Below are positions 1 through 64,000 of a DNA stretch of 64,000 nucleotides, piece by piece. Where the stretch lies: positions 558,001-622,000 of the forward strand of contig NZ_CP064942.1 of assembly GCF_015679265.1 (NCBI RefSeq), read 5' to 3'. A program made the translations under genes and the position numbers. This stretch comes from Pontivivens ytuae. Its GTDB lineage: Bacteria > Pseudomonadota > Alphaproteobacteria > Rhodobacterales > Rhodobacteraceae. Numbering within the stretch: position 1 is the first letter of the stretch; each line of letters begins with the position of its first letter. The notes below the pieces were generated by a model that was given only the letters and a program-made list of their open reading frames with translations, was not told the origin of the DNA and searched no databases.

Positions 1-122
1 GCGAGGGGCTGACGCCGGAGGAGGCGCAGCCGCGCCTGCGCGCGCTGATCGCGATCAACCTCGCCTCCGTCTGCGTGGCGGCGATGGGCCTCGGAATGGT
101 CGTGGTCGGGGTCATGCTCTGA
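1..122 (+). CDS. C-terminal fragment of a membrane protein
   Basis: The reading frame that enters at base 3 ends at TGA 120-122 and gives about 39 residues. The last 25 are strongly hydrophobic (AINLASVCVAAMGLGMVVVG then VML), so this is a C-terminal transmembrane helix preceded by a short acidic/basic stretch (LTPEEAQPRLRALI). The start lies outside the window and the family cannot be recognised from this tail. Base composition is like that of the neighbouring core genes. Confidence 0.6.
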   Translation, partial: EGLTPEEAQPRLRALIAINLASVCVAAMGLGMVVVGVML

Positions 123-133
123 GAGCCTGTCTC

Positions 134-182
134 GCCCGGCGGCACCGCCGGGCGGCGCCCGACCCTCCCCCCGGGAGGGCGC
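134..182. repeat. Dispersed palindromic intergenic element, copy 1
   Basis: GC-rich element just downstream of the partial gene. It begins with a perfect hairpin (CCCGGCGG-CA-CCGCCGGG) and continues with a second palindromic part (CCCTCCCCCCGGGAGGG). The same 49-bp layout occurs in inverted orientation at 19187-19235 with few changes. It may act as a transcript end or a REP-like element; there is no T-run. Confidence 0.65.
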
Positions 183-383
183 ATTGCGACGGAGCGCGCA
201 GGCGAAACCGTGGTCACTTTGCGGGCCGGGCATGCAGCAGAGAGGTCGTGAAGCGCCCACCCAGGGTCGGGCGCCGCCCTCATCTCCAAGATCGCGAGGT
301 CTGTCCAAGCACCCTCTCGCAAGTCTGTCGCGTCGAGCCGCGCGCCCCAGGTCGGCCGCGGCCCTCAGTGCTTCAAACCTAGC

Positions 384-1355
384 TCACAAACCTCCCGCCC
401 ACTGCACCACGGCGGCCGTCACCTCGTCCGTCAGGCCCGGCGACATGATATCCCCCGCGATCACGTGGGCGAAGGGATCGTCGCCCTCCCCCGGCTCCGG
501 GTTCACGATCGTCACCGCCGCGCCCCAGTCCGCCGCGACCGCCCGCGTCCGTGCCGCATCGACCACCTGGTCGGCGTCCGAGAACACGAAGAGCGCCGGC
601 ACGTCCGCATCCTCGTAGGCGAGCTGCACCGTCGCCTGCACGGAGGCCGCCATCGGCAGCACCGCCACCGTCGGATAGGTCGCGGTCCAGTAGCGCGCAT
701 GGGCCTCGTTCTTCGTCGCGAAGCTGCGCTCCTCGCCCGCCACGACCGGCACCCATTGCCGCGCGAAGGGCAAGGTCAGCAGCCCGCCCAGCGGGTTGGC
801 GAGCCCGAAATTGGGCGAGACCATTGCGAAGCCCGCCACCGCGTCGTCATCGATCTCGTCCTCGAAATGCCCCTGCATCGCCACGGTCGCCCCTGTGGAC
901 GTGGCGAGCACCAGCACCCGCTCGCCGAGCCGCGCGCCGATCTCCACCGCCTCGGCATAGTCGTTGAGCCAGTCAGCCACCGTTGCCTCGGCCAGCGCGT
1001 CGCCGCCCCGCCCGTGACCGGCAAGCCGCGCATAGTAAAGGTTCGCGCCCAGCGCCGCGGCCACGTTGTCGGGCACCGGCCGGATCTCCTCGGACGTGGC
1101 GGAGAAACCGTGGAGGTAGACGATGGAGAGCGGCGTCCGCGCGCCCGGCGCACCGGCCCAGATCACCCGCTTCTCGGCCCCTTCCACGATGTCGCCGAAC
1201 ACCGCCTCGCGCGCGGCGAGGTAGCCGTCCACATCCGCACCCACCTGCGAGGCCGCGAAGGTGATCTCACCGCCCGCAGGCTCCCGCGGGCCGAGCAGCA
1301 GCAGCGCCACCACGAAGGCGGCGATGACGATAAAAACCTTTGCGGCGCGGCGCAT
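384..1355 (-). CDS. Membrane-anchored alpha/beta hydrolase
   Basis: 323 residues. A single hydrophobic segment at residues 7-22 (VFIVIAAFVVALLLLG) should act as a signal anchor or uncleaved signal, placing the enzyme in the periplasm or on the inner membrane. The hydrolase core shows the strand/oxyanion motif YLHGFSATSEE (about 78), a nucleophile elbow TSTGA, an acidic-loop region FSDADQVVD, and a C-terminal FAHVIAGD that supplies the likely catalytic His. The elbow is T-S-T-G rather than the usual G-x-S-x-G, a variation seen in some esterase/lysophospholipase-like families. It is a lone gene; the substrate is unknown. The N-terminal half resembles carboxylesterase/thioesterase-type hydrolases. 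Confidence 0.8.
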   Translation of the reverse strand: MRRAAKVFIVIAAFVVALLLLGPREPAGGEITFAASQVGADVDGYLAAREAVFGDIVEGAEKRVIWAGAPGARTPLSIVYLHGFSATSEEIRPVPDNVAAALGANLYYARLAGHGRGGDALAEATVADWLNDYAEAVEIGARLGERVLVLATSTGATVAMQGHFEDEIDDDAVAGFAMVSPNFGLANPLGGLLTLPFARQWVPVVAGEERSFATKNEAHARYWTATYPTVAVLPMAASVQATVQLAYEDADVPALFVFSDADQVVDAARTRAVAADWGAAVTIVNPEPGEGDDPFAHVIAGDIMSPGLTDEVTAAVVQWAGGL

Positions 1356-1463
1356 AAGCAGTCCTCCACGAAGCTCTTCCGGCGTTTGACCTCGGACGAT
1401 AACGAGCCCATGTCAGAGGTCAAAGCCGTCATCTTCATGTCGCAACGTCAGGAGGGCCGCGCC

Positions 1464-2129
1464 ATGGCCACAACGATGATCACCGGCGCGAGCCGCGGGA
1501 TCGGCGCAGAGCTCGCCCGCCAGGCCGCGGCCCGCGGCGACACCGTGATCGCTACGATGCGCGAGCCCTCGACCGCGGACCTGCCCGACGGGATCGAACG
1601 CCATGCGCTGGACGTGAAGTCCGAGGCCGGTCAGCTCCTGCTCGCCGAACAGCTCGGCAACCGGACGATCGACCTGCTCGTCTGCAATGCGGGCGTCCTG
1701 ATGGGCCGCGGAGGTCTGGGCGATGACGCCTACGATGCCGCCGCGTGGGAGCAGTCGATGATGACCAATGTCGCAGGCGTCTTCTTCACCATCCGGACCT
1801 TCCTGCCGATGATGCGGGAGGGGGCGAAGATCGGCGTGATCTCCTCCCAGATGGGCTCCAACGCGCGGCCGCGGGGCAACAGCTACATCTACCGCGCGTC
1901 AAAGGCGGCGGCGAGCAACCTGGTGACCAACCTCGCTGTGGAGCTCGCCGAGCGGGGCATCGTGATCGGCGCCTACCATCCGGGCTGGGTGCGCACGGAT
2001 ATGGGCGGCGACGGGGCCGACATCTCGACGGCGGAAAGCGCGCGCGGCCTGCTCGCCCAGTTCGACGCGCTGACCGCCGAGCGTTCCGGCGGGTTCTACA
2101 CCTGGGACGGGGACGTGATGCCGCATTGA
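1464..2129 (+). CDS. SDR family NAD(P)-dependent oxidoreductase
   Basis: 221 residues from ATG 1464. This start is chosen because GGAGG sits 8 nt upstream and the Rossmann motif TGASRGIG begins at residue 7; an in-frame ATG at 1410 would add 18 uncharacteristic residues. Classical short-chain dehydrogenase features follow: NAG near residue 77, a Ser in the VISSQMGS strand, and the catalytic Y-x-x-x-K in YIYRASK near residue 146. At 221 residues it is slightly short for a classical SDR (about 250). It resembles the C-factor/sniffer subgroup (HPGWVRTDMGG). Substrate unknown. It converges on the next hydrolase across a 70-bp gap. Confidence 0.88.
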   Translation: MATTMITGASRGIGAELARQAAARGDTVIATMREPSTADLPDGIERHALDVKSEAGQLLLAEQLGNRTIDLLVCNAGVLMGRGGLGDDAYDAAAWEQSMMTNVAGVFFTIRTFLPMMREGAKIGVISSQMGSNARPRGNSYIYRASKAAASNLVTNLAVELAERGIVIGAYHPGWVRTDMGGDGADISTAESARGLLAQFDALTAERSGGFYTWDGDVMPH

Positions 2130-2146
2130 GGGGCTGTCCGCCCCTC

Positions 2147-2165
2147 TTGGCCCGTTCCGGGCCAA
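2147..2165. terminator. Hairpin between convergent genes
   Basis: Perfect 7-bp stem TTGGCCC-GTTCC-GGGCCAA in the 70-bp gap between the convergent SDR and hydrolase genes. It has only two following T's, so termination strength is doubtful. A conserved-looking motif (CAGGATATTTCGACAAGG, 2173-2190) follows at once and recurs at 11984-12002. Confidence 0.5.
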
Positions 2166-2199
2166 TTCACCCCAGGATATTTCGACAAGGTGGACGGCG

Positions 2200-2955
2200 T
2201 CAGAGGCTCTCCACCGTCTCCACGATCAGATCCAGGCAGTCAGGCGAGGAAAACCGGTGATCGGCATCCTTCACGAAGGTGAGACGCAGGTCCGCGCAGT
2301 CCGCATGCTCGAGGATGCGCAGCGGCACCGACATCTGCACGTCCACATCCGCCGTCCCGTGCAGCAGCCGCACCGGAAAGCCCAGCGACAGCGGATCGCG
2401 CAGCACCAGGTTCTCCCGCCCGTCCTCGATCAGGTGGCGGGTGATCACATAGGGGCCGTCATCATATTCGGAGGGCAGCTCGACACGGCCGTCGTGGATC
2501 AGTTGCTCCCGCTGCCGGTCGTCGAAACCCGCCCACATGCTGTCCTCGGTGAAGTCCGGCGCCGCGGCGATCCCGACGAGGCCCGCGACCCGCTCCGGCA
2601 TCCGCTTCGCGAGCAGCAGCGAGATCCAGCCGCCCATGGACGAGCCCACGAGGATCTGCGGCCCTTCGGTCAGAGCCGAGACGGCGTCCACCGCATCCTG
2701 CGCCCATTCGCCGATGCCCAGCGTCTCGAACGCGCCGGAGCTGTCGCCGTGGCCGGTGTAGTCGAACCGCAGAAAGGCGCGGCCGGTGCGCTTTGCCCAC
2801 GCCTCCAGAAAAACCGCCTTGGTCCCGCCCATGTCCGAGCGGAAGCCGCCGAGAAACACGACCCCGGGCTTGTTCCCCTCAACCCCCGCGGGCATTGTGC
2901 GGTGGTAGGCGATTTCTCGCCGGCCATCCGGCGAGAAGATGTCGAAGGACCCCAT
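2200..2955 (-). CDS. Alpha/beta hydrolase
   Basis: 251 residues from the ATG at 2955, which has GGAG 6 nt upstream. The fold signatures are clear: VVFLGGFRSDMGG (oxyanion strand), FDYTGHGDS, the nucleophile elbow GSSMGG near residue 108, an Asp-containing HGTADVDV, and the C-terminal DADHRFS with the catalytic His. No signal peptide, so cytoplasmic. The pattern matches the palmitoyl-protein-thioesterase ABHD10-like/serine-peptidase-like hydrolases common in alphaproteobacteria. The 5' end overlaps the divergent glycosyltransferase start by 17 bp, so both promoters must lie within each other's coding sequence, or one transcript starts upstream. Confidence 0.85.
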   Translation of the reverse strand: MGSFDIFSPDGRREIAYHRTMPAGVEGNKPGVVFLGGFRSDMGGTKAVFLEAWAKRTGRAFLRFDYTGHGDSSGAFETLGIGEWAQDAVDAVSALTEGPQILVGSSMGGWISLLLAKRMPERVAGLVGIAAAPDFTEDSMWAGFDDRQREQLIHDGRVELPSEYDDGPYVITRHLIEDGRENLVLRDPLSLGFPVRLLHGTADVDVQMSVPLRILEHADCADLRLTFVKDADHRFSSPDCLDLIVETVESL

Positions 2956-4147
2956 GATCGACTCCTCCCAAGTTGCTGAAGTTGCGCGCGATCGTGACCG
3001 AAGGCTGACCGTCCTGCAACTCGTGCCGTCGCTGGAATCGGGCGGGGTCGAACGTGGTGCGATCGAGATCGTGCAGGCGCTCAGCGCGGCCGGCCACCGC
3101 GCGCTGGTCGCCAGCAGCGGCGGGCGGATGGAGCCGCAGCTCCGCCGCGCGGGTGGCGAGCTCATCCGCCTCGACATCGGCGCGAAGAGCCCCTGGGCCA
3201 TCCGCGCCAACGCCCGCCAGCTCGCGAAGGTCATCGCGGAGGAAGGGGTGGATATCGTCCACGCCCGCTCCCGCGCGCCCGCCTGGGCCGGGCTCCATGC
3301 CGCGCGGGCGACGGGCGTGCGTTTCATCACCACCTATCACGGCGTCTACAACGAGGATTTCCCGCTCAAGCGCCGCTATAACGCCGTCATGGCCAAGGGC
3401 GAGCCGGTAATCGCAGTCTCCGACTACGTGGCGCGGATCGTGGCGGAGCGGCACCGCGTCGACCCCACGCGCATCATCACCATCCCGCGCGGCGCCGACA
3501 TCACCACCTTCGCCGAGGAGGCGGTGTCGAGCGAGCGCACCATCAGCCTCGCGCAGGCCTGGGGCGTGATCGAGGATCCGCGGCCCATCGTGCTCCTGCC
3601 CGGCCGCCTCAGCCGCTGGAAGGGTCAGGAGGACATGGTCGCCGCCGCGAGCCTGCTGCGCAGCCGGGCCGAAAGTCGCGGCGAGCTCCTCGACTGCCAG
3701 ATCGTGCTGGTCGGCGACGACGGCGGCTCGGGCTTCGGCGGGCAGCTCGAGAACGCGGTGAACGCGGGCGGGCTGACGGGCTCCGTCCGCCTCGTTGGGC
3801 ACTGCGCGGACATGGAAGCCGCCTACAAGCTCGCATCCGTCGTGGTCAGCGCGAGCCGGGAGCCGGAGGCGTTCGGCCGCGTCGCGGTGGAGGCGCAAGC
3901 CATGGGCCGCCCGGTCATCGCGACCGCACATGGCGGCGCGCTTGAGACGGTGGAGGACGGCAAGACCGGCTGGCTCTACCCGCCGGGCGACGTGGCGGCC
4001 CTCGCCGACGCGGTGGAGGCGGCGCTGGCCCTGGACGAGAGCGGCCGCGCCCATATGGGCCTCGCCGCCCGCGCCCGCATCCGCTCCCGCTTCACGGTGG
4101 AGGCGATGCAGAAGGCAACACTGGAGATCTACGAAGGCGTGGTTTGA
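2939..4147 (+). CDS. GT4-type glycosyltransferase
   Basis: 402 residues; GT-B fold. The N-terminal acceptor domain begins LQLVPSLESGGVERG, typical of family GT4. The C-terminal nucleotide-sugar domain carries LLPGRLSRWKGQ and the donor-binding E-x7-E motif in REPEAFGRVAVEA, followed by GWLYPPGD. It therefore transfers a sugar from a nucleotide donor, probably to a lipid or polysaccharide on the cytoplasmic face. No neighbours of a polysaccharide locus are present. ATG 2954 is an alternative start with a better ribosome site (AAGGA at 2945-2949) and would shorten the protein by 5 residues. Confidence 0.88.
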   Translation: MSKDPMIDSSQVAEVARDRDRRLTVLQLVPSLESGGVERGAIEIVQALSAAGHRALVASSGGRMEPQLRRAGGELIRLDIGAKSPWAIRANARQLAKVIAEEGVDIVHARSRAPAWAGLHAARATGVRFITTYHGVYNEDFPLKRRYNAVMAKGEPVIAVSDYVARIVAERHRVDPTRIITIPRGADITTFAEEAVSSERTISLAQAWGVIEDPRPIVLLPGRLSRWKGQEDMVAAASLLRSRAESRGELLDCQIVLVGDDGGSGFGGQLENAVNAGGLTGSVRLVGHCADMEAAYKLASVVVSASREPEAFGRVAVEAQAMGRPVIATAHGGALETVEDGKTGWLYPPGDVAALADAVEAALALDESGRAHMGLAARARIRSRFTVEAMQKATLEIYEGVV

Positions 4148-4263
4148 ATACGTCTTCCTTTCGGAAGCTGAGTTGACCTCATAGCATGGCTGACAGGCGG
4201 GGCCGCGCCCATCCAGAGCGCGACCCTCAACGTTTCGCATCGAACCCAGGCAAAGCTCACCGT

Positions 4264-4320
4264 CCCGGACTTGATCCGGGACCGTTCTCAATACCAGCCG
4301 GCCCCGGAGCAGGTCCGGGG
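4264..4320. repeat. Two palindromes of the CCGGAC-N-GATCC-GGG type
   Basis: Intergenic DNA between the glycosyltransferase and the convergent mipA-like gene holds CCCGGACTTGATCCGGG (4264-4280) and CCCCGGAGCAGGTCCGGGG (4302-4320). Both are imperfect palindromes with a 5-nt centre. The same family occurs at 19259-19277 and 53631-53649. Probably a REP-like dispersed repeat. Confidence 0.6.
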
Positions 4321-4333
4321 CGGTCCGAAGCCC

Positions 4334-5062
4334 TCAGAACCGGTAAGCGATCCCCACATTGCTCGACAGGACCACGTCGTCCTCCACGATCGGGCTGTCC
4401 GTAGCCTCGTCGGGCAGGAACGCCATGCGCGCCCCGGCGAAGAGGGAGATGTTGTTCCTCAGCGGCACCCGGCTGTTGAGCGACAGGAACGGCACCGCTA
4501 CCACGTCCGGATCGTAGGCCGGGCGGCCGGGGCGCGCCTCGTCCTCCTCGACGCCATAGAGATAGCTCGCGAGCTCCTCCGACTGCACCGACACCCCCGC
4601 GCCCAGCCGCAGCGGGAAATTCGGTACCTCCTGGAACAGCGCCAGCCGCAGCTCCTGCCCCTCATGCTCGTCGGTGATCTCGGTCCGCACGGAGGCCGTC
4701 ACCCGCGTCCCCGGCCGGATCGCGTAGCCGAGCCCCGCCCCCGCATCGAAGGTCAGGTCCCGATCGATCCCGTCGAGCTCGTCGCTGTCCGGATCCTCCA
4801 GCGCCGAGAACCGAGGCGCGACGAACACGTCCACCACCAGCGGGCCGTTCTGGATCACGTCATAGGACGCCCCGCCCGTGCCGAGCTCGAAGCGCTCCGT
4901 CCGGAAGTTGATCAGCGGCAGCACGTCGGCCTCGAAATCGTCCTCGCCGATATAGGGGCTGTCGCTGAGCCCCACACCGAGGCCGAGCGAGAAGCCGGGC
5001 GCCTCCTGCGCCGGGGCGGACAACGGGAGAAGACAGGCGAGACAGGCAAGGGAAAGTCGCAT
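4334..5062 (-). CDS. MipA/OmpV family outer-membrane protein
   Basis: 242 residues from ATG 5062, chosen because it opens directly on a signal peptide (MRLSLACLACLLPLSAPAQ) with GGAG 11 nt upstream. The mature protein starts with the family hallmark region (SLGLGVGLSDSPYIGEDD), followed by alternating beta-strand segments with acidic extracellular loops, and ends in an aromatic residue (GIAYRF) as BAM substrates do. Family members are beta-barrel scaffolding or antibiotic-sensitivity-linked proteins of the outer membrane; a specific role cannot be read. It is a single gene, divergent from thrS. Confidence 0.85.
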   Translation of the reverse strand: MRLSLACLACLLPLSAPAQEAPGFSLGLGVGLSDSPYIGEDDFEADVLPLINFRTERFELGTGGASYDVIQNGPLVVDVFVAPRFSALEDPDSDELDGIDRDLTFDAGAGLGYAIRPGTRVTASVRTEITDEHEGQELRLALFQEVPNFPLRLGAGVSVQSEELASYLYGVEEDEARPGRPAYDPDVVAVPFLSLNSRVPLRNNISLFAGARMAFLPDEATDSPIVEDDVVLSSNVGIAYRF

Positions 5063-5206
5063 CGAAAGGCTCCGTGGAAAAAATCTCCACACCTTATACG
5101 CGAGAACGCCCGCGATCCGTCTTGACCTCTCGGAAACGCTCTGTCACGAGAACGGGGACATAACCGCAACCGGGCGTTTCGTAGGCGCCGAACCGAGGAG
5201 GCCCCC

Positions 5207-7153
5207 ATGGCCAACATCACGATCACCCTGCCCGATGGCGCGCAACGTCAATACGAGGCCGGGATCACCGGGGGCGAGGTTGCGGCGGACATCTCAAAAT
5301 CGCTCGGCAAGGCCGCGATCGCCGCGACGGTGGACGGCATCTTCGTGGACCTCTCGCGGCCCATCGAGCAGGACGCCGTCCTCGCCATCCACACGATCAA
5401 GGATGAGGCGCAGGCCCTCGAACTGATCCGCCACGACGCGGCCCACATTATGGCGCGCGCGGTGCAGGAGATCTGGCCCGACGTGAAGGTCACGATCGGT
5501 CCGGTGATCGAGCACGGCTGGTACTACGATTTCGACCGGGAAGAGCCGTTCACGCCCGACGACCTCGCCGCGATCGAGAAAAAGATGCGTGAGATCATCG
5601 CCGCCCGCGACCCCGTCCGCACGGAAGTGTGGGACCGCGACCGCGCCATCGCCCACTACGAGGCGCAGAACGAGCCCTTCAAGGTCGAGCTCGTCCACGC
5701 GATCCCCGAGGGCGAGCCAATCCGCATGTACTGGCACGGGCACTGGCAGGATCTCTGCCGCGGACCGCACCTCGCCCATACGGGCCAGGTTCCGGCGGAT
5801 GCCTTCAAGCTCACCCGCGTCTCCGGCGCCTACTGGCGCGGCGATGCGAAGAACAAGCAGCTCCAGCGCATCTACGGCGTCGCCTTCCGCACGAAGCAGG
5901 AGCTGAAGGACCACCTCCACATGCTGGAGGAGGCGGCGAAGCGCGACCACCGGCGTCTGGCGAAGGAAATGGACCTCTTCCACCTGCAGGAGGAAGCGCC
6001 GGGCATGGTGTTCTGGCACCCCAACGGCTGGACGGTCTACCGCGCGCTCGAGGACTACATGCGCCGCCGCCAGATCGAGGACGGCTACCGCGAGATCCGC
6101 ACGCCGCAGGTCGTCGACCGCAAGCTGTGGGAGGCCTCGGGCCACTGGGACAAGTACCGCGAGAACATGTTCATCACCGAGATCGATGAGGAACATGCCA
6201 ACGAGAAGCGGACCAATGCGCTCAAGCCCATGAACTGCCCCTGCCATGTGCAGGTCTACAATCAGGGCCTGAAGTCCTATCGCGACCTCCCGCTGCGGCT
6301 GGCCGAGTTCGGCTCCTGCCATCGCTACGAGGCATCAGGCGCCATGCACGGCCTGATGCGCGTGCGCGGCTTCGTGCAGGACGACGCGCACATCTTCTGC
6401 ACCGGCGAGCAGATCGAAGCGGAATGCGCGAAGTTCATCCAGCTTCTCAGCCGCGTCTACCGCGATCTCGGCTTCGAGGAGTTCAAGATCATGTTCTCCA
6501 CCCGACCCGAAAAGCGCATCGGAACCGATGCCGAATGGGACGTGACGGAGGGTGCGCTGGAGGCCGCGATCAAGTCGATCGGGGCGCCCTACGAGGTCGA
6601 TCCCGGTGAGGGCGCGTTCTACGGCCCGAAGCTCGACTTCAAGCTCACGGACGCGATCGGGCGGGAATGGCAGTGCGGCACCTTCCAGGTGGACAGCCAG
6701 CTTCCCGACCGGCTGGGCGCCGAATATGTCGGCGAGGACGGCGACAAGCACCGGCCCTTCATGCTGCATCGCGCGGTCCTCGGCTCCTTCGAGCGGTTCC
6801 TCGGCATCCTGATCGAGAACTACGCGGGCAAGCTGCCCTTCTGGCTCGCCCCGCGACAGGTCGTCGTCGCCTCCATCGTCTCGGACGCCGACGACTACGT
6901 GGCCGAGGTGGTCGAGCAGTTGCGCAAGGCCGGCATCCGGGCGGAGGCCGACACGCGCAACGAGAAGATCAACTACAAGGTCCGGGAGCACTCGCTGGCC
7001 AAGGTCCCGGTGATCCTCGCCATCGGCCGGCAGGAGGTTGAGAACGGCACCGTCTCGCTCCGCCGTCTGGGCGAGAAGCAGTCGAGCGTCCGCGCCACGG
7101 CCGAGGTCGTCACCGAGCTCGCCGCCGAGGCAACGCCTCCGGACCTGCGCTAG
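5207..7153 (+). CDS. thrS: Threonine--tRNA ligase
   Basis: 648 residues, the normal bacterial length. Domain order: TGS (1-60), the second additional/editing domain with the HxxxH metal motif (HDAAH), then the class II catalytic core with motif 2/zinc region ([18 protein letters not shown]), motif 3 near [13 protein letters not shown], and the anticodon-binding domain ([10 protein letters not shown] to the end). It charges tRNA-Thr in the cytosol. GAGG lies 7-10 nt upstream of ATG 5207. In many bacteria thrS is next to infC; here they are separated by three opposite-strand YhhN genes. Confidence 0.98.
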
Positions 7154-7160
7154 AGCACTT

Positions 7161-7185
7161 GCCGGCCTGACGGGATCGGGCCGGC
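7161..7185. terminator. Hairpin downstream of thrS
   Basis: GCCGGCC (7161-7167) pairs with GGCCGGC (7179-7185) around an 11-nt loop, 8 bp after the thrS stop and before the convergent YhhN gene. There is no T-run on either strand, so this is a structural candidate only. Confidence 0.45.
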
Positions 7186-7243
7186 AAACGCCTCGGGCAT
7201 CTCTTTGGCAACGCCCTACTGAATCGGTCCACCCGGAAACCGC

Positions 7244-7882
7244 CTAGATCTCGATCTCCACGAACGAGAAGATGACGAGCATCTGTGCGGCGAAATAGGT
7301 CAGCCACACCACCGGGCTGCTCCATCGCCGCACGGAACTGTCGAGCGGGATCGCGAAGAGCTCCAGCCCCAACAGGCAGCCGGAGATCAGGAACAGCGTC
7401 GTCGCATAGGCGATCGTCATGAACTCAGCCGGGACCGTCTGGCCGATCACGAACTGCACCATGATCACGGGCGTGTACATCACGACCGCCAGCCGCAGCG
7501 CCGCTAGCGTCCGCCAGCAGGTCGCCACCATGACGATCACACCCGTCAGCCCCAACAGCATCGCGGGCCCCGAATGCGGCGCGAAGGCGTAGGAGCGCTC
7601 CAGGTAGAGCAGCACGTACATCGTGTGGCTGGCGAGGAAGGCCGTCGCGCTCAAGAGCATCCAGCGCAGCGGACCCCGGCTGCCTGAATAATCACCGATG
7701 GCGGCAAAGCCGAGCCCCACGATCAGCAGTCCCGGCGCATTGGCGAGCGAGGCGAAGATGATGAGCGACAGCGTCGCGCAGGTCTTCGTCATCGACCGGT
7801 CGAAATTGGGGAGCCGCCAGGAATGACGCAGGCCGTAGTCCAGGGCCGCGCCAAGCGCGATCGCAAGAAACAACAGCGACAT
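7244..7882 (-). CDS. YhhN family membrane protein, copy A
   Basis: 212 residues from ATG 7882; seven to eight hydrophobic helices. It has the family's GD in the third segment (GFAAIGDYSG), a FLASHTMY motif matching the FLxSHxxY pattern of YhhN proteins, and the family C-terminal (W)LTYFAAQMLVIF. Members related to TMEM86 hydrolyse lysoplasmalogens, but bacterial activity is not proven for most. This is the most family-like of three consecutive copies (the others at 7934 and 8618). The start is uncertain because no clear ribosome site precedes it. Confidence 0.75.
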   Translation of the reverse strand: MSLLFLAIALGAALDYGLRHSWRLPNFDRSMTKTCATLSLIIFASLANAPGLLIVGLGFAAIGDYSGSRGPLRWMLLSATAFLASHTMYVLLYLERSYAFAPHSGPAMLLGLTGVIVMVATCWRTLAALRLAVVMYTPVIMVQFVIGQTVPAEFMTIAYATTLFLISGCLLGLELFAIPLDSSVRRWSSPVVWLTYFAAQMLVIFSFVEIEI

Positions 7883-7933
7883 GCAGAACCCGTCAGATGC
7901 AGGACGTGCTCCCCAGCACAATCCCCGTTGGCG

Positions 7934-8584
7934 TTACCGTCCCCCGCCGAGCACAAAGAATGCCAAGCCTGAGTAATAGAGCAGCCAGATCATAGGCCCT
8001 ACAACCCTCAAAAAGCGATACTCGTTGTGAAAAAGCATCAGTTCGAAGCCAAGCAAGATGACGGAGAGCATGTAGAGCAGCACTCCGATGGTCAGCAGCG
8101 GATCGCTCTCCCCCGCCCCGAGGCCCGTCAGAACCGCCACCAGGACCGTCACCATGTACGGCAGAACGATGCCCCGCAGCCGGCCCATATGCGGCCAGAC
8201 GAGGATCGCGTAGCCCCCCGCGATGCCCGCCAGCGCCCCCGCCGCGACGAAGGGGGCGCCCAGCCCGCTCCAGTGCTCGGTCAGGAACCACATCGACAGA
8301 AGCACATTGAAGATCGAGGACAGCGAGATCGCCGTCATCAGCGTGGCTTCGGTCCGGAACGTCTTCACGTAGTCGGCCAGCGCCGCAACGCCGAGGGCGG
8401 CGACCAGCAGCCATCCGCGCTCCAGCAGCAATGCGGTCAGCGCCAGCCCGCCCGTCGCCGTGACCTTGGCCAGCATCCGCGGCACGCTCACGCTGCGCAG
8501 TTGGTAATATCCGACATAGGCCAGCGAGCCAGCGCAGGACAGCGCGGCCGTAATCCATGCGAGATATGCGATCATCCAGACCAT
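7934..8584 (-). CDS. YhhN family membrane protein, copy B
   Basis: 216 residues, polytopic. The family Asp is present (VAALADY), but the SHxxY motif of copy A is replaced by LSSIFN and the second polar position by V (YMLSVILLGFELM). The layout of helices and the LLGFEL segment match copies A and C, so it is a diverged paralogue. It is likely an inner-membrane protein of unknown substrate. Two ATG/GTG codons near 8584 are possible starts. Confidence 0.7.
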   Translation of the reverse strand: MVWMIAYLAWITAALSCAGSLAYVGYYQLRSVSVPRMLAKVTATGGLALTALLLERGWLLVAALGVAALADYVKTFRTEATLMTAISLSSIFNVLLSMWFLTEHWSGLGAPFVAAGALAGIAGGYAILVWPHMGRLRGIVLPYMVTVLVAVLTGLGAGESDPLLTIGVLLYMLSVILLGFELMLFHNEYRFLRVVGPMIWLLYYSGLAFFVLGGGR

Positions 8585-8617
8585 GGTTCGTGAGGGGCGA
8601 CGTCGAGGGCCGTCATA

Positions 8618-9256
8618 TCAACTCACAATTGTGGTGAAAGCGAGGACGAAGAGCAGCATGCTCCCGTAATAGCTCATCCAGATCGCAGGCCCCGTCAGCG
8701 ACAGCTCGAAATCGTGGCCCTGCAGCAGGAAGTACTCCAGCCCCAAGAGCACCTGCGCCATGAGATAGAGCAGCATGCCCGCGACCGCGAGACGCTCGGT
8801 CTCCCCCATGCCGAGGGCGGTGAAGGTCGTGCCGATCAGCACCGCGACGTAGAGGCAGAGAATGCGCCGATAGCCCTCCAGCCCGTCCCAGAGCAGCATG
8901 AGATAGCCGACGCCGATCCCCGCAAGGCCCAGCACCGCGACGATCGGCGCCGCGATCCCCTGCCAGTGCAGCACGAACGTGCCGAGGAGCAGCAGCTGCG
9001 AGATCAGCGCCAGCACCATGGCCTGCCGGAGGCTCTGCCCCCGCTCCAGCGCCAGCACCGCGTCGGAGGCGGCGGCGACGATCAGGGCGAGGATGAAGAG
9101 GATCGGCGCGCCCTTGAACAGGCCCACGATCGCCAGCGCGCCGATGGCCGCCGCCTTGATCGCGGTCCGGCGTTCGCTCGGCGGCTGAACGCGGTAGTGG
9201 AACAGGTACGCCAGGGCCGCGACCAGCGAGATGGCTGCGGCCGGGTAGGATAGCAT
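8618..9256 (-). CDS. YhhN family membrane protein, copy C
   Basis: 212 residues, mostly hydrophobic with at least seven helices. The ASDAVLALERG segment aligns with the family GD motif, MAQVLLGLEYFLL with copies A and B, and SYYGSMLLFVLAF with the common C-terminus. As in copy B the SH motif is lost (LALISQLL). It is transcribed away from infC and heads the three-gene YhhN run; gaps of 33 and 51 bp suggest an operon. Confidence 0.72.
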   Translation of the reverse strand: MLSYPAAAISLVAALAYLFHYRVQPPSERRTAIKAAAIGALAIVGLFKGAPILFILALIVAAASDAVLALERGQSLRQAMVLALISQLLLLGTFVLHWQGIAAPIVAVLGLAGIGVGYLMLLWDGLEGYRRILCLYVAVLIGTTFTALGMGETERLAVAGMLLYLMAQVLLGLEYFLLQGHDFELSLTGPAIWMSYYGSMLLFVLAFTTIVS

Positions 9257-9407
9257 CTGGAAGGTCCCCGTAATTCTCCCCTTCGGTCCAAGGCACTATT
9301 GACCAAGATGCCGTTCCACGCCACTTAAAGGTCTCTCGCAGGCCCGGGCCTGCCCTTCGGTGTGCCCGACCACGCCGATCCGTCAACCACAGAAGGACCA
9401 GAAGACC

Positions 9408-9953
9408 ATAGCCCGCAGACCGCATAATGCACCTCCCACCCGCGACACCGGCCCCCGCGTCAACGACCGTATCCGCGCCCCTGAAATCCGCCTGATCGGC
9501 GCCGATGGCGAGCAGATCGGCGTCGTCTCGCCCCGCCGCGGTCTTGAGCTGGCCGAAGAGGCCGGGCTCGACCTGGTGGAGATCTCGCCGAACGCCACGC
9601 CGCCGGTGTGCAAGATCATGGACTTCGGCAAGTTCAAGTACGAACAGCAGAAGCGCGAATCCGAGGCCCGCAAGAAGCAGAAGACGATCGAGGTGAAGGA
9701 GGTGAAGTTCCGCCCGAACACCGACACCCACGACTACGACGTCAAGATGCGCAACGTGACCAAGTTCCTCGGCAACGGCGACAAGGTGAAGGTGACGCTC
9801 CGCTTCCGCGGCCGCGAGATGGCCCACCAGGAGCTGGGCCGCGATCTGCTCAACCGCGTCGCCGGCGATGTGGAGGGTCTGGGCAAGATCGACAACATGC
9901 CCAAGGTCGAAGGCCGCCAGATGGTCATGATGATCTCGCCCGTGAAGACCTGA
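9408..9953 (+). CDS. infC: Translation initiation factor IF-3 (probable ATA start)
   Basis: 181 residues if translation starts at ATA 9408, giving [19 protein letters not shown], the usual alphaproteobacterial IF-3 N-terminus; AGAAGGA (9391-9397) lies about 10 nt upstream. The only upstream in-frame canonical start, GTG 9360, has no ribosome site and would add 16 unrelated residues. IF-3 N-domain (residues 10-80, [14 protein letters not shown]) and C-domain (ending [12 protein letters not shown]) are complete. infC genes commonly use rare AUU/AUC/AUA starts, which lets IF-3 repress its own translation; the ATA reading is my inference. A strong terminator follows. Confidence 0.93.
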
Positions 9954-9975
9954 CGGGCGCGACATCCACGATCCG

Positions 9976-10002
9976 GGGCGGTGCTCAAGGCGCCGCCCTT
10001 TT
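9976..10002 (+). terminator. Rho-independent terminator of infC
   Basis: Stem GGGCGGTGC (9976-9984), loop TCAAG, stem GCGCCGCCC (9990-9998), then TTTT. One G-T pair in a 9-bp stem. It lies 23 bp after the infC stop. Confidence 0.85.
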
Positions 10003-10052
10003 CATGTGCGCCACCGCGCCCCGCGGTGCCGTCCGACAGGAAGGACCGCCCG

Positions 10053-10925
10053 ATGGCGACCGGCACCCTTGCCACCGACAATCCCCGGCGCGGCATCCTG
10101 ATGATGCTGGGGGCGATCGCGTTCTTCACCGTGATGGACGCGCTCGCCAAGGGGCTGACGGCGGACAACCCGCCGATGCAGGTGGTCTGGGCGCGCTACA
10201 CCGGGCAGGTGCTCTGGACCGTGCTCCTGCTCGCCCCGCGCCTGCCCCGCCTCATGCGCACCCGCTATCCGGGCCTGCAGCTGATGCGCTCGATCTTCGT
10301 CTTCGGTGCGACCTTCAGCTTCTACCTCGCCCTCTCCGAGCTCGAACTGGCCGAGGCAACCGCGATCTTCGAGGTCGCCCCGCTCATCACCACGCTGCTC
10401 GCCGTGATCTTTCTGGGGGAGAAGGTGGGGATCCGCCGCTGGCTCGCACTCTTCTGCGGCCTGCTCGGCGCCCTCGTCATCATCCGCCCGGGCTTCGACG
10501 TCTTCACGCCCTACGCGCTGCTGCCGGTCTGCGCGGCGAGCTGCTATGCCGCCTTCTCGATCGCCACGCGCAAGCTCGGCGCGGAGGAGAGCCCGTGGAC
10601 CAGCTTCGTCTACACCGCCCTCTTCGGCGCCGTGGTCTCCTCGCTCCTCGTCATCCCGGTCTGGCAGATGCCGAGCACCGGGGACGCGGTCCTGATGGGC
10701 CTGATCGGGCTCGTAGGCGGAACCGGGCAGTTCCTGCTGATCCTCGCCTTCCGCTCCGCGCCCGCGTCGCTGCTCGCCCCCTTCGGCTACTCGGGCCTCG
10801 CGCTCGCGGCCCTCTGGGGCGTGCTCTTCTTCGGCGAATGGCCAGACATCTGGACGTGGACCGGTGCCGCCCTCATCATCGGCGCAGGCCTCTTCGTGTG
10901 GTATCGGGAGAACCGCGCGGGCTGA
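10053..10925 (+). CDS. EamA family (DMT) transporter
   Basis: 290 residues from ATG 10053 with AGGAAGGA just upstream. Ten predicted helices in two EamA repeats: the first around residues 14-138 (MLGAIAFFTVMDALAKG...), the second about 152-285 (APASLLAPFGYSGLALAALWG, then GAALIIGAG). Drug/metabolite exporters of this type sit in the inner membrane and usually export amino acids or metabolites; no substrate is evident. Its start lies right behind the infC terminator, so it should have its own promoter or depend on read-through. Confidence 0.88.
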   Translation: MATGTLATDNPRRGILMMLGAIAFFTVMDALAKGLTADNPPMQVVWARYTGQVLWTVLLLAPRLPRLMRTRYPGLQLMRSIFVFGATFSFYLALSELELAEATAIFEVAPLITTLLAVIFLGEKVGIRRWLALFCGLLGALVIIRPGFDVFTPYALLPVCAASCYAAFSIATRKLGAEESPWTSFVYTALFGAVVSSLLVIPVWQMPSTGDAVLMGLIGLVGGTGQFLLILAFRSAPASLLAPFGYSGLALAALWGVLFFGEWPDIWTWTGAALIIGAGLFVWYRENRAG

Positions 10926-11081
10926 GCGACTGCCCTCGCGCCCCGCCGCAGGATCGACCAAAGACCGTATCCGCTCCCCGCCGAACCGCGAGTGACACCC
11001 CGACGACGCCGCCCTCTGGCCTTGCCCCGCCGGGCAATGCTATGGGGACGCGTCAGTTCTCCCGCCCGGACCACCACCCGC

Positions 11082-11948
11082 ATGAGCGACCGTTACAAGG
11101 ATCTGAGCTACCGCCTCTCGAACGGCGTGCTGCGCGTGCTGGCGCGGGTCATCCGCGTGCTGCCCTATAACCGGCGCGTGGCCCTCGGTGGCTGGATCGG
11201 GCGCAACGTCATCTCCCGCCTGCCGGAGGCGCGCCGCAGGGTTGAACGCAACTTCGACAAGGTGCTCCCCGACCTGCCGCCCGCCCGTAGGCAGGAGATC
11301 CTGCGCGGCGCCGGCGACAATTTCGGCCGCGTCATGGTCGAGGAGATGATGATGGAGGACGTCATCGCCGACCCCTCCCGCTTCCGCGCCGGGGGGCCGG
11401 GGCTCGAAGTGCTCCGCAAGGCCTGCGCCGAGAAGACCGGCGCCGTCATCGCCGCCATGCATTTCGGCAACTGGGAGGGGCTGCGCGCCTGGGGCCGGAC
11501 CCGCGATCTTGAGATCGGCGGCGTCTACCGCACCCACAACAACCCCTATTACAACGAGGATTTCGTCGGCACCCTCAAGGTGCTGAGCGAACATGCCTTC
11601 CCCAAGGGCCGCGACGGCACCCGCGGGCTCATCCGCCACCTGCGCTCCGGCGGGATCGTCGCGATCCTCGTGGATCAGAAGCAGTCGGGCGCGCCGCTGA
11701 TCGACTTCCTCGGCCATCCGGCGGAGACGACAACGAGTGCCGCGAAGCTCGCGAAGTCCATGGGCGTGCCGCTGGTGGCCAATGCCAGCTTCCGCGCCGA
11801 GGACGGGCTCAGCTTCGACAGCGTCGTCAGCGCCCCGATCCCCCATGGCGACGAGGAGGAGATGATGCGCGCCGTCAATGCCCAGCTCTCCACCTGGATC
11901 ATGGAGCGGCCCGAGCAGTGGTTCTGGTTCCACCGCCGCTGGCGGTAG
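11082..11948 (+). CDS. Lysophospholipid acyltransferase (LpxL/HtrB-like)
   Basis: 288 residues from ATG 11082. The catalytic H-x4-E motif is HFGNWE near residue 127, followed by the substrate-binding VYRTHNNPYYNE and a C-terminal PEQWFWFHRRWR that is diagnostic of the lipid A lauroyl/myristoyl acyltransferase family. It should add a secondary acyl chain to lipid A or a related lipid on the inner face of the inner membrane. Alternatively it belongs to the ornithine-lipid-type branch; the WFHRRW end favours lipid A. Confidence 0.87.
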   Translation: MSDRYKDLSYRLSNGVLRVLARVIRVLPYNRRVALGGWIGRNVISRLPEARRRVERNFDKVLPDLPPARRQEILRGAGDNFGRVMVEEMMMEDVIADPSRFRAGGPGLEVLRKACAEKTGAVIAAMHFGNWEGLRAWGRTRDLEIGGVYRTHNNPYYNEDFVGTLKVLSEHAFPKGRDGTRGLIRHLRSGGIVAILVDQKQSGAPLIDFLGHPAETTTSAAKLAKSMGVPLVANASFRAEDGLSFDSVVSAPIPHGDEEEMMRAVNAQLSTWIMERPEQWFWFHRRWR

Positions 11949-11983
11949 GCTCGCGCCCCGGACGCGGTTTCGCCCTGCCGGGC

Positions 11984-12002
11984 GAGGATATTGTTCACAA
12001 GG
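11984..12002. other. Recurring gene-end motif GAGGATATT...ACAAGG
   Basis: GAGGATATTGTTCACAAGG lies just after the acyltransferase stop in a gap between convergent genes. A similar string, CAGGATATTTCGACAAGG, lies in the same context at 2173-2190. Function unknown. Confidence 0.4.
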
Positions 12003-12021
12003 AAGAAGGAGCGGGGCGCGC

Positions 12022-12723
12022 TCAGAACTCGTATTTCGCCGCCCCGATCACGGCGCCCGCGACGCCCTCTTGCACGATCACGGCGACGCCGCGCGCCATG
12101 GTGGGAACGGGCGCGGTCAGCTCGACCTCATCCCCGCTCCAGTCCGCCAGTCGCATCCAGTTGGTGACGACGTTGTGGTAGGAGAGGCTGCGGCCCCGGT
12201 TCTCCCCCCGCGCGATCTGCTGGCGCTGCGGCCCGGCGTAGCTCACGAGGTGCACGACCGAGGGCTCGACCGGGCCCAGCGGCGCGATCTCCACCAGCAT
12301 GCTCCCATTGGCCGGCCGGATGACGACCCGCGCCCGCGCAGGCTCCCCGGCGAGGCGGGAGATCGCGGCGTTCACCAGATCCTTCTGATGGCCGATGGCC
12401 GAGATCTCGCCCTGCAGCACCATCTGCGGCGTGTAGATCGACCGCTCGCCATGCGCGGCCGCATAAGCCCGCTGGCGCTGGGTCATGGCCGGTGAGGCGA
12501 AGGGATCGCGCCAGCCCAGATAGTCCCAGTAATCCACATGCAGCGACAGCGCGATCACGTCGGGCCGCTCGGCCAGCTCGCCCAGGAACGCATCCGCCGG
12601 CGGGCACGAGGAACAGCCCTGCGACGTGAACAGCTCCACCACCACCGGCCGTGTCTGCGCCGCGAGCGGCAGCGCGATCAGCGTGAGGGTGGTCAGGATC
12701 AGCAGGCGCAGAAGGTGGAGCAT
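12022..12723 (-). CDS. DUF1223 family secreted thioredoxin-like protein
   Basis: 233 residues with a signal peptide (about residues 1-22, ending ALPLAAQ). The mature part opens with ELFTSQGCSSCPPAD, the DUF1223 hallmark carrying a CxxC pair like a thioredoxin-fold active site, then LHVDYWDYLGWRDPF and QRQRAYAAAHGE. It should be a periplasmic thiol-disulfide protein. Its partner is unknown; no cytochrome or metal genes adjoin it. Monocistronic. Confidence 0.88.
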   Translation of the reverse strand: MLHLLRLLILTTLTLIALPLAAQTRPVVVELFTSQGCSSCPPADAFLGELAERPDVIALSLHVDYWDYLGWRDPFASPAMTQRQRAYAAAHGERSIYTPQMVLQGEISAIGHQKDLVNAAISRLAGEPARARVVIRPANGSMLVEIAPLGPVEPSVVHLVSYAGPQRQQIARGENRGRSLSYHNVVTNWMRLADWSGDEVELTAPVPTMARGVAVIVQEGVAGAVIGAAKYEF

Positions 12724-12816
12724 GGGGTGGTCTTTCTCCTCGTCGTGGACCTAATGGCTATGCCTCGCAGCGGGCATCGTCCAATCAAGAAAGCGGGAGA
12801 GGCAGCGTGAGTTCGA

Positions 12817-13266
12817 TCACAGCCAGCGGCGCGTCGCCGCGATGTAGGCCTCGGCCTCGGCTCCGAACGCGGCGCGCAGCCCCGCCTCCTCCGGCAGGGC
12901 GAAGCGGCGGTGCAGCACCCACCAGAAGACCGGGACGAGCAGAAGCGGCGTGAGCGTGCCGAGGCGCAGCGCATAGCCCGCGAGGATCGCGACCAGGCCA
13001 ACGTAGATTGGGTTTCGCGACAGGCGGAACGGGCCTTCGACGATGAGCGCAGTCGGTGTGTGATGCGGCTCAAAGGTCGTGCGGCGGCGGCGAAACCAGT
13101 AGAGCGACCAGAGCGCGAGGCCGATGCCGCCGAGGATCATCAGCGCGCCGATCAGGTCCGTGACCGGGTTGTCGAACCGGATGAGCGGGAGCGTGCGGGA
13201 GAGGCCCCATGCACCGGCGGCGAAGCCCGCGAACCAGATCGGCGGCAGGTCGGGAAAGCCCTTCAT
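12817..13266 (-). CDS. Isoprenylcysteine carboxyl methyltransferase-like membrane protein
   Basis: 149 residues with about four hydrophobic helices. The signature GPFRLSRNPIYVGL (about 78-91) and the C-terminal E-E-x-L...FG-x-E-A-x-Y pattern (PEEAGLRAAFGAEAEAYIA) are those of the ICMT/PEMT-type membrane methyltransferases (NnrU/DUF1295 relatives), which use S-adenosylmethionine. The bacterial substrate is unknown. ATG 13266 follows a purine-rich stretch; no operon partner. Confidence 0.85.
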   Translation of the reverse strand: MKGFPDLPPIWFAGFAAGAWGLSRTLPLIRFDNPVTDLIGALMILGGIGLALWSLYWFRRRRTTFEPHHTPTALIVEGPFRLSRNPIYVGLVAILAGYALRLGTLTPLLLVPVFWWVLHRRFALPEEAGLRAAFGAEAEAYIAATRRWL

Positions 13267-13410
13267 CGGATGCTCCGCGGGTGGTTTCGGTTCGCTTACG
13301 AAACGTTACAGGATGTGGCGCATGCGCGGAAACCCGTAACACGACGTGCGGCGCTGGACAGGGTCGGCGCGGATCGTCACATGGGTTCCGGGCGGGTGGA
13401 GGAGATCGCG

Positions 13411-14415
13411 GTGAACTGGCGGAAGACGGCGGTCGGCGGGGCCGCGATCGCGACGCTCGCGCTGCTCCTGCTCTGGCGGCTGGAGGATCACGACCTCGAT
13501 CGCCGGGCCTCGGAGCCGTTCGTGTTTTCGGTGGCGGGGGACCGGTTGGCGGGAACGCTGTGGTTGCCGGAGGACGTGCCGCTCGCGGCGGTCGTTCTGG
13601 TGCATGGCGACGGGCCACAGGATCGGACTTCGGCGGGCGGGTATGCGTCGCTGATCAACGTGTTGCTGGACGCGGGAATCGCGGTGGCGTCGTGGGACAA
13701 GCCCGGCGTCGGTGAGTCGGAGGGCGCGTGGCTCGACCAGTCGATGGCGAATCGCGCGGTGGAGACTGCAGCGGCGCTTGCGGAACTGCAGACACGGCTC
13801 GGCGGGGTGGCAATCGGCGCGCTGGGGTTCTCGCAGGCGGGCTGGGTACTGCCGCGGCTCGGGGCCGAAGATGCCGATTTCCTCGTGCTCGTTGGGCCTG
13901 CGGTGTCGTGGCAGCAGCAGGGGGACTACTACACACTGACGCGACTGGCGTTGGAGGGTGTCGACGACGGTGAGATCGAGCGGCTCATGGCGGAGGCTGC
14001 GATCGCCGACGAGCGGGTCTTCGGGGCGGAGGTGTTCGAGGCCGCGGCGGTTCCCGATGGGATGAGCGAGGCGCGCTGGGGGTTCATCCGGCGCAATCGG
14101 GCGGAGGATGCGCGGGGGGACCTCGCAGGCCTCGACGTGCCCCTGCTGGCGATCTGGGGGGAAGAGGACCTGAACGTGGATGCCGAGCACGATGCGCAGG
14201 TCTATCGCGATCTGGTCGGGGGGCGGCATCCGGCGAACCGCGTGGTGGTGGTGCCGGACGCGACGCATGGATTGCTGAAGGCGGGGCCTTACAATCGGCA
14301 GCTGGTCAGCGAGTGGTCCTGGGACATGGAGCTGCGCTTCGTGCTGGAGGGGCGTCATGCATTTGCGGATGGGGCGCTGGAGGAGATCACGGGGTGGATC
14401 GTGGCACGGGACTGA
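13411..14415 (+). CDS. Secreted or anchored alpha/beta hydrolase
   Basis: 334 residues from GTG 13411, preferred because GGAGGAG lies 7-8 nt upstream and the protein then opens as a signal anchor (NWRKTAVGG, AAIATLALLLLW). ATG 13381 lacks a ribosome site. Hydrolase features: LVHGDGPQDRTS (oxyanion), SWDKPGVGES, the elbow GFSQAG near residue 141, IWGEEDLNVD (Asp) and DATHGLL (His). It resembles dienelactone-hydrolase/prolyl-oligopeptidase-type bacterial hydrolases facing the periplasm. Substrate unknown. Confidence 0.85.
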   Translation: MNWRKTAVGGAAIATLALLLLWRLEDHDLDRRASEPFVFSVAGDRLAGTLWLPEDVPLAAVVLVHGDGPQDRTSAGGYASLINVLLDAGIAVASWDKPGVGESEGAWLDQSMANRAVETAAALAELQTRLGGVAIGALGFSQAGWVLPRLGAEDADFLVLVGPAVSWQQQGDYYTLTRLALEGVDDGEIERLMAEAAIADERVFGAEVFEAAAVPDGMSEARWGFIRRNRAEDARGDLAGLDVPLLAIWGEEDLNVDAEHDAQVYRDLVGGRHPANRVVVVPDATHGLLKAGPYNRQLVSEWSWDMELRFVLEGRHAFADGALEEITGWIVARD

Positions 14416-14422
14416 GCAGGAG

Positions 14423-14445
14423 ATGGTCGGGTCGGGCCCGACCAT
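14423..14445. repeat. Palindrome ATGGTCGGG-N5-CCCGACCAT
   Basis: Perfect 9-bp inverted repeat 7 bp after the hydrolase stop, loop TCGGG. It has no immediate T-run but is followed by CCTTTT at 14452-14457. It could serve as a transcript end. Confidence 0.55.
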
Positions 14446-14743
14446 GACGGTGCCTTTTCGAGCCCTTTCACAGAGCGCCATCCCGCCCGGAACAAGCCGA
14501 AGGCGCCGGGCGAGCGCCTGCCCGTCCCGGCGGGCTGGCGCTTTGCAATGACGCACGCAGATCGCAGCGAGCAATGACTTTGCTGGGATAAAGTGCGCCG
14601 TTCTGAGGTTGGGGCGCCATCCCACGGGCAGGCGCGCGTCCGGCTTCCGGAGTGGTCATGGCTGGACGCTGGTGGCGGAGCGCTCCGGTTGCTGGAAACC
14701 AATCCGAAGTCCAAGGTGGCTGCCAAGCCAAACCCCGCAACCC
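14446..14743. other. Intergenic region without a gene
   Basis: About 300 bp between the convergent hydrolase and aconitase. It holds several GC-rich hairpins (for example GCCCG-TCCCG-GCGGGC around 14520) and scattered short open frames that lack ribosome sites and homology. I see no gene. Confidence 0.5.
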
Positions 14744-14777
14744 AAAACGGCCGCCGGATCGCCCCGACGGCCGTTTC
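14744..14777 (-). terminator. Rho-independent terminator of acnA
   Basis: On the minus strand AAACGGCCG pairs perfectly with CGGCCGTTT (9 bp, 14-nt loop) and is followed by T then G's, giving TTTT at the stem end. It lies about 20 bp past the acnA stop. Confidence 0.8.
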
Positions 14778-14795
14778 GCGTTCATGCAGAGAGGC

Positions 14796-17570
<2,775 letters not shown>

Positions 17571-17779
17571 GGGGACCTCTCCCTTTCCTCGATTGTCCGG
17601 GGGCCGCACGGGGCCGCTCCCGTCTGGAATTAGGACGAAACGCGGGCGCCTCGACAGGGTGCTGCGCGTTTCTTGCCGCTGACATGGCTCATTTCGCCGC
17701 GCGGCGCAAGGGTTCAGTGTGCAATTGCATACCGCGGAAAGGGTTTCCCGCCCGCGCCCGCTTCGCTAGGGCTGGGAAC

Positions 17780-18415
17780 ATGAGTTTTTCCGCCTCTGCC
17801 CTGCGGGTCGCCCGCGCCGGGCGCCTCCTGATCGACGGTCTCGACATCGCGCTTTCCCCGGGCGCCGGGCTGGCGCTGCGCGGGCCGAACGGGGTCGGCA
17901 AATCGACGCTGCTACGCGCGCTGTGCGGGCTGTTGCCGTGTGAGGGGCAGGTGGAGCTGGAGGGCGCGGCGCTCGGCACCGACGCCTATCTCGACCGGAT
18001 CGCCTATGCGGGCCACCGCGACGCGATCAAGGCGGCACTGAGCGTGGGGGAGAACCTCGCCTTCTGGGCCGCCATGACCGGCGGGGATGCGCGCGCGGCG
18101 CTGGAGCGGTTCGACCTGGAGGCGCTGGCCGAGCGGCCCGCGGGGCTGTGTTCGGCCGGGCAGAAGCGGCGTCTGGGCCTCGCCCGGCTGGCGCTCGCGC
18201 CCCGCGCGCTCTGGCTGCTCGACGAGCCGACGGTCTCGCTCGACGCGGAGCACACGGCGCGGTTTGCAGCGCTGTTGCGCGAGCATCTGGCGGGCGGCGG
18301 CATGGCGATCATCGCCACCCATATCGACCTCGGCCTGGAGCTCGGCGAGCTGCGGCTGGAGGCGCCGCAGCGGCGGGTCGAGACCGATCCCTTCCTCGAC
18401 GAGGCCTGGACGTGA
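17780..18415 (+). CDS. ccmA: Heme exporter ATP-binding protein CcmA
   Basis: 211 residues from ATG 17780. Complete small ABC ATPase: Walker A GPNGVGKST near residue 38, signature-like CSAGQKRRLGLARL, Walker B LWLLDEPT and H-loop THID. The QKRRLGLARL signature and short length are typical of CcmA. With CcmB and CcmC it works on heme-loaded CcmE during cytochrome c maturation at the inner membrane. Its stop overlaps the GTG start of ccmB (GTGA), so the two are translationally coupled. Confidence 0.95.
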   Translation: MSFSASALRVARAGRLLIDGLDIALSPGAGLALRGPNGVGKSTLLRALCGLLPCEGQVELEGAALGTDAYLDRIAYAGHRDAIKAALSVGENLAFWAAMTGGDARAALERFDLEALAERPAGLCSAGQKRRLGLARLALAPRALWLLDEPTVSLDAEHTARFAALLREHLAGGGMAIIATHIDLGLELGELRLEAPQRRVETDPFLDEAWT

Positions 18416-19077
18416 GCGCGGTCGGCGCGCTGCTCGCCCGCGAGATCCGGCTGGCCGTCCGCGCGGGCGGCGGCGCGGGGCTGGGCCTCGCCTTCTTTCT
18501 CGTCGTGGTGCTGCTCGCACCGCTCGGGATCGGGCCGGATCAGGAGGTGCTGGGCCGCGTGGCGCCGGGGCTCCTGTGGGTCGCCGCGCTGCTCGCCTGC
18601 CTTCTGTCCCTCGACCGGCTGTTCCAGGCGGATCACGAGGACGGGACGCTCGACATCCTCGCGTTGTCGCCGCTGCCGCTGGAGGCCGTGGTGGCGGTGA
18701 AGGCCCTGGCCCACTGGCTGACCACGGGCCTGCCGTTGGTGGTCGCGGCTCCGGTGCTGGGGCTGACGCTGAACCTCGCGGATGGGGCGCAACCGTGGCT
18801 GATCGGCACGCTGCTGATCGGGACACCGGCGCTCTCGGGCCTCGGCGCGATCGGGGCGGCGATCACGGTGGGGCTGCGGAGGGGCGGGCTGCTGCTCTCG
18901 CTGCTGGTGCTGCCGCTCTACGTCCCGACGTTGATCTTCGGCGCGCAGGTGGTGAGCCGCGCCGCGCAGGGGCTGGAGGCGGGCGCCGCCCTGCCCTTTC
19001 TCGCGGGCACGTCGCTCTTGGTGCTGGCGGCGTTTCCGTTCGTGGCCGCGGGAGCCCTGCGGATCAACATGCGCTGA
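18412..19077 (+). CDS. ccmB: Heme exporter permease CcmB
   Basis: 221 residues from GTG 18412, the family length (about 220). Six hydrophobic helices and the family motifs LDRLFQADHEDGTLD, ALAHWLTTGLPL and GAAITVGLRRGGLLL. It is the membrane partner of CcmA in the cytochrome c maturation system. ccmC normally follows in this group, but here the gene is followed by a long inverted repeat and unrelated genes, so ccmC and the rest of the set must lie elsewhere. Confidence 0.95.
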   Translation: MSAVGALLAREIRLAVRAGGGAGLGLAFFLVVVLLAPLGIGPDQEVLGRVAPGLLWVAALLACLLSLDRLFQADHEDGTLDILALSPLPLEAVVAVKALAHWLTTGLPLVVAAPVLGLTLNLADGAQPWLIGTLLIGTPALSGLGAIGAAITVGLRRGGLLLSLLVLPLYVPTLIFGAQVVSRAAQGLEAGAALPFLAGTSLLVLAAFPFVAAGALRINMR

Positions 19078-19089
19078 ACAACTTGGTGA

Positions 19090-19235
19090 GGGCCGCGCCC
19101 GACCTGGAGGGCGCCTGCGGGACGGGATTGATATGCTCGCGCCCTCAAGCATCCATGTCGCTCATTCGATGGATTACATCGCCAACGCGCCCTCCGGGGG
19201 GAGGTCGGGCGCGGCCCGGCGGTGCCGCCGGGCGG
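19090..19235. repeat. Long inverted repeat containing dispersed element copy 2
   Basis: Left arm 19090-19114 (GGGCCGCGCCCGACCT, then GGAGGGCGC) is complementary to 19187-19219 with a 6-nt insertion; the loop is about 70 bp. The right part, 19187-19235, is the inverse of the element at 134-182, including the hairpin CCCGGCGG/CCGCCGGG. It sits behind ccmB and may end that transcript. Confidence 0.6.
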
Positions 19236-19258
19236 AAGGATGCTTCGACTTGGCACCG

Positions 19259-19277
19259 CCCCGGACGTGATCCGGGG
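19259..19277. repeat. Palindrome CCCCGGACGTGATCCGGGG
   Basis: Member of the same family as 4264-4320 and 53631-53649. The flanks also match the copy at 53631 (TTGGCACCG versus TTGCCACCG before it, CCT after it). Confidence 0.6.
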
Positions 19278-19345
19278 CCTCCGGCTCCAGCGCGCAACGG
19301 CTTGCCAAAGGTCCCGGCGCTGCGGCCGGGACGGTCGCACCCAAA

Positions 19346-19714
19346 TCACATCGTGTAGAAGAACTGCTCCTTCACGATCTTGCCGCTGTCCACGTGGTAG
19401 ACCGCGATCTCCTTCATCTTGCTGCGCTCGCCGCTCTGCTTGTGGGTCGCGTCCATCTCGAAGATCACGGCGAAGCTATCGTCGCCATGCATCATCGGGT
19501 CCGAGGTCGACCCGTCATGGACCTCGAAATTCGAGTTCCACCAGTCGTGCTTGCCCTTGATGGCCTCGATCCCCGTCACCTCACGCGGCATGTCCGGCCC
19601 GGCGAACGCCTCGGAGGACACGGCGTCGGGCGCATAGAGCTCGTCGAGCGCCTGCGCCTCGGTGTGGTTGCGGCAATGTTCGACGAGCTTGTTGGCGATC
19701 TCTTTGGCGTCCAT
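19346..19714 (-). CDS. SnoaL-like (NTF2-fold) domain protein
   Basis: 122 residues, a single alpha+beta domain: N-terminal helix pair (IANKLVEHCRNHTEAQALDELYAPDAV), a central GIEAIKGKHDWW segment, and C-terminal strands (SFAVIFEMDATHK, EIAVYHVDSGKIVKEQFFY). This is the SnoaL-like/nuclear-transport-factor-2 layout; such proteins are small ligand-binding or isomerase folds, and no catalytic residue can be named. GGGAGGG precedes the ATG. Divergent from prfC. Confidence 0.85.
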   Translation of the reverse strand: MDAKEIANKLVEHCRNHTEAQALDELYAPDAVSSEAFAGPDMPREVTGIEAIKGKHDWWNSNFEVHDGSTSDPMMHGDDSFAVIFEMDATHKQSGERSKMKEIAVYHVDSGKIVKEQFFYTM

Positions 19715-19817
19715 GACACCCTCCCTGAATGTTCACACAACGTTCTCAGCGTAGCACGAATCGGCGACACGCCGAAGGCGCTCGCGAATCTCTCCTGACA
19801 CGCCTATATCCCCGCCC

Positions 19818-21425
19818 ATGCTGGACCGTGACCACAACGCCCCCGACCTGCCCGCCGAGATCGCCCGGCGGCGCACCTTCGCCATCATCTCGCACCCCGA
19901 TGCGGGCAAGACGACGCTGACCGAGAAGTTCCTGCTCTATGGCGGCGCAATCCAGATGGCCGGACAGGTGCGCGCGAAGGGCGAGGCGCGGCGCACGCGC
20001 TCGGACTTCATGCAGATGGAAAAGGACCGGGGCATTTCTGTCTCCGCGTCCGCCATGTCGTTCGAGTTCGCGGATTACTGGTTCAACCTGGTGGACACAC
20101 CGGGCCACTCCGACTTCTCCGAGGACACCTACCGCACGCTGACCGCAGTCGACGCGGCGATCATGGTGATCGACGGCGCGAAGGGGGTGGAGAGCCAGAC
20201 CCGCAAGCTCTTCGAGGTCTGCCGCCTGCGCGACCTGCCGATCCTGACCTTCTGCAACAAGATGGACCGGGAGAGCCGGGACACGTTCGAGATCATCGAC
20301 GAGATCCAGGAAAACCTCGCGATCGACGTCACACCCGCCTCCTGGCCCATCGGCTCGGGCCGCGATTTCCTCGGCTGCTACGACATGCTCAACGACCGGC
20401 TGGAGCTGATGAGCCGTGCGGACCGCAACACCAAGGCGGAGAGCGTGAAGATCGAGGGGCTGGACGATCCGAAGCTTGCCGAACACGTGCCCGGCGACCT
20501 TTTGGAAAAGCTGGTGGAGGAGGTCGAGATGGCGCGCGAGCTCCTGCCCGCCTTCGACCGGCAGGCCTTCCTCGACGGGACGCTGACGCCGATCTGGTTC
20601 GGCTCGGCCATCAACTCCTTCGGCGTGCAGGAGTTGATGCGCGGCATCGGCGATTTCGGTCCCGAACCGCAGGTGCGCCCCGCCGAGCCCCGGCAGGTCG
20701 GCCCCGATGAGAAGAAGGTCGCGGGCTTCGTCTTCAAGGTGCAGGCCAACATGGACCCCAAGCACCGCGACCGCGTCGCCTTCGTCCGCCTGTGCTCCGG
20801 CCATTTCAAGCGGGGGATGAAGGTCCATCACGTGCGCTCGAAAAAGCCGATGGCGGTGTCGAACCCGGTGATGTTCCTCGCCTCCGACCGGGAGCTGGCC
20901 GAGGAAGCTTGGGCCGGCGATATCATCGGCATCCCCAACCACGGCCAGCTGCGCATCGGGGATGCGCTGACCGAAGGCGAGGACCTGCGCTTCACCGGCA
21001 TCCCCTCCTTCGCGCCGGAGCTGTTGCAGTCCGTCCGCGCGGGCGACCCGATGAAGGCGAAGCATCTCGACAAGGCGCTCCAGCAGTTCGCCGAGGAAGG
21101 GGCCGCCAAGATCTTCAAGCCGATGATCGGCTCGGGCGCCATCGTCGGCGTCGTCGGCCAGCTCCAGTTCGAGGTGCTGGCGAGCCGGATCGAGCTGGAA
21201 TACGGCTTGCCCGTCCGCTTCGAGCCGACGCAGTTCACCTCGGCGCGCTGGCTCTCGGGGCCGCAAGGAGAGATCGACCGCTTCGCCAACCAGAACAAGG
21301 GTCACATGGCGAGCGATCACGACGGCGACCCGGTCTACCTCACCCGCCTGCAATGGGACATCGACCGGGTGGAACGCGACTGGCCCGACCTGAAGCTGAC
21401 GGCAACGAAGGAAATGCTGACCTGA
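19818..21425 (+). CDS. prfC: Peptide chain release factor 3
   Basis: 535 residues, the normal RF3 length. GTPase domain: P-loop SHPDAGKTT near residue 20, switch II DTPGHSDFSEDTYRTL, NKMD, and a C-terminal domain ending near DLKLTATKEML. It recycles RF1/RF2 from the ribosome after peptide release. The stop codon shares one base with the ATG of the next gene (TGATG), so the small downstream gene is probably coupled to it. Confidence 0.97.
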   Translation: MLDRDHNAPDLPAEIARRRTFAIISHPDAGKTTLTEKFLLYGGAIQMAGQVRAKGEARRTRSDFMQMEKDRGISVSASAMSFEFADYWFNLVDTPGHSDFSEDTYRTLTAVDAAIMVIDGAKGVESQTRKLFEVCRLRDLPILTFCNKMDRESRDTFEIIDEIQENLAIDVTPASWPIGSGRDFLGCYDMLNDRLELMSRADRNTKAESVKIEGLDDPKLAEHVPGDLLEKLVEEVEMARELLPAFDRQAFLDGTLTPIWFGSAINSFGVQELMRGIGDFGPEPQVRPAEPRQVGPDEKKVAGFVFKVQANMDPKHRDRVAFVRLCSGHFKRGMKVHHVRSKKPMAVSNPVMFLASDRELAEEAWAGDIIGIPNHGQLRIGDALTEGEDLRFTGIPSFAPELLQSVRAGDPMKAKHLDKALQQFAEEGAAKIFKPMIGSGAIVGVVGQLQFEVLASRIELEYGLPVRFEPTQFTSARWLSGPQGEIDRFANQNKGHMASDHDGDPVYLTRLQWDIDRVERDWPDLKLTATKEMLT

Positions 21426-21913
21426 TGCCTGACGGGTGGGTGTGCCTTGGCTGCAAGTATGGGGAGGGCAAGCCGCCCTGCCGCACATCGGACGGAGCCT
21501 TCCGGCCCGATCACGTCGCGGACGCCTATCTCGAATACTGCGGAGATCGCGGGTCGGATGCCGATCGCGACGCGTTTTTCTGGGCGTGGAACTGCCTGAA
21601 CGATCGCATCACCGAAGCGGGCGACCTGCGTGATATCTTCGCCACGCTAGATGCACTACTCTCAAAGATAACATCTGTCGAAGGGGCCGCCGATGTCGCA
21701 GCCGGGCCGCTCGAAAATCTGGTTGCCTATCGCGGCAGCGAGGCCATCGACTGGATCGAGAACCGGGCCGCGAGCTCCGAACGCTTCCGCTACCTGCTGA
21801 CCGGCGTCTGGTCGCAGGGCGAGCGGTGCGGCGCCGACATCTGGGCCCGTGTCGAGGCGGCCCGCGCGGGCGGGTCGCACATGGACCTGGACGGTCTGCC
21901 GCCGCTGTCTTGA
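21425..21913 (+). CDS. DUF6869-like small protein
   Basis: 162 residues from ATG 21425, overlapping the prfC stop by one base. Cys-containing N-terminus (CLGCKYGEGKPPC) followed by an acidic region, then GPLENLVAYRGSEAIDWIE and RFRYLLTGVW, a pattern resembling the DUF6869 family (GPLE-L...G...ID-IE...FR-LL-GVW). The CxxC...C cluster at residues 7-18 could bind a metal. Function unknown. No signal peptide or membrane helix. Confidence 0.65.
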   Translation: MPDGWVCLGCKYGEGKPPCRTSDGAFRPDHVADAYLEYCGDRGSDADRDAFFWAWNCLNDRITEAGDLRDIFATLDALLSKITSVEGAADVAAGPLENLVAYRGSEAIDWIENRAASSERFRYLLTGVWSQGERCGADIWARVEAARAGGSHMDLDGLPPLS

Positions 21914-22230
21914 AGCAAGCCGGACCGGCAAGGGCAGGACGATGCCAGTTGCGAAACCCGTATGAAACGTCCGCAGCGAAAGGGTAGCAGGATGCCCGGG
22001 CAGGCTGGTGTCATGTGCCCTGCCCCTCGTTCCGACAGCCCTTTCGCCACCGGAAGCCGACGTGAGGCTCAGGCCCGAACGTCGTCCCGCTGGAGCGGGC
22101 CAGCCTCGATCCATCTCGGGTTCGAGCACGGACCCGCGAGCCCGTTCTCAGCATCGCAGCGCCCTGGATGACGGCGGCGCGGTGAGCGTGATGGATACAT
22201 CACTCACGGCGGGCTTGGCACCACCCGGTC
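21914..22230. other. Intergenic region without a gene
   Basis: About 320 bp between convergent genes with no credible open frame, ribosome site or strong T-run terminator. Confidence 0.5.
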
Positions 22231-23040
22231 TCAGACCGTCTTCTTCGCCTTCTCGTACCACTGGGCGATCAGGGCGACGTTGCGGCGGACCTGGGCGAGC
22301 TCCTCGGCCACCCTGTCGGTAGAGGTGCTGTCGGGCAGCTTCTTGTCCTTCATGGCCCAGGCGTTGATCGGCGTGATCAGCCTGTAGATCTGCTTCCATT
22401 CCTGCGAGTTGCGATCATAGAGCTTCTGCAGGTTGCCCATCTGGGCATAGATGTCCCGCGTCGCCGTCGTGATGCCGCCGTTGAAGCCCTTCACGGTCGG
22501 GTCGCGCTCCTGGATGGTGAGCCACCGCGCCGCCTTCTTGATCGTCGTGGGGATGTTGGCGAGGTACTGCTTCTTCGACGAGATGACCGCCTGCATCCCC
22601 TGCTGTTCCTTCTCCCAGAGATCCTCGGTCTTCTCCGCCACGGATTTCGCGGAGGCCAAGCAGATGTCGATCACGCTGGAGAAGATTTCGAGATGAAAGT
22701 CGAGGTCGGCGGCCTTCTTCTTCTCGTCACGCGTGCGGGCCGCCCGCTTCTCCTCGGTGATGACCGTAACGAGGTGGTCGATGTACTTGTCGCCGATCGT
22801 CTCCGCCGACGTCAACTTGGTCTTGAAGGTGGTCAGTGCCGCCTGGCGCTTGTCGCGCGCGGCACCGTTGAGCTGGGCGTAGGCCTTGTCGAGCGCGTCG
22901 AGAGCCTTCGTGACGGACGTGCTCTTGCTGTAGCGGGTCATGAACTTGTCGCCGGGCGGCCGCTTCTTGGCCGCTACCTTGAACTGCTTCTTCGCACTTT
23001 CCCACTCGGCCTTCCACTGGCCGGGACTTGCCATTGCCAT
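22231..23040 (-). CDS. Unrecognised 269-residue helical protein
   Basis: The protein is rich in Lys, Ala, Gln and Glu, has no signal peptide or membrane helix, and is almost entirely predicted helix; likely coiled coils lie around residues 40-135 (DALDKAYAQLNGAARDKRQA, EEKRAARTRDEKKKAADL). The end carries QEWKQIYRLITPINAWAMKD and EELAQVRRNVALIAQWYEKA. I do not recognise a family. AGGAG lies 11 nt before ATG 23040; ATG 23034 is an alternative. It is a single gene, divergent from the PCuAC-like gene, and has core-like base composition. Confidence 0.7.
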   Translation of the reverse strand: MAMASPGQWKAEWESAKKQFKVAAKKRPPGDKFMTRYSKSTSVTKALDALDKAYAQLNGAARDKRQAALTTFKTKLTSAETIGDKYIDHLVTVITEEKRAARTRDEKKKAADLDFHLEIFSSVIDICLASAKSVAEKTEDLWEKEQQGMQAVISSKKQYLANIPTTIKKAARWLTIQERDPTVKGFNGGITTATRDIYAQMGNLQKLYDRNSQEWKQIYRLITPINAWAMKDKKLPDSTSTDRVAEELAQVRRNVALIAQWYEKAKKTV

Positions 23041-23185
23041 CTTGCTACGTGCTCCTGCCGTATTTCACACTGTCCATGAGTGCCCGCGATGGCGGCGGAG
23101 GTTCAGTGCCTCGCGCATGTGTCGCAAAACCGACATCGACGCGGCCTAGGTGCACTGTGATAATGTATCAGAACGGAGTGCCCCT

Positions 23186-23797
23186 ATGCGCGCCCTGCCC
23201 CTCATCCTCGCCCTGATGGCCGCCCCCGCGCTTGCGGAGGGCGAGCATGGCCATGACCACGATCACGAGGAGCATGCGGAGGGGGAGCATCACGACGCGC
23301 ATGACGATCATGGCCACGAGGACCATGCCGGCCACGACGATCACGGGCATGGCGACCATGCGCACGAGGAACATGCCGGCGACGATGACGGGCACCTGTC
23401 GGAGGTCGAGGGCGTCCGCATCCTGCATGCCTGGACGCCGGCGACCCGGCGCGGCCCCGCGCCGATCTATTTCGAGTTCGAGAACGAGCGCGATGCGCCG
23501 GTCATGGTGACCGGCGGCGCCACGGATCACGGTGAGGCGGCCGCGGTGATGGGCGTCTCACTCACCGCGGGCGGCGCACCCGTGACGCTGGGCGAGATGG
23601 AGATCCTCGCTGGCGACGACGTCGATTTCGACGCGCAGGGCGTGTTCCTGATGCTGGTCGAGATCGATGAACCGCTGGAGGAGGGTCAGTCCTTCCCCCT
23701 CGACATCACCGTGGAGCCGGTGGGCACCATCGAGGTGCAGGTCGACGTGCTGGCCGCGGACGCGACCCGGCACCCCCATGCCGGGCACGTCCACTAG
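23186..23797 (+). CDS. PCuAC-like copper chaperone with His-rich N-terminus
   Basis: 203 residues from ATG 23186 (GGAG 7 nt upstream). Signal peptide RALPLILALMAAPALAEG, then about 50 residues dominated by His, Asp and Glu (repeats of GHDDHGH and HAHEEHA type), a likely metal-binding tail. The folded part (EGVRILHAWTPATRRGPAP, IYFEFEN) resembles PCu(A)C/DUF461 periplasmic copper chaperones that help load cytochrome oxidase CuA. The canonical H-M-x10-M-x21-H-x-M set is only partly visible, so copper specificity is inference. The C-terminus ends HPHAGHVH, a second His cluster. Confidence 0.8.
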   Translation: MRALPLILALMAAPALAEGEHGHDHDHEEHAEGEHHDAHDDHGHEDHAGHDDHGHGDHAHEEHAGDDDGHLSEVEGVRILHAWTPATRRGPAPIYFEFENERDAPVMVTGGATDHGEAAAVMGVSLTAGGAPVTLGEMEILAGDDVDFDAQGVFLMLVEIDEPLEEGQSFPLDITVEPVGTIEVQVDVLAADATRHPHAGHVH

Positions 23798-23800
23798 GGC

Positions 23801-24061
23801 TCAGCGCGCGGAGCGGCTCATGCGGGAGTGACGGATCGAGCGCAGTTCGTCCGCGCCGATATATTCGCGCGACCGGCTGGCGGTGCGCACGATCTTGCGA
23901 CCGCCCAGCTCGCGCATGATCCAGGCCAGCGCCAGGATGCCGAGCACGATGCCCGCGACGATCATCGCCCCGCCCACGGGGCCCGCGTCGCGGATCGTCG
24001 CGACCAGCTTCAGGATCAGGGCCAATGGGACCACGATGGCCCCGATCAGAAATTCCAGCAT
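23801..24061 (-). CDS. Small two-helix membrane protein
   Basis: 86 residues from ATG 24061, chosen for the GAGGGGGAACGAG stretch upstream and because it begins directly in a helix (LEFLIGAIVVPLALIL). Second helix around 33-52 (GGAMIVAGIVLGILALAW), then a basic cytoplasmic tail with many Arg/Ser. Unrecognised; it converges with the PCuAC-like gene with only 3 bp between the stops. Confidence 0.6.
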   Translation of the reverse strand: MLEFLIGAIVVPLALILKLVATIRDAGPVGGAMIVAGIVLGILALAWIMRELGGRKIVRTASRSREYIGADELRSIRHSRMSRSAR

Positions 24062-24117
24062 ACCACTCGTTCCCCCTCGCAGCGTTTCTTGCTCACAAGA
24101 CGCGGGATGTTTCGGGC

Positions 24118-24195
24118 CATTTGAAGGCACCTTTCTTGCCTAAACGTGACCACGTCCCGAAAAGGCCTGCGACAAAGGTGCCGTTTCTTCAAATG
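24118..24195. repeat. Interrupted long inverted repeat
   Basis: CATTTGAAG plus GCACCTTT (24118-24134) is complementary to AAAGGTGCC and CTTCAAATG (24174-24195), with a 5-nt insertion in the right arm and a GC-rich middle of about 40 bp. It lies between the fpr end and the start of the small membrane gene, both on the minus strand, so it could be a leader structure, an attenuator or the end of fpr. Confidence 0.5.
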
Positions 24196-24301
24196 AAGCG
24201 CGATTGTCCCCACGGCTGCCGCCCCCCGACGGCCCGCCCAGTTGGGCAGAGGCGGCGCTGTCGGGCAAGGCCGGGATGCAGCGGAAGCGCGGGTGTGGCG
24301 C

Positions 24302-25114
24302 TCAGTCCACGAATGCCTTTTCGATGACGAAGTCGCCGGGGTCGGAGTTCGAGCCCTCCTTCATCCCGGCCGCCTCGCAGATCGCCTTGTGCTCCTGCAG
24401 CATCGCCATGGAGCCACAGATCATCACCCGGTCGGTGGCGGGATCGAAGGGGGCGCCTGTGGCCTCGGCAAAGCGGCCGTCACGCAGCCAGTCGGTCATC
24501 CGGCCCATCGTCTCGGAGCTCTCGCGCGTGGTGGTGGAGACCAGGGTGAGCTTGTCGCCCACGATCTCAGGCAGGAACTCGTGCTCCTCGATATGGCGGA
24601 TCAGGTCCTTGCCGTAGTCGAGCTCGTGCACCTCACGGCAGGTGTGGGTGAGGATGACCTCGTCGAACTTCTCGTAGGTCTCGGGGTCGCGGATCACGCT
24701 GGCGAAGGGCGCGATGCCGGTGCCGGTGGAGAACAGGATCAGCCGCTTGCCCGGCGTCAGCGCGTCGTGCACCAGCGTGCCGACGGGCTTTGCGCGCATG
24801 ACGATCTCATCGCCCGGCTTCAGGTGCTGGAGGCGGGAGGTGAGCGGCCCGTCCTGCACCTTGATGGAGTAGAACTCCAGATGCTCCTCCCACGCGGGGC
24901 TCGCGATGGAGTAGGCGCGCAGGAGCGGTCGCTCCCCATCCACCAGCCCGATCATCACGAACTCGCCGGAGCGGAAGCGCAGGCTGTCAGGCCGTTGGCA
25001 GGTGAAGGAGAAGGTGCGGTCGGTCCAGTGCGTCACGCCGGTGACGGTGAGGAACGTGACGCCCCGCAGCCCCTTGGGCAGCTCGGCTTCGGGCGTGGCG
25101 GCGGTGTAGGTCAT
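24302..25114 (-). CDS. fpr: Ferredoxin--NADP reductase
   Basis: 270 residues from ATG 25114 (GCAGGAG upstream), matching the bacterial FPR length. FAD-binding motif RAYSIAS (R-x-Y-S), the NADP-binding FSTGTGIAPF, and the C-terminal EKAFVD typical of subclass I bacterial FNRs with an aromatic-then-short extension. It moves electrons between NADPH and ferredoxin/flavodoxin, for example in oxidative stress or nitrogen metabolism. Monocistronic. Confidence 0.95.
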   Translation of the reverse strand: MTYTAATPEAELPKGLRGVTFLTVTGVTHWTDRTFSFTCQRPDSLRFRSGEFVMIGLVDGERPLLRAYSIASPAWEEHLEFYSIKVQDGPLTSRLQHLKPGDEIVMRAKPVGTLVHDALTPGKRLILFSTGTGIAPFASVIRDPETYEKFDEVILTHTCREVHELDYGKDLIRHIEEHEFLPEIVGDKLTLVSTTTRESSETMGRMTDWLRDGRFAEATGAPFDPATDRVMICGSMAMLQEHKAICEAAGMKEGSNSDPGDFVIEKAFVD

Positions 25115-25175
25115 CGCGGTCTCCTGCTGTCGAGCCGCAATGTGCTTAGCCGCGCCACGCCCGCGCATCAACCGT

Positions 25176-25877
25176 TCAGGCCGCCGCGCGTGCCTCCAGC
25201 GCTTCAAGAAGAAGTGCGGTCACGTTCGCGGTGGAGGCCGGGTTCTGCCCCGTCACCAGCCGCCCGTCGCGCACGGCGTGGGCCGCGAAGTGCTGCGGGT
25301 TCGCCTCAAACACGGCGCCCTGCTCGCGGAGGCGGGTCTCAAGCAGATACGGCACGGTCTCGGCTAGGCCGACGGCGACCTCCTCCGCATCGGTGAAGGC
25401 GTTGACGCGGCGCCCGGCGACCAGCGGCTTGCCGTCCTCGGCCCTTGCCGCGAGCAGCCCGGCGGGGCCATGGCAGACCGCGCCGACCACGGCTCCCGTC
25501 GCCCAGGCGGTGGAGAGCACACGGCCGAGATTGGCGCTCTGCGCCAGATCCCACATCGTGCCGTGCCCGCCGGGCAGGTAGACGAGGTCGTAGGCGGTGG
25601 CATCGACCTCCGCGATCGGGATGGTGTCGGCAATGCGGGCCATCGCGTCGGCATCGGCCATGATGCGGGCGACGGGCTCGGGCCGCCCCTCCTCCTTAGC
25701 GGAACCGGGATCGGCGGGGGCCGCGCCGCCCTTGATGCTCGCGAATTCGACGTCGTAGCCGTGGGCGGTCAGCTCCAGGTAGGGAAGCGCCAGCTCCTCC
25801 CAGTAGAAGCCGGTGGGTCGGCCGGTCTCGCCGATGCGGTCGTGCGAGGTCAGAACGAAAAGCGCCTTGCGGATCAT
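25176..25877 (-). CDS. DJ-1/PfpI family (Hsp31-like) protein
   Basis: 233 residues from ATG 25877 with an excellent GGAGG site. Opens RKALFVLTSHDRIGETGRPTGFYWEE, as in type 1 glutamine-amidotransferase-like Hsp31/YedU-type proteins. The nucleophile elbow is AVCHGPAGLL (Cys-His), preceded by YLPGGHGTMWDL. Members act as glyoxalase III or deglycase-type stress proteins. A LysR regulator is transcribed divergently 96 bp away and is the likely controller. Confidence 0.9.
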   Translation of the reverse strand: MIRKALFVLTSHDRIGETGRPTGFYWEELALPYLELTAHGYDVEFASIKGGAAPADPGSAKEEGRPEPVARIMADADAMARIADTIPIAEVDATAYDLVYLPGGHGTMWDLAQSANLGRVLSTAWATGAVVGAVCHGPAGLLAARAEDGKPLVAGRRVNAFTDAEEVAVGLAETVPYLLETRLREQGAVFEANPQHFAAHAVRDGRLVTGQNPASTANVTALLLEALEARAAA

Positions 25878-25973
25878 GGAAACCTCCTTCGGTTGCGATG
25901 CTCCGAAGATGGGATGGCGGAGCCTGTCGGAAAAATCATTGAAACGGGTATCAGCCATAGATCAGATTATGGC

Positions 25974-26879
25974 ATGGTTCCGCTCATTCCGCTCCGCACC
26001 TTTCTGGAAGTGCGCCGCACCGGCTCAATCTCTGCCGCGGCCGCGCGGCTCGGCATCACGCAGCCGGCGGCCTCCACTCACATTCGCCTGTTGGAGGATC
26101 AGCTCGGTCGGCCGCTCTTCACCCGGCACGCGCGGGGGGTGGAGCCGACGCCGATGGCCGAGGATCTGGCCGACGCGGTGGGCGGTGCGCTCGACGGGAT
26201 CGAGGCGCGCTATGCCCGCCTGCGCGCCCGGGGGGCCGGGGTCGAGGGGATCGTGCGCCTGATCGGCCCGCCGGAATTCGTGCAACACGCGCTCGTCCCC
26301 GCCCTCACCCGGCTGGCGGAGAGCGGGGTGGACCTGCGGATCGCGCTCGGCGGGGCGGAGGCGATCTATGCCGCCCTCGCCGACGGGCAGGCCGACCTCG
26401 CCATCACCGCGTCCGCCCCCGACGACCCGGCGCTCGGCGCCGAGCGGATCGCGGAGGAGCGGCTGCTGGCGGTGGCGAGCCCGCGCTGGATCGCCGCGCA
26501 CGGCGCACCCGGCCTTGCGGACGCGCGCGCCCACCCGCCGCTCGCCTACGACACCGACCTGCCGCTGATCCGCATCGTCATCTCCGCCGCCGGGCATCCG
26601 CCCGATGCTCTGCCGCCGCCCCGCGCCACGGCGCCCGACCTGCGGCTGTTGCGCGACATGGCGGAAGCCGGGCTCGGCTGGACGGTGCTGCCGCATTACC
26701 TTGCCCGCGAGGCCTTGCGCAGCGGCACTCTCACCCGGCTCGCCGCACCCGAACCGCCGGCCAATCCGCTCTTTCTCACCTGGCCGCGCAGCGCCCTGCG
26801 CACCCCGCGGGTCACCCATGCGCGGGACGTCCTGCGCGACCTTCTGGCCCAACGCAGCGACACGACAGCCACCCTTTAG
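25974..26879 (+). CDS. LysR family transcriptional regulator
   Basis: 301 residues from ATG 25974. The N-terminal winged HTH is complete (LRTFLEVRRTGSISAAAARL, then ITQPAASTHIRLLEDQLG), followed by a substrate-binding domain with IVRLIGPPEF and GLGWTVLPHYLARE. An ATG at 25902 would add 24 residues and reach into the divergent promoter region, so it is less likely. Divergent to the DJ-1-like gene, the classic LysR arrangement, so it probably regulates that gene and itself. The inducer is unknown. Confidence 0.88.
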   Translation: MVPLIPLRTFLEVRRTGSISAAAARLGITQPAASTHIRLLEDQLGRPLFTRHARGVEPTPMAEDLADAVGGALDGIEARYARLRARGAGVEGIVRLIGPPEFVQHALVPALTRLAESGVDLRIALGGAEAIYAALADGQADLAITASAPDDPALGAERIAEERLLAVASPRWIAAHGAPGLADARAHPPLAYDTDLPLIRIVISAAGHPPDALPPPRATAPDLRLLRDMAEAGLGWTVLPHYLAREALRSGTLTRLAAPEPPANPLFLTWPRSALRTPRVTHARDVLRDLLAQRSDTTATL

Positions 26880-26888
26880 GCTGTTTTA

Positions 26889-26917
26889 TTGACTCCGGCG
26901 GCCGAAATTGTCATATG
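26889..26917 (+). promoter_or_regulatory. Candidate promoter of the DEAD-box helicase
   Basis: TTGACT (26889-26894), 17-bp spacer, CATATG (26912-26917). The -35 is good, the -10 weak. A hairpin ACCACC-AATTCG-GGTGGT (about 26937-26954) follows in the 5' leader, which runs about 100 nt to the ATG. Confidence 0.4.
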
Positions 26918-27018
26918 CCGCGCAGTCATTGACGCACCACCAATTCGGGTGGTCCCGGTCGCTGTGGATGAGAGCGGCCATTCATGAAGCCGCAACTCAC
27001 ATCGCGCGAAGGACATAC

Positions 27019-28512
27019 ATGACGAAGTTTACCGATCTCGATCTCGACGAGAAGGTTCTGAAGGCCGTGACCGAGGCGGGCTACGAGACGCCCACCCCGA
27101 TCCAGGCCGAAGCCATTCCCCATGCCCTGATGGGCAAGGACGTGCTTGGCATCGCCCAGACCGGTACCGGCAAGACGGCGAGCTTCACGCTGCCGATGAT
27201 CTCGATCCTCGCGCAGGGCCGCGCGCGGGCGCGGATGCCCCGCTCGCTGATCCTCTGCCCGACGCGGGAGCTCGCGGCCCAGGTGGCCGAGAACTTCGAG
27301 ATCTACGGCAAGTATCACAAGCTCACCATGGCGCTCTTGATCGGCGGGGTGAGCTTCAAGGATCAGGACAAGCTCATCGACCGCGGCGTCGACGTGCTGA
27401 TCGCGACACCGGGCCGCCTGCTCGACCATTTCGAGCGCGGCAAGCTGATGCTCACCGGCGTGCAGGTGATGGTGGTGGACGAGGCCGACCGGATGCTCGA
27501 CATGGGTTTCATCCCGGATATCGAACGCATCTTCGGCCTGACGCCCTTCACCCGGCAGACGCTGTTTTTCTCCGCCACCATGGCGCCGGAGATCACGCGG
27601 ATCACCGAGACCTTCCTGCACAATCCCGTGCGGGTCGAGGTCGCGCGGCAGGCGACGACCTCCGAGACGATCACGCAGGGCGTCGTGCTCCACAAACCCT
27701 CCGGCAAGAAGGGCGCGGACGGGGAGAAGCGCGAGGTGCTGCGCCGCCTGATCGAGGCGGAGGAGAACCTGACCAACGGCATCATCTTCTGCAACCGCAA
27801 GCGCGACGTGGACATCGTCGCGAAGTCGCTGAAGAAGCACGGCATGGACGCCGCCGCGATCCACGGCGACCTCGACCAGTCGGTGCGGATGAAGACGCTC
27901 GACGGCTTCCGCGGTGGCGATCTTAAGCTGCTGGTCGCCTCCGACGTGGCCGCGCGCGGGCTCGACATTCCGAACGTCTCCCACGTCTTCAACTTCGACG
28001 TGCCGATCCATTCGGAGGACTACGTGCACCGCATCGGCCGCACGGGCCGCGCCGGGCGCGAGGGCAAGGCGGTGATGATCTGCTTCCCGCACGAGCAGAA
28101 GTATCTCGAGAAGATCGAGGAGCTCGTGAAGAAGGAGATCCCGCGCCTCGACAGCCCGCTGACCAGCGTGCCCGAGGCGGCGGAGGACAGCGCCGAGGAG
28201 GAGAAGCCCAGGCGCTCCCGCTCCCGCAGCCGGTCCCGCAAGTCCGAGGAGACGACGGTGGAGACGGCCGCGGAGCAGCAGGCGCCCGAGAAGGAGCAGA
28301 AGCCGCGGCGCGAGCGCGGCGGCAAGGGCCGCGGGCGGCGCGAGGACAACAAGATCGTCGGCATGGGCGACCACGTCCCGGCCTTCATGCTGCGCGAGAT
28401 CAAGCTGCCGAAGCCGACCCGCAAGTCAGCGAAGGCCGACGAGGCGGAGGTGGAGGCCGAGACCCCTGCCTCCGAGACCTCCGAAGAGGGATCGACCGGC
28501 GCCGCCGCCTGA
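27019..28512 (+). CDS. DEAD-box ATP-dependent RNA helicase (RhlE-type)
   Basis: 497 residues from ATG 27019 (AAGGA upstream). All helicase motifs are present in order: Q motif (TPTPIQAEAIP), I (TGTGKT), Ia (PTREL), Ib (TPGRLLDH), II (DEAD), III (SAT), IV-V (ARGLDIP), VI (HRIGRTGRAG). Beyond residue about 390 the tail is low-complexity and basic/acidic, with an RSRSRSRSRK run and GGKGRGRRE, likely RNA binding. The class unwinds structured RNA in ribosome assembly, decay or cold adaptation. A strong terminator follows. Confidence 0.95.
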   Translation: MTKFTDLDLDEKVLKAVTEAGYETPTPIQAEAIPHALMGKDVLGIAQTGTGKTASFTLPMISILAQGRARARMPRSLILCPTRELAAQVAENFEIYGKYHKLTMALLIGGVSFKDQDKLIDRGVDVLIATPGRLLDHFERGKLMLTGVQVMVVDEADRMLDMGFIPDIERIFGLTPFTRQTLFFSATMAPEITRITETFLHNPVRVEVARQATTSETITQGVVLHKPSGKKGADGEKREVLRRLIEAEENLTNGIIFCNRKRDVDIVAKSLKKHGMDAAAIHGDLDQSVRMKTLDGFRGGDLKLLVASDVAARGLDIPNVSHVFNFDVPIHSEDYVHRIGRTGRAGREGKAVMICFPHEQKYLEKIEELVKKEIPRLDSPLTSVPEAAEDSAEEEKPRRSRSRSRSRKSEETTVETAAEQQAPEKEQKPRRERGGKGRGRREDNKIVGMGDHVPAFMLREIKLPKPTRKSAKADEAEVEAETPASETSEEGSTGAAA

Positions 28513-28536
28513 TCTGACGCCTCTCTCGACAATCAA

Positions 28537-28578
28537 AACACCTCCCCTGCCGGATCGGCGTGGAGGTGTTCTCGTTTT
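28537..28578 (+). terminator. Rho-independent terminator of the helicase gene
   Basis: AACACCTCC (28537-28545) pairs with GGAGGTGTT (28562-28570), followed by CTCGTTTT. The 9-bp stem is perfect; it lies 25 bp after the stop. Confidence 0.85.
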
Positions 28579-28818
28579 GCGGAACAGATTCGCTGAATCT
28601 CGCGCATGCACCCTCAATTTCTTCGCAAAACGATGAAAATTGTGCGCGAAAAGCCGCTTTGGTCGCAGGCTAATCATCTCAAGGTTGTGATCTACTTCAC
28701 AAACGCAATTTCAACGGGAACGCCGGGCAGGCTCCCGCATTTATCGGGTGCGGGAGGCCACAAGCGGCGCACCCGATTGCGCGCCGGAGAAGCGACAAGA
28801 GGCCCGAGGAGTTTTCAC

Positions 28819-29415
28819 ATGATCCAGTTCAAGCACGACCTGACCTGTCTGGCCGTCATCGGAGTGATGGCCATCCCCACGATCAGCACGGCGCAGGAGG
28901 CGGACAGCATCTGCGCCCTCGCCTATTCGGAGGCCGACGCCGATGGCAACGGCGTCATCACCCCGAACGAGGCGCCGGACGGCCTGATCCAGGCCTATGA
29001 CCGCATCGACACCGATGGCGACGGCATTGTCAGCGCTGCGGAGTACGAAAGCTGCGGCGCGGCCCCAGCCACGACGCAGGCCGACGCCACGCCCGCCGAC
29101 CTGATCCCGACCACGGACGACGAGGCGCTCGTGGTGCTGCGCGACCCGATGGAGGAGAGCGGCCTCACGCTGCAGCTCGGCCCGCAGGTCGTGCTCCAGC
29201 AGATCTCGCCCAACCCCTCCGAAGCCGAAGAGGTGGCCGACGAGCTTGCCCAGAAGTTCGAGGAGATCGACAGCGACGGCTCCGGCGAGGTCTCGGACGC
29301 GGAGCTCGCCGCCTATCGCGACGAGACGCAGGCCGGGATCGAGGCGACCGCCCGCCTCGCCCGCGCCGAGAGCGCACTGCCGCCGGTCGTGCTCTACCGG
29401 CGCGACAGCGAGTGA
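28819..29415 (+). CDS. Secreted EF-hand calcium-binding protein
   Basis: 198 residues from ATG 28819 (GAGGAG 9 nt upstream). Signal peptide to about residue 26 (MAIPTISTAQEA). Three EF-hand loops: DADGNGVITPNE, DTDGDGIVSAAE and, after an acidic linker, DSDGSGEVSDAE, each with the D-x-D-G-x-G-x-I/V pattern. Likely a periplasmic or extracellular calcium sensor or buffer. The 240-bp AT-richer leader upstream probably holds its promoter. Function unknown beyond calcium binding. Confidence 0.85.
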   Translation: MIQFKHDLTCLAVIGVMAIPTISTAQEADSICALAYSEADADGNGVITPNEAPDGLIQAYDRIDTDGDGIVSAAEYESCGAAPATTQADATPADLIPTTDDEALVVLRDPMEESGLTLQLGPQVVLQQISPNPSEAEEVADELAQKFEEIDSDGSGEVSDAELAAYRDETQAGIEATARLARAESALPPVVLYRRDSE

Positions 29416-29418
29416 GAT

Positions 29419-29446
29419 GCAGGGCCGCGGTGCGCCGCGGCCCTGC
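29419..29446. terminator. Strong hairpin between convergent genes
   Basis: Perfect 12-bp stem GCAGGGCCGCGG-TGCG-CCGCGGCCCTGC filling the 33-bp gap between the EF-hand gene and rnj. No T-run on either strand, but the stem could stop both transcripts with Rho or act as an mRNA 3' end. Confidence 0.6.
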
Positions 29447-29448
29447 CC

Positions 29449-31125
29449 TCAGTCCTCCAGCCGGTTGATCATCACGATGATCTCCGGCTTCTTGCCGATC
29501 ATGCGGTTGGCGCGATTGGATGCGGCCTGGCTCGCCAGCCGCTCCACCAGGTCGTCATCGGCGCGCACCTTGCGGCGCGCTCCGGCGAGTTCCTTGGTGA
29601 TCGCCGCTTCCAGCTCGCCCTGCAGCGCCGCTTCCTCGCCATCGACATCGGTGAAAAGGCCCTTCGCCTCGACCCACGCATCGCCCAGCAGGTTGGCCTG
29701 ATCGTCGAAGACCACGTTGATGACCAGGAGCCCGCGCATCGCCATCCGCAGCCGGTCGCGCACGATGCCGTCCATCGCACCGTAGCTGACCGAGCCGTCC
29801 ACGTAGCGGCGACCGGTCTCGATCATGTCGACCACCTTCGCGTCGTTGCCCGACAGGTCCACCATGGTGCCGTTGGGCGCGATGACCGGGGTGATCTGCG
29901 TGCCCTGCGCCAGCTTCGCGTGCTCGCGCAGATGGCGGTATTCGCCATGCATCGGGATCAGGAACTGCGGCTTGGTGAGACGGTGCATCTCCAGCAGGTC
30001 CGGCCGGTTGGCGTGGCCGGAGACGTGGTAGAGGCCCCCTTCCTCCCCCACCACATCGACACCGAGCAGGGCGAGGGCGTTCTCGATCTGCCCGACCGCG
30101 ACCTCGTTGCCCGGGATGGTCTTGGAGGAGAAGAGGAACGTATCGCCGTCCCGCATCTCCAGCTTGCCGTAGCCGCCGCGGGCAAGCTGGGCCGAGGCCG
30201 CGCGCCGCTCGCCTTGCGAGCCCGAGGCCAGCACCAGCACGTTCTCCGCCGGCAGGTCCGCCCCCTCGTTCGGATCGAGGATCGGCGGGAAGTCGGTGAG
30301 GAGCCCCGTCTTCTTCGCCGCGCCCAGCATCTTGTGCATCGCGCGGCCGATCACGACGATCGAGCGCCCCGCGGCCTGCCCGGCCAGCGCCAGCGTGCGC
30401 AGCCGCGCGACGTTGGAGGCGAAGGTGGTCGCGACCACCATGCCGGGCTGGTTGCGCAGAAGCTCCGTGATGGGCTCCACCAGCTCGCTCTCGCTGCGGC
30501 CGGGATGCTTCGAGAACACGTTGGTGGAATCGCAGACCAGGGCCAGCAGGCCGTCCTTCGCCACCTCGGCGATCGCGTCGGGGTCGTAGGGCTCGCCCAC
30601 CTGCGGGTCGCGGTCCGCCTTCCAGTCGCCGGTGTGCAGCACGCGGCCCGCGGGGCTGTCGATGACCAGCGCCGAGGTTTCGGGCACCGAGTGGCTGATC
30701 GGCAGGAAGCCGACCTTGAAGGGGCCGGCCTCCACCACCTCCGGCCAGGGGGCGACGATGCGCACCTCGTCGGGGTTCTGACCCGCCTCCTCCATCTTGC
30801 CGCGGGCGATCTCGCCGGTGAACTCGCGGGCGTAGACCGGCGCCTTCAGCTCGGGCCACAGGCGCCCGATGGCGCCCACATGGTCCTCATGCGCGTGGGT
30901 GATGAAGATCGCGTCGAGCGCGTGCGCCCGCTGCACGATGAACTCGGGATCGGCGGTGATCAGGTCGACGCCGGGCGAGCTATCCATATCCGGGAAGGCG
31001 ACGCCCGCATCCACCATGATCCAGCGCCGCTTGCCCTCCCGCCCGTAGCCGTAGAGGTACATGTTCATCCCGATCTCGCCGGCGCCGCCCAGGGCGACGT
31101 AGACGAGGCTATCCGTTTTGCTCAT
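29449..31125 (-). CDS. rnj: Ribonuclease J
   Basis: 558 residues; metallo-beta-lactamase/beta-CASP RNase. Metal motif THAHEDH near residue 78, VLHTGDWKADRDP, the beta-CASP region with SGSQGE, and MHGEYRH. It has 5'-3' exo- and endonuclease activity in rRNA maturation and mRNA turnover. Its 5' end overlaps coaX by 17 nt, so it is probably the last gene of the long nuo-birA-coaX transcript. Confidence 0.95.
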   Translation of the reverse strand: MSKTDSLVYVALGGAGEIGMNMYLYGYGREGKRRWIMVDAGVAFPDMDSSPGVDLITADPEFIVQRAHALDAIFITHAHEDHVGAIGRLWPELKAPVYAREFTGEIARGKMEEAGQNPDEVRIVAPWPEVVEAGPFKVGFLPISHSVPETSALVIDSPAGRVLHTGDWKADRDPQVGEPYDPDAIAEVAKDGLLALVCDSTNVFSKHPGRSESELVEPITELLRNQPGMVVATTFASNVARLRTLALAGQAAGRSIVVIGRAMHKMLGAAKKTGLLTDFPPILDPNEGADLPAENVLVLASGSQGERRAASAQLARGGYGKLEMRDGDTFLFSSKTIPGNEVAVGQIENALALLGVDVVGEEGGLYHVSGHANRPDLLEMHRLTKPQFLIPMHGEYRHLREHAKLAQGTQITPVIAPNGTMVDLSGNDAKVVDMIETGRRYVDGSVSYGAMDGIVRDRLRMAMRGLLVINVVFDDQANLLGDAWVEAKGLFTDVDGEEAALQGELEAAITKELAGARRKVRADDDLVERLASQAASNRANRMIGKKPEIIVMINRLED

Positions 31126-31900
31126 TCAGTCTCTTTCTGTTGAATGCGTTGATGAGGACGAGACCGTGCATGGTCAGCTCCGTGTCGATGTGATCGATCA
31201 CGTCCGTCCCCTGGTTGAAGAGGGTCGAAAGCCCCCCGGTCGCGACGACTTTCATCGGGCGGTCGCGTTCGCCCCGGATCCGTTTGCAGATGCCCTCGAC
31301 AAGGCCGACATAGCCCCAGAAGACACCCGACTGCATGCAATCTACGGTATTGGTGCCGACAACGCGCTGCGGCTTGGTCACGTCCACATGCGGGAGCGCG
31401 GCTGCGGCCTCATGTAAGGCTTTCAGGCTCAGGTTCACCCCCGGCGCGATCACGCCGCCGACGTAAGCCCCGTCCGTGTCCACCACGTCGAAGGTGGTCG
31501 CGGTGCCGAAATCCACGATGATGAGATCCCCGCCGAAGCGGTCATGGCCTGCCACAGTGTTTACCAGCCGGTCGGCGCCGACCACGGTGCCCTCGTCCAC
31601 CCGCACGTCGACGGGCAGGTCGCAATCGGCCTTGCCCACCACGAGGGGACGGCAGTTGAAGTAGCGGTCGGACAGGACACGCAGGTTGAAGACGACCTGC
31701 GGCACCACCGACGAGATCACCACCTGGTCGATGGTGATCCCGTTGAAGCCATTGAACTCCATGAGCTGGCGCAGCCAGACATAGTACTGGTCCGCGGTGC
31801 GCTGGTGATAGGTGGAGCACCGCCATTCGCCCACGAAGCCCTTGCCGTCGTGCACGGCGAAGACGGTGTTGGTGTTTCCGACATCGATGGCGAGCAGCAT
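31109..31900 (-). CDS. coaX: Type III pantothenate kinase
   Basis: 263 residues. Starts LLAIDVGNTNTVFAVHDG, the ASKHA phosphate-1 motif of CoaX; GADRLVNTVA and the catalytic-Asp region VDFGTATTFDVV follow, and VVATGGLSTLF near the end. It makes 4'-phosphopantothenate, the first step of CoA synthesis, in the cytosol. It overlaps rnj by 17 nt and is 12 bp from birA, so it is in the same operon. Confidence 0.97.
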   Translation of the reverse strand: MLLAIDVGNTNTVFAVHDGKGFVGEWRCSTYHQRTADQYYVWLRQLMEFNGFNGITIDQVVISSVVPQVVFNLRVLSDRYFNCRPLVVGKADCDLPVDVRVDEGTVVGADRLVNTVAGHDRFGGDLIIVDFGTATTFDVVDTDGAYVGGVIAPGVNLSLKALHEAAAALPHVDVTKPQRVVGTNTVDCMQSGVFWGYVGLVEGICKRIRGERDRPMKVVATGGLSTLFNQGTDVIDHIDTELTMHGLVLINAFNRKRLNEQNG

Positions 31901-31912
31901 CGGGCTCCCTCC

Positions 31913-32653
31913 TCAGGCGAAATGCACGTCGGCGGCGGGCAGGCGCTGGATGCCCTCGGGCGTGGCGAGCATCAGCGCGCCTTCGCCGTCCACCCCGTCG
32001 AAGCGGCCGGTCAGCGTCCGGTCGGCGAGGCGCGCGACGATGGGTTGGCCGAGGCGGGCGGCGTGGGTGAGCCACTCGCGCCGCTGCGCGTCGAACCCTT
32101 CGGTGACCAGCAGCGCCTCGCGCCGGGCGAAGGCGGCGGCAAGGAGGTCGAGCAGCGCCTCCGGCGTCACCCGGATCCCGGCGGCGGTGGCGAGGTCGAT
32201 GGGGGCGAGCGCCCCCTCCTCCAGCGCGGCCTGCGGCGGGGCGGCGACGAGGTTCACGCCGATGCCGATCACCAGCGCGTCGCCGCGGCTCTCCAACAGG
32301 ATACCGGCGAGCTTGCGCTCGCGGCAGAGCACGTCATTGGGCCATTTGAGGGAGAAGAGCGCGGGCTGGCCCGTGAGCTCCACCAGCGCGTCGCGCAGGG
32401 CGAGCGCCATGGTGAAGGAGCGCAGCGCGCGCCGGGCAAGCGGCCCGCCGGGACGAAGTGCGACGCTGCCCGCGAAGTTGCCCTCCGGCATCGACCAGGC
32501 GCGACCCCGGCGGCCGACGCCCGCGACCTGCCGCTCGGCGAGGACCCAGAAGGGCAGCGCCTGCCCCGCCTCGATCCGCCGCGCGGCCTCGGCCTGCGTG
32601 CTGTCCGTCTCCTCGACGGTGATCCGTCCGAAATCGGCGGGCCAGACGTCCAT
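31913..32653 (-). CDS. birA: Biotin--[acetyl-CoA-carboxylase] ligase
   Basis: 246 residues, a monofunctional ligase without the N-terminal HTH of E. coli BirA. Ligase motifs: ETDSTQAEA, GVGRRGRAW (biotinyl-AMP loop), the core SLKWPNDVL, and GIGVNLV. It attaches biotin to the carboxyl carrier protein. Its ATG directly abuts the nuoN stop (32653/32654), which ties it to the complex I transcript. Confidence 0.95.
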   Translation of the reverse strand: MDVWPADFGRITVEETDSTQAEAARRIEAGQALPFWVLAERQVAGVGRRGRAWSMPEGNFAGSVALRPGGPLARRALRSFTMALALRDALVELTGQPALFSLKWPNDVLCRERKLAGILLESRGDALVIGIGVNLVAAPPQAALEEGALAPIDLATAAGIRVTPEALLDLLAAAFARREALLVTEGFDAQRREWLTHAARLGQPIVARLADRTLTGRFDGVDGEGALMLATPEGIQRLPAADVHFA

Positions 32654-34102
32654 CTAGTTGAACAGCGTCGCCGCGGCCTCCGCCGCCAGCGCCTCGACCC
32701 CGAAGAGGTTCACCACCGGCAGCGCGCCCAGCACCATGACCAGCGCCGCCCCGCCGAGCGCGAGCCCATGCGTCACCGGCATCCGGCCGGTCAGCGCGTC
32801 GACCTCGTCCCCGAAATACATCAGGTAAATGATCCGCAGGTAGTAGTAGGCGCCGATCACGCTCGCGATCACGCCGAGCACCGCCAGCGGCACCAACCCT
32901 GCCGCCACCGCCGCCTGGAAGACGTAGAACTTCGCGAAGAAACCGACGAGCGGCGGGATCCCGGCGAGCGAGAACATCAGGATCGCCAGCGCCAGCGCGC
33001 GGCCCGGCCGCACGCGGGAATAGAGGCCGAGCGCGTAGATGTCGGTCACGGGCCGACCGTCCCGCTCCATGTTCAGGATGAAGGCGAAGGTGCCGACGTT
33101 CATCACCACGTAGATCGCCATGTAGAGAAGCAGCGCCTGGATCCCCTCCGGCGTGCCCGCCGCAAGGCCGACGAGCGCGAAGCCCATATGCCCGATCGAG
33201 GAATAGGCCATCAGCCGCTTGATGTTGGTCTGCCCGATCGCCGCGATCGAGCCCAGGAACATCGAGGCAATGGCGAGGAAGGTCAGGATCTGCTGCCAGT
33301 CGGCGACCGCGCCCGCGAACCCGTCGATCATCACGCGCGCGAACATACCCGCGGCGGCCACCTTCGGCGCCGTGGCGAAGAAGGCGGTCACCGGCGTCGG
33401 CGAACCCTCGTAGACGTCCGGCGTCCACATGTGGAAGGGCGCGGCCGAGATCTTGAACGCGAAACCGGCGACGAGGAAGACGAGGCCGAAGAGCAGGCCA
33501 AGGCCCACGCCCTCCTCGGCGATCACCGTGGCGATGCCCGCGAAGACGGTCGTGCCGGTGTAGCCGTAGACCAGCGATGCGCCGTAGAGCAGCAGGCCGG
33601 AGGACAGCGCACCGAGCACGAAGTACTTCAGCCCAGCCTCCGTCGAACGAAGCGAGTCGCGCCGGAACGCGGCCACGACGTAGAGCGCCAGCGATTGCAG
33701 CTCCAGCCCCATGTAGAGCGCCATCAGGTCCCCGGCGGAGACCATCATCATCATGCCCACAGTGGCGAGCGCGATCAGCACCGGGAACTCGAACTTCATG
33801 AGCTCCACGCGCTTGAGATACTCGCGGGACAGCAGCAGCATCACCGCGGCGCCCAGCAGCAGCGTCACCTTGGCAAAGCGCGCAAACCCGTCGTCGATGA
33901 AGGCCCCGTTGAAGGCGATCCGCGTGCCCGGATCGCTCACGCCGATGGCCACGGCGAGCGTCGCCAGCACCGCAGCCGTCACGACGAGGATCAGCTCACC
34001 CCGCCGGTCCTGCCCGAAGAACACGCCGAACATGAGGGCGGCCATCGCATAGACCGCCAGCGTCACTTCCGCCCAGACAACACCAACCTCGTTCCAGATC
34101 AT
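32654..34102 (-). CDS. nuoN: NADH-quinone oxidoreductase subunit N
   Basis: 482 residues from ATG 34102 (GGAG 8 nt upstream). About 14 transmembrane helices, proton-channel antiporter type; family motifs include [14 protein letters not shown] (conserved Glu), [17 protein letters not shown] and [13 protein letters not shown]. Membrane arm of complex I. One base separates it from the nuoM stop. Confidence 0.97.
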
Positions 34103-34103
34103 G

Positions 34104-35663
34104 TTATTGCTCCACAGCGGTATCGGCGGCATCGGCCAGAAGCGTCTCCGCCTCCGCCAGCGCGAGTTCGTAGGATGACAGCAGCGCCTCGGTGCTCGGC
34201 CCGATGATGTCGGTCACGGCACTCGGATAGACGCCGAGCAGGAGGGTGAAGAAAATGAAGGGCGCGAACAGCAGCTTCTCCCGCCGGTCCATGTCCTGGA
34301 TCGACTTCAGGCTCTCCTTGACCAGCTCGCCGAAAACGACCCGGCGGTAGAGCCACAGCGCGTAGCCCGCCGACAGGATCACGCCGGTACAGGCGAGGAG
34401 CGCCACCCAGGTGTTGGCCTGGAAGGCGCCCGACAGCGTCAGGAACTCGCCCACGAAGCCCGAGGTGCCCGGCAGGCCCACATTGCCCATGGTGAACAGC
34501 ATGAAGACGAGCGCGAAGGCCGGCATCCGGTTCACGAGGCCGCCGTAAGCCGCGATCTCCCGCGTGTGCATCCGGTCGTAGATCACCCCGACCGCGAGGA
34601 AGAGCGCGCCGGAGATGAACCCGTGGGAGATCATCTGGAAGATCGCCCCGTCAAAGCCCTGCCGGTTCGCCGCGAAGATGCCCATGGTCACGAAGCCCAT
34701 GTGCGCGACGGAGGAATAGGCGATCAGCTTCTTCATGTCCTCCTGCATCAGGGCCACCAGCGAGGTGTAGATGATCGCGATGACCGAGAGGGCGAAGACG
34801 AACTCCGCCATCATGTCGGAGGCGACGGGGAACATCGGGATCGAGAAGCGCAGGAAGCCGTAGCCGCCCATCTTCAGGAGGATCGCCGCCAGAACGATGG
34901 AGCCCGCGGTGGGCGCCTGCACGTGCGCGTCCGGCAGCCAGGTGTGGACCGGCCACATCGGCATCTTCACCGCGAAGCTCGCGAAGAAGGCGAGCCAGAG
35001 GAGGAGCTGCGCGCCCCCCACGATCTCGATCCCTGCGAAGGTGAACGTGCCGTAGCTGAACTCGTGCCGCAGCAGCGCCGCGATGTCCGTCGTGCCCGCA
35101 TCCGCGATCATGTACATCATCGCGATCAGCATCAGGACCGAGCCGAGAAGCGTGTAGAGGAAGAACTTGAAGGCCGCGTAGATCCGCGCCGCGCCGCCCC
35201 AGATCCCGATGATCAGGAACATCGGGATCAAGCCCGCCTCGAAGAACAGGTAGAACAGGATCAGGTCGAGCGCGCAGAACACGCCGATCATGAGCGTCTC
35301 CAGCAGGAGAAACGCCATCATGTATTCCTTGACCCGGTGGGTGACGTTCCAGCTCGCTCCGATCACCAGCGGCATCAGCGCGGTGGTCAGCATCACGAAG
35401 AGCACGCTGATCCCGTCCACGCCCATCTTGTAGGTCAGGCCGCCCAGCCACTCCGTCTCCTCCACGAACTGGAAGTCGGGGTTGGAGGGGTCGAACCCGG
35501 TCAGCACCGCGAGCGACAGCAGGAACGTGAAGATCGTGACGGCGAGCGTCAGCAGCTTCGCGTTGCGGACCGCCATCTCGTCTTCGCCGCGCAACAGCAG
35601 GCCGAGGATGACCGCGCCGATCGCGGGCGTGAACGTGATGAGAGAGAGCAGATAGCCGTCCAT
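34104..35663 (-). CDS. nuoM: NADH-quinone oxidoreductase subunit M
   Basis: 519 residues, about 14 helices. Key antiporter residues are seen in [18 protein letters not shown] (TM5 Glu), [18 protein letters not shown] (Lys and the HTWLPDAH signature) and [12 protein letters not shown]. Proton-pumping subunit in the complex I membrane arm. Its start is 5 bp from the nuoL stop. Confidence 0.98.
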
Positions 35664-35667
35664 GATC

Positions 35668-37749
35668 TCAGGAAGCTCCCCGGATGGCGAACCACGTGAT
35701 GATGACGGCGAGGCCGAGGATCATCGCGAAGGCGTAGTGGAAGACGTAGCCGGACTGCGCCCGGCCGGAGAGCCGCGTGAGGAACGGCACGATGCCCATG
35801 GCGATCCCGTTGATCCCGCCGTCGATGGTCGCGCCGTCGCCCTTCTTCCAGAGGAACTTGCCGAGCCACTGCGTCGGCTGGACGAAGAGCACCTGGTAGA
35901 TCTCGTCGAAGTACCACTTGTTGAGCAGGAAGGCGTAGAGCCCCGGCAGCGTCCGCGCCAGCTTGCCCGGCGTCTCGGGCGCGCGGATGTAGAACTGGTA
36001 GGCGGTTGCGAGGCCCAGCAGCATGGCAAGGAACGGCGACAGCTTCACCCACCAGGGAACGTAGTGGTAGTTGTCGATCACGTCCGGGCCGTGGGAGCCG
36101 TCGGCATAGGCGTCACCGTGGCTGTCCTCACCGTGGCTCTCCTCGGCGGCATGGTCTTCACCATGATCCTCGCCGTGGTCATCGCCATAGGACGGCGCGC
36201 CCTGCTGCGCGATCGCCGGGCCAAAGAAGGCATCGGCACCCGAGCCCACGAAGGGCTTGTAGAACAGGGTGCCCGCGAGGATCGCACCGACCGCCAGCAC
36301 CATCAGCGGCACGGTCATCACCCGCGGGCTCTCATGCGCGTGGTCGTGCGTATGCGCATCGCCCCGCGGCTCGCCGTAGAAGGTGAGGAAGATCAGCCGC
36401 CAGGAATAGAAGCTGGTGAACAGCGCCGCGATCACCAGCGCCCAGAAGGCAAAGTAGGCGCTGCCGGCAAAGGCCCCCTCAATGATCGCGTCCTTCGACA
36501 CGAAGCCCGCAAGGCCGATCGGCACGCCGAACATGTCGTAGCTGAACGGGATGCCCACGCCGGTGATGGCGAGCGTGCCGATCATCATGGTCCAGAACGT
36601 GACCGGGATCTTGTCCTTGAGCCCGCCATAGTTCCGCATGTCCTGCTCGTGGTGCATCGCGTGGATGACCGAACCGGCGCCGAGGAACAGCATCGCCTTG
36701 AAGGCCGCGTGCGTGAACAGGTGGAACATGGCCGCCTGGTAGAAGCCGACGCCGGCCGCCACGAACATGTAGCCGAGTTGCGAGCAGGTCGAGTACGCGA
36801 TCACCCGCTTGATGTCGTTCTGCACGAGGCCGACGGTCGCGGCGAAGAACGCCGTCATCGCGCCCAGCGTCACGATGAAGTTGGAGGCGAAGACCGTCTC
36901 CTCGTAGATCGGCGACATGCGGCAGACGAGGAACACGCCCGCCGTCACCATCGTCGCCGCGTGAATGAGGGCGGAAACCGGCGTCGGCCCCTCCATCGCG
37001 TCGGGCAGCCAGGTGTGCAGGATGAGCTGCGCCGACTTGCCCATCGCGCCGATGAACAGAAGGATGCCCACGACCTCCAGCGCCGGAAGCTCGGCGCCCA
37101 GGAAGTTGATCGTGGTCCCGGCCAGCTCCGGCACCTCGGCGAAGATGGTAGAGAACTCCACGCTGTCGGTCAGCAGGAACAGGGCGAAGATGCCCAAGAG
37201 GTAGCCGAAATCGCCCACCCGGTTGACGATGAACGCCTTCATCGCGGCCGCACCCGCCGACTGCTTGCGGAAGTAGAAGCCGATCAGCAGGTAGGAGGCG
37301 ACGCCCACACCCTCCCAGCCGAAGAACATTTGGATCAGGTTGTCCGCCGTCACGAGCATCAGCATCGTGAAGGTGAAGAAGGAGAGGTACGCGAAGAAAC
37401 GCGGCTTGTAGCTCTCGCCCTCGTGGAACTCCGGATCGTGGGCCATGTAGCCGAAGGAGTAGAGGTGGACGAGGGCCGAGACGGTGTTGACCACCACCAG
37501 CATCGTCACGCTCAGCCGGTCGATGCGGAAGGCCCAGTCGGCCACCATCGACCCGCTGTCGATCCAGCGCATCACCGTGACGCTCTGCGCCTCGCCATCG
37601 AAGCCGAGGAAGGCGACCCAGCTCAGAACAGCCGCGACCATCACGGCGCCGGTGGTCACGACCTGCGCGCCCTTCTCCGAGATGATGCGCCAGCCGAAGC
37701 CCGCGATGATCGCCGCGATCAGCGGCGCGAAGACGATGATCTGATACAT
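35668..37749 (-). CDS. nuoL: NADH-quinone oxidoreductase subunit L
   Basis: 693 residues, about 16 helices plus the long lateral helix HL that clamps the membrane arm. Motifs: [38 protein letters not shown] and [13 protein letters not shown]. Between about residues 520 and 553 (36090-36189) there is a hydrophilic insertion rich in His, Asp, Glu and Gly ([17 protein letters not shown] and on), and a smaller one near [12 protein letters not shown]. These may bind metal or be disordered. Confidence 0.98.
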
Positions 37750-37750
37750 G

Positions 37751-38056
37751 TCAGCCCTTCATCACGTTCACGTCCTCGACCTGGATCGTTCCGCGGTTGC
37801 GGAAGAAGCAGACGAGGATGGCCAGGCCGATGGCCGCCTCGGCGGCCGCGACGGTCAGGATGAACAGGGTGAAGACCTGCCCGACCAGATCGCCGAGGAA
37901 GGCGGAGAACGCCACCATGTTGATATTGACCGCGAGCAGCATGAGCTCGATCGACATCAGGATGACGATGACGTTCTTGCGGTTGAGGAAGATGCCGAAG
38001 ATGCCCGTGACGAACAGCAGGGCGGCAACGGTGAGGTAGTGTTCAAGTCCGATCAT
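37751..38056 (-). CDS. nuoK: NADH-quinone oxidoreductase subunit K
   Basis: 101 residues, three helices. Family motifs [20 protein letters not shown] with the conserved Glu, [11 protein letters not shown] and [13 protein letters not shown]. It forms part of the proton half-channel next to NuoJ and NuoN. Separated from nuoL by a single base (stop 37751, nuoL start 37749). Confidence 0.98.
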
Positions 38057-38086
38057 GCGTTCTTCTCCGGGCCGGACGGCCCCTGA

Positions 38087-38164
38087 TCAATCCGTTATCG
38101 CCACGAAGATCGCCACCGCGATGGCGAGGATGATGGCGAACCAGCCGCGTTGCTTGCGCGTCAT
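38087..38164 (-). CDS. 25-residue membrane peptide between nuoJ and nuoK
   Basis: ATG 38164 to TGA 38087-38089 encodes a basic head (MTRKQRGW) and one long hydrophobic helix (FAIILAIAVAIFVAI), ending TD. The start lies 3 bp beyond the nuoJ stop with AGGGG and AGG stretches upstream; nuoK starts 30 bp later. The positive-inside layout and position suggest a small inner-membrane peptide made with complex I. It is too short for family recognition, so its reality rests on context. Confidence 0.5.
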   Translation of the reverse strand: MTRKQRGWFAIILAIAVAIFVAITD

Positions 38165-38167
38165 CGC

Positions 38168-38782
38168 CTAGAGCCCCTGCCCGGGCTTCACGTCCTTCAT
38201 CACCACGGCCTCGGCGGGGTCGCGGTACATCTGCTTGAGCACGTTCTGGCGCTTGACGTCCACGCGGTGGCGCAGGGTCAGCACGATGGCACCCACCATG
38301 GCCACGAACAGGATCAGCCCCGCCGCCTGGAAGAGGTAGATGTAGTCGGTGTAGATGATCTGCCCGAGCGCCACGGTGTTCTGCGTCTCCGACGGCGTGG
38401 GCGAGATGGCGGCGCGCAGCTCGGGTGCGGCATCGGCAAAGGCCCAGACACCGATCACCAGCATCAGCTCCATCACCAGGATCACGCCGATCAGCAGCGC
38501 GATCGGCATGTGCTGCGCGATCCCCTGTCGCAGCTCTGCGAAATCCACGTCGAGCATCATGACGACGAAAAGGAACAGCACCGCGACCGCGCCCACATAG
38601 ACGATGAGCAGGAGGAGCGCGATGAACTCCGCCCCCATCAGGACGAAGAGCCCGCCGGCGGAGAAGAAGGTGAGGATCAGCCACAGCACCGAATGCACCG
38701 GGTTGCGCGCGAGGACCACGAGGAGCCCCGCGGCCACCGCCGTGATCGCGAACAGGTAGAAGATGACGGCTGCGACGGTCAT
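38168..38782 (-). CDS. nuoJ: NADH-quinone oxidoreductase subunit J
   Basis: 204 residues from ATG 38782 (AAGGGA upstream). Five helices; the family motif [27 protein letters not shown] includes the Glu and Tyr of TM3, the pi-bulge helix. Membrane-arm subunit near the quinone site. The DUF4259 gene lies 81 bp upstream. Confidence 0.97.
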
Positions 38783-38863
38783 GGCAGTCCCTTGGGTGTT
38801 GCGCCGGTTCGGCGTCTCTCTATCGGCTGCATCGTTCCGGCTCAAGACCGAGACGACACGCTG

Positions 38864-39283
38864 TTACGCTAATCGGGCCTTGAGCGCTGCAATCGCGGCC
38901 AGAAAGTCCCCGGCCCCGTCCTCGCCACCCTCCATCCACAGCTCCAGAAGCTCGGAGGTCGCCTCCTCCTCGGTCACCAGAGACAGGGCGTCGCGGGCGC
39001 GGCTGCGGATGTCGGGAAGGGCCGCGACGGCCGGCGCGTGGCGCTTCAGCGTCGCTGTGATGCTGTACATGATCTCGGGATCGGGCCGGCCGAGGGCGAA
39101 GGCGACCGCTTCGGCCGCCGCCACCGCGGCCCCGCCCTCGGGCAGCTCCACGTAACCGGCGGCATGCGAGTCGCGCACGGTGGTGAACGCCTCGCTCACC
39201 GCATCGGCGCCGCGCTCCTCGAACTCGTAGAGCCAGTCGCCCGCATCGTCGTTGTCGAAGACGCCTGCGCCCCAGGCTCCCAT
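38864..39283 (-). CDS. DUF4259 family protein
   Basis: 139 residues from ATG 39283. The hallmark N-terminus MGAWGAGVFDNDDAGDWLYE matches DUF4259 (MGAWG-G-F-NDDA-DW). The rest is an all-helical acidic domain (AAAVAAAEAVAFALG, RARDALSLV, ELLELWMEGGED). Cytoplasmic; function unknown. It sits between nuoI and nuoJ in the same orientation, 10 bp from the nuoI stop, and the 81-bp gap after it may hold an internal signal. Confidence 0.85.
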   Translation of the reverse strand: MGAWGAGVFDNDDAGDWLYEFEERGADAVSEAFTTVRDSHAAGYVELPEGGAAVAAAEAVAFALGRPDPEIMYSITATLKRHAPAVAALPDIRSRARDALSLVTEEEATSELLELWMEGGEDGAGDFLAAIAALKARLA

Positions 39284-39293
39284 CGTCCGCGCC

Positions 39294-39785
39294 TCAGCGG
39301 TAGGGCGCGTCGAGCTCGAGGTTGCGGGCGATCTCCGCCTCCCAACGCTCGCCGTTCTCCAGGAGCTTTTCCTTGTTGTAGAACAGCTCCTCGCGCGTCT
39401 CGGTCGAGAACTCGAAGTTCGGCCCCTCGACGATGGCATCGACCGGGCAGGCCTCCTGGCAGAAGCCGCAATAGATGCACTTCGTCATGTCGATGTCGTA
39501 GCGCGTGGTGCGGCGCGAGCCGTCGTCGCGCGGTTCGGCATCGATGGTGATGGCCTGTGCCGGGCAGATCGCCTCGCAGAGCTTGCAGGCGATGCACCGC
39601 TCCTCACCGTTCGGGTAGCGGCGCAGGGCGTGCTCACCGCGGAAACGCGGGGAGAGCGGGCCCTTCTCATGCGGGTAGTTCAGCGTCGCCTTGGGTTTGA
39701 AGAAGTACTTCAGCCCCAGCTTGAAGCCCTGGAAGAAGTCCGCCAGCAGGAAGTACTTGGCGGCGCGGTCGAATGTCATGGCCAT
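39294..39785 (-). CDS. nuoI: NADH-quinone oxidoreductase subunit I
   Basis: 163 residues, the alphaproteobacterial length. Two [4Fe-4S] ferredoxin motifs, [16 protein letters not shown] and [16 protein letters not shown], which are clusters N6a and N6b in the hydrophilic arm. The N-terminal amphipathic segment [18 protein letters not shown] anchors it to the membrane arm. ATG 39785 or 39779 are both possible starts. Confidence 0.98.
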
Positions 39786-39792
39786 GCTGATT

Positions 39793-40320
39793 TTAACCCT
39801 CTAACTCGCGGCGCAGATTGCTTGCGCGGTCGCGCAACTCGGATATCGACGGCAATATGTAGGGACAGGTCGTTACATTGACCCCCGGCAGGCAGCCGAA
39901 GGAGTCGAACCGCTCCATGGCCGTGTCTGCCTCGTCCAAACTGCGCACTGCACCCTCAACATCGCCGACCTGCATCTGAGCATCGGCATAAGTGATATAT
40001 AGGTAGGGAAGGCCGAGATACTGCTCGTCTTCCTCCACCAGCGGAATGGCAGCTCCGAGGATCTCGACCTGATCTTGCGCGTCGACGTGATCGATGAGCC
40101 GAACCGTCATTTCCCCCATCTGGCCGGTCAGCGAGAAACGCTCCGGAGAAATGAAATCCGTACCTTCGATGACGCGAACGTAATGGCGCAGGAAGCCCGT
40201 GTAGTCTCCTGCCTCGTGCAGCGCGTTCAGCTTCTGACGATCGGCTTCGAAATCAGCGCCCGGCTCCTGAGCCGCAGCCCCGGACGCGATCAACAGGAAT
40301 GCAGCGAGGATCCGGCGCAT
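39793..40320 (-). CDS. Secreted TPR-like protein inside the nuo operon
   Basis: 175 residues from ATG 40320, with GGAGGG overlapping the nuoH stop region. Signal peptide [17 protein letters not shown]. The mature part is helical with repeat-like segments ([44 protein letters not shown]) resembling TPR units, and a Cys pair ([12 protein letters not shown]) that could form a disulfide. Periplasmic, so not a core complex I subunit; its role is unknown. It uses more A/T in third positions than nuoH or nuoI. Confidence 0.7.
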
Positions 40321-40322
40321 CC

Positions 40323-41357
40323 TCACCCTCCGATCGCCCAACGCTGGTAGGCGCCCCAGAACCAGCCGTACTGGGCGAAGATCGCCACCAGCACCACCCA
40401 GCCCAGCGACAGCGGCAGGAACACCTTCCAGCCGATACGCATAAGCTGGTCATAGCGGAACCGCGGTACAATGGCCTTCACCATCGCGAAGATGAAGAAG
40501 AAGAACAGCACCTTCGCCACGAACCAGAACACGCCGTCGGGCAGGCCCGGCACCGGGCTCAGCCAGCCGCCGAAGAAGAGGATGGTGATCAGCGCGCACA
40601 TCAGCACCACCGCCATCAGCTCCCCGATCATGAAGAGCAGGAAGGGGGTGGAGGAGTACTCGACCTGGTAACCGGCCACGAGCTCCGCCTCCGCCTCAGG
40701 CAGATCGAACGGGGGCCGGTTGGTCTCGGCCAGTGCGGAGATCAGGAACAGGAACACCATCGGGAAGTGCGGCAGCCAGTACCACGAGAAGATCCCGTAA
40801 TCCCCGTCCTGCGCCCGCACGATGTCCGTGAGGTTCAGCGACGCGGTGGAGATCAGCACGCCCACGATGATGAAGCCGATCGATACCTCGTAGGAGATCA
40901 TCTGCGCCGCAGAACGGAGCGAGCCCAGGAACGGATACTTCGAGTTCGACGCCCAGCCGCCCATGATCACGCCGTAGACCTCCAGCGAGGAGATCGCAAA
41001 GATGTAGAGGATCCCGATATTCAGGTTCGCGACGACCCAGCCATCCGCGAACGGGATCACCGCCCAGGAAATCACGGCGAGCACGAAGGCGATCATCGGC
41101 GCGAGGAAGAACACGGTGCGGTCCGCGCCCGCGGGCACCACGATCTCCTTCACGATGTATTTCAGGAAGTCGGCGAAGCTCTGCAGCAGGCCGAACACGC
41201 CCACCACGTTCGGGCCCTTGCGCATCTGCACCGCGGCCCAGACCTTGCGGTCGGCATACATCAAAAACGCCAGCGCCACGAGGACGGAGACCGTCACCGC
41301 GAGGCATTGCGCCAGGATGATGAGGAAGATGCCGAAATTGGTGTCCCAGAAGTCCAT
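40323..41357 (-). CDS. nuoH: NADH-quinone oxidoreductase subunit H
   Basis: 344 residues, eight helices. Quinone-chamber loops are clear: [51 protein letters not shown]. It links the hydrophilic and membrane arms. It follows two small lipoprotein genes; the ATG is 4 bp from the stop of the nearer one. Confidence 0.98.
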
Positions 41358-41361
41358 GTCT

Positions 41362-41775
41362 CTACCCAGTGCAGGTCGTGCGCAGCGTTTCCTCGGAAAT
41401 CGCGTCGTCGAATATCTCGGCGGCGAGCGCGCCGTCCACCGTTCGCAGTGTCTCTACGGCATCGGCGTTGAAGAAGGAATAGACGGAATAGGGTCCGGGC
41501 GTCGTGACGCTCTCCCCCGGGATCTGGCCGCCGCGCCCCGCGGGCACCGTCTCGTCCACCGTCAGCACACCCGTGGCCGGGGGCGGGACCAGCGCATAGG
41601 CCGCACAGAAGCTCGCCGGATCGCGCGGGAACACCGTCTCCACCACATAGGCCGTCCGCTGGATCATCGGGGAGTAGACCGCGCGCGCATTGGGCGCATC
41701 GGTATTGGTGCCCGGTGCGCAGGCCGCGAGCGCCAAAGTGGTCAGGACGACGGGGATCAGGGCCAGCGCTCTCAC
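41362..41775 (-). CDS. Putative lipoprotein, nuoG-nuoH interval (second)
   Basis: 137 residues from GTG 41775, overlapping the stop of the upstream lipoprotein gene as GTGA, with GGGGAGG 8 nt upstream. Lipobox LAAC follows the signal ([18 protein letters not shown], then APGTNTDAP). The mature part has [18 protein letters not shown] and a C-terminal TCTG. Likely anchored in the inner or outer membrane facing the periplasm. No family recognised. Confidence 0.65.
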
Positions 41776-42134
41776 AGGCAGGACCTCCCCGTGTCGTTCA
41801 CGCCCTCGACGATGTAGGTCTCGCCCTCGGGCCGCGCCGTCAGGACGTAGGAGCAAAAGCCGGTGGAGACGCGATCGCGCCCTAGCCCGACGCCCACGCC
41901 GACCCCGCCGCGCGAACTGACGGAGATCCCGCCGATCTGCGGCTTGATCGGCCCGACGCTCGCCACCTGCTCGATCTGCCACTCATAAGTGCGCCGCCCG
42001 TCCGGCAGCTCCACGATCCGCGACGGAAAGCCCAGATCGCGCGCCGCCCGCTCGATCGGCTCCCCCTGATAATCGGTGGCCTGCGGATTGGCACAGGCCG
42101 CCAGCGTCAGAAAGAAAAGAGCCGCCGCGCGCAC
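41772..42134 (-). CDS. Putative lipoprotein, nuoG-nuoH interval (first)
   Basis: 120 residues from GTG 42134, which lies 4 bp after the nuoG stop; GGAG of the nuoG end is exactly 7 nt upstream. Lipobox AAC in RAAALFFLTLAACANP. Mature part: GEPIERAARDLGFPSRIVEL, a YEWQIEQVAS strand, a Gly/Val-rich segment (SSRGGVGVGVGLG), and CSYVLTARPEGETY, with Cys near the end. Unknown function. The next gene overlaps it by 4 bp, so they form a coupled pair. Confidence 0.65.
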   Translation of the reverse strand: MRAAALFFLTLAACANPQATDYQGEPIERAARDLGFPSRIVELPDGRRTYEWQIEQVASVGPIKPQIGGISVSSRGGVGVGVGLGRDRVSTGFCSYVLTARPEGETYIVEGVNDTGRSCL

Positions 42135-42138
42135 CGGT

Positions 42139-44154
42139 TCACTCCGCCGCCACCGGCAGGTCGCGCTCGTGGGCGAGCTTGGAGAGCTCCGCCATCACTT
42201 CGGAGGCGCGGGCGATCGGGTTGGTGCGGTAGTGGTCCTTGATCGGGCTCTCGAACGCGCCGCGGCCCATGTCGCCCGCGGGCTCGGCCGTCCACGCGTT
42301 CTCGGGCACCGTGTCGATCTCGGCGAGATGCGGCACGGCTTCGAAGAGCTTCGCGCGCAGCTCTGACAGCGAATCGAAGGGCAGCGCCTGGCCCAGCTCC
42401 GCCGACAGCGCCCGCAGCACCGCCCAGTTGTCCCGCGCCTCGCCGGGTGCGAAGCCCGCGCGCAACGCCATCTGCGGGCGGCCTTCGGTGTTGACGAAGA
42501 TGCCGTTCTCTTCCGTGTAGGCCGCCCCGGGCAGGATCACGTCGGCGCGGTGCGCGCCGCGATCGCCGTGCGAGCCCTGGTAGATCACGAAGGGACCCGC
42601 GCCGATCTCGATCTCGTCGGCGCCGAGGTTGTAGATCACCTCCGCACCCTCCAGCGCTGCATCGATCCCGCCTTCGGTCACGGCGCCCGCATCCATCGCG
42701 CCGACGCGGCCTGCGGCCGTGTGCAGGATCAGGAGCTTCGACTGCGCGGCCTCCGCCGCCTTCATCGCCTGGCCGAGCACCGCAGCGCCGTCCGGGCCGC
42801 TCAGCGCCCCCTGCCCCACGATCATCACGCCGGCCGAGCCGTGCTTGTCGGAATGATCCATCTCCGCGAGCTTCGCCAGCGCCGCGCGATCCTCGCCGAT
42901 ATGGGCGTAGTCGTAGGTCAGGTCCGCCGGGGCACCGATCATCGCGACCTTCGCGCCCTTCAGCCATGCCTTGCGGATGCGGGCGTTGAGCACCGGCGCT
43001 TCCTTGCGCGGGTTGGTGCCGATCAGCAGGATGCGGTCCGCGTGCTCGATATCTTCGACGCTCGCCGTGCCGACGTAAGCGGAGCGGTTGCCCGCGGGCA
43101 GCTTCGCGCCGTCCGTCCGGCACTCGACCGAACCGCCGAGGCCCTCGACGAGCTGCTTCAACGCGAAGGCTGCCTCGACCGGCGTGAGATCCCCGACGAG
43201 CCCGGCGACCTTCTTGCCCTTCACCGCCTCGGCGATGGCCGCAAAGGCCTCGCCCCAGCTCGCCGCCTGTAGCTTGCCGTCGCGGCGCACATAAGGACGA
43301 TCCAGCCGCTGGCGGCGCAGGCCGTCCCAGACGAAGCGGGACTTGTCCGCCAGCCACTCCTCATTGGTGCCGTCGTGGTTGCGCGGCATGATCCGCATGA
43401 CCTCGCGGCCCCGCGTATCGACCCGGATCGAGGAGCCGAGCGCGTCCATCACGTCGATGCTCTCGGTCTTCTTCAGCTCCCACGGGCGGGAGGTGAAGGC
43501 GTAAGGCTTGCTCGTCAGCGCACCGACCGGGCAGAGGTCGATCACGTTGCCCTGCAGCTCGCTGGTCAGCATCTGGCCGAGATAGGAGGTGATCTCCGAA
43601 TCCTCGCCACGCCCGGTCTGACCCATCTCCGGCACGCCCGCGACCTCGGTCACGAAGCGCACGCAGCGGGTGCAGGAGATGCAGCGCGTCATCTTGGTGC
43701 CGACGAGCGGGCCCAGATCCGGATCCACCGCCGCACGCTTCTCCTCGCGGAAGCGGGAGAAATCGACGCCGTAGGCCATCGCCTGGTCCTGAAGGTCGCA
43801 CTCGCCGCCCTGGTCGCAGATCGGGCAGTCGAGCGGGTGGTTGATGAGCAGGAACTCCATCACCCCCTCCCGCGCCTTCTTGACCATCGGGCTCTTGGTC
43901 TTCACCTCCGGCGGCTGGCCGTCCGGGCCGCCGCGCAGGTCGCGCACCTGCATCGCGCAGGAGGCGGCGGGCTTCGGCGGGCCGCCCACGACCTCGACGA
44001 GGCACATGCGGCAGTTGCCCGCGATCGAGAGCCGCTCGTGATAGCAGAAGCGCGGGATCTCCACCCCCGCCTGCTCACAGGCCTGCAGGATGGTGAGCGC
44101 CGGATCGACCTCGATCTCGGCCCCGTCGATGATGATCTTGCGAAGGTCGGTCAT
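42139..44154 (-). CDS. nuoG: NADH-quinone oxidoreductase subunit G
   Basis: 671 residues. N-terminal [2Fe-2S] domain ([19 protein letters not shown]), the His-Cys [4Fe-4S] N5 ligands ([17 protein letters not shown]), [13 protein letters not shown], and a molybdopterin-oxidoreductase-like body. No extra N7-type cysteine set in the body is obvious. Peripheral arm subunit. The protein ends AAE (GCGGAG), giving the next gene its ribosome site. Confidence 0.98.
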
Positions 44155-44164
44155 TGCTCGATAC

Positions 44165-44371
44165 CTACCTGAAAATATAGAGAAAAAGGCTCAAGACCGC
44201 TCCGAATCCCAGCCCGCCGCACACGATCTTCCATGTCGGCATCGGTTTGTGGTGCTTGCCGTACCAGTTAAGCTCCCCGCCGCACAGCACACATTGCCGG
44301 CTCTCCAGAAAGCGGATGTCCCCGCAGTCTTCGCAGATACCGAGAGGCGTATGCCTGTGACGCAGATACAA
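44165..44371 (-). CDS. Small zinc-ribbon membrane protein
   Basis: 68 residues from TTG 44371, which lies 4 bp after the DUF3291 stop with GGAG 7 nt upstream. Two CxxC pairs (ICEDCGD and QCVLCGG) about 14 residues apart make a zinc ribbon related to the DksA/TraR tail; the C-terminal third is a membrane helix ([18 protein letters not shown]). There is no ATG in this frame after the stop; an ATG two bases off opens a different frame without family features. Function unknown. Confidence 0.6.
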
Positions 44372-44375
44372 CTCA

Positions 44376-44864
44376 TCACTCCGCCGCGACCTGGGCGCAG
44401 GCGTGGGTGCGCCACATGCCTGCGTCTTCCAGGTAGGACCAGCCGAACGCGTCGTCGGTCTGCCCGTGTTCCTCGAGGTGAGCCAGGCGCGCCAGGGCCT
44501 CGTCCAGCGACGGCTGATGCCCCTCCGGCACCCACCACATGACGAAGTACATCCGTTCCAGCACCTCGAACCACTCCGCCCGCCGCTTGTAGAACGCACG
44601 GTGCAGCGTGTTCCAGACGAAGTGCTCCAGCGACTGCACATCCCGCCAGACCGAGATGTTCGGGATCAGCCTCGGATCCCCCTCGACCGCTATGGACGTC
44701 GCATTGCCCTCATCGGACTTCAGACGCCAGATGAAGCCGTCCGAACGCTCGGCGATACCGTTGATCGTGTCGAGCGCATCCATGAAGGGCTGAACCAGAG
44801 GCTCGCCGGGGGCCGCGCGCAGCCGCCCCATATTCAGTTCAGCGAGTTGGTATCCAGGTCCCAA
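44376..44864 (-). CDS. DUF3291 family protein
   Basis: 162 residues from TTG 44864, placed 4 bp after the nuoF stop with GGAG 7 nt upstream. Hallmarks of DUF3291: YQLAELNMGRLRA at the start, FMDALDTINGIAERSDGFIWRL, SVWRDVQSLEHFVW, EWFEVLERMYFVMWWVPEGHQP and AFGW. The family has a dimeric alpha/beta-barrel-like (monooxygenase-type) fold; its reaction is not known. An internal ATG at about 44831 would drop the YQLAEL motif, so TTG is preferred. Confidence 0.85.
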   Translation of the reverse strand: MGPGYQLAELNMGRLRAAPGEPLVQPFMDALDTINGIAERSDGFIWRLKSDEGNATSIAVEGDPRLIPNISVWRDVQSLEHFVWNTLHRAFYKRRAEWFEVLERMYFVMWWVPEGHQPSLDEALARLAHLEEHGQTDDAFGWSYLEDAGMWRTHACAQVAAE

Positions 44865-44868
44865 GCCG

Positions 44869-46164
44869 TCACTCCGCCGCCATCGCGCCCATGCGGCCCG
44901 TGCGCTTGGCCTTGATGCGGTCCTCGATCTCCTCGCGGTAGTGCTGGATCAGGCCCTGGATCGGCCAGGCCGCGGCGTCGCCGAGGGCGCAGATCGTGTG
45001 GCCCTCCACCTGCTTGGTCACGTCGAGGAGCATGTCGATCTCCTCGGGCTCCGCATCGCCGGTCACCAGGCGGTCCATCACGCGCATCATCCAGCCCGTG
45101 CCCTCGCGGCACGGCGTGCACTGTCCACAGCTTTCGTGCTTGTAGAACTTCGACAGGCGCCAGATCGCCTTGATGACGTCCGTCGACTGATCCATGACGA
45201 TCACCGCCGCCGTGCCGAGGCCGGAGCCCTGCCCGCGCAGCCAGTCAAAGTCCATGATCGCCTCGTCGCAGATCGTGTGCGGCAGGCAGCGCACGGACGA
45301 CCCGCCGGGGATAACCGTCTTGAGGTTGTCCCAGCCGCCGCGCACCCCGCCGCAATGCTTGTCGAGCAGTTCGCGGAGCGGGATCGACATCGCCTCCTCG
45401 ACGACGCAGGGGTTCTCCACATGGCCGGAGATGGCGAAGAGCTTGGTGCCGGCGTTGTTCTCCCGCCCGAAGCCCGCGAACCACGACGCGCCGCGGCGCA
45501 GGATCGTCGGCACAACGGCGATGGATTCCACGTTGTTCACCGTGGTCGGCGCACCATAGAGGCCGGTATTCGCCGGGAAGGGCGGCTTGAGCCGCGGCAT
45601 GCCCTTCTTGCCTTCGAGAGACTCCAGCAACGCCGTCTCCTCGCCGCAGATATAGGCGCCCGCACCGTGGTGCAGGTAGAGGTCGAAATCCCAGCCCGAG
45701 CCGGCCGCGTTCTTGCCGAGGAGGCCCGCATCATAGGCCTCGTCGATGGCGATCTGGAGCGCCTCGCGCTCCCGGATGTACTCGCCGCGGATGTAGATGT
45801 AGCAGGCATGCGCGTTCATCGCGAAGCTCGCGATCAGGCACCCCTCGATGAAGAGATGCGGATCGTGCCGCATGATCTCCCGGTCCTTGCAGGTGCCGGG
45901 CTCGGATTCGTCCGCATTGACCACCAGGTAGGACGGCCGCCCGTCGCTCTCCTTCGGCATGAAGGACCACTTCAGACCGGTCGGAAAGCCCGCGCCGCCG
46001 CGGCCGCGCAGGCCGGACGCCTTCACCTCGTCGATGATCCAGTCGCGGCCCTTCTCGATGAGCCCCGCGGTCCCGTCCCAGGCACCGCGCGCCTGCGCGC
46101 CCTTCAGCGAGCGGTCGGCCATGCCGTAGATGTTGGTGAAGATGCGATCCTGATCGGTCAGCAT
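44869..46164 (-). CDS. nuoF: NADH-quinone oxidoreductase subunit F
   Basis: 431 residues from ATG 46164. FMN/NADH site [16 protein letters not shown] and [14 protein letters not shown]; the [4Fe-4S] N3 ligands [11 protein letters not shown] with a later Cys in HTICALGD. It oxidises NADH at the tip of the hydrophilic arm. The protein ends MAAE, and the GAG-TGA junction supplies the ribosome site of the DUF3291 gene. Confidence 0.98.
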
Positions 46165-46165
46165 T

Positions 46166-46390
46166 TCAGTCCCCTTCGTTCCGGCGCGCCCGCCGGACAT
46201 TAACCAGTACAAACAGCGCCCAGATCAGCGCCGCGAGCATGGCGAGATCGGCGAGGATGGCGAAGCGCGGCGGCCAGTTCATCAGCCCGCCCAGCCAGCT
46301 CAGCGCCATCCACACCAGGAAGCCGCCCGCAATCACGAACGCCGCTTGGCGTGTCTGTCGCTTTAGCTGGGCCTCACGCCCCTCGTCCAT
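46166..46390 (-). CDS. DUF5337-like small membrane protein
   Basis: 74 residues. Charged head ([14 protein letters not shown]), two helices ([39 protein letters not shown]), and a basic tail ([10 protein letters not shown]). This matches the DUF5337 family described mostly from Rhodobacterales and found next to nuoF. Its stop is 1 bp from the nuoF ATG. Possibly an accessory or assembly factor, but that is inference from position only. Confidence 0.85.
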
Positions 46391-46420
46391 ACGTCACTCC
46401 GTCGCCCAGGCACGGGCCGT

Positions 46421-47176
46421 CTACTTTGCCCGCGCCGAAAACTCGGTCTCGCCCCCGTCGGCGAGGACCTTGGCCTGCGCCACCCACTCGTCGCGGGTCA
46501 CGCGGCCCTTGAACCCTTCGAGGTTCTCGTCGACCCAGGCGACCTCCCGATCGGTCCAGTTCGCGACCTGATCGAAGTGATAGAAGCCCATCCGGTGCAG
46601 AAGCTGCTCCAGCTTCGGGCCCACGCCCTTGATCTTCTTGAGGTTGTCGGCCCCGCCGTCGCGCGGCGCGTCGAGCGTCGCGGGCTTGTCCGCATCCGCG
46701 ACCGTGGTCGGTGCGACCTCCTCGGCGGCGGGCGCAGGCGCGCTCTCGGCCACCGGGGCAACCTCCTCCTCGGCAGCGCGCGGTGCGGGCACCGGCTCGG
46801 CCGTATCCGCAGGCGCGGGCTCCGGCGCGGGATCGGGCAGGCGCTCCTCGACGACCGGCTCGGGTTCCGGTGCCGGCTCGGGCGCTGTCGCCGCGGCGGG
46901 CTCCGGTGCAGGCTCTGCCGCAGGCTCCGGCGCGGCGGCCGGCGCGGCATCGCGGGCCTGCGCCTCGCTCACCGGGATCGCGTTCGCCTCGCCCCCGGAC
47001 ATGTAGATCACGACCGCGAACACCACGATGATCGCCATGCCGCCGATGAACAGCCCCGCGCTCACCGCCATGCCAAAGAGGAAGATCATGAGGATCGCGA
47101 TGAAGAATGCGGCGGCCACGCTCACCAGCAGACTAAACGCGACATTGGACATCGGTTTGGTATTCGGATCGGCCAT
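46421..47176 (-). CDS. Two-helix protein with Pro/Ala/Glu linker and helix-hairpin-helix domain
   Basis: 251 residues from ATG 47176 (GGGAGGG upstream). Two N-terminal helices (FSLLVSVAAAFFIAILMIFLF; AGLFIGGMAIIVVFAVVIYM), a long linker of APEPAAEP-like repeats (residues about 75-165), then a C-terminal helix-hairpin-helix (LKKIKGVGPKLEQLLHRMGF, HFDQVANWTDREVAWVDE). In this group such a domain often follows or is fused to NuoE. It may tether nucleic acid or a partner to the membrane; function unknown. Confidence 0.8.
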   Translation of the reverse strand: MADPNTKPMSNVAFSLLVSVAAAFFIAILMIFLFGMAVSAGLFIGGMAIIVVFAVVIYMSGGEANAIPVSEAQARDAAPAAAPEPAAEPAPEPAAATAPEPAPEPEPVVEERLPDPAPEPAPADTAEPVPAPRAAEEEVAPVAESAPAPAAEEVAPTTVADADKPATLDAPRDGGADNLKKIKGVGPKLEQLLHRMGFYHFDQVANWTDREVAWVDENLEGFKGRVTRDEWVAQAKVLADGGETEFSARAK

Positions 47177-47193
47177 GGCGTTGGTCCCTCCCG

Positions 47194-47871
47194 TCAATCG
47201 CCCGTAATCCGCGCGACTGTATCACCTTTTTCCGCGGCGAGGGCGACGGACATGTTGGCGGCCTGCCGGTTCTCGCCATGTTGTGTCAGCGAGGTCAGCC
47301 CGGACAGCGGCTCGGAGGCGAAGCGGCCCTTGCGCGATCCCGGCGTCGGGACTTTGCCCGCATAGAGATCGTCGATGATCTCGCCGAAGCTCTCGGCGGT
47401 CAGATCCTCGTAGTAGTCCTTGCCGATCTGGGCCATGGGCGCGTTGGAGCAGGCACCGAGGCACTCGACCTCCTCCCAGCTCAGCTTGCCGTCGGAAGAT
47501 GTCTGGAACGGCTTCTCCGCGATCTTCTCCTTGCACACGGCGATCAGGTCCTCGGCCCCGCAGATCATGCAGGAGGTCGTGCCGCAGACCTGGATATGCG
47601 CGACCTCGCCCACGGGGGCGAGCTGGAACATGAAGTAGAAGGTCGCGACCTCGAAGCCGCGGATATGGGCGAGGCCCAGCATGTCCGACACATGCTCGAT
47701 CGCGGGGCGGGAGAGCCAGCCCTCCTGCTCCTGCGCGCGCCAGAGCAGCGGAATGATGGCCGACGCCTGCCGCCCCTCGGGATACTTGGCGATCTGCTTC
47801 TCCGCCCACGCCTTGTTGGCCGGGGTGAACTCGAAGCTGTCGGGCTGTTCGGGATGAAGTCTGCGGAGCAT
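47194..47871 (-). CDS. nuoE: NADH-quinone oxidoreductase subunit E
   Basis: 225 residues. The [2Fe-2S] N1a ligands are in [11 protein letters not shown] and [10 protein letters not shown]; the thioredoxin-like fold is complete, with a C-terminal extension of about 50 residues. NADH-module subunit. The ATG abuts the stop of the small low-GC gene (47871/47872). Confidence 0.97.
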
Positions 47872-48210
47872 TTAAACTGGCCTAGCGATTACAAGTGCGT
47901 ATGGGAGCAGAATGAAGACTGAGTAGGCTGCAAGCCAAAATCCCCCCTTCAAAACTGCAAGTGCTGTAGCCATAACCGCATAACCTACGCCAACAGTTAT
48001 GAAAATCTGCCACCACGCAAGGAAATAAACGGTGAGCACTACTGCAGAAATAACGCCAGAAAAGGCTACAATATTTACTGCACTCTGAGGGTTTGCAAAA
48101 GATGATACCGAGTACCATCCACGCTCAACTGCGGCGCTATGATACGTGATTGTCCCAAGCGACAAGGCGAAGAGAACCACGTACAAGATCTGGAGCGCAG
48201 TTAGACTCAC
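47872..48210 (-). CDS. Low-GC small membrane protein between nuoD and nuoE
   Basis: 112 residues from GTG 48210, overlapping the nuoD stop as GTGA. Three to four hydrophobic helices ([65 protein letters not shown]). Base composition is about 45% GC by hand count, against roughly 65% on both sides, with many AAA, AAT and TAT codons, so it looks like a late insertion that kept the flanking junctions exact. No family recognised. Confidence 0.7.
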
Positions 48211-49421
48211 CGATCCACCTCGCCGAACACGATGTCGAGCGAGCCGAGGATGGCGCTGACATCGGCGAGCTGGTGGCCCTTGCAGAGGTGGTCCATCGCT
48301 TCCAGGTGCGCGAAGCCCGGCGCGCGCAGCTTGGCGCGGTAGGGCTTGTTGGTGCCGTCCGCGACCAGGTACACGCCGAACTCGCCCTTGGGCGCCTCGA
48401 CGGCCGCGTAGATCTCGCCCTCGGGGACGTGGAAGCCCTCGGTGTAGAGCTTGAAATGGTGGATCAGGGCCTCCATCGAGGTCTTCATGTCGTGCCGGGA
48501 CGGGGGCGCGATCTTGCCCTTGGTCTGGACCGGCTCGCCCTTCACCTCCTCCAGCTTGGTGATGCACTGGCGGATGATCTTCACGCTCTCGCGCATCTCC
48601 TCCATCCGGCAGAGATAGCGGTCGTAGCAGTCGCCGTTGGTACCGACGGGGATCTGGAATTCCATCTCGTCATAGCACTCGTAGGGCTGCGCGCGGCGCA
48701 AGTCCCAGGCGAGGCCGGAGCCGCGGACCATCACGCCCGAGAAGCCGAGATCGAAGCATTCCTGCTGGCTGACCACCGCGATGTCGACGTTGCGCTGCTT
48801 GAAGATCCGGTTCTCCGTCAGCAGGCCGTCGATGTCGTCGAGCACCGCCGGGAACGTCTCCGTCCACGCCATGATGTCGTCGCAGAGCGCCTGCGGCAGG
48901 TCCTGGTGCACGCCGCCGGGCCGGAAATAGGCGGCGTGGAGCCGCGCACCGCAGGCCCGCTCGTAGAAGACCATGAGCTTCTCGCGCTCCTCGAAGCCCC
49001 AGAGCGGGGGCGTCAGCGCGCCCACGTCCATCGCCTGCGTCGTCACGTTCAGCAAGTGGTTGAGAACGCGGCCGATCTCGCAATAGAGCACGCGGATAAG
49101 CTGGCCGCGGCGCGGCACCTCGGTCTTCGTCAGCTTCTCGATGGCGAGGCACCAAGCGTGCTCCTGGTTCATCGGGCTCACGTAATCCAGCCGGTCGAAA
49201 TAGGGCAGGTTCTGGAGGTATGTCCGCGATTCCATGAGCTTTTCGGTGCCGCGGTGCAGCAGGCCGATATGGGGGTCGCACCGCTCGACGATCTCACCGT
49301 CGAGCTCCAGCACCATGCGCAGCACGCCGTGGGCGGCCGGATGCTGGGGCCCGAAATTGATGTTGAAATTGCGGATCTGCTGCTCGCCCGTCAGCACGTC
49401 GTCGAATTTCGATCCGTCCAT
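48207..49421 (-). CDS. nuoD: NADH-quinone oxidoreductase subunit D
   Basis: 404 residues. Quinone-site motifs [13 protein letters not shown] and [13 protein letters not shown], and the hydrogenase-like C-terminal end [13 protein letters not shown]. It forms the quinone pocket with NuoB. The GGAGGGC site precedes ATG 49421. A 22-bp tandem repeat lies in the gap to nuoC. Confidence 0.98.
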
Positions 49422-49449
49422 GGCTCAGCCCTCCTCAGGCCGAAAAGTC

Positions 49450-49493
49450 GTGTGCACGATGCGTATGACTTGCGTGCACCAAGCGTATGACAC
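49450..49493. repeat. Two tandem 22-bp repeats between nuoC and nuoD
   Basis: On the minus strand GTCATACGCTTGGTGCACGCAA is followed by GTCATACGCATCGTGCACACGA. The shared blocks are GTCATACGC and GTGCAC at identical spacing. The only recognisable content of the 81-bp nuoC-nuoD gap apart from the nuoD ribosome site; a protein-binding or RNA-processing role is possible. Confidence 0.55.
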
Positions 49494-49502
49494 GTGCGCG
49501 GC

Positions 49503-50129
49503 CTACTTCTTCGCCTCGTCCGGCGCCTTCTCGTCGCCGGGCAGGATGTAGTCCGCGCCCTCCCAAGGCGACATGAAGTCGAAGCTGCGGTAGTCCTGAA
49601 CGAGGCTCACCGGCTCGTAGACCACGCGCTTGACCGCCTCATCGTAGCGGACCTCGGTATAGCCTGTGGTCGGGAAGTCCTTGCGCAGCGGATGCCCGCG
49701 GAAGCCGTAATCGGTGAGGATCCGGCGCAGGTCCGGGTGGCCCGAAAAGAGGATGCCGAACATGTCGAACACCTCGCGCTCGTACCAGTCGGCGGACTGG
49801 TAGACGCCGGTGATGCTCGGCACGATCTCCTTTTCCCGCACGCCCGCCTTCACACGGATGCGCTGGTTCTGCCGCATGGAGAGCAGGTGGTAGACCAGAT
49901 CGAACCGCTTCTCGCGGCCCGGATGGTCCACCGCCGTGATATCCACCAGCGTCTGGAATTGGCATGCCGCATCCTCGCGCAGGAAGGCGAGGAACTTGGC
50001 GATCGCGGACGGGATCACTGTGACCGTCAGCTCGACATGGCCGGAATGGTCGACGATCTCGGTCGCCAGCACGGCGTCGCCCTGCCGGGCCTCGATCTGG
50101 CTGGACAGCTCGCGGAGTGCCTCGGTCAT
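49503..50129 (-). CDS. nuoC: NADH-quinone oxidoreductase subunit C
   Basis: 208 residues. Family signature ERKVYDMFGI-type region is seen as [21 protein letters not shown], followed by [17 protein letters not shown]. Separate from nuoD (not fused). Hydrophilic-arm connecting subunit. Starts 3 bp from the nuoB stop. Confidence 0.98.
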
Positions 50130-50132
50130 CGC

Positions 50133-50666
50133 TTACCTCGTGATCGTGCCGGTGCGGCGCATCTTCCGCTGGAGCTGGAGGATGCCGTAGAGCAGCGCCT
50201 CCGCCGTCGGCGGGCAGCCGGGCACGTAGACATCCACCGGCACGATGCGGTCGCAGCCGCGCACGACGGAATAGGAATAGTGGTAGTAGCCGCCGCCATT
50301 GGCGCAGGAGCCCATGGAGATCACGTAGCGCGGCTCGGGCATCTGGTCGTAGACCTTGCGCAGCGCCGGGGCCATCTTGTTGGTCAGCGTGCCCGCGACG
50401 ATCATCAGGTCCGACTGGCGGGGGGAGGCGCGCGGCGCCGTTCCGAACCGCTCCAGATCGTAGCGCGGCATGGAGGTGTGCATCATCTCCACCGCGCAGC
50501 AGGCCAGACCGAAGGTCATCCAGTGCAAGCTGCCGGTGCGCGCCCAGTTGATGATGTCGTCGGTCGAGGTGAGCAGAAAGCCCTTGTCGGCCAGCTCGTT
50601 GGACAATTGCCGCGTCGCGACCTCACGGTCGGCGCCGGCGGTGTTGGTTGCGGTGCTCACTCCCAT
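50133..50666 (-). CDS. nuoB: NADH-quinone oxidoreductase subunit B
   Basis: 177 residues from ATG 50666, which overlaps the nuoA end by 10 nt; AAAGGGG lies 8-9 nt upstream. N2 [4Fe-4S] ligands: the tandem CC in [21 protein letters not shown] and [11 protein letters not shown]. Holds the terminal cluster that reduces quinone. Confidence 0.98.
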
Positions 50667-51025
50667 TCGAGGGCCCCTTTCTTCCACTCATAGACAAAGC
50701 CGACGGTCAGCACGAAGAGGAAAACAATCATCGACCAGAACCCCAGCTCCCCCTGATATGGGAAGGATGCGGCCCAGGGGAACAGGAAGGCAACTTCGAG
50801 ATCGAAGATGATGAACAGGATGGAGACGAGGTAGAAGCGCACGTCGAACTTCATCCGCGCGTCGTCGAAGGCGTTGAACCCGCATTCGTAGGCCGAAACC
50901 TTCTCCGCGTCCGGGTTGCGCACCGCGACCACCGCCGCTGCCAGGATCAGGATGAGACCCAGCGCGATGGCGAGGCCCAGGAAGATGAGGATCGGCAGGT
51001 ATTCGCGCAGGAGAAGCTCGTCCAT
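50657..51025 (-). CDS. nuoA: NADH-quinone oxidoreductase subunit A
   Basis: 122 residues from ATG 51025; three helices. Motifs [23 protein letters not shown] (the conserved Cys-containing loop) and [12 protein letters not shown]. First gene of the nuo array and its membrane-arm connector. A promoter at 51057-51085 precedes it. Confidence 0.98.
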
Positions 51026-51056
51026 CGGATCATCCGTTCGTGCTCGGTTTGGAAGC

Positions 51057-51085
51057 GGTCTAAACCTGCCACCGTGGGGGGTCAA
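51057..51085 (-). promoter_or_regulatory. Candidate promoter of the nuo operon
   Basis: On the minus strand TTGACC (51085-51080), a 17-bp spacer, TAGACC (51062-51057), then about 31 bp to the nuoA ATG. The TTGAC / TAnAnn pair is the usual alphaproteobacterial sigma-70 shape. It lies between the tRNA-Asp genes and nuoA. Confidence 0.6.
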
Positions 51086-51168
51086 CGCCGGACGGCGCGT
51101 TTCGGACCCTGCATGCGACAATATGCAGAACGATCCGGCGGACTTGCGATGAAACGGGTGGGGAAACG

Positions 51169-51245
51169 TGGCGCGGTTGACGGGGCTCGAACCCGCGACC
51201 CCCGGCGTGACAGGCCGGTACTCTAACCAACTGAGCTACAACCGC
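51169..51245 (-). tRNA. tRNA-Asp (GTC), copy 2
   Basis: 77 nt including an encoded CCA. Acceptor GCGGTTG pairs with CAACCGC, D-arm GCTCAGTTGGTTAGAGT, anticodon arm CCGGC-CTGTCAC-GCCGG with anticodon GTC, T-arm GCGGGTTCGAGCCCCGT. Identical to the copy at 51285-51361; the spacer is 39 bp. Confidence 0.97.
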
Positions 51246-51284
51246 GCAGGGCCGCCAATCGTGAGGTTGGGTCGGGGAAGGTGG

Positions 51285-51361
51285 TGGCGCGGTTGACGGG
51301 GCTCGAACCCGCGACCCCCGGCGTGACAGGCCGGTACTCTAACCAACTGAGCTACAACCGC
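51285..51361 (-). tRNA. tRNA-Asp (GTC), copy 1
   Basis: 77 nt with encoded CCA, same sequence as the next copy, and first in the transcript. Upstream (51407-51435) is a TTGACG/TAAACA promoter, so both are probably cut from one precursor. Confidence 0.97.
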
Positions 51362-51406
51362 TCACCTTCCGCCGCTCCGAAGCCATGCTTCGAAAGGCGT
51401 GAGCGG

Positions 51407-51435
51407 TGTTTATGTGGGGGGCCCGGGGGCGTCAA
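51407..51435 (-). promoter_or_regulatory. Candidate promoter of the tRNA-Asp pair
   Basis: Minus strand: TTGACG (51435-51430), 17-bp GC-rich spacer, TAAACA (51412-51407), about 45 bp before the first tRNA. The G/C-rich spacer fits stringent-type stable-RNA promoters. Confidence 0.55.
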
Positions 51436-51518
51436 GCGGCGAATGCGGGCGGTTCGCTTCTTTTTTGCGGGCGATCGGCGGAGCCTTGCCGGTCAAGGTC
51501 GCGAAACCCCTTATTTTG

Positions 51519-51536
51519 TTAACTATTATTAACCAT
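51519..51536 (+). promoter_or_regulatory. CtrA-like box upstream of the sensor kinase
   Basis: TTAACTATTATTAACCAT: TTAA, a 6-bp spacer, then TTAACCAT. The full half-site TTAACCAT is the form known in Rhodobacterales; the common spacing of 7 is not exact here. It sits in an AT-rich pocket 120 bp before the kinase start. Confidence 0.4.
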
Positions 51537-51657
51537 TTTGTGTGCGTCGATGGCGTTTCGCCTACTGACACGGGCGGGCCGACTCGCGTACTCTGACAGT
51601 GCGCGTCCATTTGGAGCGCTCGTATCGGGCCCGCACGGCCCGACAGGAACCGAGCTC

Positions 51658-52767
51658 ATGACGGCCCATGTCGACATCTACGAGGAACAGCGTCTGCGCC
51701 TGCTGCGCGCGACGGACCTCCTCGACTCGGACCAGCAGGAGCGGTTCGACCGGTTCACCCGGCTCGCCTCCGCCGTCACCGGCTGTCCCATGGCGCTCAT
51801 CTCGCTCGTCGACGCGGATCGTCAATGGTTCAAATCGAAAATCGGTCTCGATCTGGATGAAACGCCTCGCGAGGTGGCGTTTTGCGATCACACTATCCGC
51901 CAGCGCATCCCGCTGGTCATCCCCGATGCGACCGTCGACCCCCGGTTCCGCGACAACCCGCTGGTGACCGGCCCGCCGCATCTGCGCTTCTACGCCGGTG
52001 CGCCGCTGTGGCTGGCGCCCGAGCAGTGCGTCGGCTCGCTCTGCGTGCTCGACACGGAACCCCGCGACGGGCTGCCCGCCGACAAGCTCTCCGCCCTCGA
52101 GGACCTCGCCGCCACCCTGGTGCGGGAGATCCGGGCGCGGATCGGGGCGCATGAGGACCTTGCCCGTCTCGCCGATCAGGAGGTGGTGATCGCGGAGCTC
52201 AAGCACCGCATGGGCAACATGTACTCCAACATCTCCGCCATGATCCGGCACTCGGACAACTTCACGCTGCGGCGCGAGGATTTCGTGACGGAGATCCAGC
52301 AGCGCATTGACATGATGGCCCACGCCCAGCGGCGGCTGGCCGAGCGCGACTTCCGCTCCGCCGATCTCGGCGGGCTGGTCTCGGACGCGGTGCGTGATTT
52401 CGGGATCAAGGCCGGTGGCGGCGACCGCATCCGGCTCAAGGGCATCCCGGTCAGCGTCAACGCCCGCGGCGCGATGTCGGTGGCCCTTATGATCAACGAG
52501 CTCGGCACCAATGCGCTGAAGCACGGCGCGCTCAGCCGCGACGACGGCGCGATCGAGGTCGACTGGGGCCGCCAGGGCGACCGCTTCGTGCTGAGCTGGA
52601 CCGAAAGCGGCGGCCGGGCGGCTCCCGCCAGCGACCGCCGCGGCTTCGGCTCGATCCTGTTGCGCGAGATCATCCCGCAGGACCTCTCGGGCGAGCTCGA
52701 CACGGGCTACGCGGAAACCGGGCTCTACTACCGCCTGGCCATGGAGCCCGACCGCTTCCTCGTCTGA
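51658..52767 (+). CDS. GAF-domain HWE/HisKA_2-type sensor histidine kinase
   Basis: 369 residues from ATG 51658 (AGGA 10 nt upstream). GAF domain about 20-165 (FDRFTRLASAVTGCPMALIS; AFCDHTIRQRIPLVIPDA; FYAGAPLWL). The kinase core has ELKHRMGNMYSNISAMIRHS (H-box His followed by x-R-x-x-N), N box INELGTNALKHGAL, and a terminal GFGSILLREIIP in place of a full G2 box. This is the HWE/HisKA_2 layout common in alphaproteobacteria, often feeding PhyR-type or single-domain regulators. No response regulator is adjacent, so it is an orphan. Confidence 0.87.
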   Translation: MTAHVDIYEEQRLRLLRATDLLDSDQQERFDRFTRLASAVTGCPMALISLVDADRQWFKSKIGLDLDETPREVAFCDHTIRQRIPLVIPDATVDPRFRDNPLVTGPPHLRFYAGAPLWLAPEQCVGSLCVLDTEPRDGLPADKLSALEDLAATLVREIRARIGAHEDLARLADQEVVIAELKHRMGNMYSNISAMIRHSDNFTLRREDFVTEIQQRIDMMAHAQRRLAERDFRSADLGGLVSDAVRDFGIKAGGGDRIRLKGIPVSVNARGAMSVALMINELGTNALKHGALSRDDGAIEVDWGRQGDRFVLSWTESGGRAAPASDRRGFGSILLREIIPQDLSGELDTGYAETGLYYRLAMEPDRFLV

Positions 52768-52857
52768 CCGCCGGACTGACAAGCTCCTGTCATCGCGCGG
52801 GGTTAGAAGCTTTCACGGACTTCCATCACCGAACGCATTTCAGCCAGGAGGTTTCCC

Positions 52858-53568
52858 ATGTCCGCGCGCGCATCCCTTCGCATCGCCCTTGTCGCCGCAA
52901 CGCTTGCCGCCGCCCCGCCCGCGTCGGCGCAGATGTTCATGGATACCAGCATCTACCAGCCCGACATGCACATGCTGAACATGGATTTCATGAACCAGAA
53001 CATCCGGAACGGCATGGGCATGTCGGAGATCCCGGCGCAGAGCGACAGCGCGCCGATGGAGCTCGCCTTCACCCCCGATCCGGTCATCCGCCAGCAGGTG
53101 ATCGACGCCTTCGTGACCGACGCGGTGAACGGCGGCGCGCCCGAGGCCGCGGCCCTGTGGCAGATGGATGTCTTCGGCGCGCTGAGTGCCGCCCTGCGCC
53201 CCTATGGCCTCGAGACCACGGATCTCGGCGACGCGATGACCGCCTACATGATCGAGTTGCACGATGCGGCGAACCTGCGCAGCAGCGACCCGAGTGCCGC
53301 GACCGTCAGCGCGCTGCGCGCTCAGATCGAAGGTGCTTTCGCCGCAGACGGCTCCGCCCCGGTCAGCGCGGCGGAACGGCAGCGCCAGTCCGACCGGATC
53401 CTGTTGCAGGCCGCCATGATCTCCGGCGCGAAGGACGTGGCGATGACCCAGGCCCCGCCCGAGCAACGCGACGCCTTCCAACAGGCCATGGTGGCGCTCG
53501 GGCGCGACATGTACGGGCTCGACCTGCGCGACGTGGCGCTCGGCGCGAACGGGTTCGCGCTGCAGTGA
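52858..53568 (+). CDS. Secreted Met-rich DUF6683-like protein
   Basis: 236 residues; AGGAGG stands 8 nt before the ATG. Signal peptide to about residue 24 (LAAAPPASAQ). The mature N-terminus is unusually Met-rich (MFMDTSIYQPDMHMLNMDFM, then NQNIRNGMGM: 11 Met in about 32 residues). The remainder is helical (FTPDPVIRQQVIDAFVTDAV; GLETTDLGDAMTAYMIELHD) and resembles DUF6683. The Met cluster could bind copper, as in periplasmic copper proteins, but no other copper genes adjoin. Last core gene before the island. Confidence 0.7.
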   Translation: MSARASLRIALVAATLAAAPPASAQMFMDTSIYQPDMHMLNMDFMNQNIRNGMGMSEIPAQSDSAPMELAFTPDPVIRQQVIDAFVTDAVNGGAPEAAALWQMDVFGALSAALRPYGLETTDLGDAMTAYMIELHDAANLRSSDPSAATVSALRAQIEGAFAADGSAPVSAAERQRQSDRILLQAAMISGAKDVAMTQAPPEQRDAFQQAMVALGRDMYGLDLRDVALGANGFALQ

Positions 53569-53630
53569 AGAGTGCTGCGGGGTCCTGAGCCGAGCGGTCC
53601 CGGCGCGGGGGCCGGAACGGTTTGCCACCG

Positions 53631-53649
53631 CCCCGGACGAGATCCGGGG
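53631..53649. repeat. Palindrome CCCCGGACGAGATCCGGGG
   Basis: Third copy of the family seen at 4264-4320 and 19259-19277; flanks (TTGCCACCG before, CCT after) match the 19259 copy. It lies between the last core gene and the island junction. Confidence 0.6.
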
Positions 53650-53769
53650 CCTTTGGGACCCAGATCACGCGTGTCGCTTCGGAGTGTTCGGCTTAAAAAG
53701 CAACGTTCCCGGCTCAGGGGCCAGGACGGTGGTCCAAAGGATCACCAACGTAACGCATTCAGAGGATGA

Positions 53770-53788
53770 TGGTGGACCTGGGGGGAGT
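53770..53788. other. Island junction: 3'-end fragment of a tmRNA/tRNA-like gene (att core)
   Basis: TGGTGGACCTGGGGGGAGT. Read on the minus strand it is ACT-CCCCC-CAGGTCC-A-CCA: the end of a T-loop, a 5-nt T-stem strand, a 7-nt acceptor strand, discriminator A and CCA, exactly the 3' end expected of a tmRNA (acceptor end CAGGTCCACCA). To the right no tmRNA body follows but mobC, so this is the short duplicate left by island integration; the intact gene should be at the other end, outside the window. Confidence 0.6.
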
Positions 53789-53871
53789 GGAATCGAACCG
53801 CTTCTTCGAGGTTCTGGAGGAATGGGAACGCCATCTGGCGCCCTATGACCTGACAGATCTGCGGTGCGGTG

Positions 53872-54276
53872 ATGACGACCTCGCCCCGTAATTTCAATCA
53901 GCTGTCGAAGGGCAAGACGCCTGCCCCGTTCTCGCTGCGGCTGACCTTCGAGGAGCGGGCGAAGCTGGAAGCGGCGGCCAATGGCGTGCCGCTGGGGGCC
54001 TATATCAAGGCGGTGCTGTTCGACCAGGAACTGCCGAAAGTCCGCAGGCGGAACACAAGGCCCGTTGAGGATCACGCAGTGCTGGGGCGAGTTCTGGCGC
54101 GTCTCGGCCAGTCGCGGCTGTCCTCCAATCTCAACCAGCTGGCCCGCGCGGTGAACACCGGCACGCTGCCTGTCCATCCGGAGGTCGAAGAGGACATCCG
54201 CCAGGCCTGCGCCGACATCCAGGCCATGCGGGCAGAGCTGCTCCAGGCGCTCGGCAAGGCGGCAGGCCCGTCATGA
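53872..54276 (+). CDS. mobC: MobC-like relaxosome accessory protein
   Basis: 134 residues from ATG 53872 (GTG 53869 is also possible; no good ribosome site). Ribbon-helix-helix-type N-terminus (FSLRLTFEERAKLEAAANGV) and the MobC signature LSSNLNQLARAVNTGTL near residue 90. It helps the relaxase bind oriT in conjugative mobilisation. It overlaps the relaxase as ATGA, and both are on the plus strand just inside the island junction. Confidence 0.88.
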   Translation: MTTSPRNFNQLSKGKTPAPFSLRLTFEERAKLEAAANGVPLGAYIKAVLFDQELPKVRRRNTRPVEDHAVLGRVLARLGQSRLSSNLNQLARAVNTGTLPVHPEVEEDIRQACADIQAMRAELLQALGKAAGPS

Positions 54277-55616
54277 TCCTGAAGGGCAATGAGCGCGGCC
54301 ATGGGCGCGAGCTGGCCAATCACCTGATGCGCGGCCAGGAGAACGAGCATATCGAGCTGCACGACCTGCGCGGCTTCATCGCCGACGACCTGCATGGCGC
54401 GATGGCGGAAAGCGAAGCCATCGCCAAGGGCACGCGCTGTAAGAACCATCTCTTCTCGCTCAGTCTGAACCCTCCACCGAATGAAACGGTCCCTGTGGAG
54501 ACCTTCGAGGCCGCCATCGACCGGATCGAAGAGCAGCTGGGTCTGGAGGGCCAGCCCCGCGCGGTCGTCTTCCACGAGAAGGAGGGCCGCCGCCACGCCC
54601 ATGCGGTCTGGAGCCGGATCGACGGCGAAGAGATGAAGGCGGTGCAGCTCTCGCACTACAAGCGCGAGCTGAACGGGATCGCCCGCGATCTCTACCTCGA
54701 ACAGGGCTGGGAGATGCCGAAGGGCTTCCAGGATCACCGCCAGCGCGATCCGCTGAGCTACAGCCGCGCGGAGTACCAACAAGCCAGGCGCACGAAACAG
54801 GACCCCAAGGAGATCAAGCGTATCCTGCAGGAAAGCTGGGCGGGATCAGACAGCCGCCAGGCCTTTGAGACGGCGCTGCGGGACCGGGGCTACGTTCTCG
54901 CGCGCGGCGACAGGCGCGGCTATGTCGCCGTCGATTGGCGGGGCGAGATCTATTCGCTCTCCCGTGCCACAGGGGCCAAGACCAGGGATCTGAAAGCCAG
55001 GCTGGGCGATGCGAAGGCGCTGCAATCCACCGAGGACGCGAAGGCGTTTATCGCGGGGCGGATGACTCCGAAGCTAAAGGCCTGGGCGCAGGAAGAACAG
55101 GCCAAGGCGGAGAAGCAGAATCTCGCGGCCCAGTTCCAGCGCGAGCAGATGGTGCACTGCCATCGCCAGCACCGCGACCAGCTCCGACAGAAGCAGGAGG
55201 ACCGCTGGCAAGCCGAAGAACAACGCCGAGCGGAGCGCACGCCGACGGGCCTGCGCGGCCTCTGGGGCTGGATCACGGGGAAGAACCGCCTGATCCGGCA
55301 GAAGAACGAGGGGGAGATCGCCCATGCTCAAGCCCGAGACCGGGCTGAGAAGCAGGTGACGATCCGGCGTCAGCTGGAGGAACGCCGCAAGCTCCAGGCG
55401 CAGATCGTGGAGGCCCGCAAGCGCCGGAATGCCCAGATCCAGGCACTGAACCAGGACGTGGCCAAATACATGCAGATGGGCGGCACGCCTCCGGTCGATA
55501 TGCCCGACCGCTCCAGGCCGGAGCGCAACCGCGCGCGCGGAGAGACAGGCCGCCGATCACACGACCAGACGGGCCGGACAGGTCGCACACCCGGCACAGA
55601 CCACGAACCCAGCTAA
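54273..55616 (+). CDS. MOBP-type relaxase/mobilization nuclease
   Basis: 447 residues. Relaxase domain in the first about 150 residues: MILKGNERGHGRELANHLM, a Tyr-free motif I region, the metal triad in GRRHAHAVWSRIDG (H-x-H plus an upstream His), and YKRELNGIARDLYLEQGWEMP. The C-terminal half is a basic helical region rich in Gln, Glu and Arg (coiled coil). The motif I nucleophile Tyr is not obvious near residues 15-30, so it may be a VirD2/MobA-like relaxase with a shifted Tyr (LSHYKREL is one candidate). Mobilises the island in trans; no type IV secretion genes are in view. Confidence 0.88.
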   Translation: MILKGNERGHGRELANHLMRGQENEHIELHDLRGFIADDLHGAMAESEAIAKGTRCKNHLFSLSLNPPPNETVPVETFEAAIDRIEEQLGLEGQPRAVVFHEKEGRRHAHAVWSRIDGEEMKAVQLSHYKRELNGIARDLYLEQGWEMPKGFQDHRQRDPLSYSRAEYQQARRTKQDPKEIKRILQESWAGSDSRQAFETALRDRGYVLARGDRRGYVAVDWRGEIYSLSRATGAKTRDLKARLGDAKALQSTEDAKAFIAGRMTPKLKAWAQEEQAKAEKQNLAAQFQREQMVHCHRQHRDQLRQKQEDRWQAEEQRRAERTPTGLRGLWGWITGKNRLIRQKNEGEIAHAQARDRAEKQVTIRRQLEERRKLQAQIVEARKRRNAQIQALNQDVAKYMQMGGTPPVDMPDRSRPERNRARGETGRRSHDQTGRTGRTPGTDHEPS

Positions 55617-55631
55617 CGACAGGAGGTCACC

Positions 55632-55850
55632 ATGACCAAGATACTTGTTCTCTCGCTCTCCGACAGACAGATGCGCCAACTGAGCGAGATGGCGGACTTC
55701 GAGGGGAAAACCCCGGAAGAAATGATCACAACACTGATCACGTGGGGGTTCCGGAACTACCAAGCGGAGTTCCCGGACCTGATTGCCGAGTATGAAGAGC
55801 TGTACGGCAACCCAACACCGTCGGATGGGGATGATGAGTTGCCGTACTGA
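55632..55850 (+). CDS. Small RHH-like hypothetical protein
   Basis: 72 residues with a strong AGGAGG 6 nt upstream, 16 bp after the relaxase. Begins as a beta strand (KILVLSLSDRQMRQLSEMAD) followed by helices, similar in shape to ribbon-helix-helix proteins, with an acidic tail (EYEELYGNPTPSDGDDELPY). Probably the third gene of the mobilisation operon. No family recognised. Confidence 0.6.
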   Translation: MTKILVLSLSDRQMRQLSEMADFEGKTPEEMITTLITWGFRNYQAEFPDLIAEYEELYGNPTPSDGDDELPY

Positions 55851-56156
55851 TTGTGGTGCCGTGTGAGTGCGATGACTTCGTTTTCAGATCGATCGACGCT
55901 CATGATCCGGAGAGAGGCCTGCTTCGAGCCCCAAGTAGATTTGAATGCGGCCGCGGAAACGGGGCTGTCCGCCACGCTCGCACAGAGAAACATCAGTTCC
56001 AGTGACCGAAAATTGCGCTCAACACTGGATAAGCGAGTGCGGAGAAAGATGCAGATTCGCATTTCTTGGTGTTTTGCTTGAAACATGGGCCGTATACGGG
56101 CGAAATATGAACCATGAAAGAACGCAACTATGATTGTCCTCCGGTAGGTGTGTCGG
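55851..56156. other. Low-GC intergenic region without a clear gene
   Basis: About 305 bp of lower GC than the flanks. An open frame on each strand spans part of it but neither has a ribosome site or a recognisable motif; it probably contains the promoter of the next two-gene unit. Confidence 0.45.
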
Positions 56157-56612
56157 ATGGAAGATGCTGAAAGACTGATCCAGCTCATCCGAACCAACCC
56201 AGGCGCGGGATTAGTCATACTCGTCGTCACCTTGACGTTCGCAGGCCTTCTGAGATCTGCGCAAGTTGCCGCCGAAGAGCTGACCAAAAGATGGCTTGAG
56301 CCGAACGAATCAGCAAAAAACAGCAAAGATTCCGTGAACCCGCCACAAACAAAAGTGCCTTTGGGCGAATCAAAAATCTTCAAGGCTAATAAAAGTTTAC
56401 GGCGCCTTTGGGAGAGGCCAAGCACCGCTGCAAGCGCGCTCGGCATCCTTGCCAGTCTCGTGGTTGCATTTATTGCAGCGAGTATTTCGCTAACTAGCTT
56501 TGAAGGTGAATTTACGGACGGACAAGCATGTCAAGGCAGCCGGCTCTTTGGCATTGAATTTGGGGCTTGCTCCACGCCAGAAAATTCATTTCGAGACATA
56601 GAGGGATTCTGA
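56157..56612 (+). CDS. Membrane protein, first gene of a low-GC pair
   Basis: 151 residues from ATG 56157 (AGGTG about 8 nt upstream). Helix 1 at about 16-34 (GAGLVILVVTLTFAGLL), a charged middle (EELTKRWLEPNESAKNSKD), helix 2 at about 101-120 (ALGILASLVVAFIAASISL), then a periplasmic tail with two Cys (QACQGS and GACSTP). Unrecognised. AT-rich codon use shows foreign origin. Its stop overlaps the next start (TGATG), so the two are coupled. Confidence 0.65.
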   Translation: MEDAERLIQLIRTNPGAGLVILVVTLTFAGLLRSAQVAAEELTKRWLEPNESAKNSKDSVNPPQTKVPLGESKIFKANKSLRRLWERPSTAASALGILASLVVAFIAASISLTSFEGEFTDGQACQGSRLFGIEFGACSTPENSFRDIEGF

Positions 56613-57208
56613 TGAGAGTACTTTTCGCACCATTCTTAGCAGCTATTTTCTGCTCCCAGGCTCTAGCTCAAAACAGCCCAGATGCTTTGTGCAGCGAAGA
56701 AGCGCTTCTTGGCGGTACTAGCACGGAGAACAGGACTTCGCTACTGGCATGCCTGGAATCTCTTGCGGCGGCGCAACCATCTGCTCCTGAGCTGCCTGCT
56801 GGAACGGTTATCGCTGTTGATGGCCGTTGCCCAAGAGACCAAGGCTGGGAGCCATATGTCGAGGGTAATGGCAAATTCATCATTGGCACTGGCGCGGGCA
56901 TTCTAATTCCGACTGGGCCACATGCTCCGAACGGTGATACCGATCCAATTGGACTGACCGCTTTGAGCCTTGGCGACCAAGGCGGTGTGGAAGCCCATAG
57001 GCTTACAATACCCGAAATGCCACGTCACAGTCATGGTGGCACCCTGGAAACCGGCGGTCACAGCTATGAGCACCACCAAAACAATAATCGTCTCCCAGGT
57101 CAAACATTCAACTACAATCGCAGCACGGAAGCCGCTGGCGGTAACGTTCCACACAACAATATGCCGCCCTTCATCGCGCTGAACTATTGTATCTATAATC
57201 CGTCATAA
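56612..57208 (+). CDS. Secreted protein with phage tail-collar-like C-terminus
   Basis: 198 residues from ATG 56612. Signal peptide RVLFAPFLAAIFCSQALAQ. After a Ser/Thr/Cys-rich linker, the C-terminal part shows GRCPRDQGWEPYVEGNGKFI, LTIPEMPRHSHGG, GHSYEHHQNNN and the terminal HNNMPPFIALNYCIYNP, the tail-collar pattern of phage and R-body-like fibres (P-x-H-x-H-G ... MPP-x-I-A-L-x-Y-C-I). A collar domain behind a signal peptide is uncommon. His-Asn-rich loops may bind metal. AT-rich codons as in its partner. Confidence 0.7.
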   Translation: MRVLFAPFLAAIFCSQALAQNSPDALCSEEALLGGTSTENRTSLLACLESLAAAQPSAPELPAGTVIAVDGRCPRDQGWEPYVEGNGKFIIGTGAGILIPTGPHAPNGDTDPIGLTALSLGDQGGVEAHRLTIPEMPRHSHGGTLETGGHSYEHHQNNNRLPGQTFNYNRSTEAAGGNVPHNNMPPFIALNYCIYNPS

Positions 57209-57222
57209 GTGCTTCAAAAGCC

Positions 57223-57915
57223 TCAACTCAGCTCTGCACTTCGTTGCCAGTTCAACAGTGTCGGCTCCGCCACATGCCTCACCACCCCATCCAGCCGCGT
57301 CCGCGCCTGACGGCAATACCGCTCCTCTAGCTCCACGCCGAGATAGCGCCGCCCGACCAGGGCTGCCGCCACCAGCGTCGCGCCCGATCCGGCGAAGGGA
57401 TCACAGACCAGATCGCCTCGACGTGAGAACGAGCGGATTAGTGGGGACAGAACCTCCACCGCCTTTTCCGTGGGATGGGCCTTGTTGCCGCTATAGACCC
57501 AGGGCTGAACATCGGCGAGGGGCTTGCCTGGTAGCTTTGCCTGGCCCTTGACCAGCACGTAGGCCTGTTCGTGGTGATAGGCGAGATAGCGCCGCCGGGA
57601 GGCATAGTCCTTGGTCCAGACCATGTGTCCGGCCACGGTGAACCCGGCCGCTTTCCAGGCCGCCATAAAGCGGTCGATCCGGTTCCAGCCATAGAACGAG
57701 ATGCAGAACCCACCCGGCTTCAAGGCTCGGTAGAGCTGATCGAAGACCGGCAGCACGCTCTCCAACGTATCGTCATTCTTCACCGTCCGGCCCGTCCGGT
57801 CCCGGTAGTTCACGCCGTAGGGGGGATCGGTGACGACGAGGTCAACGGCTCCTTCGGGCATGGCCCCGATAATCTGATTTGAATCTCCGCACTGGAGGGT
57901 GTTCTCGAACGGCAT
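57223..57915 (-). CDS. Orphan site-specific DNA methyltransferase (N4/N6, beta-type)
   Basis: 230 residues from ATG 57915 (AGGAAGAC upstream). Catalytic motif TDPPYGV near residue 32 and the AdoMet-binding DPFAGSGATLV near residue 185, in the motif IV then I order of the beta class. Target-recognition part is short (FYGWNRIDRFMAAWK to PLADVQPW). No restriction enzyme is adjacent, so it is an orphan methylase, as often carried by mobilisable elements, with a likely CcrM-like or protection role. It is convergent with the tail-collar-like gene. Confidence 0.9.
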   Translation of the reverse strand: MPFENTLQCGDSNQIIGAMPEGAVDLVVTDPPYGVNYRDRTGRTVKNDDTLESVLPVFDQLYRALKPGGFCISFYGWNRIDRFMAAWKAAGFTVAGHMVWTKDYASRRRYLAYHHEQAYVLVKGQAKLPGKPLADVQPWVYSGNKAHPTEKAVEVLSPLIRSFSRRGDLVCDPFAGSGATLVAAALVGRRYLGVELEERYCRQARTRLDGVVRHVAEPTLLNWQRSAELS

Positions 57916-57944
57916 CTTGTCTTCCTCTTCCTTGTCTGCTGATG

Positions 57945-57960
57945 GGTTGCGCATGCAACC
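57945..57960. promoter_or_regulatory. Palindrome upstream of the methyltransferase
   Basis: GGTTGC-GCAT-GCAACC, a perfect 6-bp inverted repeat with a 4-nt centre, 30 bp upstream of the methylase ATG. Placement fits an operator or controller-protein site, though the sequence alone cannot prove it. Confidence 0.45.
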
Positions 57961-58315
57961 GATCTGCCGCTCTGGCTAAGAGGGGGGTGCAAGGATCACG
58001 GGCGCAGCTTTTGCTGCGGGACCGGAGCCACGCGCAGCTGCACAAGCCGCAGGGCGCGGAAGCGAGCATGGCGAGGACCCACCCCTTGGTCCGCGCCGGG
58101 GGCAACGCCCCAAGCCTTAAATCCACGCAAGACGACCAGCACAGCCGCAGGCTTTGCTCCTCTGCCCTTCAATCCCTGCTCAGATCTTCACGCCGATCCT
58201 CCACTGCCAAGATCCGTCCCCCGCCGCCCATCGGGCCTTCAGGGGCCAATGAGGATGGGACGGGGCCGAAAGGCCCTGATGGTCGGGGCCTCCTGATCCA
58301 CCCAAGGAGGATGAC
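57961..58315. other. Stem-loop-rich non-coding region
   Basis: About 355 bp with no convincing gene. Hairpins include CGCAGC-TTTT-GCTGCG (58003-58018) and GGGGC-AAC-GCCCC (about 58102-58114). The region lies between the methylase and the small gene at 58316 and could be an oriT, an RNA leader, or a replication/partition remnant. No nic-site motif is identified. Confidence 0.45.
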
Positions 58316-58489
58316 ATGAAGCTCATCACACGCTTTGAAGCGGCACAGCGCAGCACACCTGAGCTGCACCGCCTGCTGCGCGAGACATTCAACGCCCTGG
58401 TGCAGTCCGATCCGGACACGGCGCAGCGCCGCAATGCGCTCGCGTCCATCGAGACGATCCAGGCGGAATTGGCATCGCGGGATCCGTAG
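58316..58489 (+). CDS. Small acidic/basic 57-residue protein
   Basis: ATG 58316 with AAGGAGG 5 nt upstream. Sequence begins KLITRFEAAQRSTPELHRLL and continues RETFNALVQSDPDTAQRRNA, ending ELASRDP; all helical, no Cys. Ribosome site and context make it real. The family is unrecognised to me; similar small proteins accompany relaxase genes in alphaproteobacterial elements. Confidence 0.7.
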   Translation: MKLITRFEAAQRSTPELHRLLRETFNALVQSDPDTAQRRNALASIETIQAELASRDP

Positions 58490-58522
58490 CCGGCTCCCGC
58501 AAGATGGCGCATGCTGTATTGG

Positions 58523-58596
58523 TATGCGCCATTCGCCATAACTTACATTCATGCTCCAATCATCATATTGACATTTTATGCTTCATTCGGCATAAT
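58523..58596 (+). promoter_or_regulatory. hipBA promoter with three phased operators
   Basis: Promoter TTGACA (58568-58573), 17-bp spacer, CATAAT (58591-58596). Operator-like 18-mers follow the pattern TATGC-N8-GCATA: 58577-58594 is perfect and overlaps the -10; 58523-58540 has one mismatch; 58550-58567 is degenerate. Their centres lie exactly 27 bp apart (58531.5, 58558.5, 58585.5). The shape recalls the E. coli HipB operators TATCC-N8-GGATA. Confidence 0.75.
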
Positions 58597-58616
58597 AGAA
58601 CAAAAAGAGGCCAAGC

Positions 58617-58868
58617 ATGGACCATATCGCCCGCACCCCCAAACAGATCGGAGACGCCCTGCGCCGCATCCGGCGGTCCCAGGATCAGACCCAGAGCGAG
58701 ACCGGCCGCAAGGCGGGCCTGCGCCAGGAAACCCTCTCCAAGATCGAGACCGGCAATCCGGCGACCAAGATCCAGACCATCTGCGACATCCTCGCGGCCC
58801 TCGATCTGGAGCTGGTGATCCGGGAGCGCAGCAAGGGCGCGCCCGACGAGATCGAGGACATCTTCTGA
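58617..58868 (+). CDS. hipB: HipB-type antitoxin (XRE family)
   Basis: 83 residues with GAGG 8 nt upstream. Helix-turn-helix: IGDALRRIRRSQDQTQSETG, RKAGLRQETLSKIETGNP, KIQTICDILAALDLELVI. It should bind the phased TATGC operators upstream and neutralise HipA. Stop overlaps the hipA ATG by one base (TGATG), the standard operon design. Confidence 0.88.
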   Translation: MDHIARTPKQIGDALRRIRRSQDQTQSETGRKAGLRQETLSKIETGNPATKIQTICDILAALDLELVIRERSKGAPDEIEDIF

Positions 58869-60175
58869 TGGGGCGTCAGCGCAAATACACGCCCTTGGAG
58901 GTCTTCCTGAACACCCGCCATGTGGGCCGGCTGACGCGGCAGAGCAGCGGCGCCATCGACTTCCAGTATGCGCCGGAGTGGCTCGCCTGGGAGCACACGA
59001 TGCCGATCTCCCTGTCGCTGCCTTTGCGGGAGGACCGCTATCTCGGTGCGCCGGTCATCGCCGTCTTCGACAACCTGCTGCCCGACAGCGACGCGATCCG
59101 CCGGCGGGTCGCCGAGCGCCGGGGCGCGGAGGGCATCGACGCCTTCAGCCTGCTGAGTGCGGTCGGCCGGGATTGCGTCGGGGCTCTGCAATTCCTGCCC
59201 GAGGGAGAGGTGCCGGATCCGGCGGACCAGATCCGCGGCGATGTCCTGGACGAGGATGAGATCGCCGCGATGATCGCCAATCTCGGCAATGTGCCGCTGG
59301 GCTTGGGCGACGACCAGGACTTCCGAATCTCCATTGCCGGGGCGCAGGAAAAGACCGCGCTGCTCTATCACGACGGGCACTGGCTGCGCCCGCATGGCAC
59401 CACGCCGACCACCCATATCCTGAAGCCGCAGATCGGGCGCCTGCCCCTCGGTGTCGATCTCTCCCACTCGGTGGAGAACGAGCATCTCTGCCTGCGGCTG
59501 CTGGAGGCCTTCGGGCTGGAGGTCGCCCAGACCGAGATCCGCGACTTCGGCGAACACCGCGTCCTGGTCGTCGAACGCTTCGACCGGCGGCATGCTGCAG
59601 ACGGACGCCTGCTGCGTCTGCCGCAGGAGGACTGCTGCCAGGCTCTCGGCGTGCCGCCCACGCGCAAGTACCAGAACGATGGCGGGCCGAGTGCCGCCGA
59701 CATCCTGGATCTGCTCAAGGCCAGCGATGTGCCCGAGCAGGACCGCATCGCCTTCCTGAAGGCCCAGATCCTGTTCTGGCTGATGGCCGCCACGGACGGG
59801 CATGCGAAGAACGTCAGCCTGTTCCTGCGGCCCGGCGGGCGGTTCCGCCTCACGCCGCTCTACGATGTGATCTCGGTCCAGCCCAGTATCGATGCAGGTC
59901 AGCTGCAGGGACCAAAGGTGAAGCTCGCGATGTCGGTCGGGACCAACCGGCACTACCGTGTCGATGACATCGTGGCTCGGCACTTCATGCAGACCGCCGA
60001 GCGGGCGGGTCTCTCGCGGGATGTCGTGGTGCGGCTGCTCGAAGAGATCGAAGCGGCGTTTGAGTATGCGTTTGAGCGGGTTGAGGCGCAGCTCGGGCGG
60101 GATGTTCCGGAGGAGCTGGTCAAGTCGGTGAAGGCGCGGATGCGGGGGCTGTTGCAGCGGGGTACTGTGGTTTAG
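58868..60175 (+). CDS. hipA: HipA-type serine/threonine kinase toxin
   Basis: 435 residues, the full HipA length (about 440). N-terminal HipA-couple domain (YTPLEVFLNTRHVGRLTRQS; FQYAPEWLAW), then the kinase-like core: AGAQEKTALL, HILKPQ, VERFDR, the catalytic WLMAATDGHAKNVSLFL (D-G-H-A-K-N) and YDVIS. HipA kinases phosphorylate glutamyl-tRNA synthetase or related targets, causing growth arrest. No truncation is seen. Coupled to the antitoxin by one-base overlap. Confidence 0.93.
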   Translation: MGRQRKYTPLEVFLNTRHVGRLTRQSSGAIDFQYAPEWLAWEHTMPISLSLPLREDRYLGAPVIAVFDNLLPDSDAIRRRVAERRGAEGIDAFSLLSAVGRDCVGALQFLPEGEVPDPADQIRGDVLDEDEIAAMIANLGNVPLGLGDDQDFRISIAGAQEKTALLYHDGHWLRPHGTTPTTHILKPQIGRLPLGVDLSHSVENEHLCLRLLEAFGLEVAQTEIRDFGEHRVLVVERFDRRHAADGRLLRLPQEDCCQALGVPPTRKYQNDGGPSAADILDLLKASDVPEQDRIAFLKAQILFWLMAATDGHAKNVSLFLRPGGRFRLTPLYDVISVQPSIDAGQLQGPKVKLAMSVGTNRHYRVDDIVARHFMQTAERAGLSRDVVVRLLEEIEAAFEYAFERVEAQLGRDVPEELVKSVKARMRGLLQRGTVV

Positions 60176-60347
60176 ATGGGCCGGTTGTTATGGCGGGTCG
60201 GCGTGAAAGCCGTATCTGGCAGCGGCCCGATTCTGCCGTTTGACCATCAAGCGCGCCGCTGCAGTGCGCCGACCAAAGCCGCCATCTGCCGCGCCTGCGA
60301 ACGAAGAGAACCGTCCAAGGTCGAAAGGCGGACAGAGCGACTATGCC

Positions 60348-60737
60348 TTATTCCACGCGAACGAACTTGCGCATGGTTAACCCTTCTACCGTTTTGAAAT
60401 GTGTCGGACGAAGTTCACCCTCATCCGCAGCGATGAAGCGGAAAGTCTGATCGGTTAGCTCATAGATCGCCGGAAGTTCTTTCCCTGCGTCTTCACCGAT
60501 TGAATCCACCCATGTGATCGCTTTCGGTGTTGTTGTCGCATCCAGCTCAAAAGTTCCCTTGAGCAGCAGTCTGTCATCCGGCGCAATGACCCTAAATTCA
60601 TTGCCCTCGAAGACACACACTGCCCCAGGTGCTGTGTGCTCGTCATTTGGCGGCTCGATAACACCATCCGCCTCAAGATAGGTCTGCGACCACACACCTT
60701 GGAGTTGATCAAAGTCAGCTTGGCTAATCGGGTCCAT
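60348..60737 (-). CDS. TIGR03067-like domain protein
   Basis: 129 residues. Pattern FDQLQGVWSQTYLEADGVIE, then FEGNEFRVIAPDDRLLLKGTFEL, TTPKAITWVD and LPAIYELTDQTFRFIAADEGELRPTHF, close to the about 107-residue TIGR03067 domain best known from planctomycetes. No signal peptide. Function unknown. Moderate GC and isolated orientation suggest cargo. 172 bp of non-coding DNA separate it from hipA. Confidence 0.65.
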   Translation of the reverse strand: MDPISQADFDQLQGVWSQTYLEADGVIEPPNDEHTAPGAVCVFEGNEFRVIAPDDRLLLKGTFELDATTTPKAITWVDSIGEDAGKELPAIYELTDQTFRFIAADEGELRPTHFKTVEGLTMRKFVRVE

Positions 60738-60964
60738 GGAAGCTCTATCGGGTTATTCACTACTCAGGAGAGGGATAGCCTATTGCAGGTTAAATGTCGT
60801 TGATGGGATCTGTGCGGACCTCGGACGCACCGCGGCATCTTCCGCCGCTTGGCTCGAACGCACGTCGAGGACGGCCCACACCGGACCTTCATCCCGACAT
60901 AAAGCGCCGCGCTGCAGCTTCACCAAACCGGTCATTCGTTCGAGCTACCTTTCCCACTACCGTC
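60738..60964. other. Intergenic region of the island
   Basis: About 225 bp with no ribosome site or motif; contains a GC-richer stretch (60830-60930) that reads like a worn intergenic repeat. I see nothing further. Confidence 0.35.
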
Positions 60965-61147
60965 TTGACGAGCAGCGCCAAATTCGCCGCAGAAAATCTG
61001 GCGATTGATGGCGCAAGGTGTGTCTTGCGGGAAGTTGTATACGTTGGATGGACGCCGGAGGCCGGATGCAGCTATCTTTTTCACCTGCAGGCTCCATATG
61101 CCGTAGAAACACTTTGGTGGAACCTGCAACCGCATGGTGAGGCTTGA
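60965..61147 (+). CDS. Possible short gene upstream of the protease
   Basis: TTG 60965 to TGA 61145-61147 gives 60 residues; the C-terminal part looks protein-like (REVVYVGWTPEAGCSYLFHL, then QAPYAVETLWWNLQPHGEA). The TGA is embedded in the next gene's TTG start (TTGA), an arrangement that suggests coupling. The start is a guess, and the fragment may be the 3' end of a decayed gene. Confidence 0.3.
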   Translation: MTSSAKFAAENLAIDGARCVLREVVYVGWTPEAGCSYLFHLQAPYAVETLWWNLQPHGEA

Positions 61148-62178
61148 CGCAGTATAAATTATTGGAGGCAATCATTCCATTTCCTGTAGAAGTACACCCG
61201 GACGAAGTAGATGAAAGGGGACTCTTTCTCGTCCAAAGTCCAGAGATCAGATCGAAGGTGCTCCCGCTTTTCCGGATCAACCCACAATCGCCAAACGAAC
61301 GACCTGCGGGTCATGGCACGACCTTTCGGATTGATCCGTGGTGTATGTGCGCGACCGCCTTTCACGTGATCGAGGAACTTGTCGAGTATTGCGAAACGCA
61401 GCAAGGCGTTCGTATTCGCCCGGATGTTGCACTTGCAGCGCTTGATTTTCGAGGGATCGTTTATGGAACGGTGGCCATACCACGTGATTGGTGGCGCCCT
61501 CTTGAAGGTATGAGCGCATCTCACGTTGGGATAGAGAACAGACCGATGCAACCGACAGCCATCCGAAACCTCAGCGAATTAGCAGCTCTTTTCATTAGTC
61601 CATCGCCGCAGCACAATGGCGCTTCAGAGTACTTTGATTTGGATCTGCGCTGGACACCAAAAATCGGCGATCAGGTTATGGCACTCGGGTACGCCGATCT
61701 CGATGTGGACACGCAAGGGAGAGGCGAACAGCGCCCAATGCAGCAGTATATCTATGGTTCGGTGTCTGAAGTTGTAGAATTGGAGTCAGCTGATGTTACG
61801 CGTGGACGACCGTGGCCGATGATGCGAGTGCAAGCGAATTGGCCTGGTGGCATGAGCGGAGGCCCCGTATTCAACACAGAAGGCCGGGTTGTGGGACTCG
61901 TGAGCACTGGGTTTCCCGGTCAAGACATCGCCACAGCAACGTTTTTTTCTTCCTGGGACATCCCACAGCAGACTTTCCAGTCATTGGATCCAGCGAATCC
62001 TGGCTGGTTCCATTGCATCGGTGTCTATGACGCTGAAGAACGCATTAGATGGGTCGGTCCGAACAGGGCGGAAGCGTCTAGATTCGCCGCTGATCAAAAC
62101 CTTTCTGATGTTCGCGCGATTTCCTTCAAACCTGCTTCACAGGAATACATGGTGCTGCAAAGAATACCTCTCGAGTAG
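61144..62178 (+). CDS. Trypsin-like serine protease
   Basis: 344 residues from TTG 61144. The catalytic His is in CMCATAFHVIEEL near residue 75, with an Asp candidate in the RPDVALAALDFRG region, and the Ser in PGGMSGGPVFNTEG (GxSGGPV) with GRVVGLVSTG after it. This is a chymotrypsin/trypsin_2-type fold without signal peptide, therefore cytoplasmic, as in proteases of phage-defence and regulated-cleavage modules. An N-terminal segment of about 60 residues is unlike known proteases. Lower-GC codon use marks it as cargo. The start codon is uncertain. Confidence 0.75.
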   Translation: MTQYKLLEAIIPFPVEVHPDEVDERGLFLVQSPEIRSKVLPLFRINPQSPNERPAGHGTTFRIDPWCMCATAFHVIEELVEYCETQQGVRIRPDVALAALDFRGIVYGTVAIPRDWWRPLEGMSASHVGIENRPMQPTAIRNLSELAALFISPSPQHNGASEYFDLDLRWTPKIGDQVMALGYADLDVDTQGRGEQRPMQQYIYGSVSEVVELESADVTRGRPWPMMRVQANWPGGMSGGPVFNTEGRVVGLVSTGFPGQDIATATFFSSWDIPQQTFQSLDPANPGWFHCIGVYDAEERIRWVGPNRAEASRFAADQNLSDVRAISFKPASQEYMVLQRIPLE

Positions 62179-62353
62179 CGAGCAAGCAGTCGGCCCAAAC
62201 CGGTCGCTCGATCTGTTACTGCAATGCTGCGGCCGCAGCCCGCATAGCCGTCATTCGCTGCACGCCAAATCAGGGTTCAGGCCAATTTGCGGTCTGCGGA
62301 TATTGCTGCCGTCCGTCACAGCAATGCCATTGACCGTTTCAGCGGATTCCGCG

Positions 62354-62382
62354 TTGCTAGTATCAAAAGCCACCAATACTAT
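62354..62382 (+). promoter_or_regulatory. Candidate promoter of the C-anchored membrane gene
   Basis: TTGCTA (62354-62359), 17-bp spacer, TACTAT (62377-62382), 40 bp before ATG 62423. Confidence 0.5.
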
Positions 62383-62422
62383 ATTGTGTGGATGGCGGCA
62401 CGATGAAGGCAAGATATATACG

Positions 62423-63640
62423 ATGAGCGAAGATGATGCCGACGATGAGAGGCCCAAGGGTTTCGACATTTCAAAGTTAAACGTAGAAATGAGCGATGAA
62501 GAGCGCTCGGCAGCGGATGTGCGACTAAAGGAACAGTTCAAAGAATTAGCGGAAGGTACGACTGTCATGGCAGATGCTATGCGAGGTATCGGCGGACTGA
62601 GTTCGGTCGAGGAAGCCAAGCGTTTCGCCAACAACTTGCAGGACGCAATCAATGCTAGCGGGCTTGGAAGCATCCAAGACCAATTCGACACGATCACAGA
62701 TCGTGGCGTCCTCTCTGGGATGTTTGCGGCTCGAGAACGGATGCGCGATCTTCTACCCGACATTCAAGCACATACATCTGCGCTCGCGGGCTTGCCTGAT
62801 TACGCCGCACATACCTCTGCGATCCAGAGTGCCTTGGAGGCTGTTACCGCTCTACCCGAGCCGTGGGGCGACGTCTACGGTCTCACCGCTACGTCCCGAC
62901 TGGCGGAAGAAATGCGCAGACAGCATGCTCTTTATCTGGAACCTATCGGTACCTTCGCTGACATTCGAAGTGGAGCCATAGCTGATACCCACCAATCGAT
63001 TCAGGCGATGGTATTGCCACGTTTGGATATAAAGGAATCGTTAGGCATCGAACGCATGGCAGATGCATTCGGCGCAGCAAACGTGTATCAGTCACTTGGT
63101 TTGGTATCGGATTACGACGCCCAAATGCGCGCAATCACTTCATCGCTCAGCGGACACATGGAGGCGCTGACTGCTGCTCAGGCCGTGCGGGACGCCATGT
63201 TCCCATCGGGCTTGACCGACGCCATCGAAAGCTTGTTGGCCCGTAGCATTGCGGCGCAAGAGGCTATGCTAGCGGAGTATCGAGAAAGCGCATCTGACGC
63301 CAAGACAGAAGCCCGCTTCAATCGACGGATGGTGACACTTACCACCATTATTAACATCTTGATGTTCTTCATGACCGTGGCCCTAAACATCGAGGATAGA
63401 CTAGTAGATGATGATGCAGCGGTGCGCGAAAACGCTGAAGCAGTCCGGCAGATGCGGCAGTCCTTCGATGAAATGGCAGCTCAGGTGCAGCGCACGAATG
63501 AGATGCAGGAGGCCGCGACAGAACAGGACAGAGCCGCTGACGCGGCCGTTGCAGATCTTCTAAGAGAAATAGCGAACAGATTGTCTGACGAAGCGGAGTC
63601 AGGGAAGCACGACGTCCCAAAGCCTCCCTTGGTAGACTAG
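62423..63640 (+). CDS. Hypothetical protein with C-terminal membrane anchor and coiled coils
   Basis: 405 residues from ATG 62423. Acidic start (SEDDADDERPKGFDISKLN), helical body with repeat-like LRALPD/AHTSAL segments (about residues 110-140), then a long helix with AEMLAEYRESASDAKTEARF-like charge, one membrane helix near residues 312-331 (LTTIINILMFFMTVALNI), and an acidic coiled-coil tail (ENAEAVRQMRQSFDEMAAQV). Unrecognised; the layout (cytoplasmic sensor-like body, anchor, tail) resembles effectors of defence-type operons. Separate promoter from the protease. Confidence 0.7.
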   Translation: MSEDDADDERPKGFDISKLNVEMSDEERSAADVRLKEQFKELAEGTTVMADAMRGIGGLSSVEEAKRFANNLQDAINASGLGSIQDQFDTITDRGVLSGMFAARERMRDLLPDIQAHTSALAGLPDYAAHTSAIQSALEAVTALPEPWGDVYGLTATSRLAEEMRRQHALYLEPIGTFADIRSGAIADTHQSIQAMVLPRLDIKESLGIERMADAFGAANVYQSLGLVSDYDAQMRAITSSLSGHMEALTAAQAVRDAMFPSGLTDAIESLLARSIAAQEAMLAEYRESASDAKTEARFNRRMVTLTTIINILMFFMTVALNIEDRLVDDDAAVRENAEAVRQMRQSFDEMAAQVQRTNEMQEAATEQDRAADAAVADLLREIANRLSDEAESGKHDVPKPPLVD

Positions 63641-63726
63641 GGACTCAAGGACTGTCGGTCGAGACCACTTTCTGATGTAGGCCGCGTCGTCATCATATAT
63701 ACTTTTGCAAAGCTGGTTTGAGACGC

Positions 63727-63930
63727 GTGAACGACCGAAGTGACACGAAACCCGATCATGAAGCCGCCAAGCTCCCTGAGGCTCAAAACCTACCCGCGGT
63801 GATTGAGCAGGACGGTCTTCCTGTGCCAGCTCCACAGGAAACAGCAGGCAAACCCAAGAAAATTGAGCCGCCTGAAAAGGGTACATTTGCCAGCGAAGCA
63901 CTGTCTAGCCCCCTGTGTCTGGGCCACTGA
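63727..63930 (+). pseudogene. Hypothetical gene interrupted by the IS at the window end
   Basis: From GTG 63727 (TTG 63718 possible) the frame reads NDRSDTKPDHEAAKLPEAQN and on to PEKGTFASEAL, Pro- and Lys-rich, and then runs into the IS end near 63900 and stops at 63928-63930. The last residues (SSPLCLGH) come from IS sequence. Only the N-terminal part of the original gene is present here. Confidence 0.5.
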
Positions 63931-64000
63931 TCAGGGGTTTCTCTAATATTGTTTCAGGAACGGGTGGGCGCATGTTGAGTGCCTGATGCGGTCGGGTGTG
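63905..64000 (-). mobile_element. IS element, C-terminal end of a DDE transposase
   Basis: Minus-strand frame from base 64000 to TAG 63905-63907 encodes HTRPHQALNMRPP and a short tail (VPETILEKPLISGPDTGG). Y-N-x-x-R-P-H-x-A-L is the C-terminal signature of integrase-core (rve) transposases of IS3/IS481-type elements. The IS end should lie near 63898-63905. The rest of the element is outside the window. Confidence 0.8.

Follow-up and report, generated by a model that had tools for sequence, protein, structure and literature searches.

A mobilisable island at tRNA-Val in Pontivivens ytuae with an attachment site inside its own serine integrase gene

Results

The window analysed here, a stretch of 64,000 bp of Pontivivens ytuae contig NZ_CP064942.1, holds the left end of a mobilisable island with a total length of 27,693 bp, which extends from position 53770 to a tRNA-Val(TAC) gene beyond position 64000 (in-window part 53770..64000, plus strand; 17,462 bp more lie beyond the window). 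Common to both island ends is a 6-bp core, TGGTGG, found on the left at 53770..53775 (plus strand) and on the right in the CCA end of tRNA-Val (core at L004:17463-17468, or G000:C1:639463-639468; gene at L004:17463-17538, minus strand). In two of three same-genus genomes (G003 and G001), the flanks are joined as an empty site, a comparison with island-free relatives that a preliminary description of this DNA had suggested; its placing of a mobilisable island with a tRNA-like att half-site at 53770 was correct. A right end elsewhere than at tRNA-Val is ruled out, since the empty sites put the island end there. The left-flank gene (52858-53568) was found in one of 61 genomes, solely its own.

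A mobC-like gene (53869..54276, plus strand; Pfam MobC E 9e-4, below the MobC cut-off) and a MobA/VirD2-type relaxase gene (54273..55616, plus strand; Pfam Relaxase E 1.5e-14) stand at the left end, as had been described, and a VirD4-type coupling protein is encoded right of the window (L004:12798-14633). A search for a pore by way of VirB4 gave the genome's sole match at 2.05 Mb, off the island. The cargo comprises an N6/N4 DNA methyltransferase (57223..57954, minus strand), an HTH gene and a HipA-like gene forming a hipBA-like pair (58617..60175, plus strand) and a trypsin-like protease (61144..62178, plus strand) with weak likeness to part of PADLOC RT-Protease_XI. Its low GC content, another earlier observation, holds: GC is 52-60% in six of the eight kb bins from 56001 to 64000. 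No sigma-70-like promoter was found near mobC (53500-54300), which says little in this bacterial group.

Preceding the mobilisation genes is a 19-mer, TGGTGGACCTGGGGGGAGT (53770-53788), present once in the window with none expected in shuffles; its last 18 bases occur a single time in the genome, even with up to two mismatches allowed. The preliminary description took it for the att duplicate of an island integrated in ssrA. Its TGG, G-rich stretch and TCGAACC do resemble a tRNA or tmRNA 3' end, and four distant relatives of the island's integrase end on a detected tmRNA; however, we now regard this reading as practically untenable. The genome's sole tmRNA match is an intact alpha-tmRNA 298 kb away (G000:C1:909852-910200), whose CCA end reads ...GGCGGCTCCACCA, unlike the 19-mer; no second copy of the 19-mer was found; no tRNA or tmRNA was detected at 53770; and no tmRNA 3' end is duplicated at the island ends, which integrase and empty sites put at tRNA-Val. 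An intact ssrA with another 3' sequence is also what the preliminary description had itself named as evidence against its proposal. What survives of its observation is the 19-mer with its tRNA/tmRNA likeness, the mobC and relaxase genes and the low GC, and not the fragment of the genome's own tmRNA; the integrase and intact target gene it expected beyond 64000 are there, with tRNA-Val(TAC) in place of ssrA and a core of 6 bp. Because sequences related to the 19-mer precede mobC-like genes amid different left flanks in other genomes, the 19-mer is island DNA, made up of an attP half-site and integrase codons, and no duplicate of the target.

The integrase gene (L004:15905-17506) reads into tRNA-Val at the right island end and encodes a large serine integrase (LSR) of 533 aa, with Resolvase, Recombinase and zinc-ribbon domains (PF00239, PF07508 and PF13408) and a serine, S24 in YCRVS, that is invariant across 14 aligned proteins and that we take to be catalytic. 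With this integrase, the flanking TGGTGG cores and the empty sites, the island would be an integrative mobilisable element (IME). In its chromosomal form, the LSR still has the three domains, and its last 13 residues are read antisense from the tRNA. At the far end of the island lies the 3' part of the integrase gene, stranded there (53772..53891, plus strand), which encodes a 39-aa tail, VDLGGVESNRFFEVLEEWERHLAPYDLTDLRCGDDDLAP, followed by a stop. Joining the island ends in silico gives a single open reading frame, running from the LSR through TGGTGG into the 39-codon tail. Since the tail continues the LSR in frame in the circle, the sequence places attP within the integrase gene, close to its 3' terminus, with the C-terminus replaced on integration.

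We then looked at tails in other genomes. Of the matches that a search listed up to E 1, we counted the 47 at E<=0.01, which lie in 39 of the 394 genomes; an LSR match is present in 28 of these 39, against 80 of the 394 overall, and 11 tail genomes are without one. In all 23 tails that share a contig with an LSR, the LSR lies downstream on the same strand (two of them, both in G298, have a single LSR between them, and the three LSR matches in G201, G272 and G146 are fragments within 2 kb); the 24 other tails have no LSR on their contig. Joined LSR-tail pairs are in frame in 12 of 12 cases, comprising eight of eight on one contig and four with partners on different contigs (G109, G143, G201 and G261), of which the G261 pair, with unequal cores TGGTGG and TGGTGC, is probably no true pair. 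The tail overlaps the start of the next gene in all 27 tails examined (30 left ends fetched, L078, L079 and L096 omitted), by about 20 nt in the case of the mobC-like gene here, and WExHL is kept in 22 of the 27. Across 19 tails of 39-40 residues, pN/pS is 0.46 in frame, compared to 0.93 and 1.20 in shifted frames. In G152, a remnant of the LSR body (38% over 69 aa) runs in frame into a tail. A single contig, L207, carries LSR, att, tail-like ORF, mobC and relaxase one after another; there, LSR and tail are in different frames. A first protein-database search for a tail-bearing LSR, with 19 candidates, gave none at E<=10; a second, with nine, gave eight matches covering 50-77% of a 62-residue region, none tail-bearing and all belonging to LSR relatives whose C-terminal ends were viewed.

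The P' half of attP, a mimic of a tRNA 3' end whose TCGAAC stands 23 bp away from the core's first T, would extend over 53776..53799 (plus strand). A T-loop-like motif lies at this distance in 24 of 30 left ends, compared to 18 bp in tRNAs (the strict motif is absent from L073, L078, L079, L083, L094 and L096); the 27 left ends of the overlap set were chosen by a looser motif at +23, so that the spacing there is by selection. In those 27, there is almost no conservation over the 45 bp ahead of the core, apart from a weak signal in the initial six or seven bases. A 5-bp shift of this kind is reported for LI integrase (PMC3783163), in which the zinc-ribbon motif of attB sits closer to the centre than that of attP.

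The LSR family is found at many RNA genes: a tRNA or tmRNA was detected at the LSR 3' end in 120 of 131 loci (108 of 119 distinct loci), the targets comprising 22 anticodons of eight amino acids and tmRNA. In one relative, Roseovarius marisflavi DSM 29327, the LSR lies at tRNA-Ala. At the core, the open frame is in another phase in 11 and short in one of the 120. By eye, the 11 loci without a detected RNA gene include four that end inside tRNA-like sequence (L111, L120, L128 and L170), three with partial tRNA-like ends (L049, L173 and L185), two resembling tmRNA ends (L191 and L200), one followed by P'-arm-like sequence (L184) and one with neither (L040). Among the 120 LSR relatives listed of 3006, a pattern count found an FPFK-like end followed by MV, LV or VV in 111, and 88 of the 120 then fit a pattern for tRNA-antisense peptides; the rest have an early stop or a different end, some stopping one residue past MV, and by eye none of the 120 has a tail-like end. 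LSR searches gave one record among 72,556 plasmids (covering 41% of the query) and four among 50,697 phages (identity under 26%); viral contigs gave one relative, L209, with a tRNA-like end after it that goes uncalled by ARAGORN.

Discussion

Taken together, we hold with high confidence that this 27,693-bp IME was put at the 3' CCA of tRNA-Val(TAC) by its own LSR, from an attP in the LSR gene, with a putative reading of the T-arm and a putative switch of state. In the circle, coupling protein, LSR, attP, 39-codon LSR tail, mobC and relaxase would follow one another in that order, the tail overlapping mobC. At TGGTGG, integration would cut the run of LSR, tail and mobC, parting the LSR from mobC and the relaxase; the integrated LSR would gain an antisense tRNA end, leaving its own tail stranded at the far end ahead of mobC. 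We infer that the island may excise and switch, the tail swap and operon split together acting as a state switch: the circular state would be served by the enzyme with its tail and by the joined mob operon, the integrated one by the enzyme without it. That a whole family of serine integrases reads the T-arm of tRNA genes generally, with the tail detached at each integration and restored with the mob operon at each excision as a built-in directionality switch, is an idea we advance tentatively, and with more doubt than belief.

The tail could instead be a small leader ORF of mobC, outside the integrase, that starts by chance at the att core, where an ATG, TTG or GTG start is possible; the overlap with mobC, the out-of-frame arrangement on L207 and the absence of a tail-bearing LSR from two database searches with few candidates would fit this. 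We consider it quite improbable in view of the 12 in-frame joins and the in-frame remnant in G152, and because the nearly unconserved 45 bp ahead of the core offer no conserved ribosome site from which the tail could start independently. A more plausible alternative, if still short of probable, is that the C-termini are indeed swapped but with neutral effect: the body would suffice, and the tail would be read-through that is tolerated and kept fixed by attP and by its overlap with mobC. LSR ends vary widely among the 120 relatives listed, and attP and mobC constrain part of the tail regardless. Against neutrality, the pN/pS of 0.46 is that of codons 10-30, almost all past the P' motif and mostly ahead of the mobC overlap, and WExHL is conserved.

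The shifted spacing raises a similar question. The bases of the T-loop motif also serve as tail codons (S-N or L-N), and the P arm has no clear mirrored motif; for these reasons, recognition by the zinc ribbon of the T-arm motif that tRNA genes have in common is something we infer. The same two points would favour the spacing of 18 and 23 bp being a coincidence of tail coding, the motif falling on conserved codons with no recognition of the T-arm by the zinc ribbon. We think this unlikely, given that the shift agrees in size and direction with that described for LI integrase (PMC3783163) and that the 22 anticodons and tmRNA among the targets have a common T-arm geometry. Reading of the T-arm by the zinc ribbon would explain how tRNA genes of many kinds come to be used by one integrase family. 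If it holds, these enzymes could place cargo at tRNA genes, which every genome has, and leave the tRNA whole. Control of direction matters for the use of serine integrases as tools; an RDF fused to an integrase changes direction (PMC5737554), and a naturally detachable tail would be a testable counterpart.

Several known systems share parts of this arrangement. In the Dehalococcoides ssrA islands (PMC3146451), the serine recombinase DsiB has 540 residues, and its 3' end overlaps an att site located at an RNA gene; the authors note divergent C-termini and suggest that DsiB may be fully functional on the circle alone. DsiB is likened to CcrB, section 11 of the paper identifies no native tail, and a second, small serine recombinase is also described; the likeness is by description, and DsiB targets ssrA, whereas here there are many tRNA genes, a tail in 39 genomes and an overlap with mobC. 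The integrase of Myxococcus phage Mx8 also has attP inside its gene and gains a new 3' end on integration, and is reportedly modified, not inactivated (PMC6070905); this likeness too is by description, Mx8 being a phage and ours a mobilisable island family. A118/LI integrase (PMC3783163; PDB 4kis) has the LSR domains and a 5-bp zinc-ribbon shift between attB and attP that the 18 and 23 bp here may parallel, but is a phage enzyme with a pseudo-palindromic attP, whereas here the motif is clear in one arm. Multi-targeting LSRs likewise pair one LSR group with many targets (Durrant et al. 2022, PMC10083194), although the example in that main text, where the word tRNA does not occur, has a TT core and T/A-rich ends. 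Tn4451-type IMEs (PMC5704250) are mobilisable, with a serine integrase and very short att repeats; those described there integrate within genes or with low specificity, unlike the tRNA 3' ends here.

Left of the island, a terminator-like hairpin on the minus strand (53707..53726; one found against a mean of 0.4 in shuffles) is probably the original tRNA-Val terminator, now 27.7 kb from tRNA-Val.

An island bounded by tRNA-Val(TAC)

The DNA to the right of the window (L004, G000:C1:622001-642000) encodes a VirD4-type coupling protein and a large serine integrase (LSR) of 533 aa with Resolvase, Recombinase and zinc-ribbon domains, whose final codons overlap tRNA-Val(TAC) (L004:17463-17538) in antisense. 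The preliminary description had placed an integrase and an intact target gene beyond 64000, and both were found there, but the target is this tRNA gene rather than ssrA. A core, TGGTGG, is common to both ends of the island, the left reading ..GATGA-TGGTGG-ACCTG and the right ..CCGGTT-TGGTGG-GCGGTGACGG, with 27,693 bp from core to core. GC content is 41–60% in 19 of the 21 kilobase bins from 56 to 77 kb and 61–72% in 10 of the 11 from 77 to 88 kb, the remaining bin standing at 58%. ARAGORN still calls the tRNA-Val whole, as expected if crossover occurred at its CCA end. The island also encodes, at L004:1029-2810, a protein carrying a PIN domain (PF20698) known from the TPR-GreAB-C-PIN system, for which PADLOC returned no match.

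At the left end, a MobC-like gene and then a relaxase gene directly follow the 19-mer TGGTGGACCTGGGGGGAGT (53770-53788), as had been described, and neither tRNA nor tmRNA was detected at the 19-mer. The proposed origin of the 19-mer did not survive: it has a single copy in the window, and a second copy was sought in vain, its last 18 bases being unique in the 4.20-Mb single-contig genome with up to two mismatches allowed. The genome's one alpha-tmRNA match is intact (909852-910200, E 8.4e-82; also called by ARAGORN), lies 298 kb to the right of the 19-mer (G000:C1:611770) and has the CCA end GGCGGCTCCACCA, which rules out a duplicate of this tmRNA end; with the island's right end at tRNA-Val(TAC), the suggested integration in ssrA is likewise refuted.

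We compared three genomes of the same genus for an empty site, and in two of them, G003 and G001, the flanks are joined. In G003, a lon-like gene, an HU-like gene, tRNA-Val, a 208-aa gene, two tRNA-Asp genes and a match to window positions 50834-51105 come one after another within 3.1 kb, and in G001 a homologue of the 208-aa gene comes next after tRNA-Val, with the GAF/HWE-kinase homologue behind it. In the island-bearing genome, position 53770 has both tRNA-Asp genes, the GAF/HWE kinase and the Nuo gene to its left, and tRNA-Val has the HU-like and Lon genes to its right. G002 keeps lon and tRNA-Val, with no left-flank link seen within 1.5 kb. On the minus strand, a terminator-like hairpin at 53726-53707 fits the former tRNA trailer. 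The gene adjoining the island (52858-53568) has a weak DUF6683 match and no homologue in the 60 other relatives searched.

Integration splits the integrase gene

The left end of the island encodes 39 residues, VDLGGVESNRFFEVLEEWERHLAPYDLTDLRCGDDDLAP, followed by a stop, and the end of this tail overlaps the start of mobC. When the two ends are joined computationally at the core, a single open frame runs from the integrase through into the tail; integration therefore swaps the 39-residue tail for VGGDGLEPPTHSV, the residues read from the tRNA in the integrated integrase.

At E<=0.01 the tail has 47 matches in 39 of the 394 genomes of the host's family, 80 of which have LSR matches; 28 of the 39 tail genomes are among these (hypergeometric 1.6e-13, ignoring relatedness). 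Where tail and LSR match share a contig (23 of 47 tails), the LSR is always downstream on the same strand, at 0.2–42 kb, with 18 of the 23 at 15–31 kb. In all 27 tails examined, the start of the following gene overlaps the end of the tail (17–44 nt, with script-called starts), and all 12 LSR–tail joins keep the frame, eight being same-contig pairs and one of the remaining four doubtful. For 19 tails, pN/pS over codons 10–30 is 0.46 in frame and reaches 0.93 and 1.20 when the frame is shifted; WExHL is retained by 22 of the 27 tails. The C-terminal part of 111 of the 120 protein homologues listed has an FPFK-like stretch and then MV, LV or VV, and in 88 of them the residues that come next fit a tRNA-antisense peptide pattern (for example, EPRGVEPLTSCMPCKRSPN).

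In one genome (G152), a decayed LSR end (residues 443–511, 38% identity, E 1e-9) continues in frame through the core into a tail, a join that looks as it would after a tandem insertion. A contig titled uncultured Sphingorhabdus (L207, 1-4976) carries LSR, att, tail-like ORF, mobC and relaxase in a row, the gene order predicted for the circle; its tail-like ORF is in a different frame from the LSR, which speaks against a strictly in-frame fusion in this particular element. In L011 (G019:C1:222332-227709), a 5.4-kb island remnant at tRNA-Ala(GGC), the tail and mobC persist together with a piece of the relaxase, and no LSR was found.

Target range and site recognition

We surveyed LSR targets at 131 loci from three fetches, 119 of them distinct after removal of 12 duplicates. 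At 120 of the 131 (108 of the 119 distinct), an oppositely oriented tRNA or tmRNA lies at the LSR 3' end, the distinct targets comprising 22 anticodons for 8 amino acids (Thr, Arg, Ala, Leu, Val, Tyr, Ser, Met), plus tmRNA four times. The four tmRNA cases (L188, L198, L199, L203) are distant integrase relatives in candidate-phylum MAGs titled Paceibacterota, Roizmanbacteria, Nomurabacteria and Yonathbacteria, which belong to the Patescibacteria; L191 and L200 resemble such loci by eye. The sequence past the LSR has tRNA spacing at 122 of the 131 loci and attP spacing at one (L184), eight fitting neither by pattern, and the LSR frame at the core takes one phase in 108 of 120, the other phases in 8 and 3, with one short.

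Within the source genome, LSR relatives have three tRNA targets. Just left of the window lies another island of this family (L099 and L100, G000:C1:526914-555030), with its tail at 526914, an LSR (553445-554989) ending on tRNA-Thr(TGT) and the core TGGTGC; a third relative (L101, G000:C1:3254072-3255299) ends on tRNA-Thr(GGT).

Owing to tRNA geometry, the T-loop complement in tRNA genes begins 18 bp away from the T of TGG (in all 28 genes of one set and 117 of 120 of a larger one), whereas T[TC]GAAC at island left ends begins at a distance of 23 bp in 24 of 30 cases and of 18 bp in none. This difference agrees in size and direction with the shift reported by Rutherford et al. 2013, where the zinc-ribbon motif is 5 bp nearer the centre in attB than in attP (PMC3783163). 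We infer that the zinc-ribbon domain of the LSR reads the T-arm; no clear mirrored motif was seen in the P arm. On their host side, 27 left ends show hardly any conservation, a weak signal being confined to the first six or seven bases.

Proposed mechanism and known relatives

At the level of sequence, the anatomy of the island, its target, empty site and recurrence, and the gene split recovered by joining its ends, are established. Excision would restore the tailed integrase and would bring coupling protein, integrase, mobC and relaxase together in a single run. The tail may set the direction of recombination, by analogy with integrase–RDF fusions (PMC5737554); alternatively, the C-terminal swap may be neutral. 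The genome's only VirB4 match lies at 2.05 Mb, and transfer would therefore probably need helper pores.

Judged by titles and abstract starts, none of the best-ranked open-access papers treats a serine integrase that combines a broad tRNA range with a split tail, and later island databases may contain such islands (PMC12424338). Phage Mx8 is a known case of attP inside an integrase gene (PMC6070905). In the nearest published case found, the serine recombinase DsiB of Dehalococcoides, the 3' end overlaps an att at ssrA, and the authors suggest that DsiB is perhaps fully functional on the circle only (PMC3146451). A small serine recombinase of 199 aa in the present island (L004:11138-11737) recalls DsiA beside DsiB.
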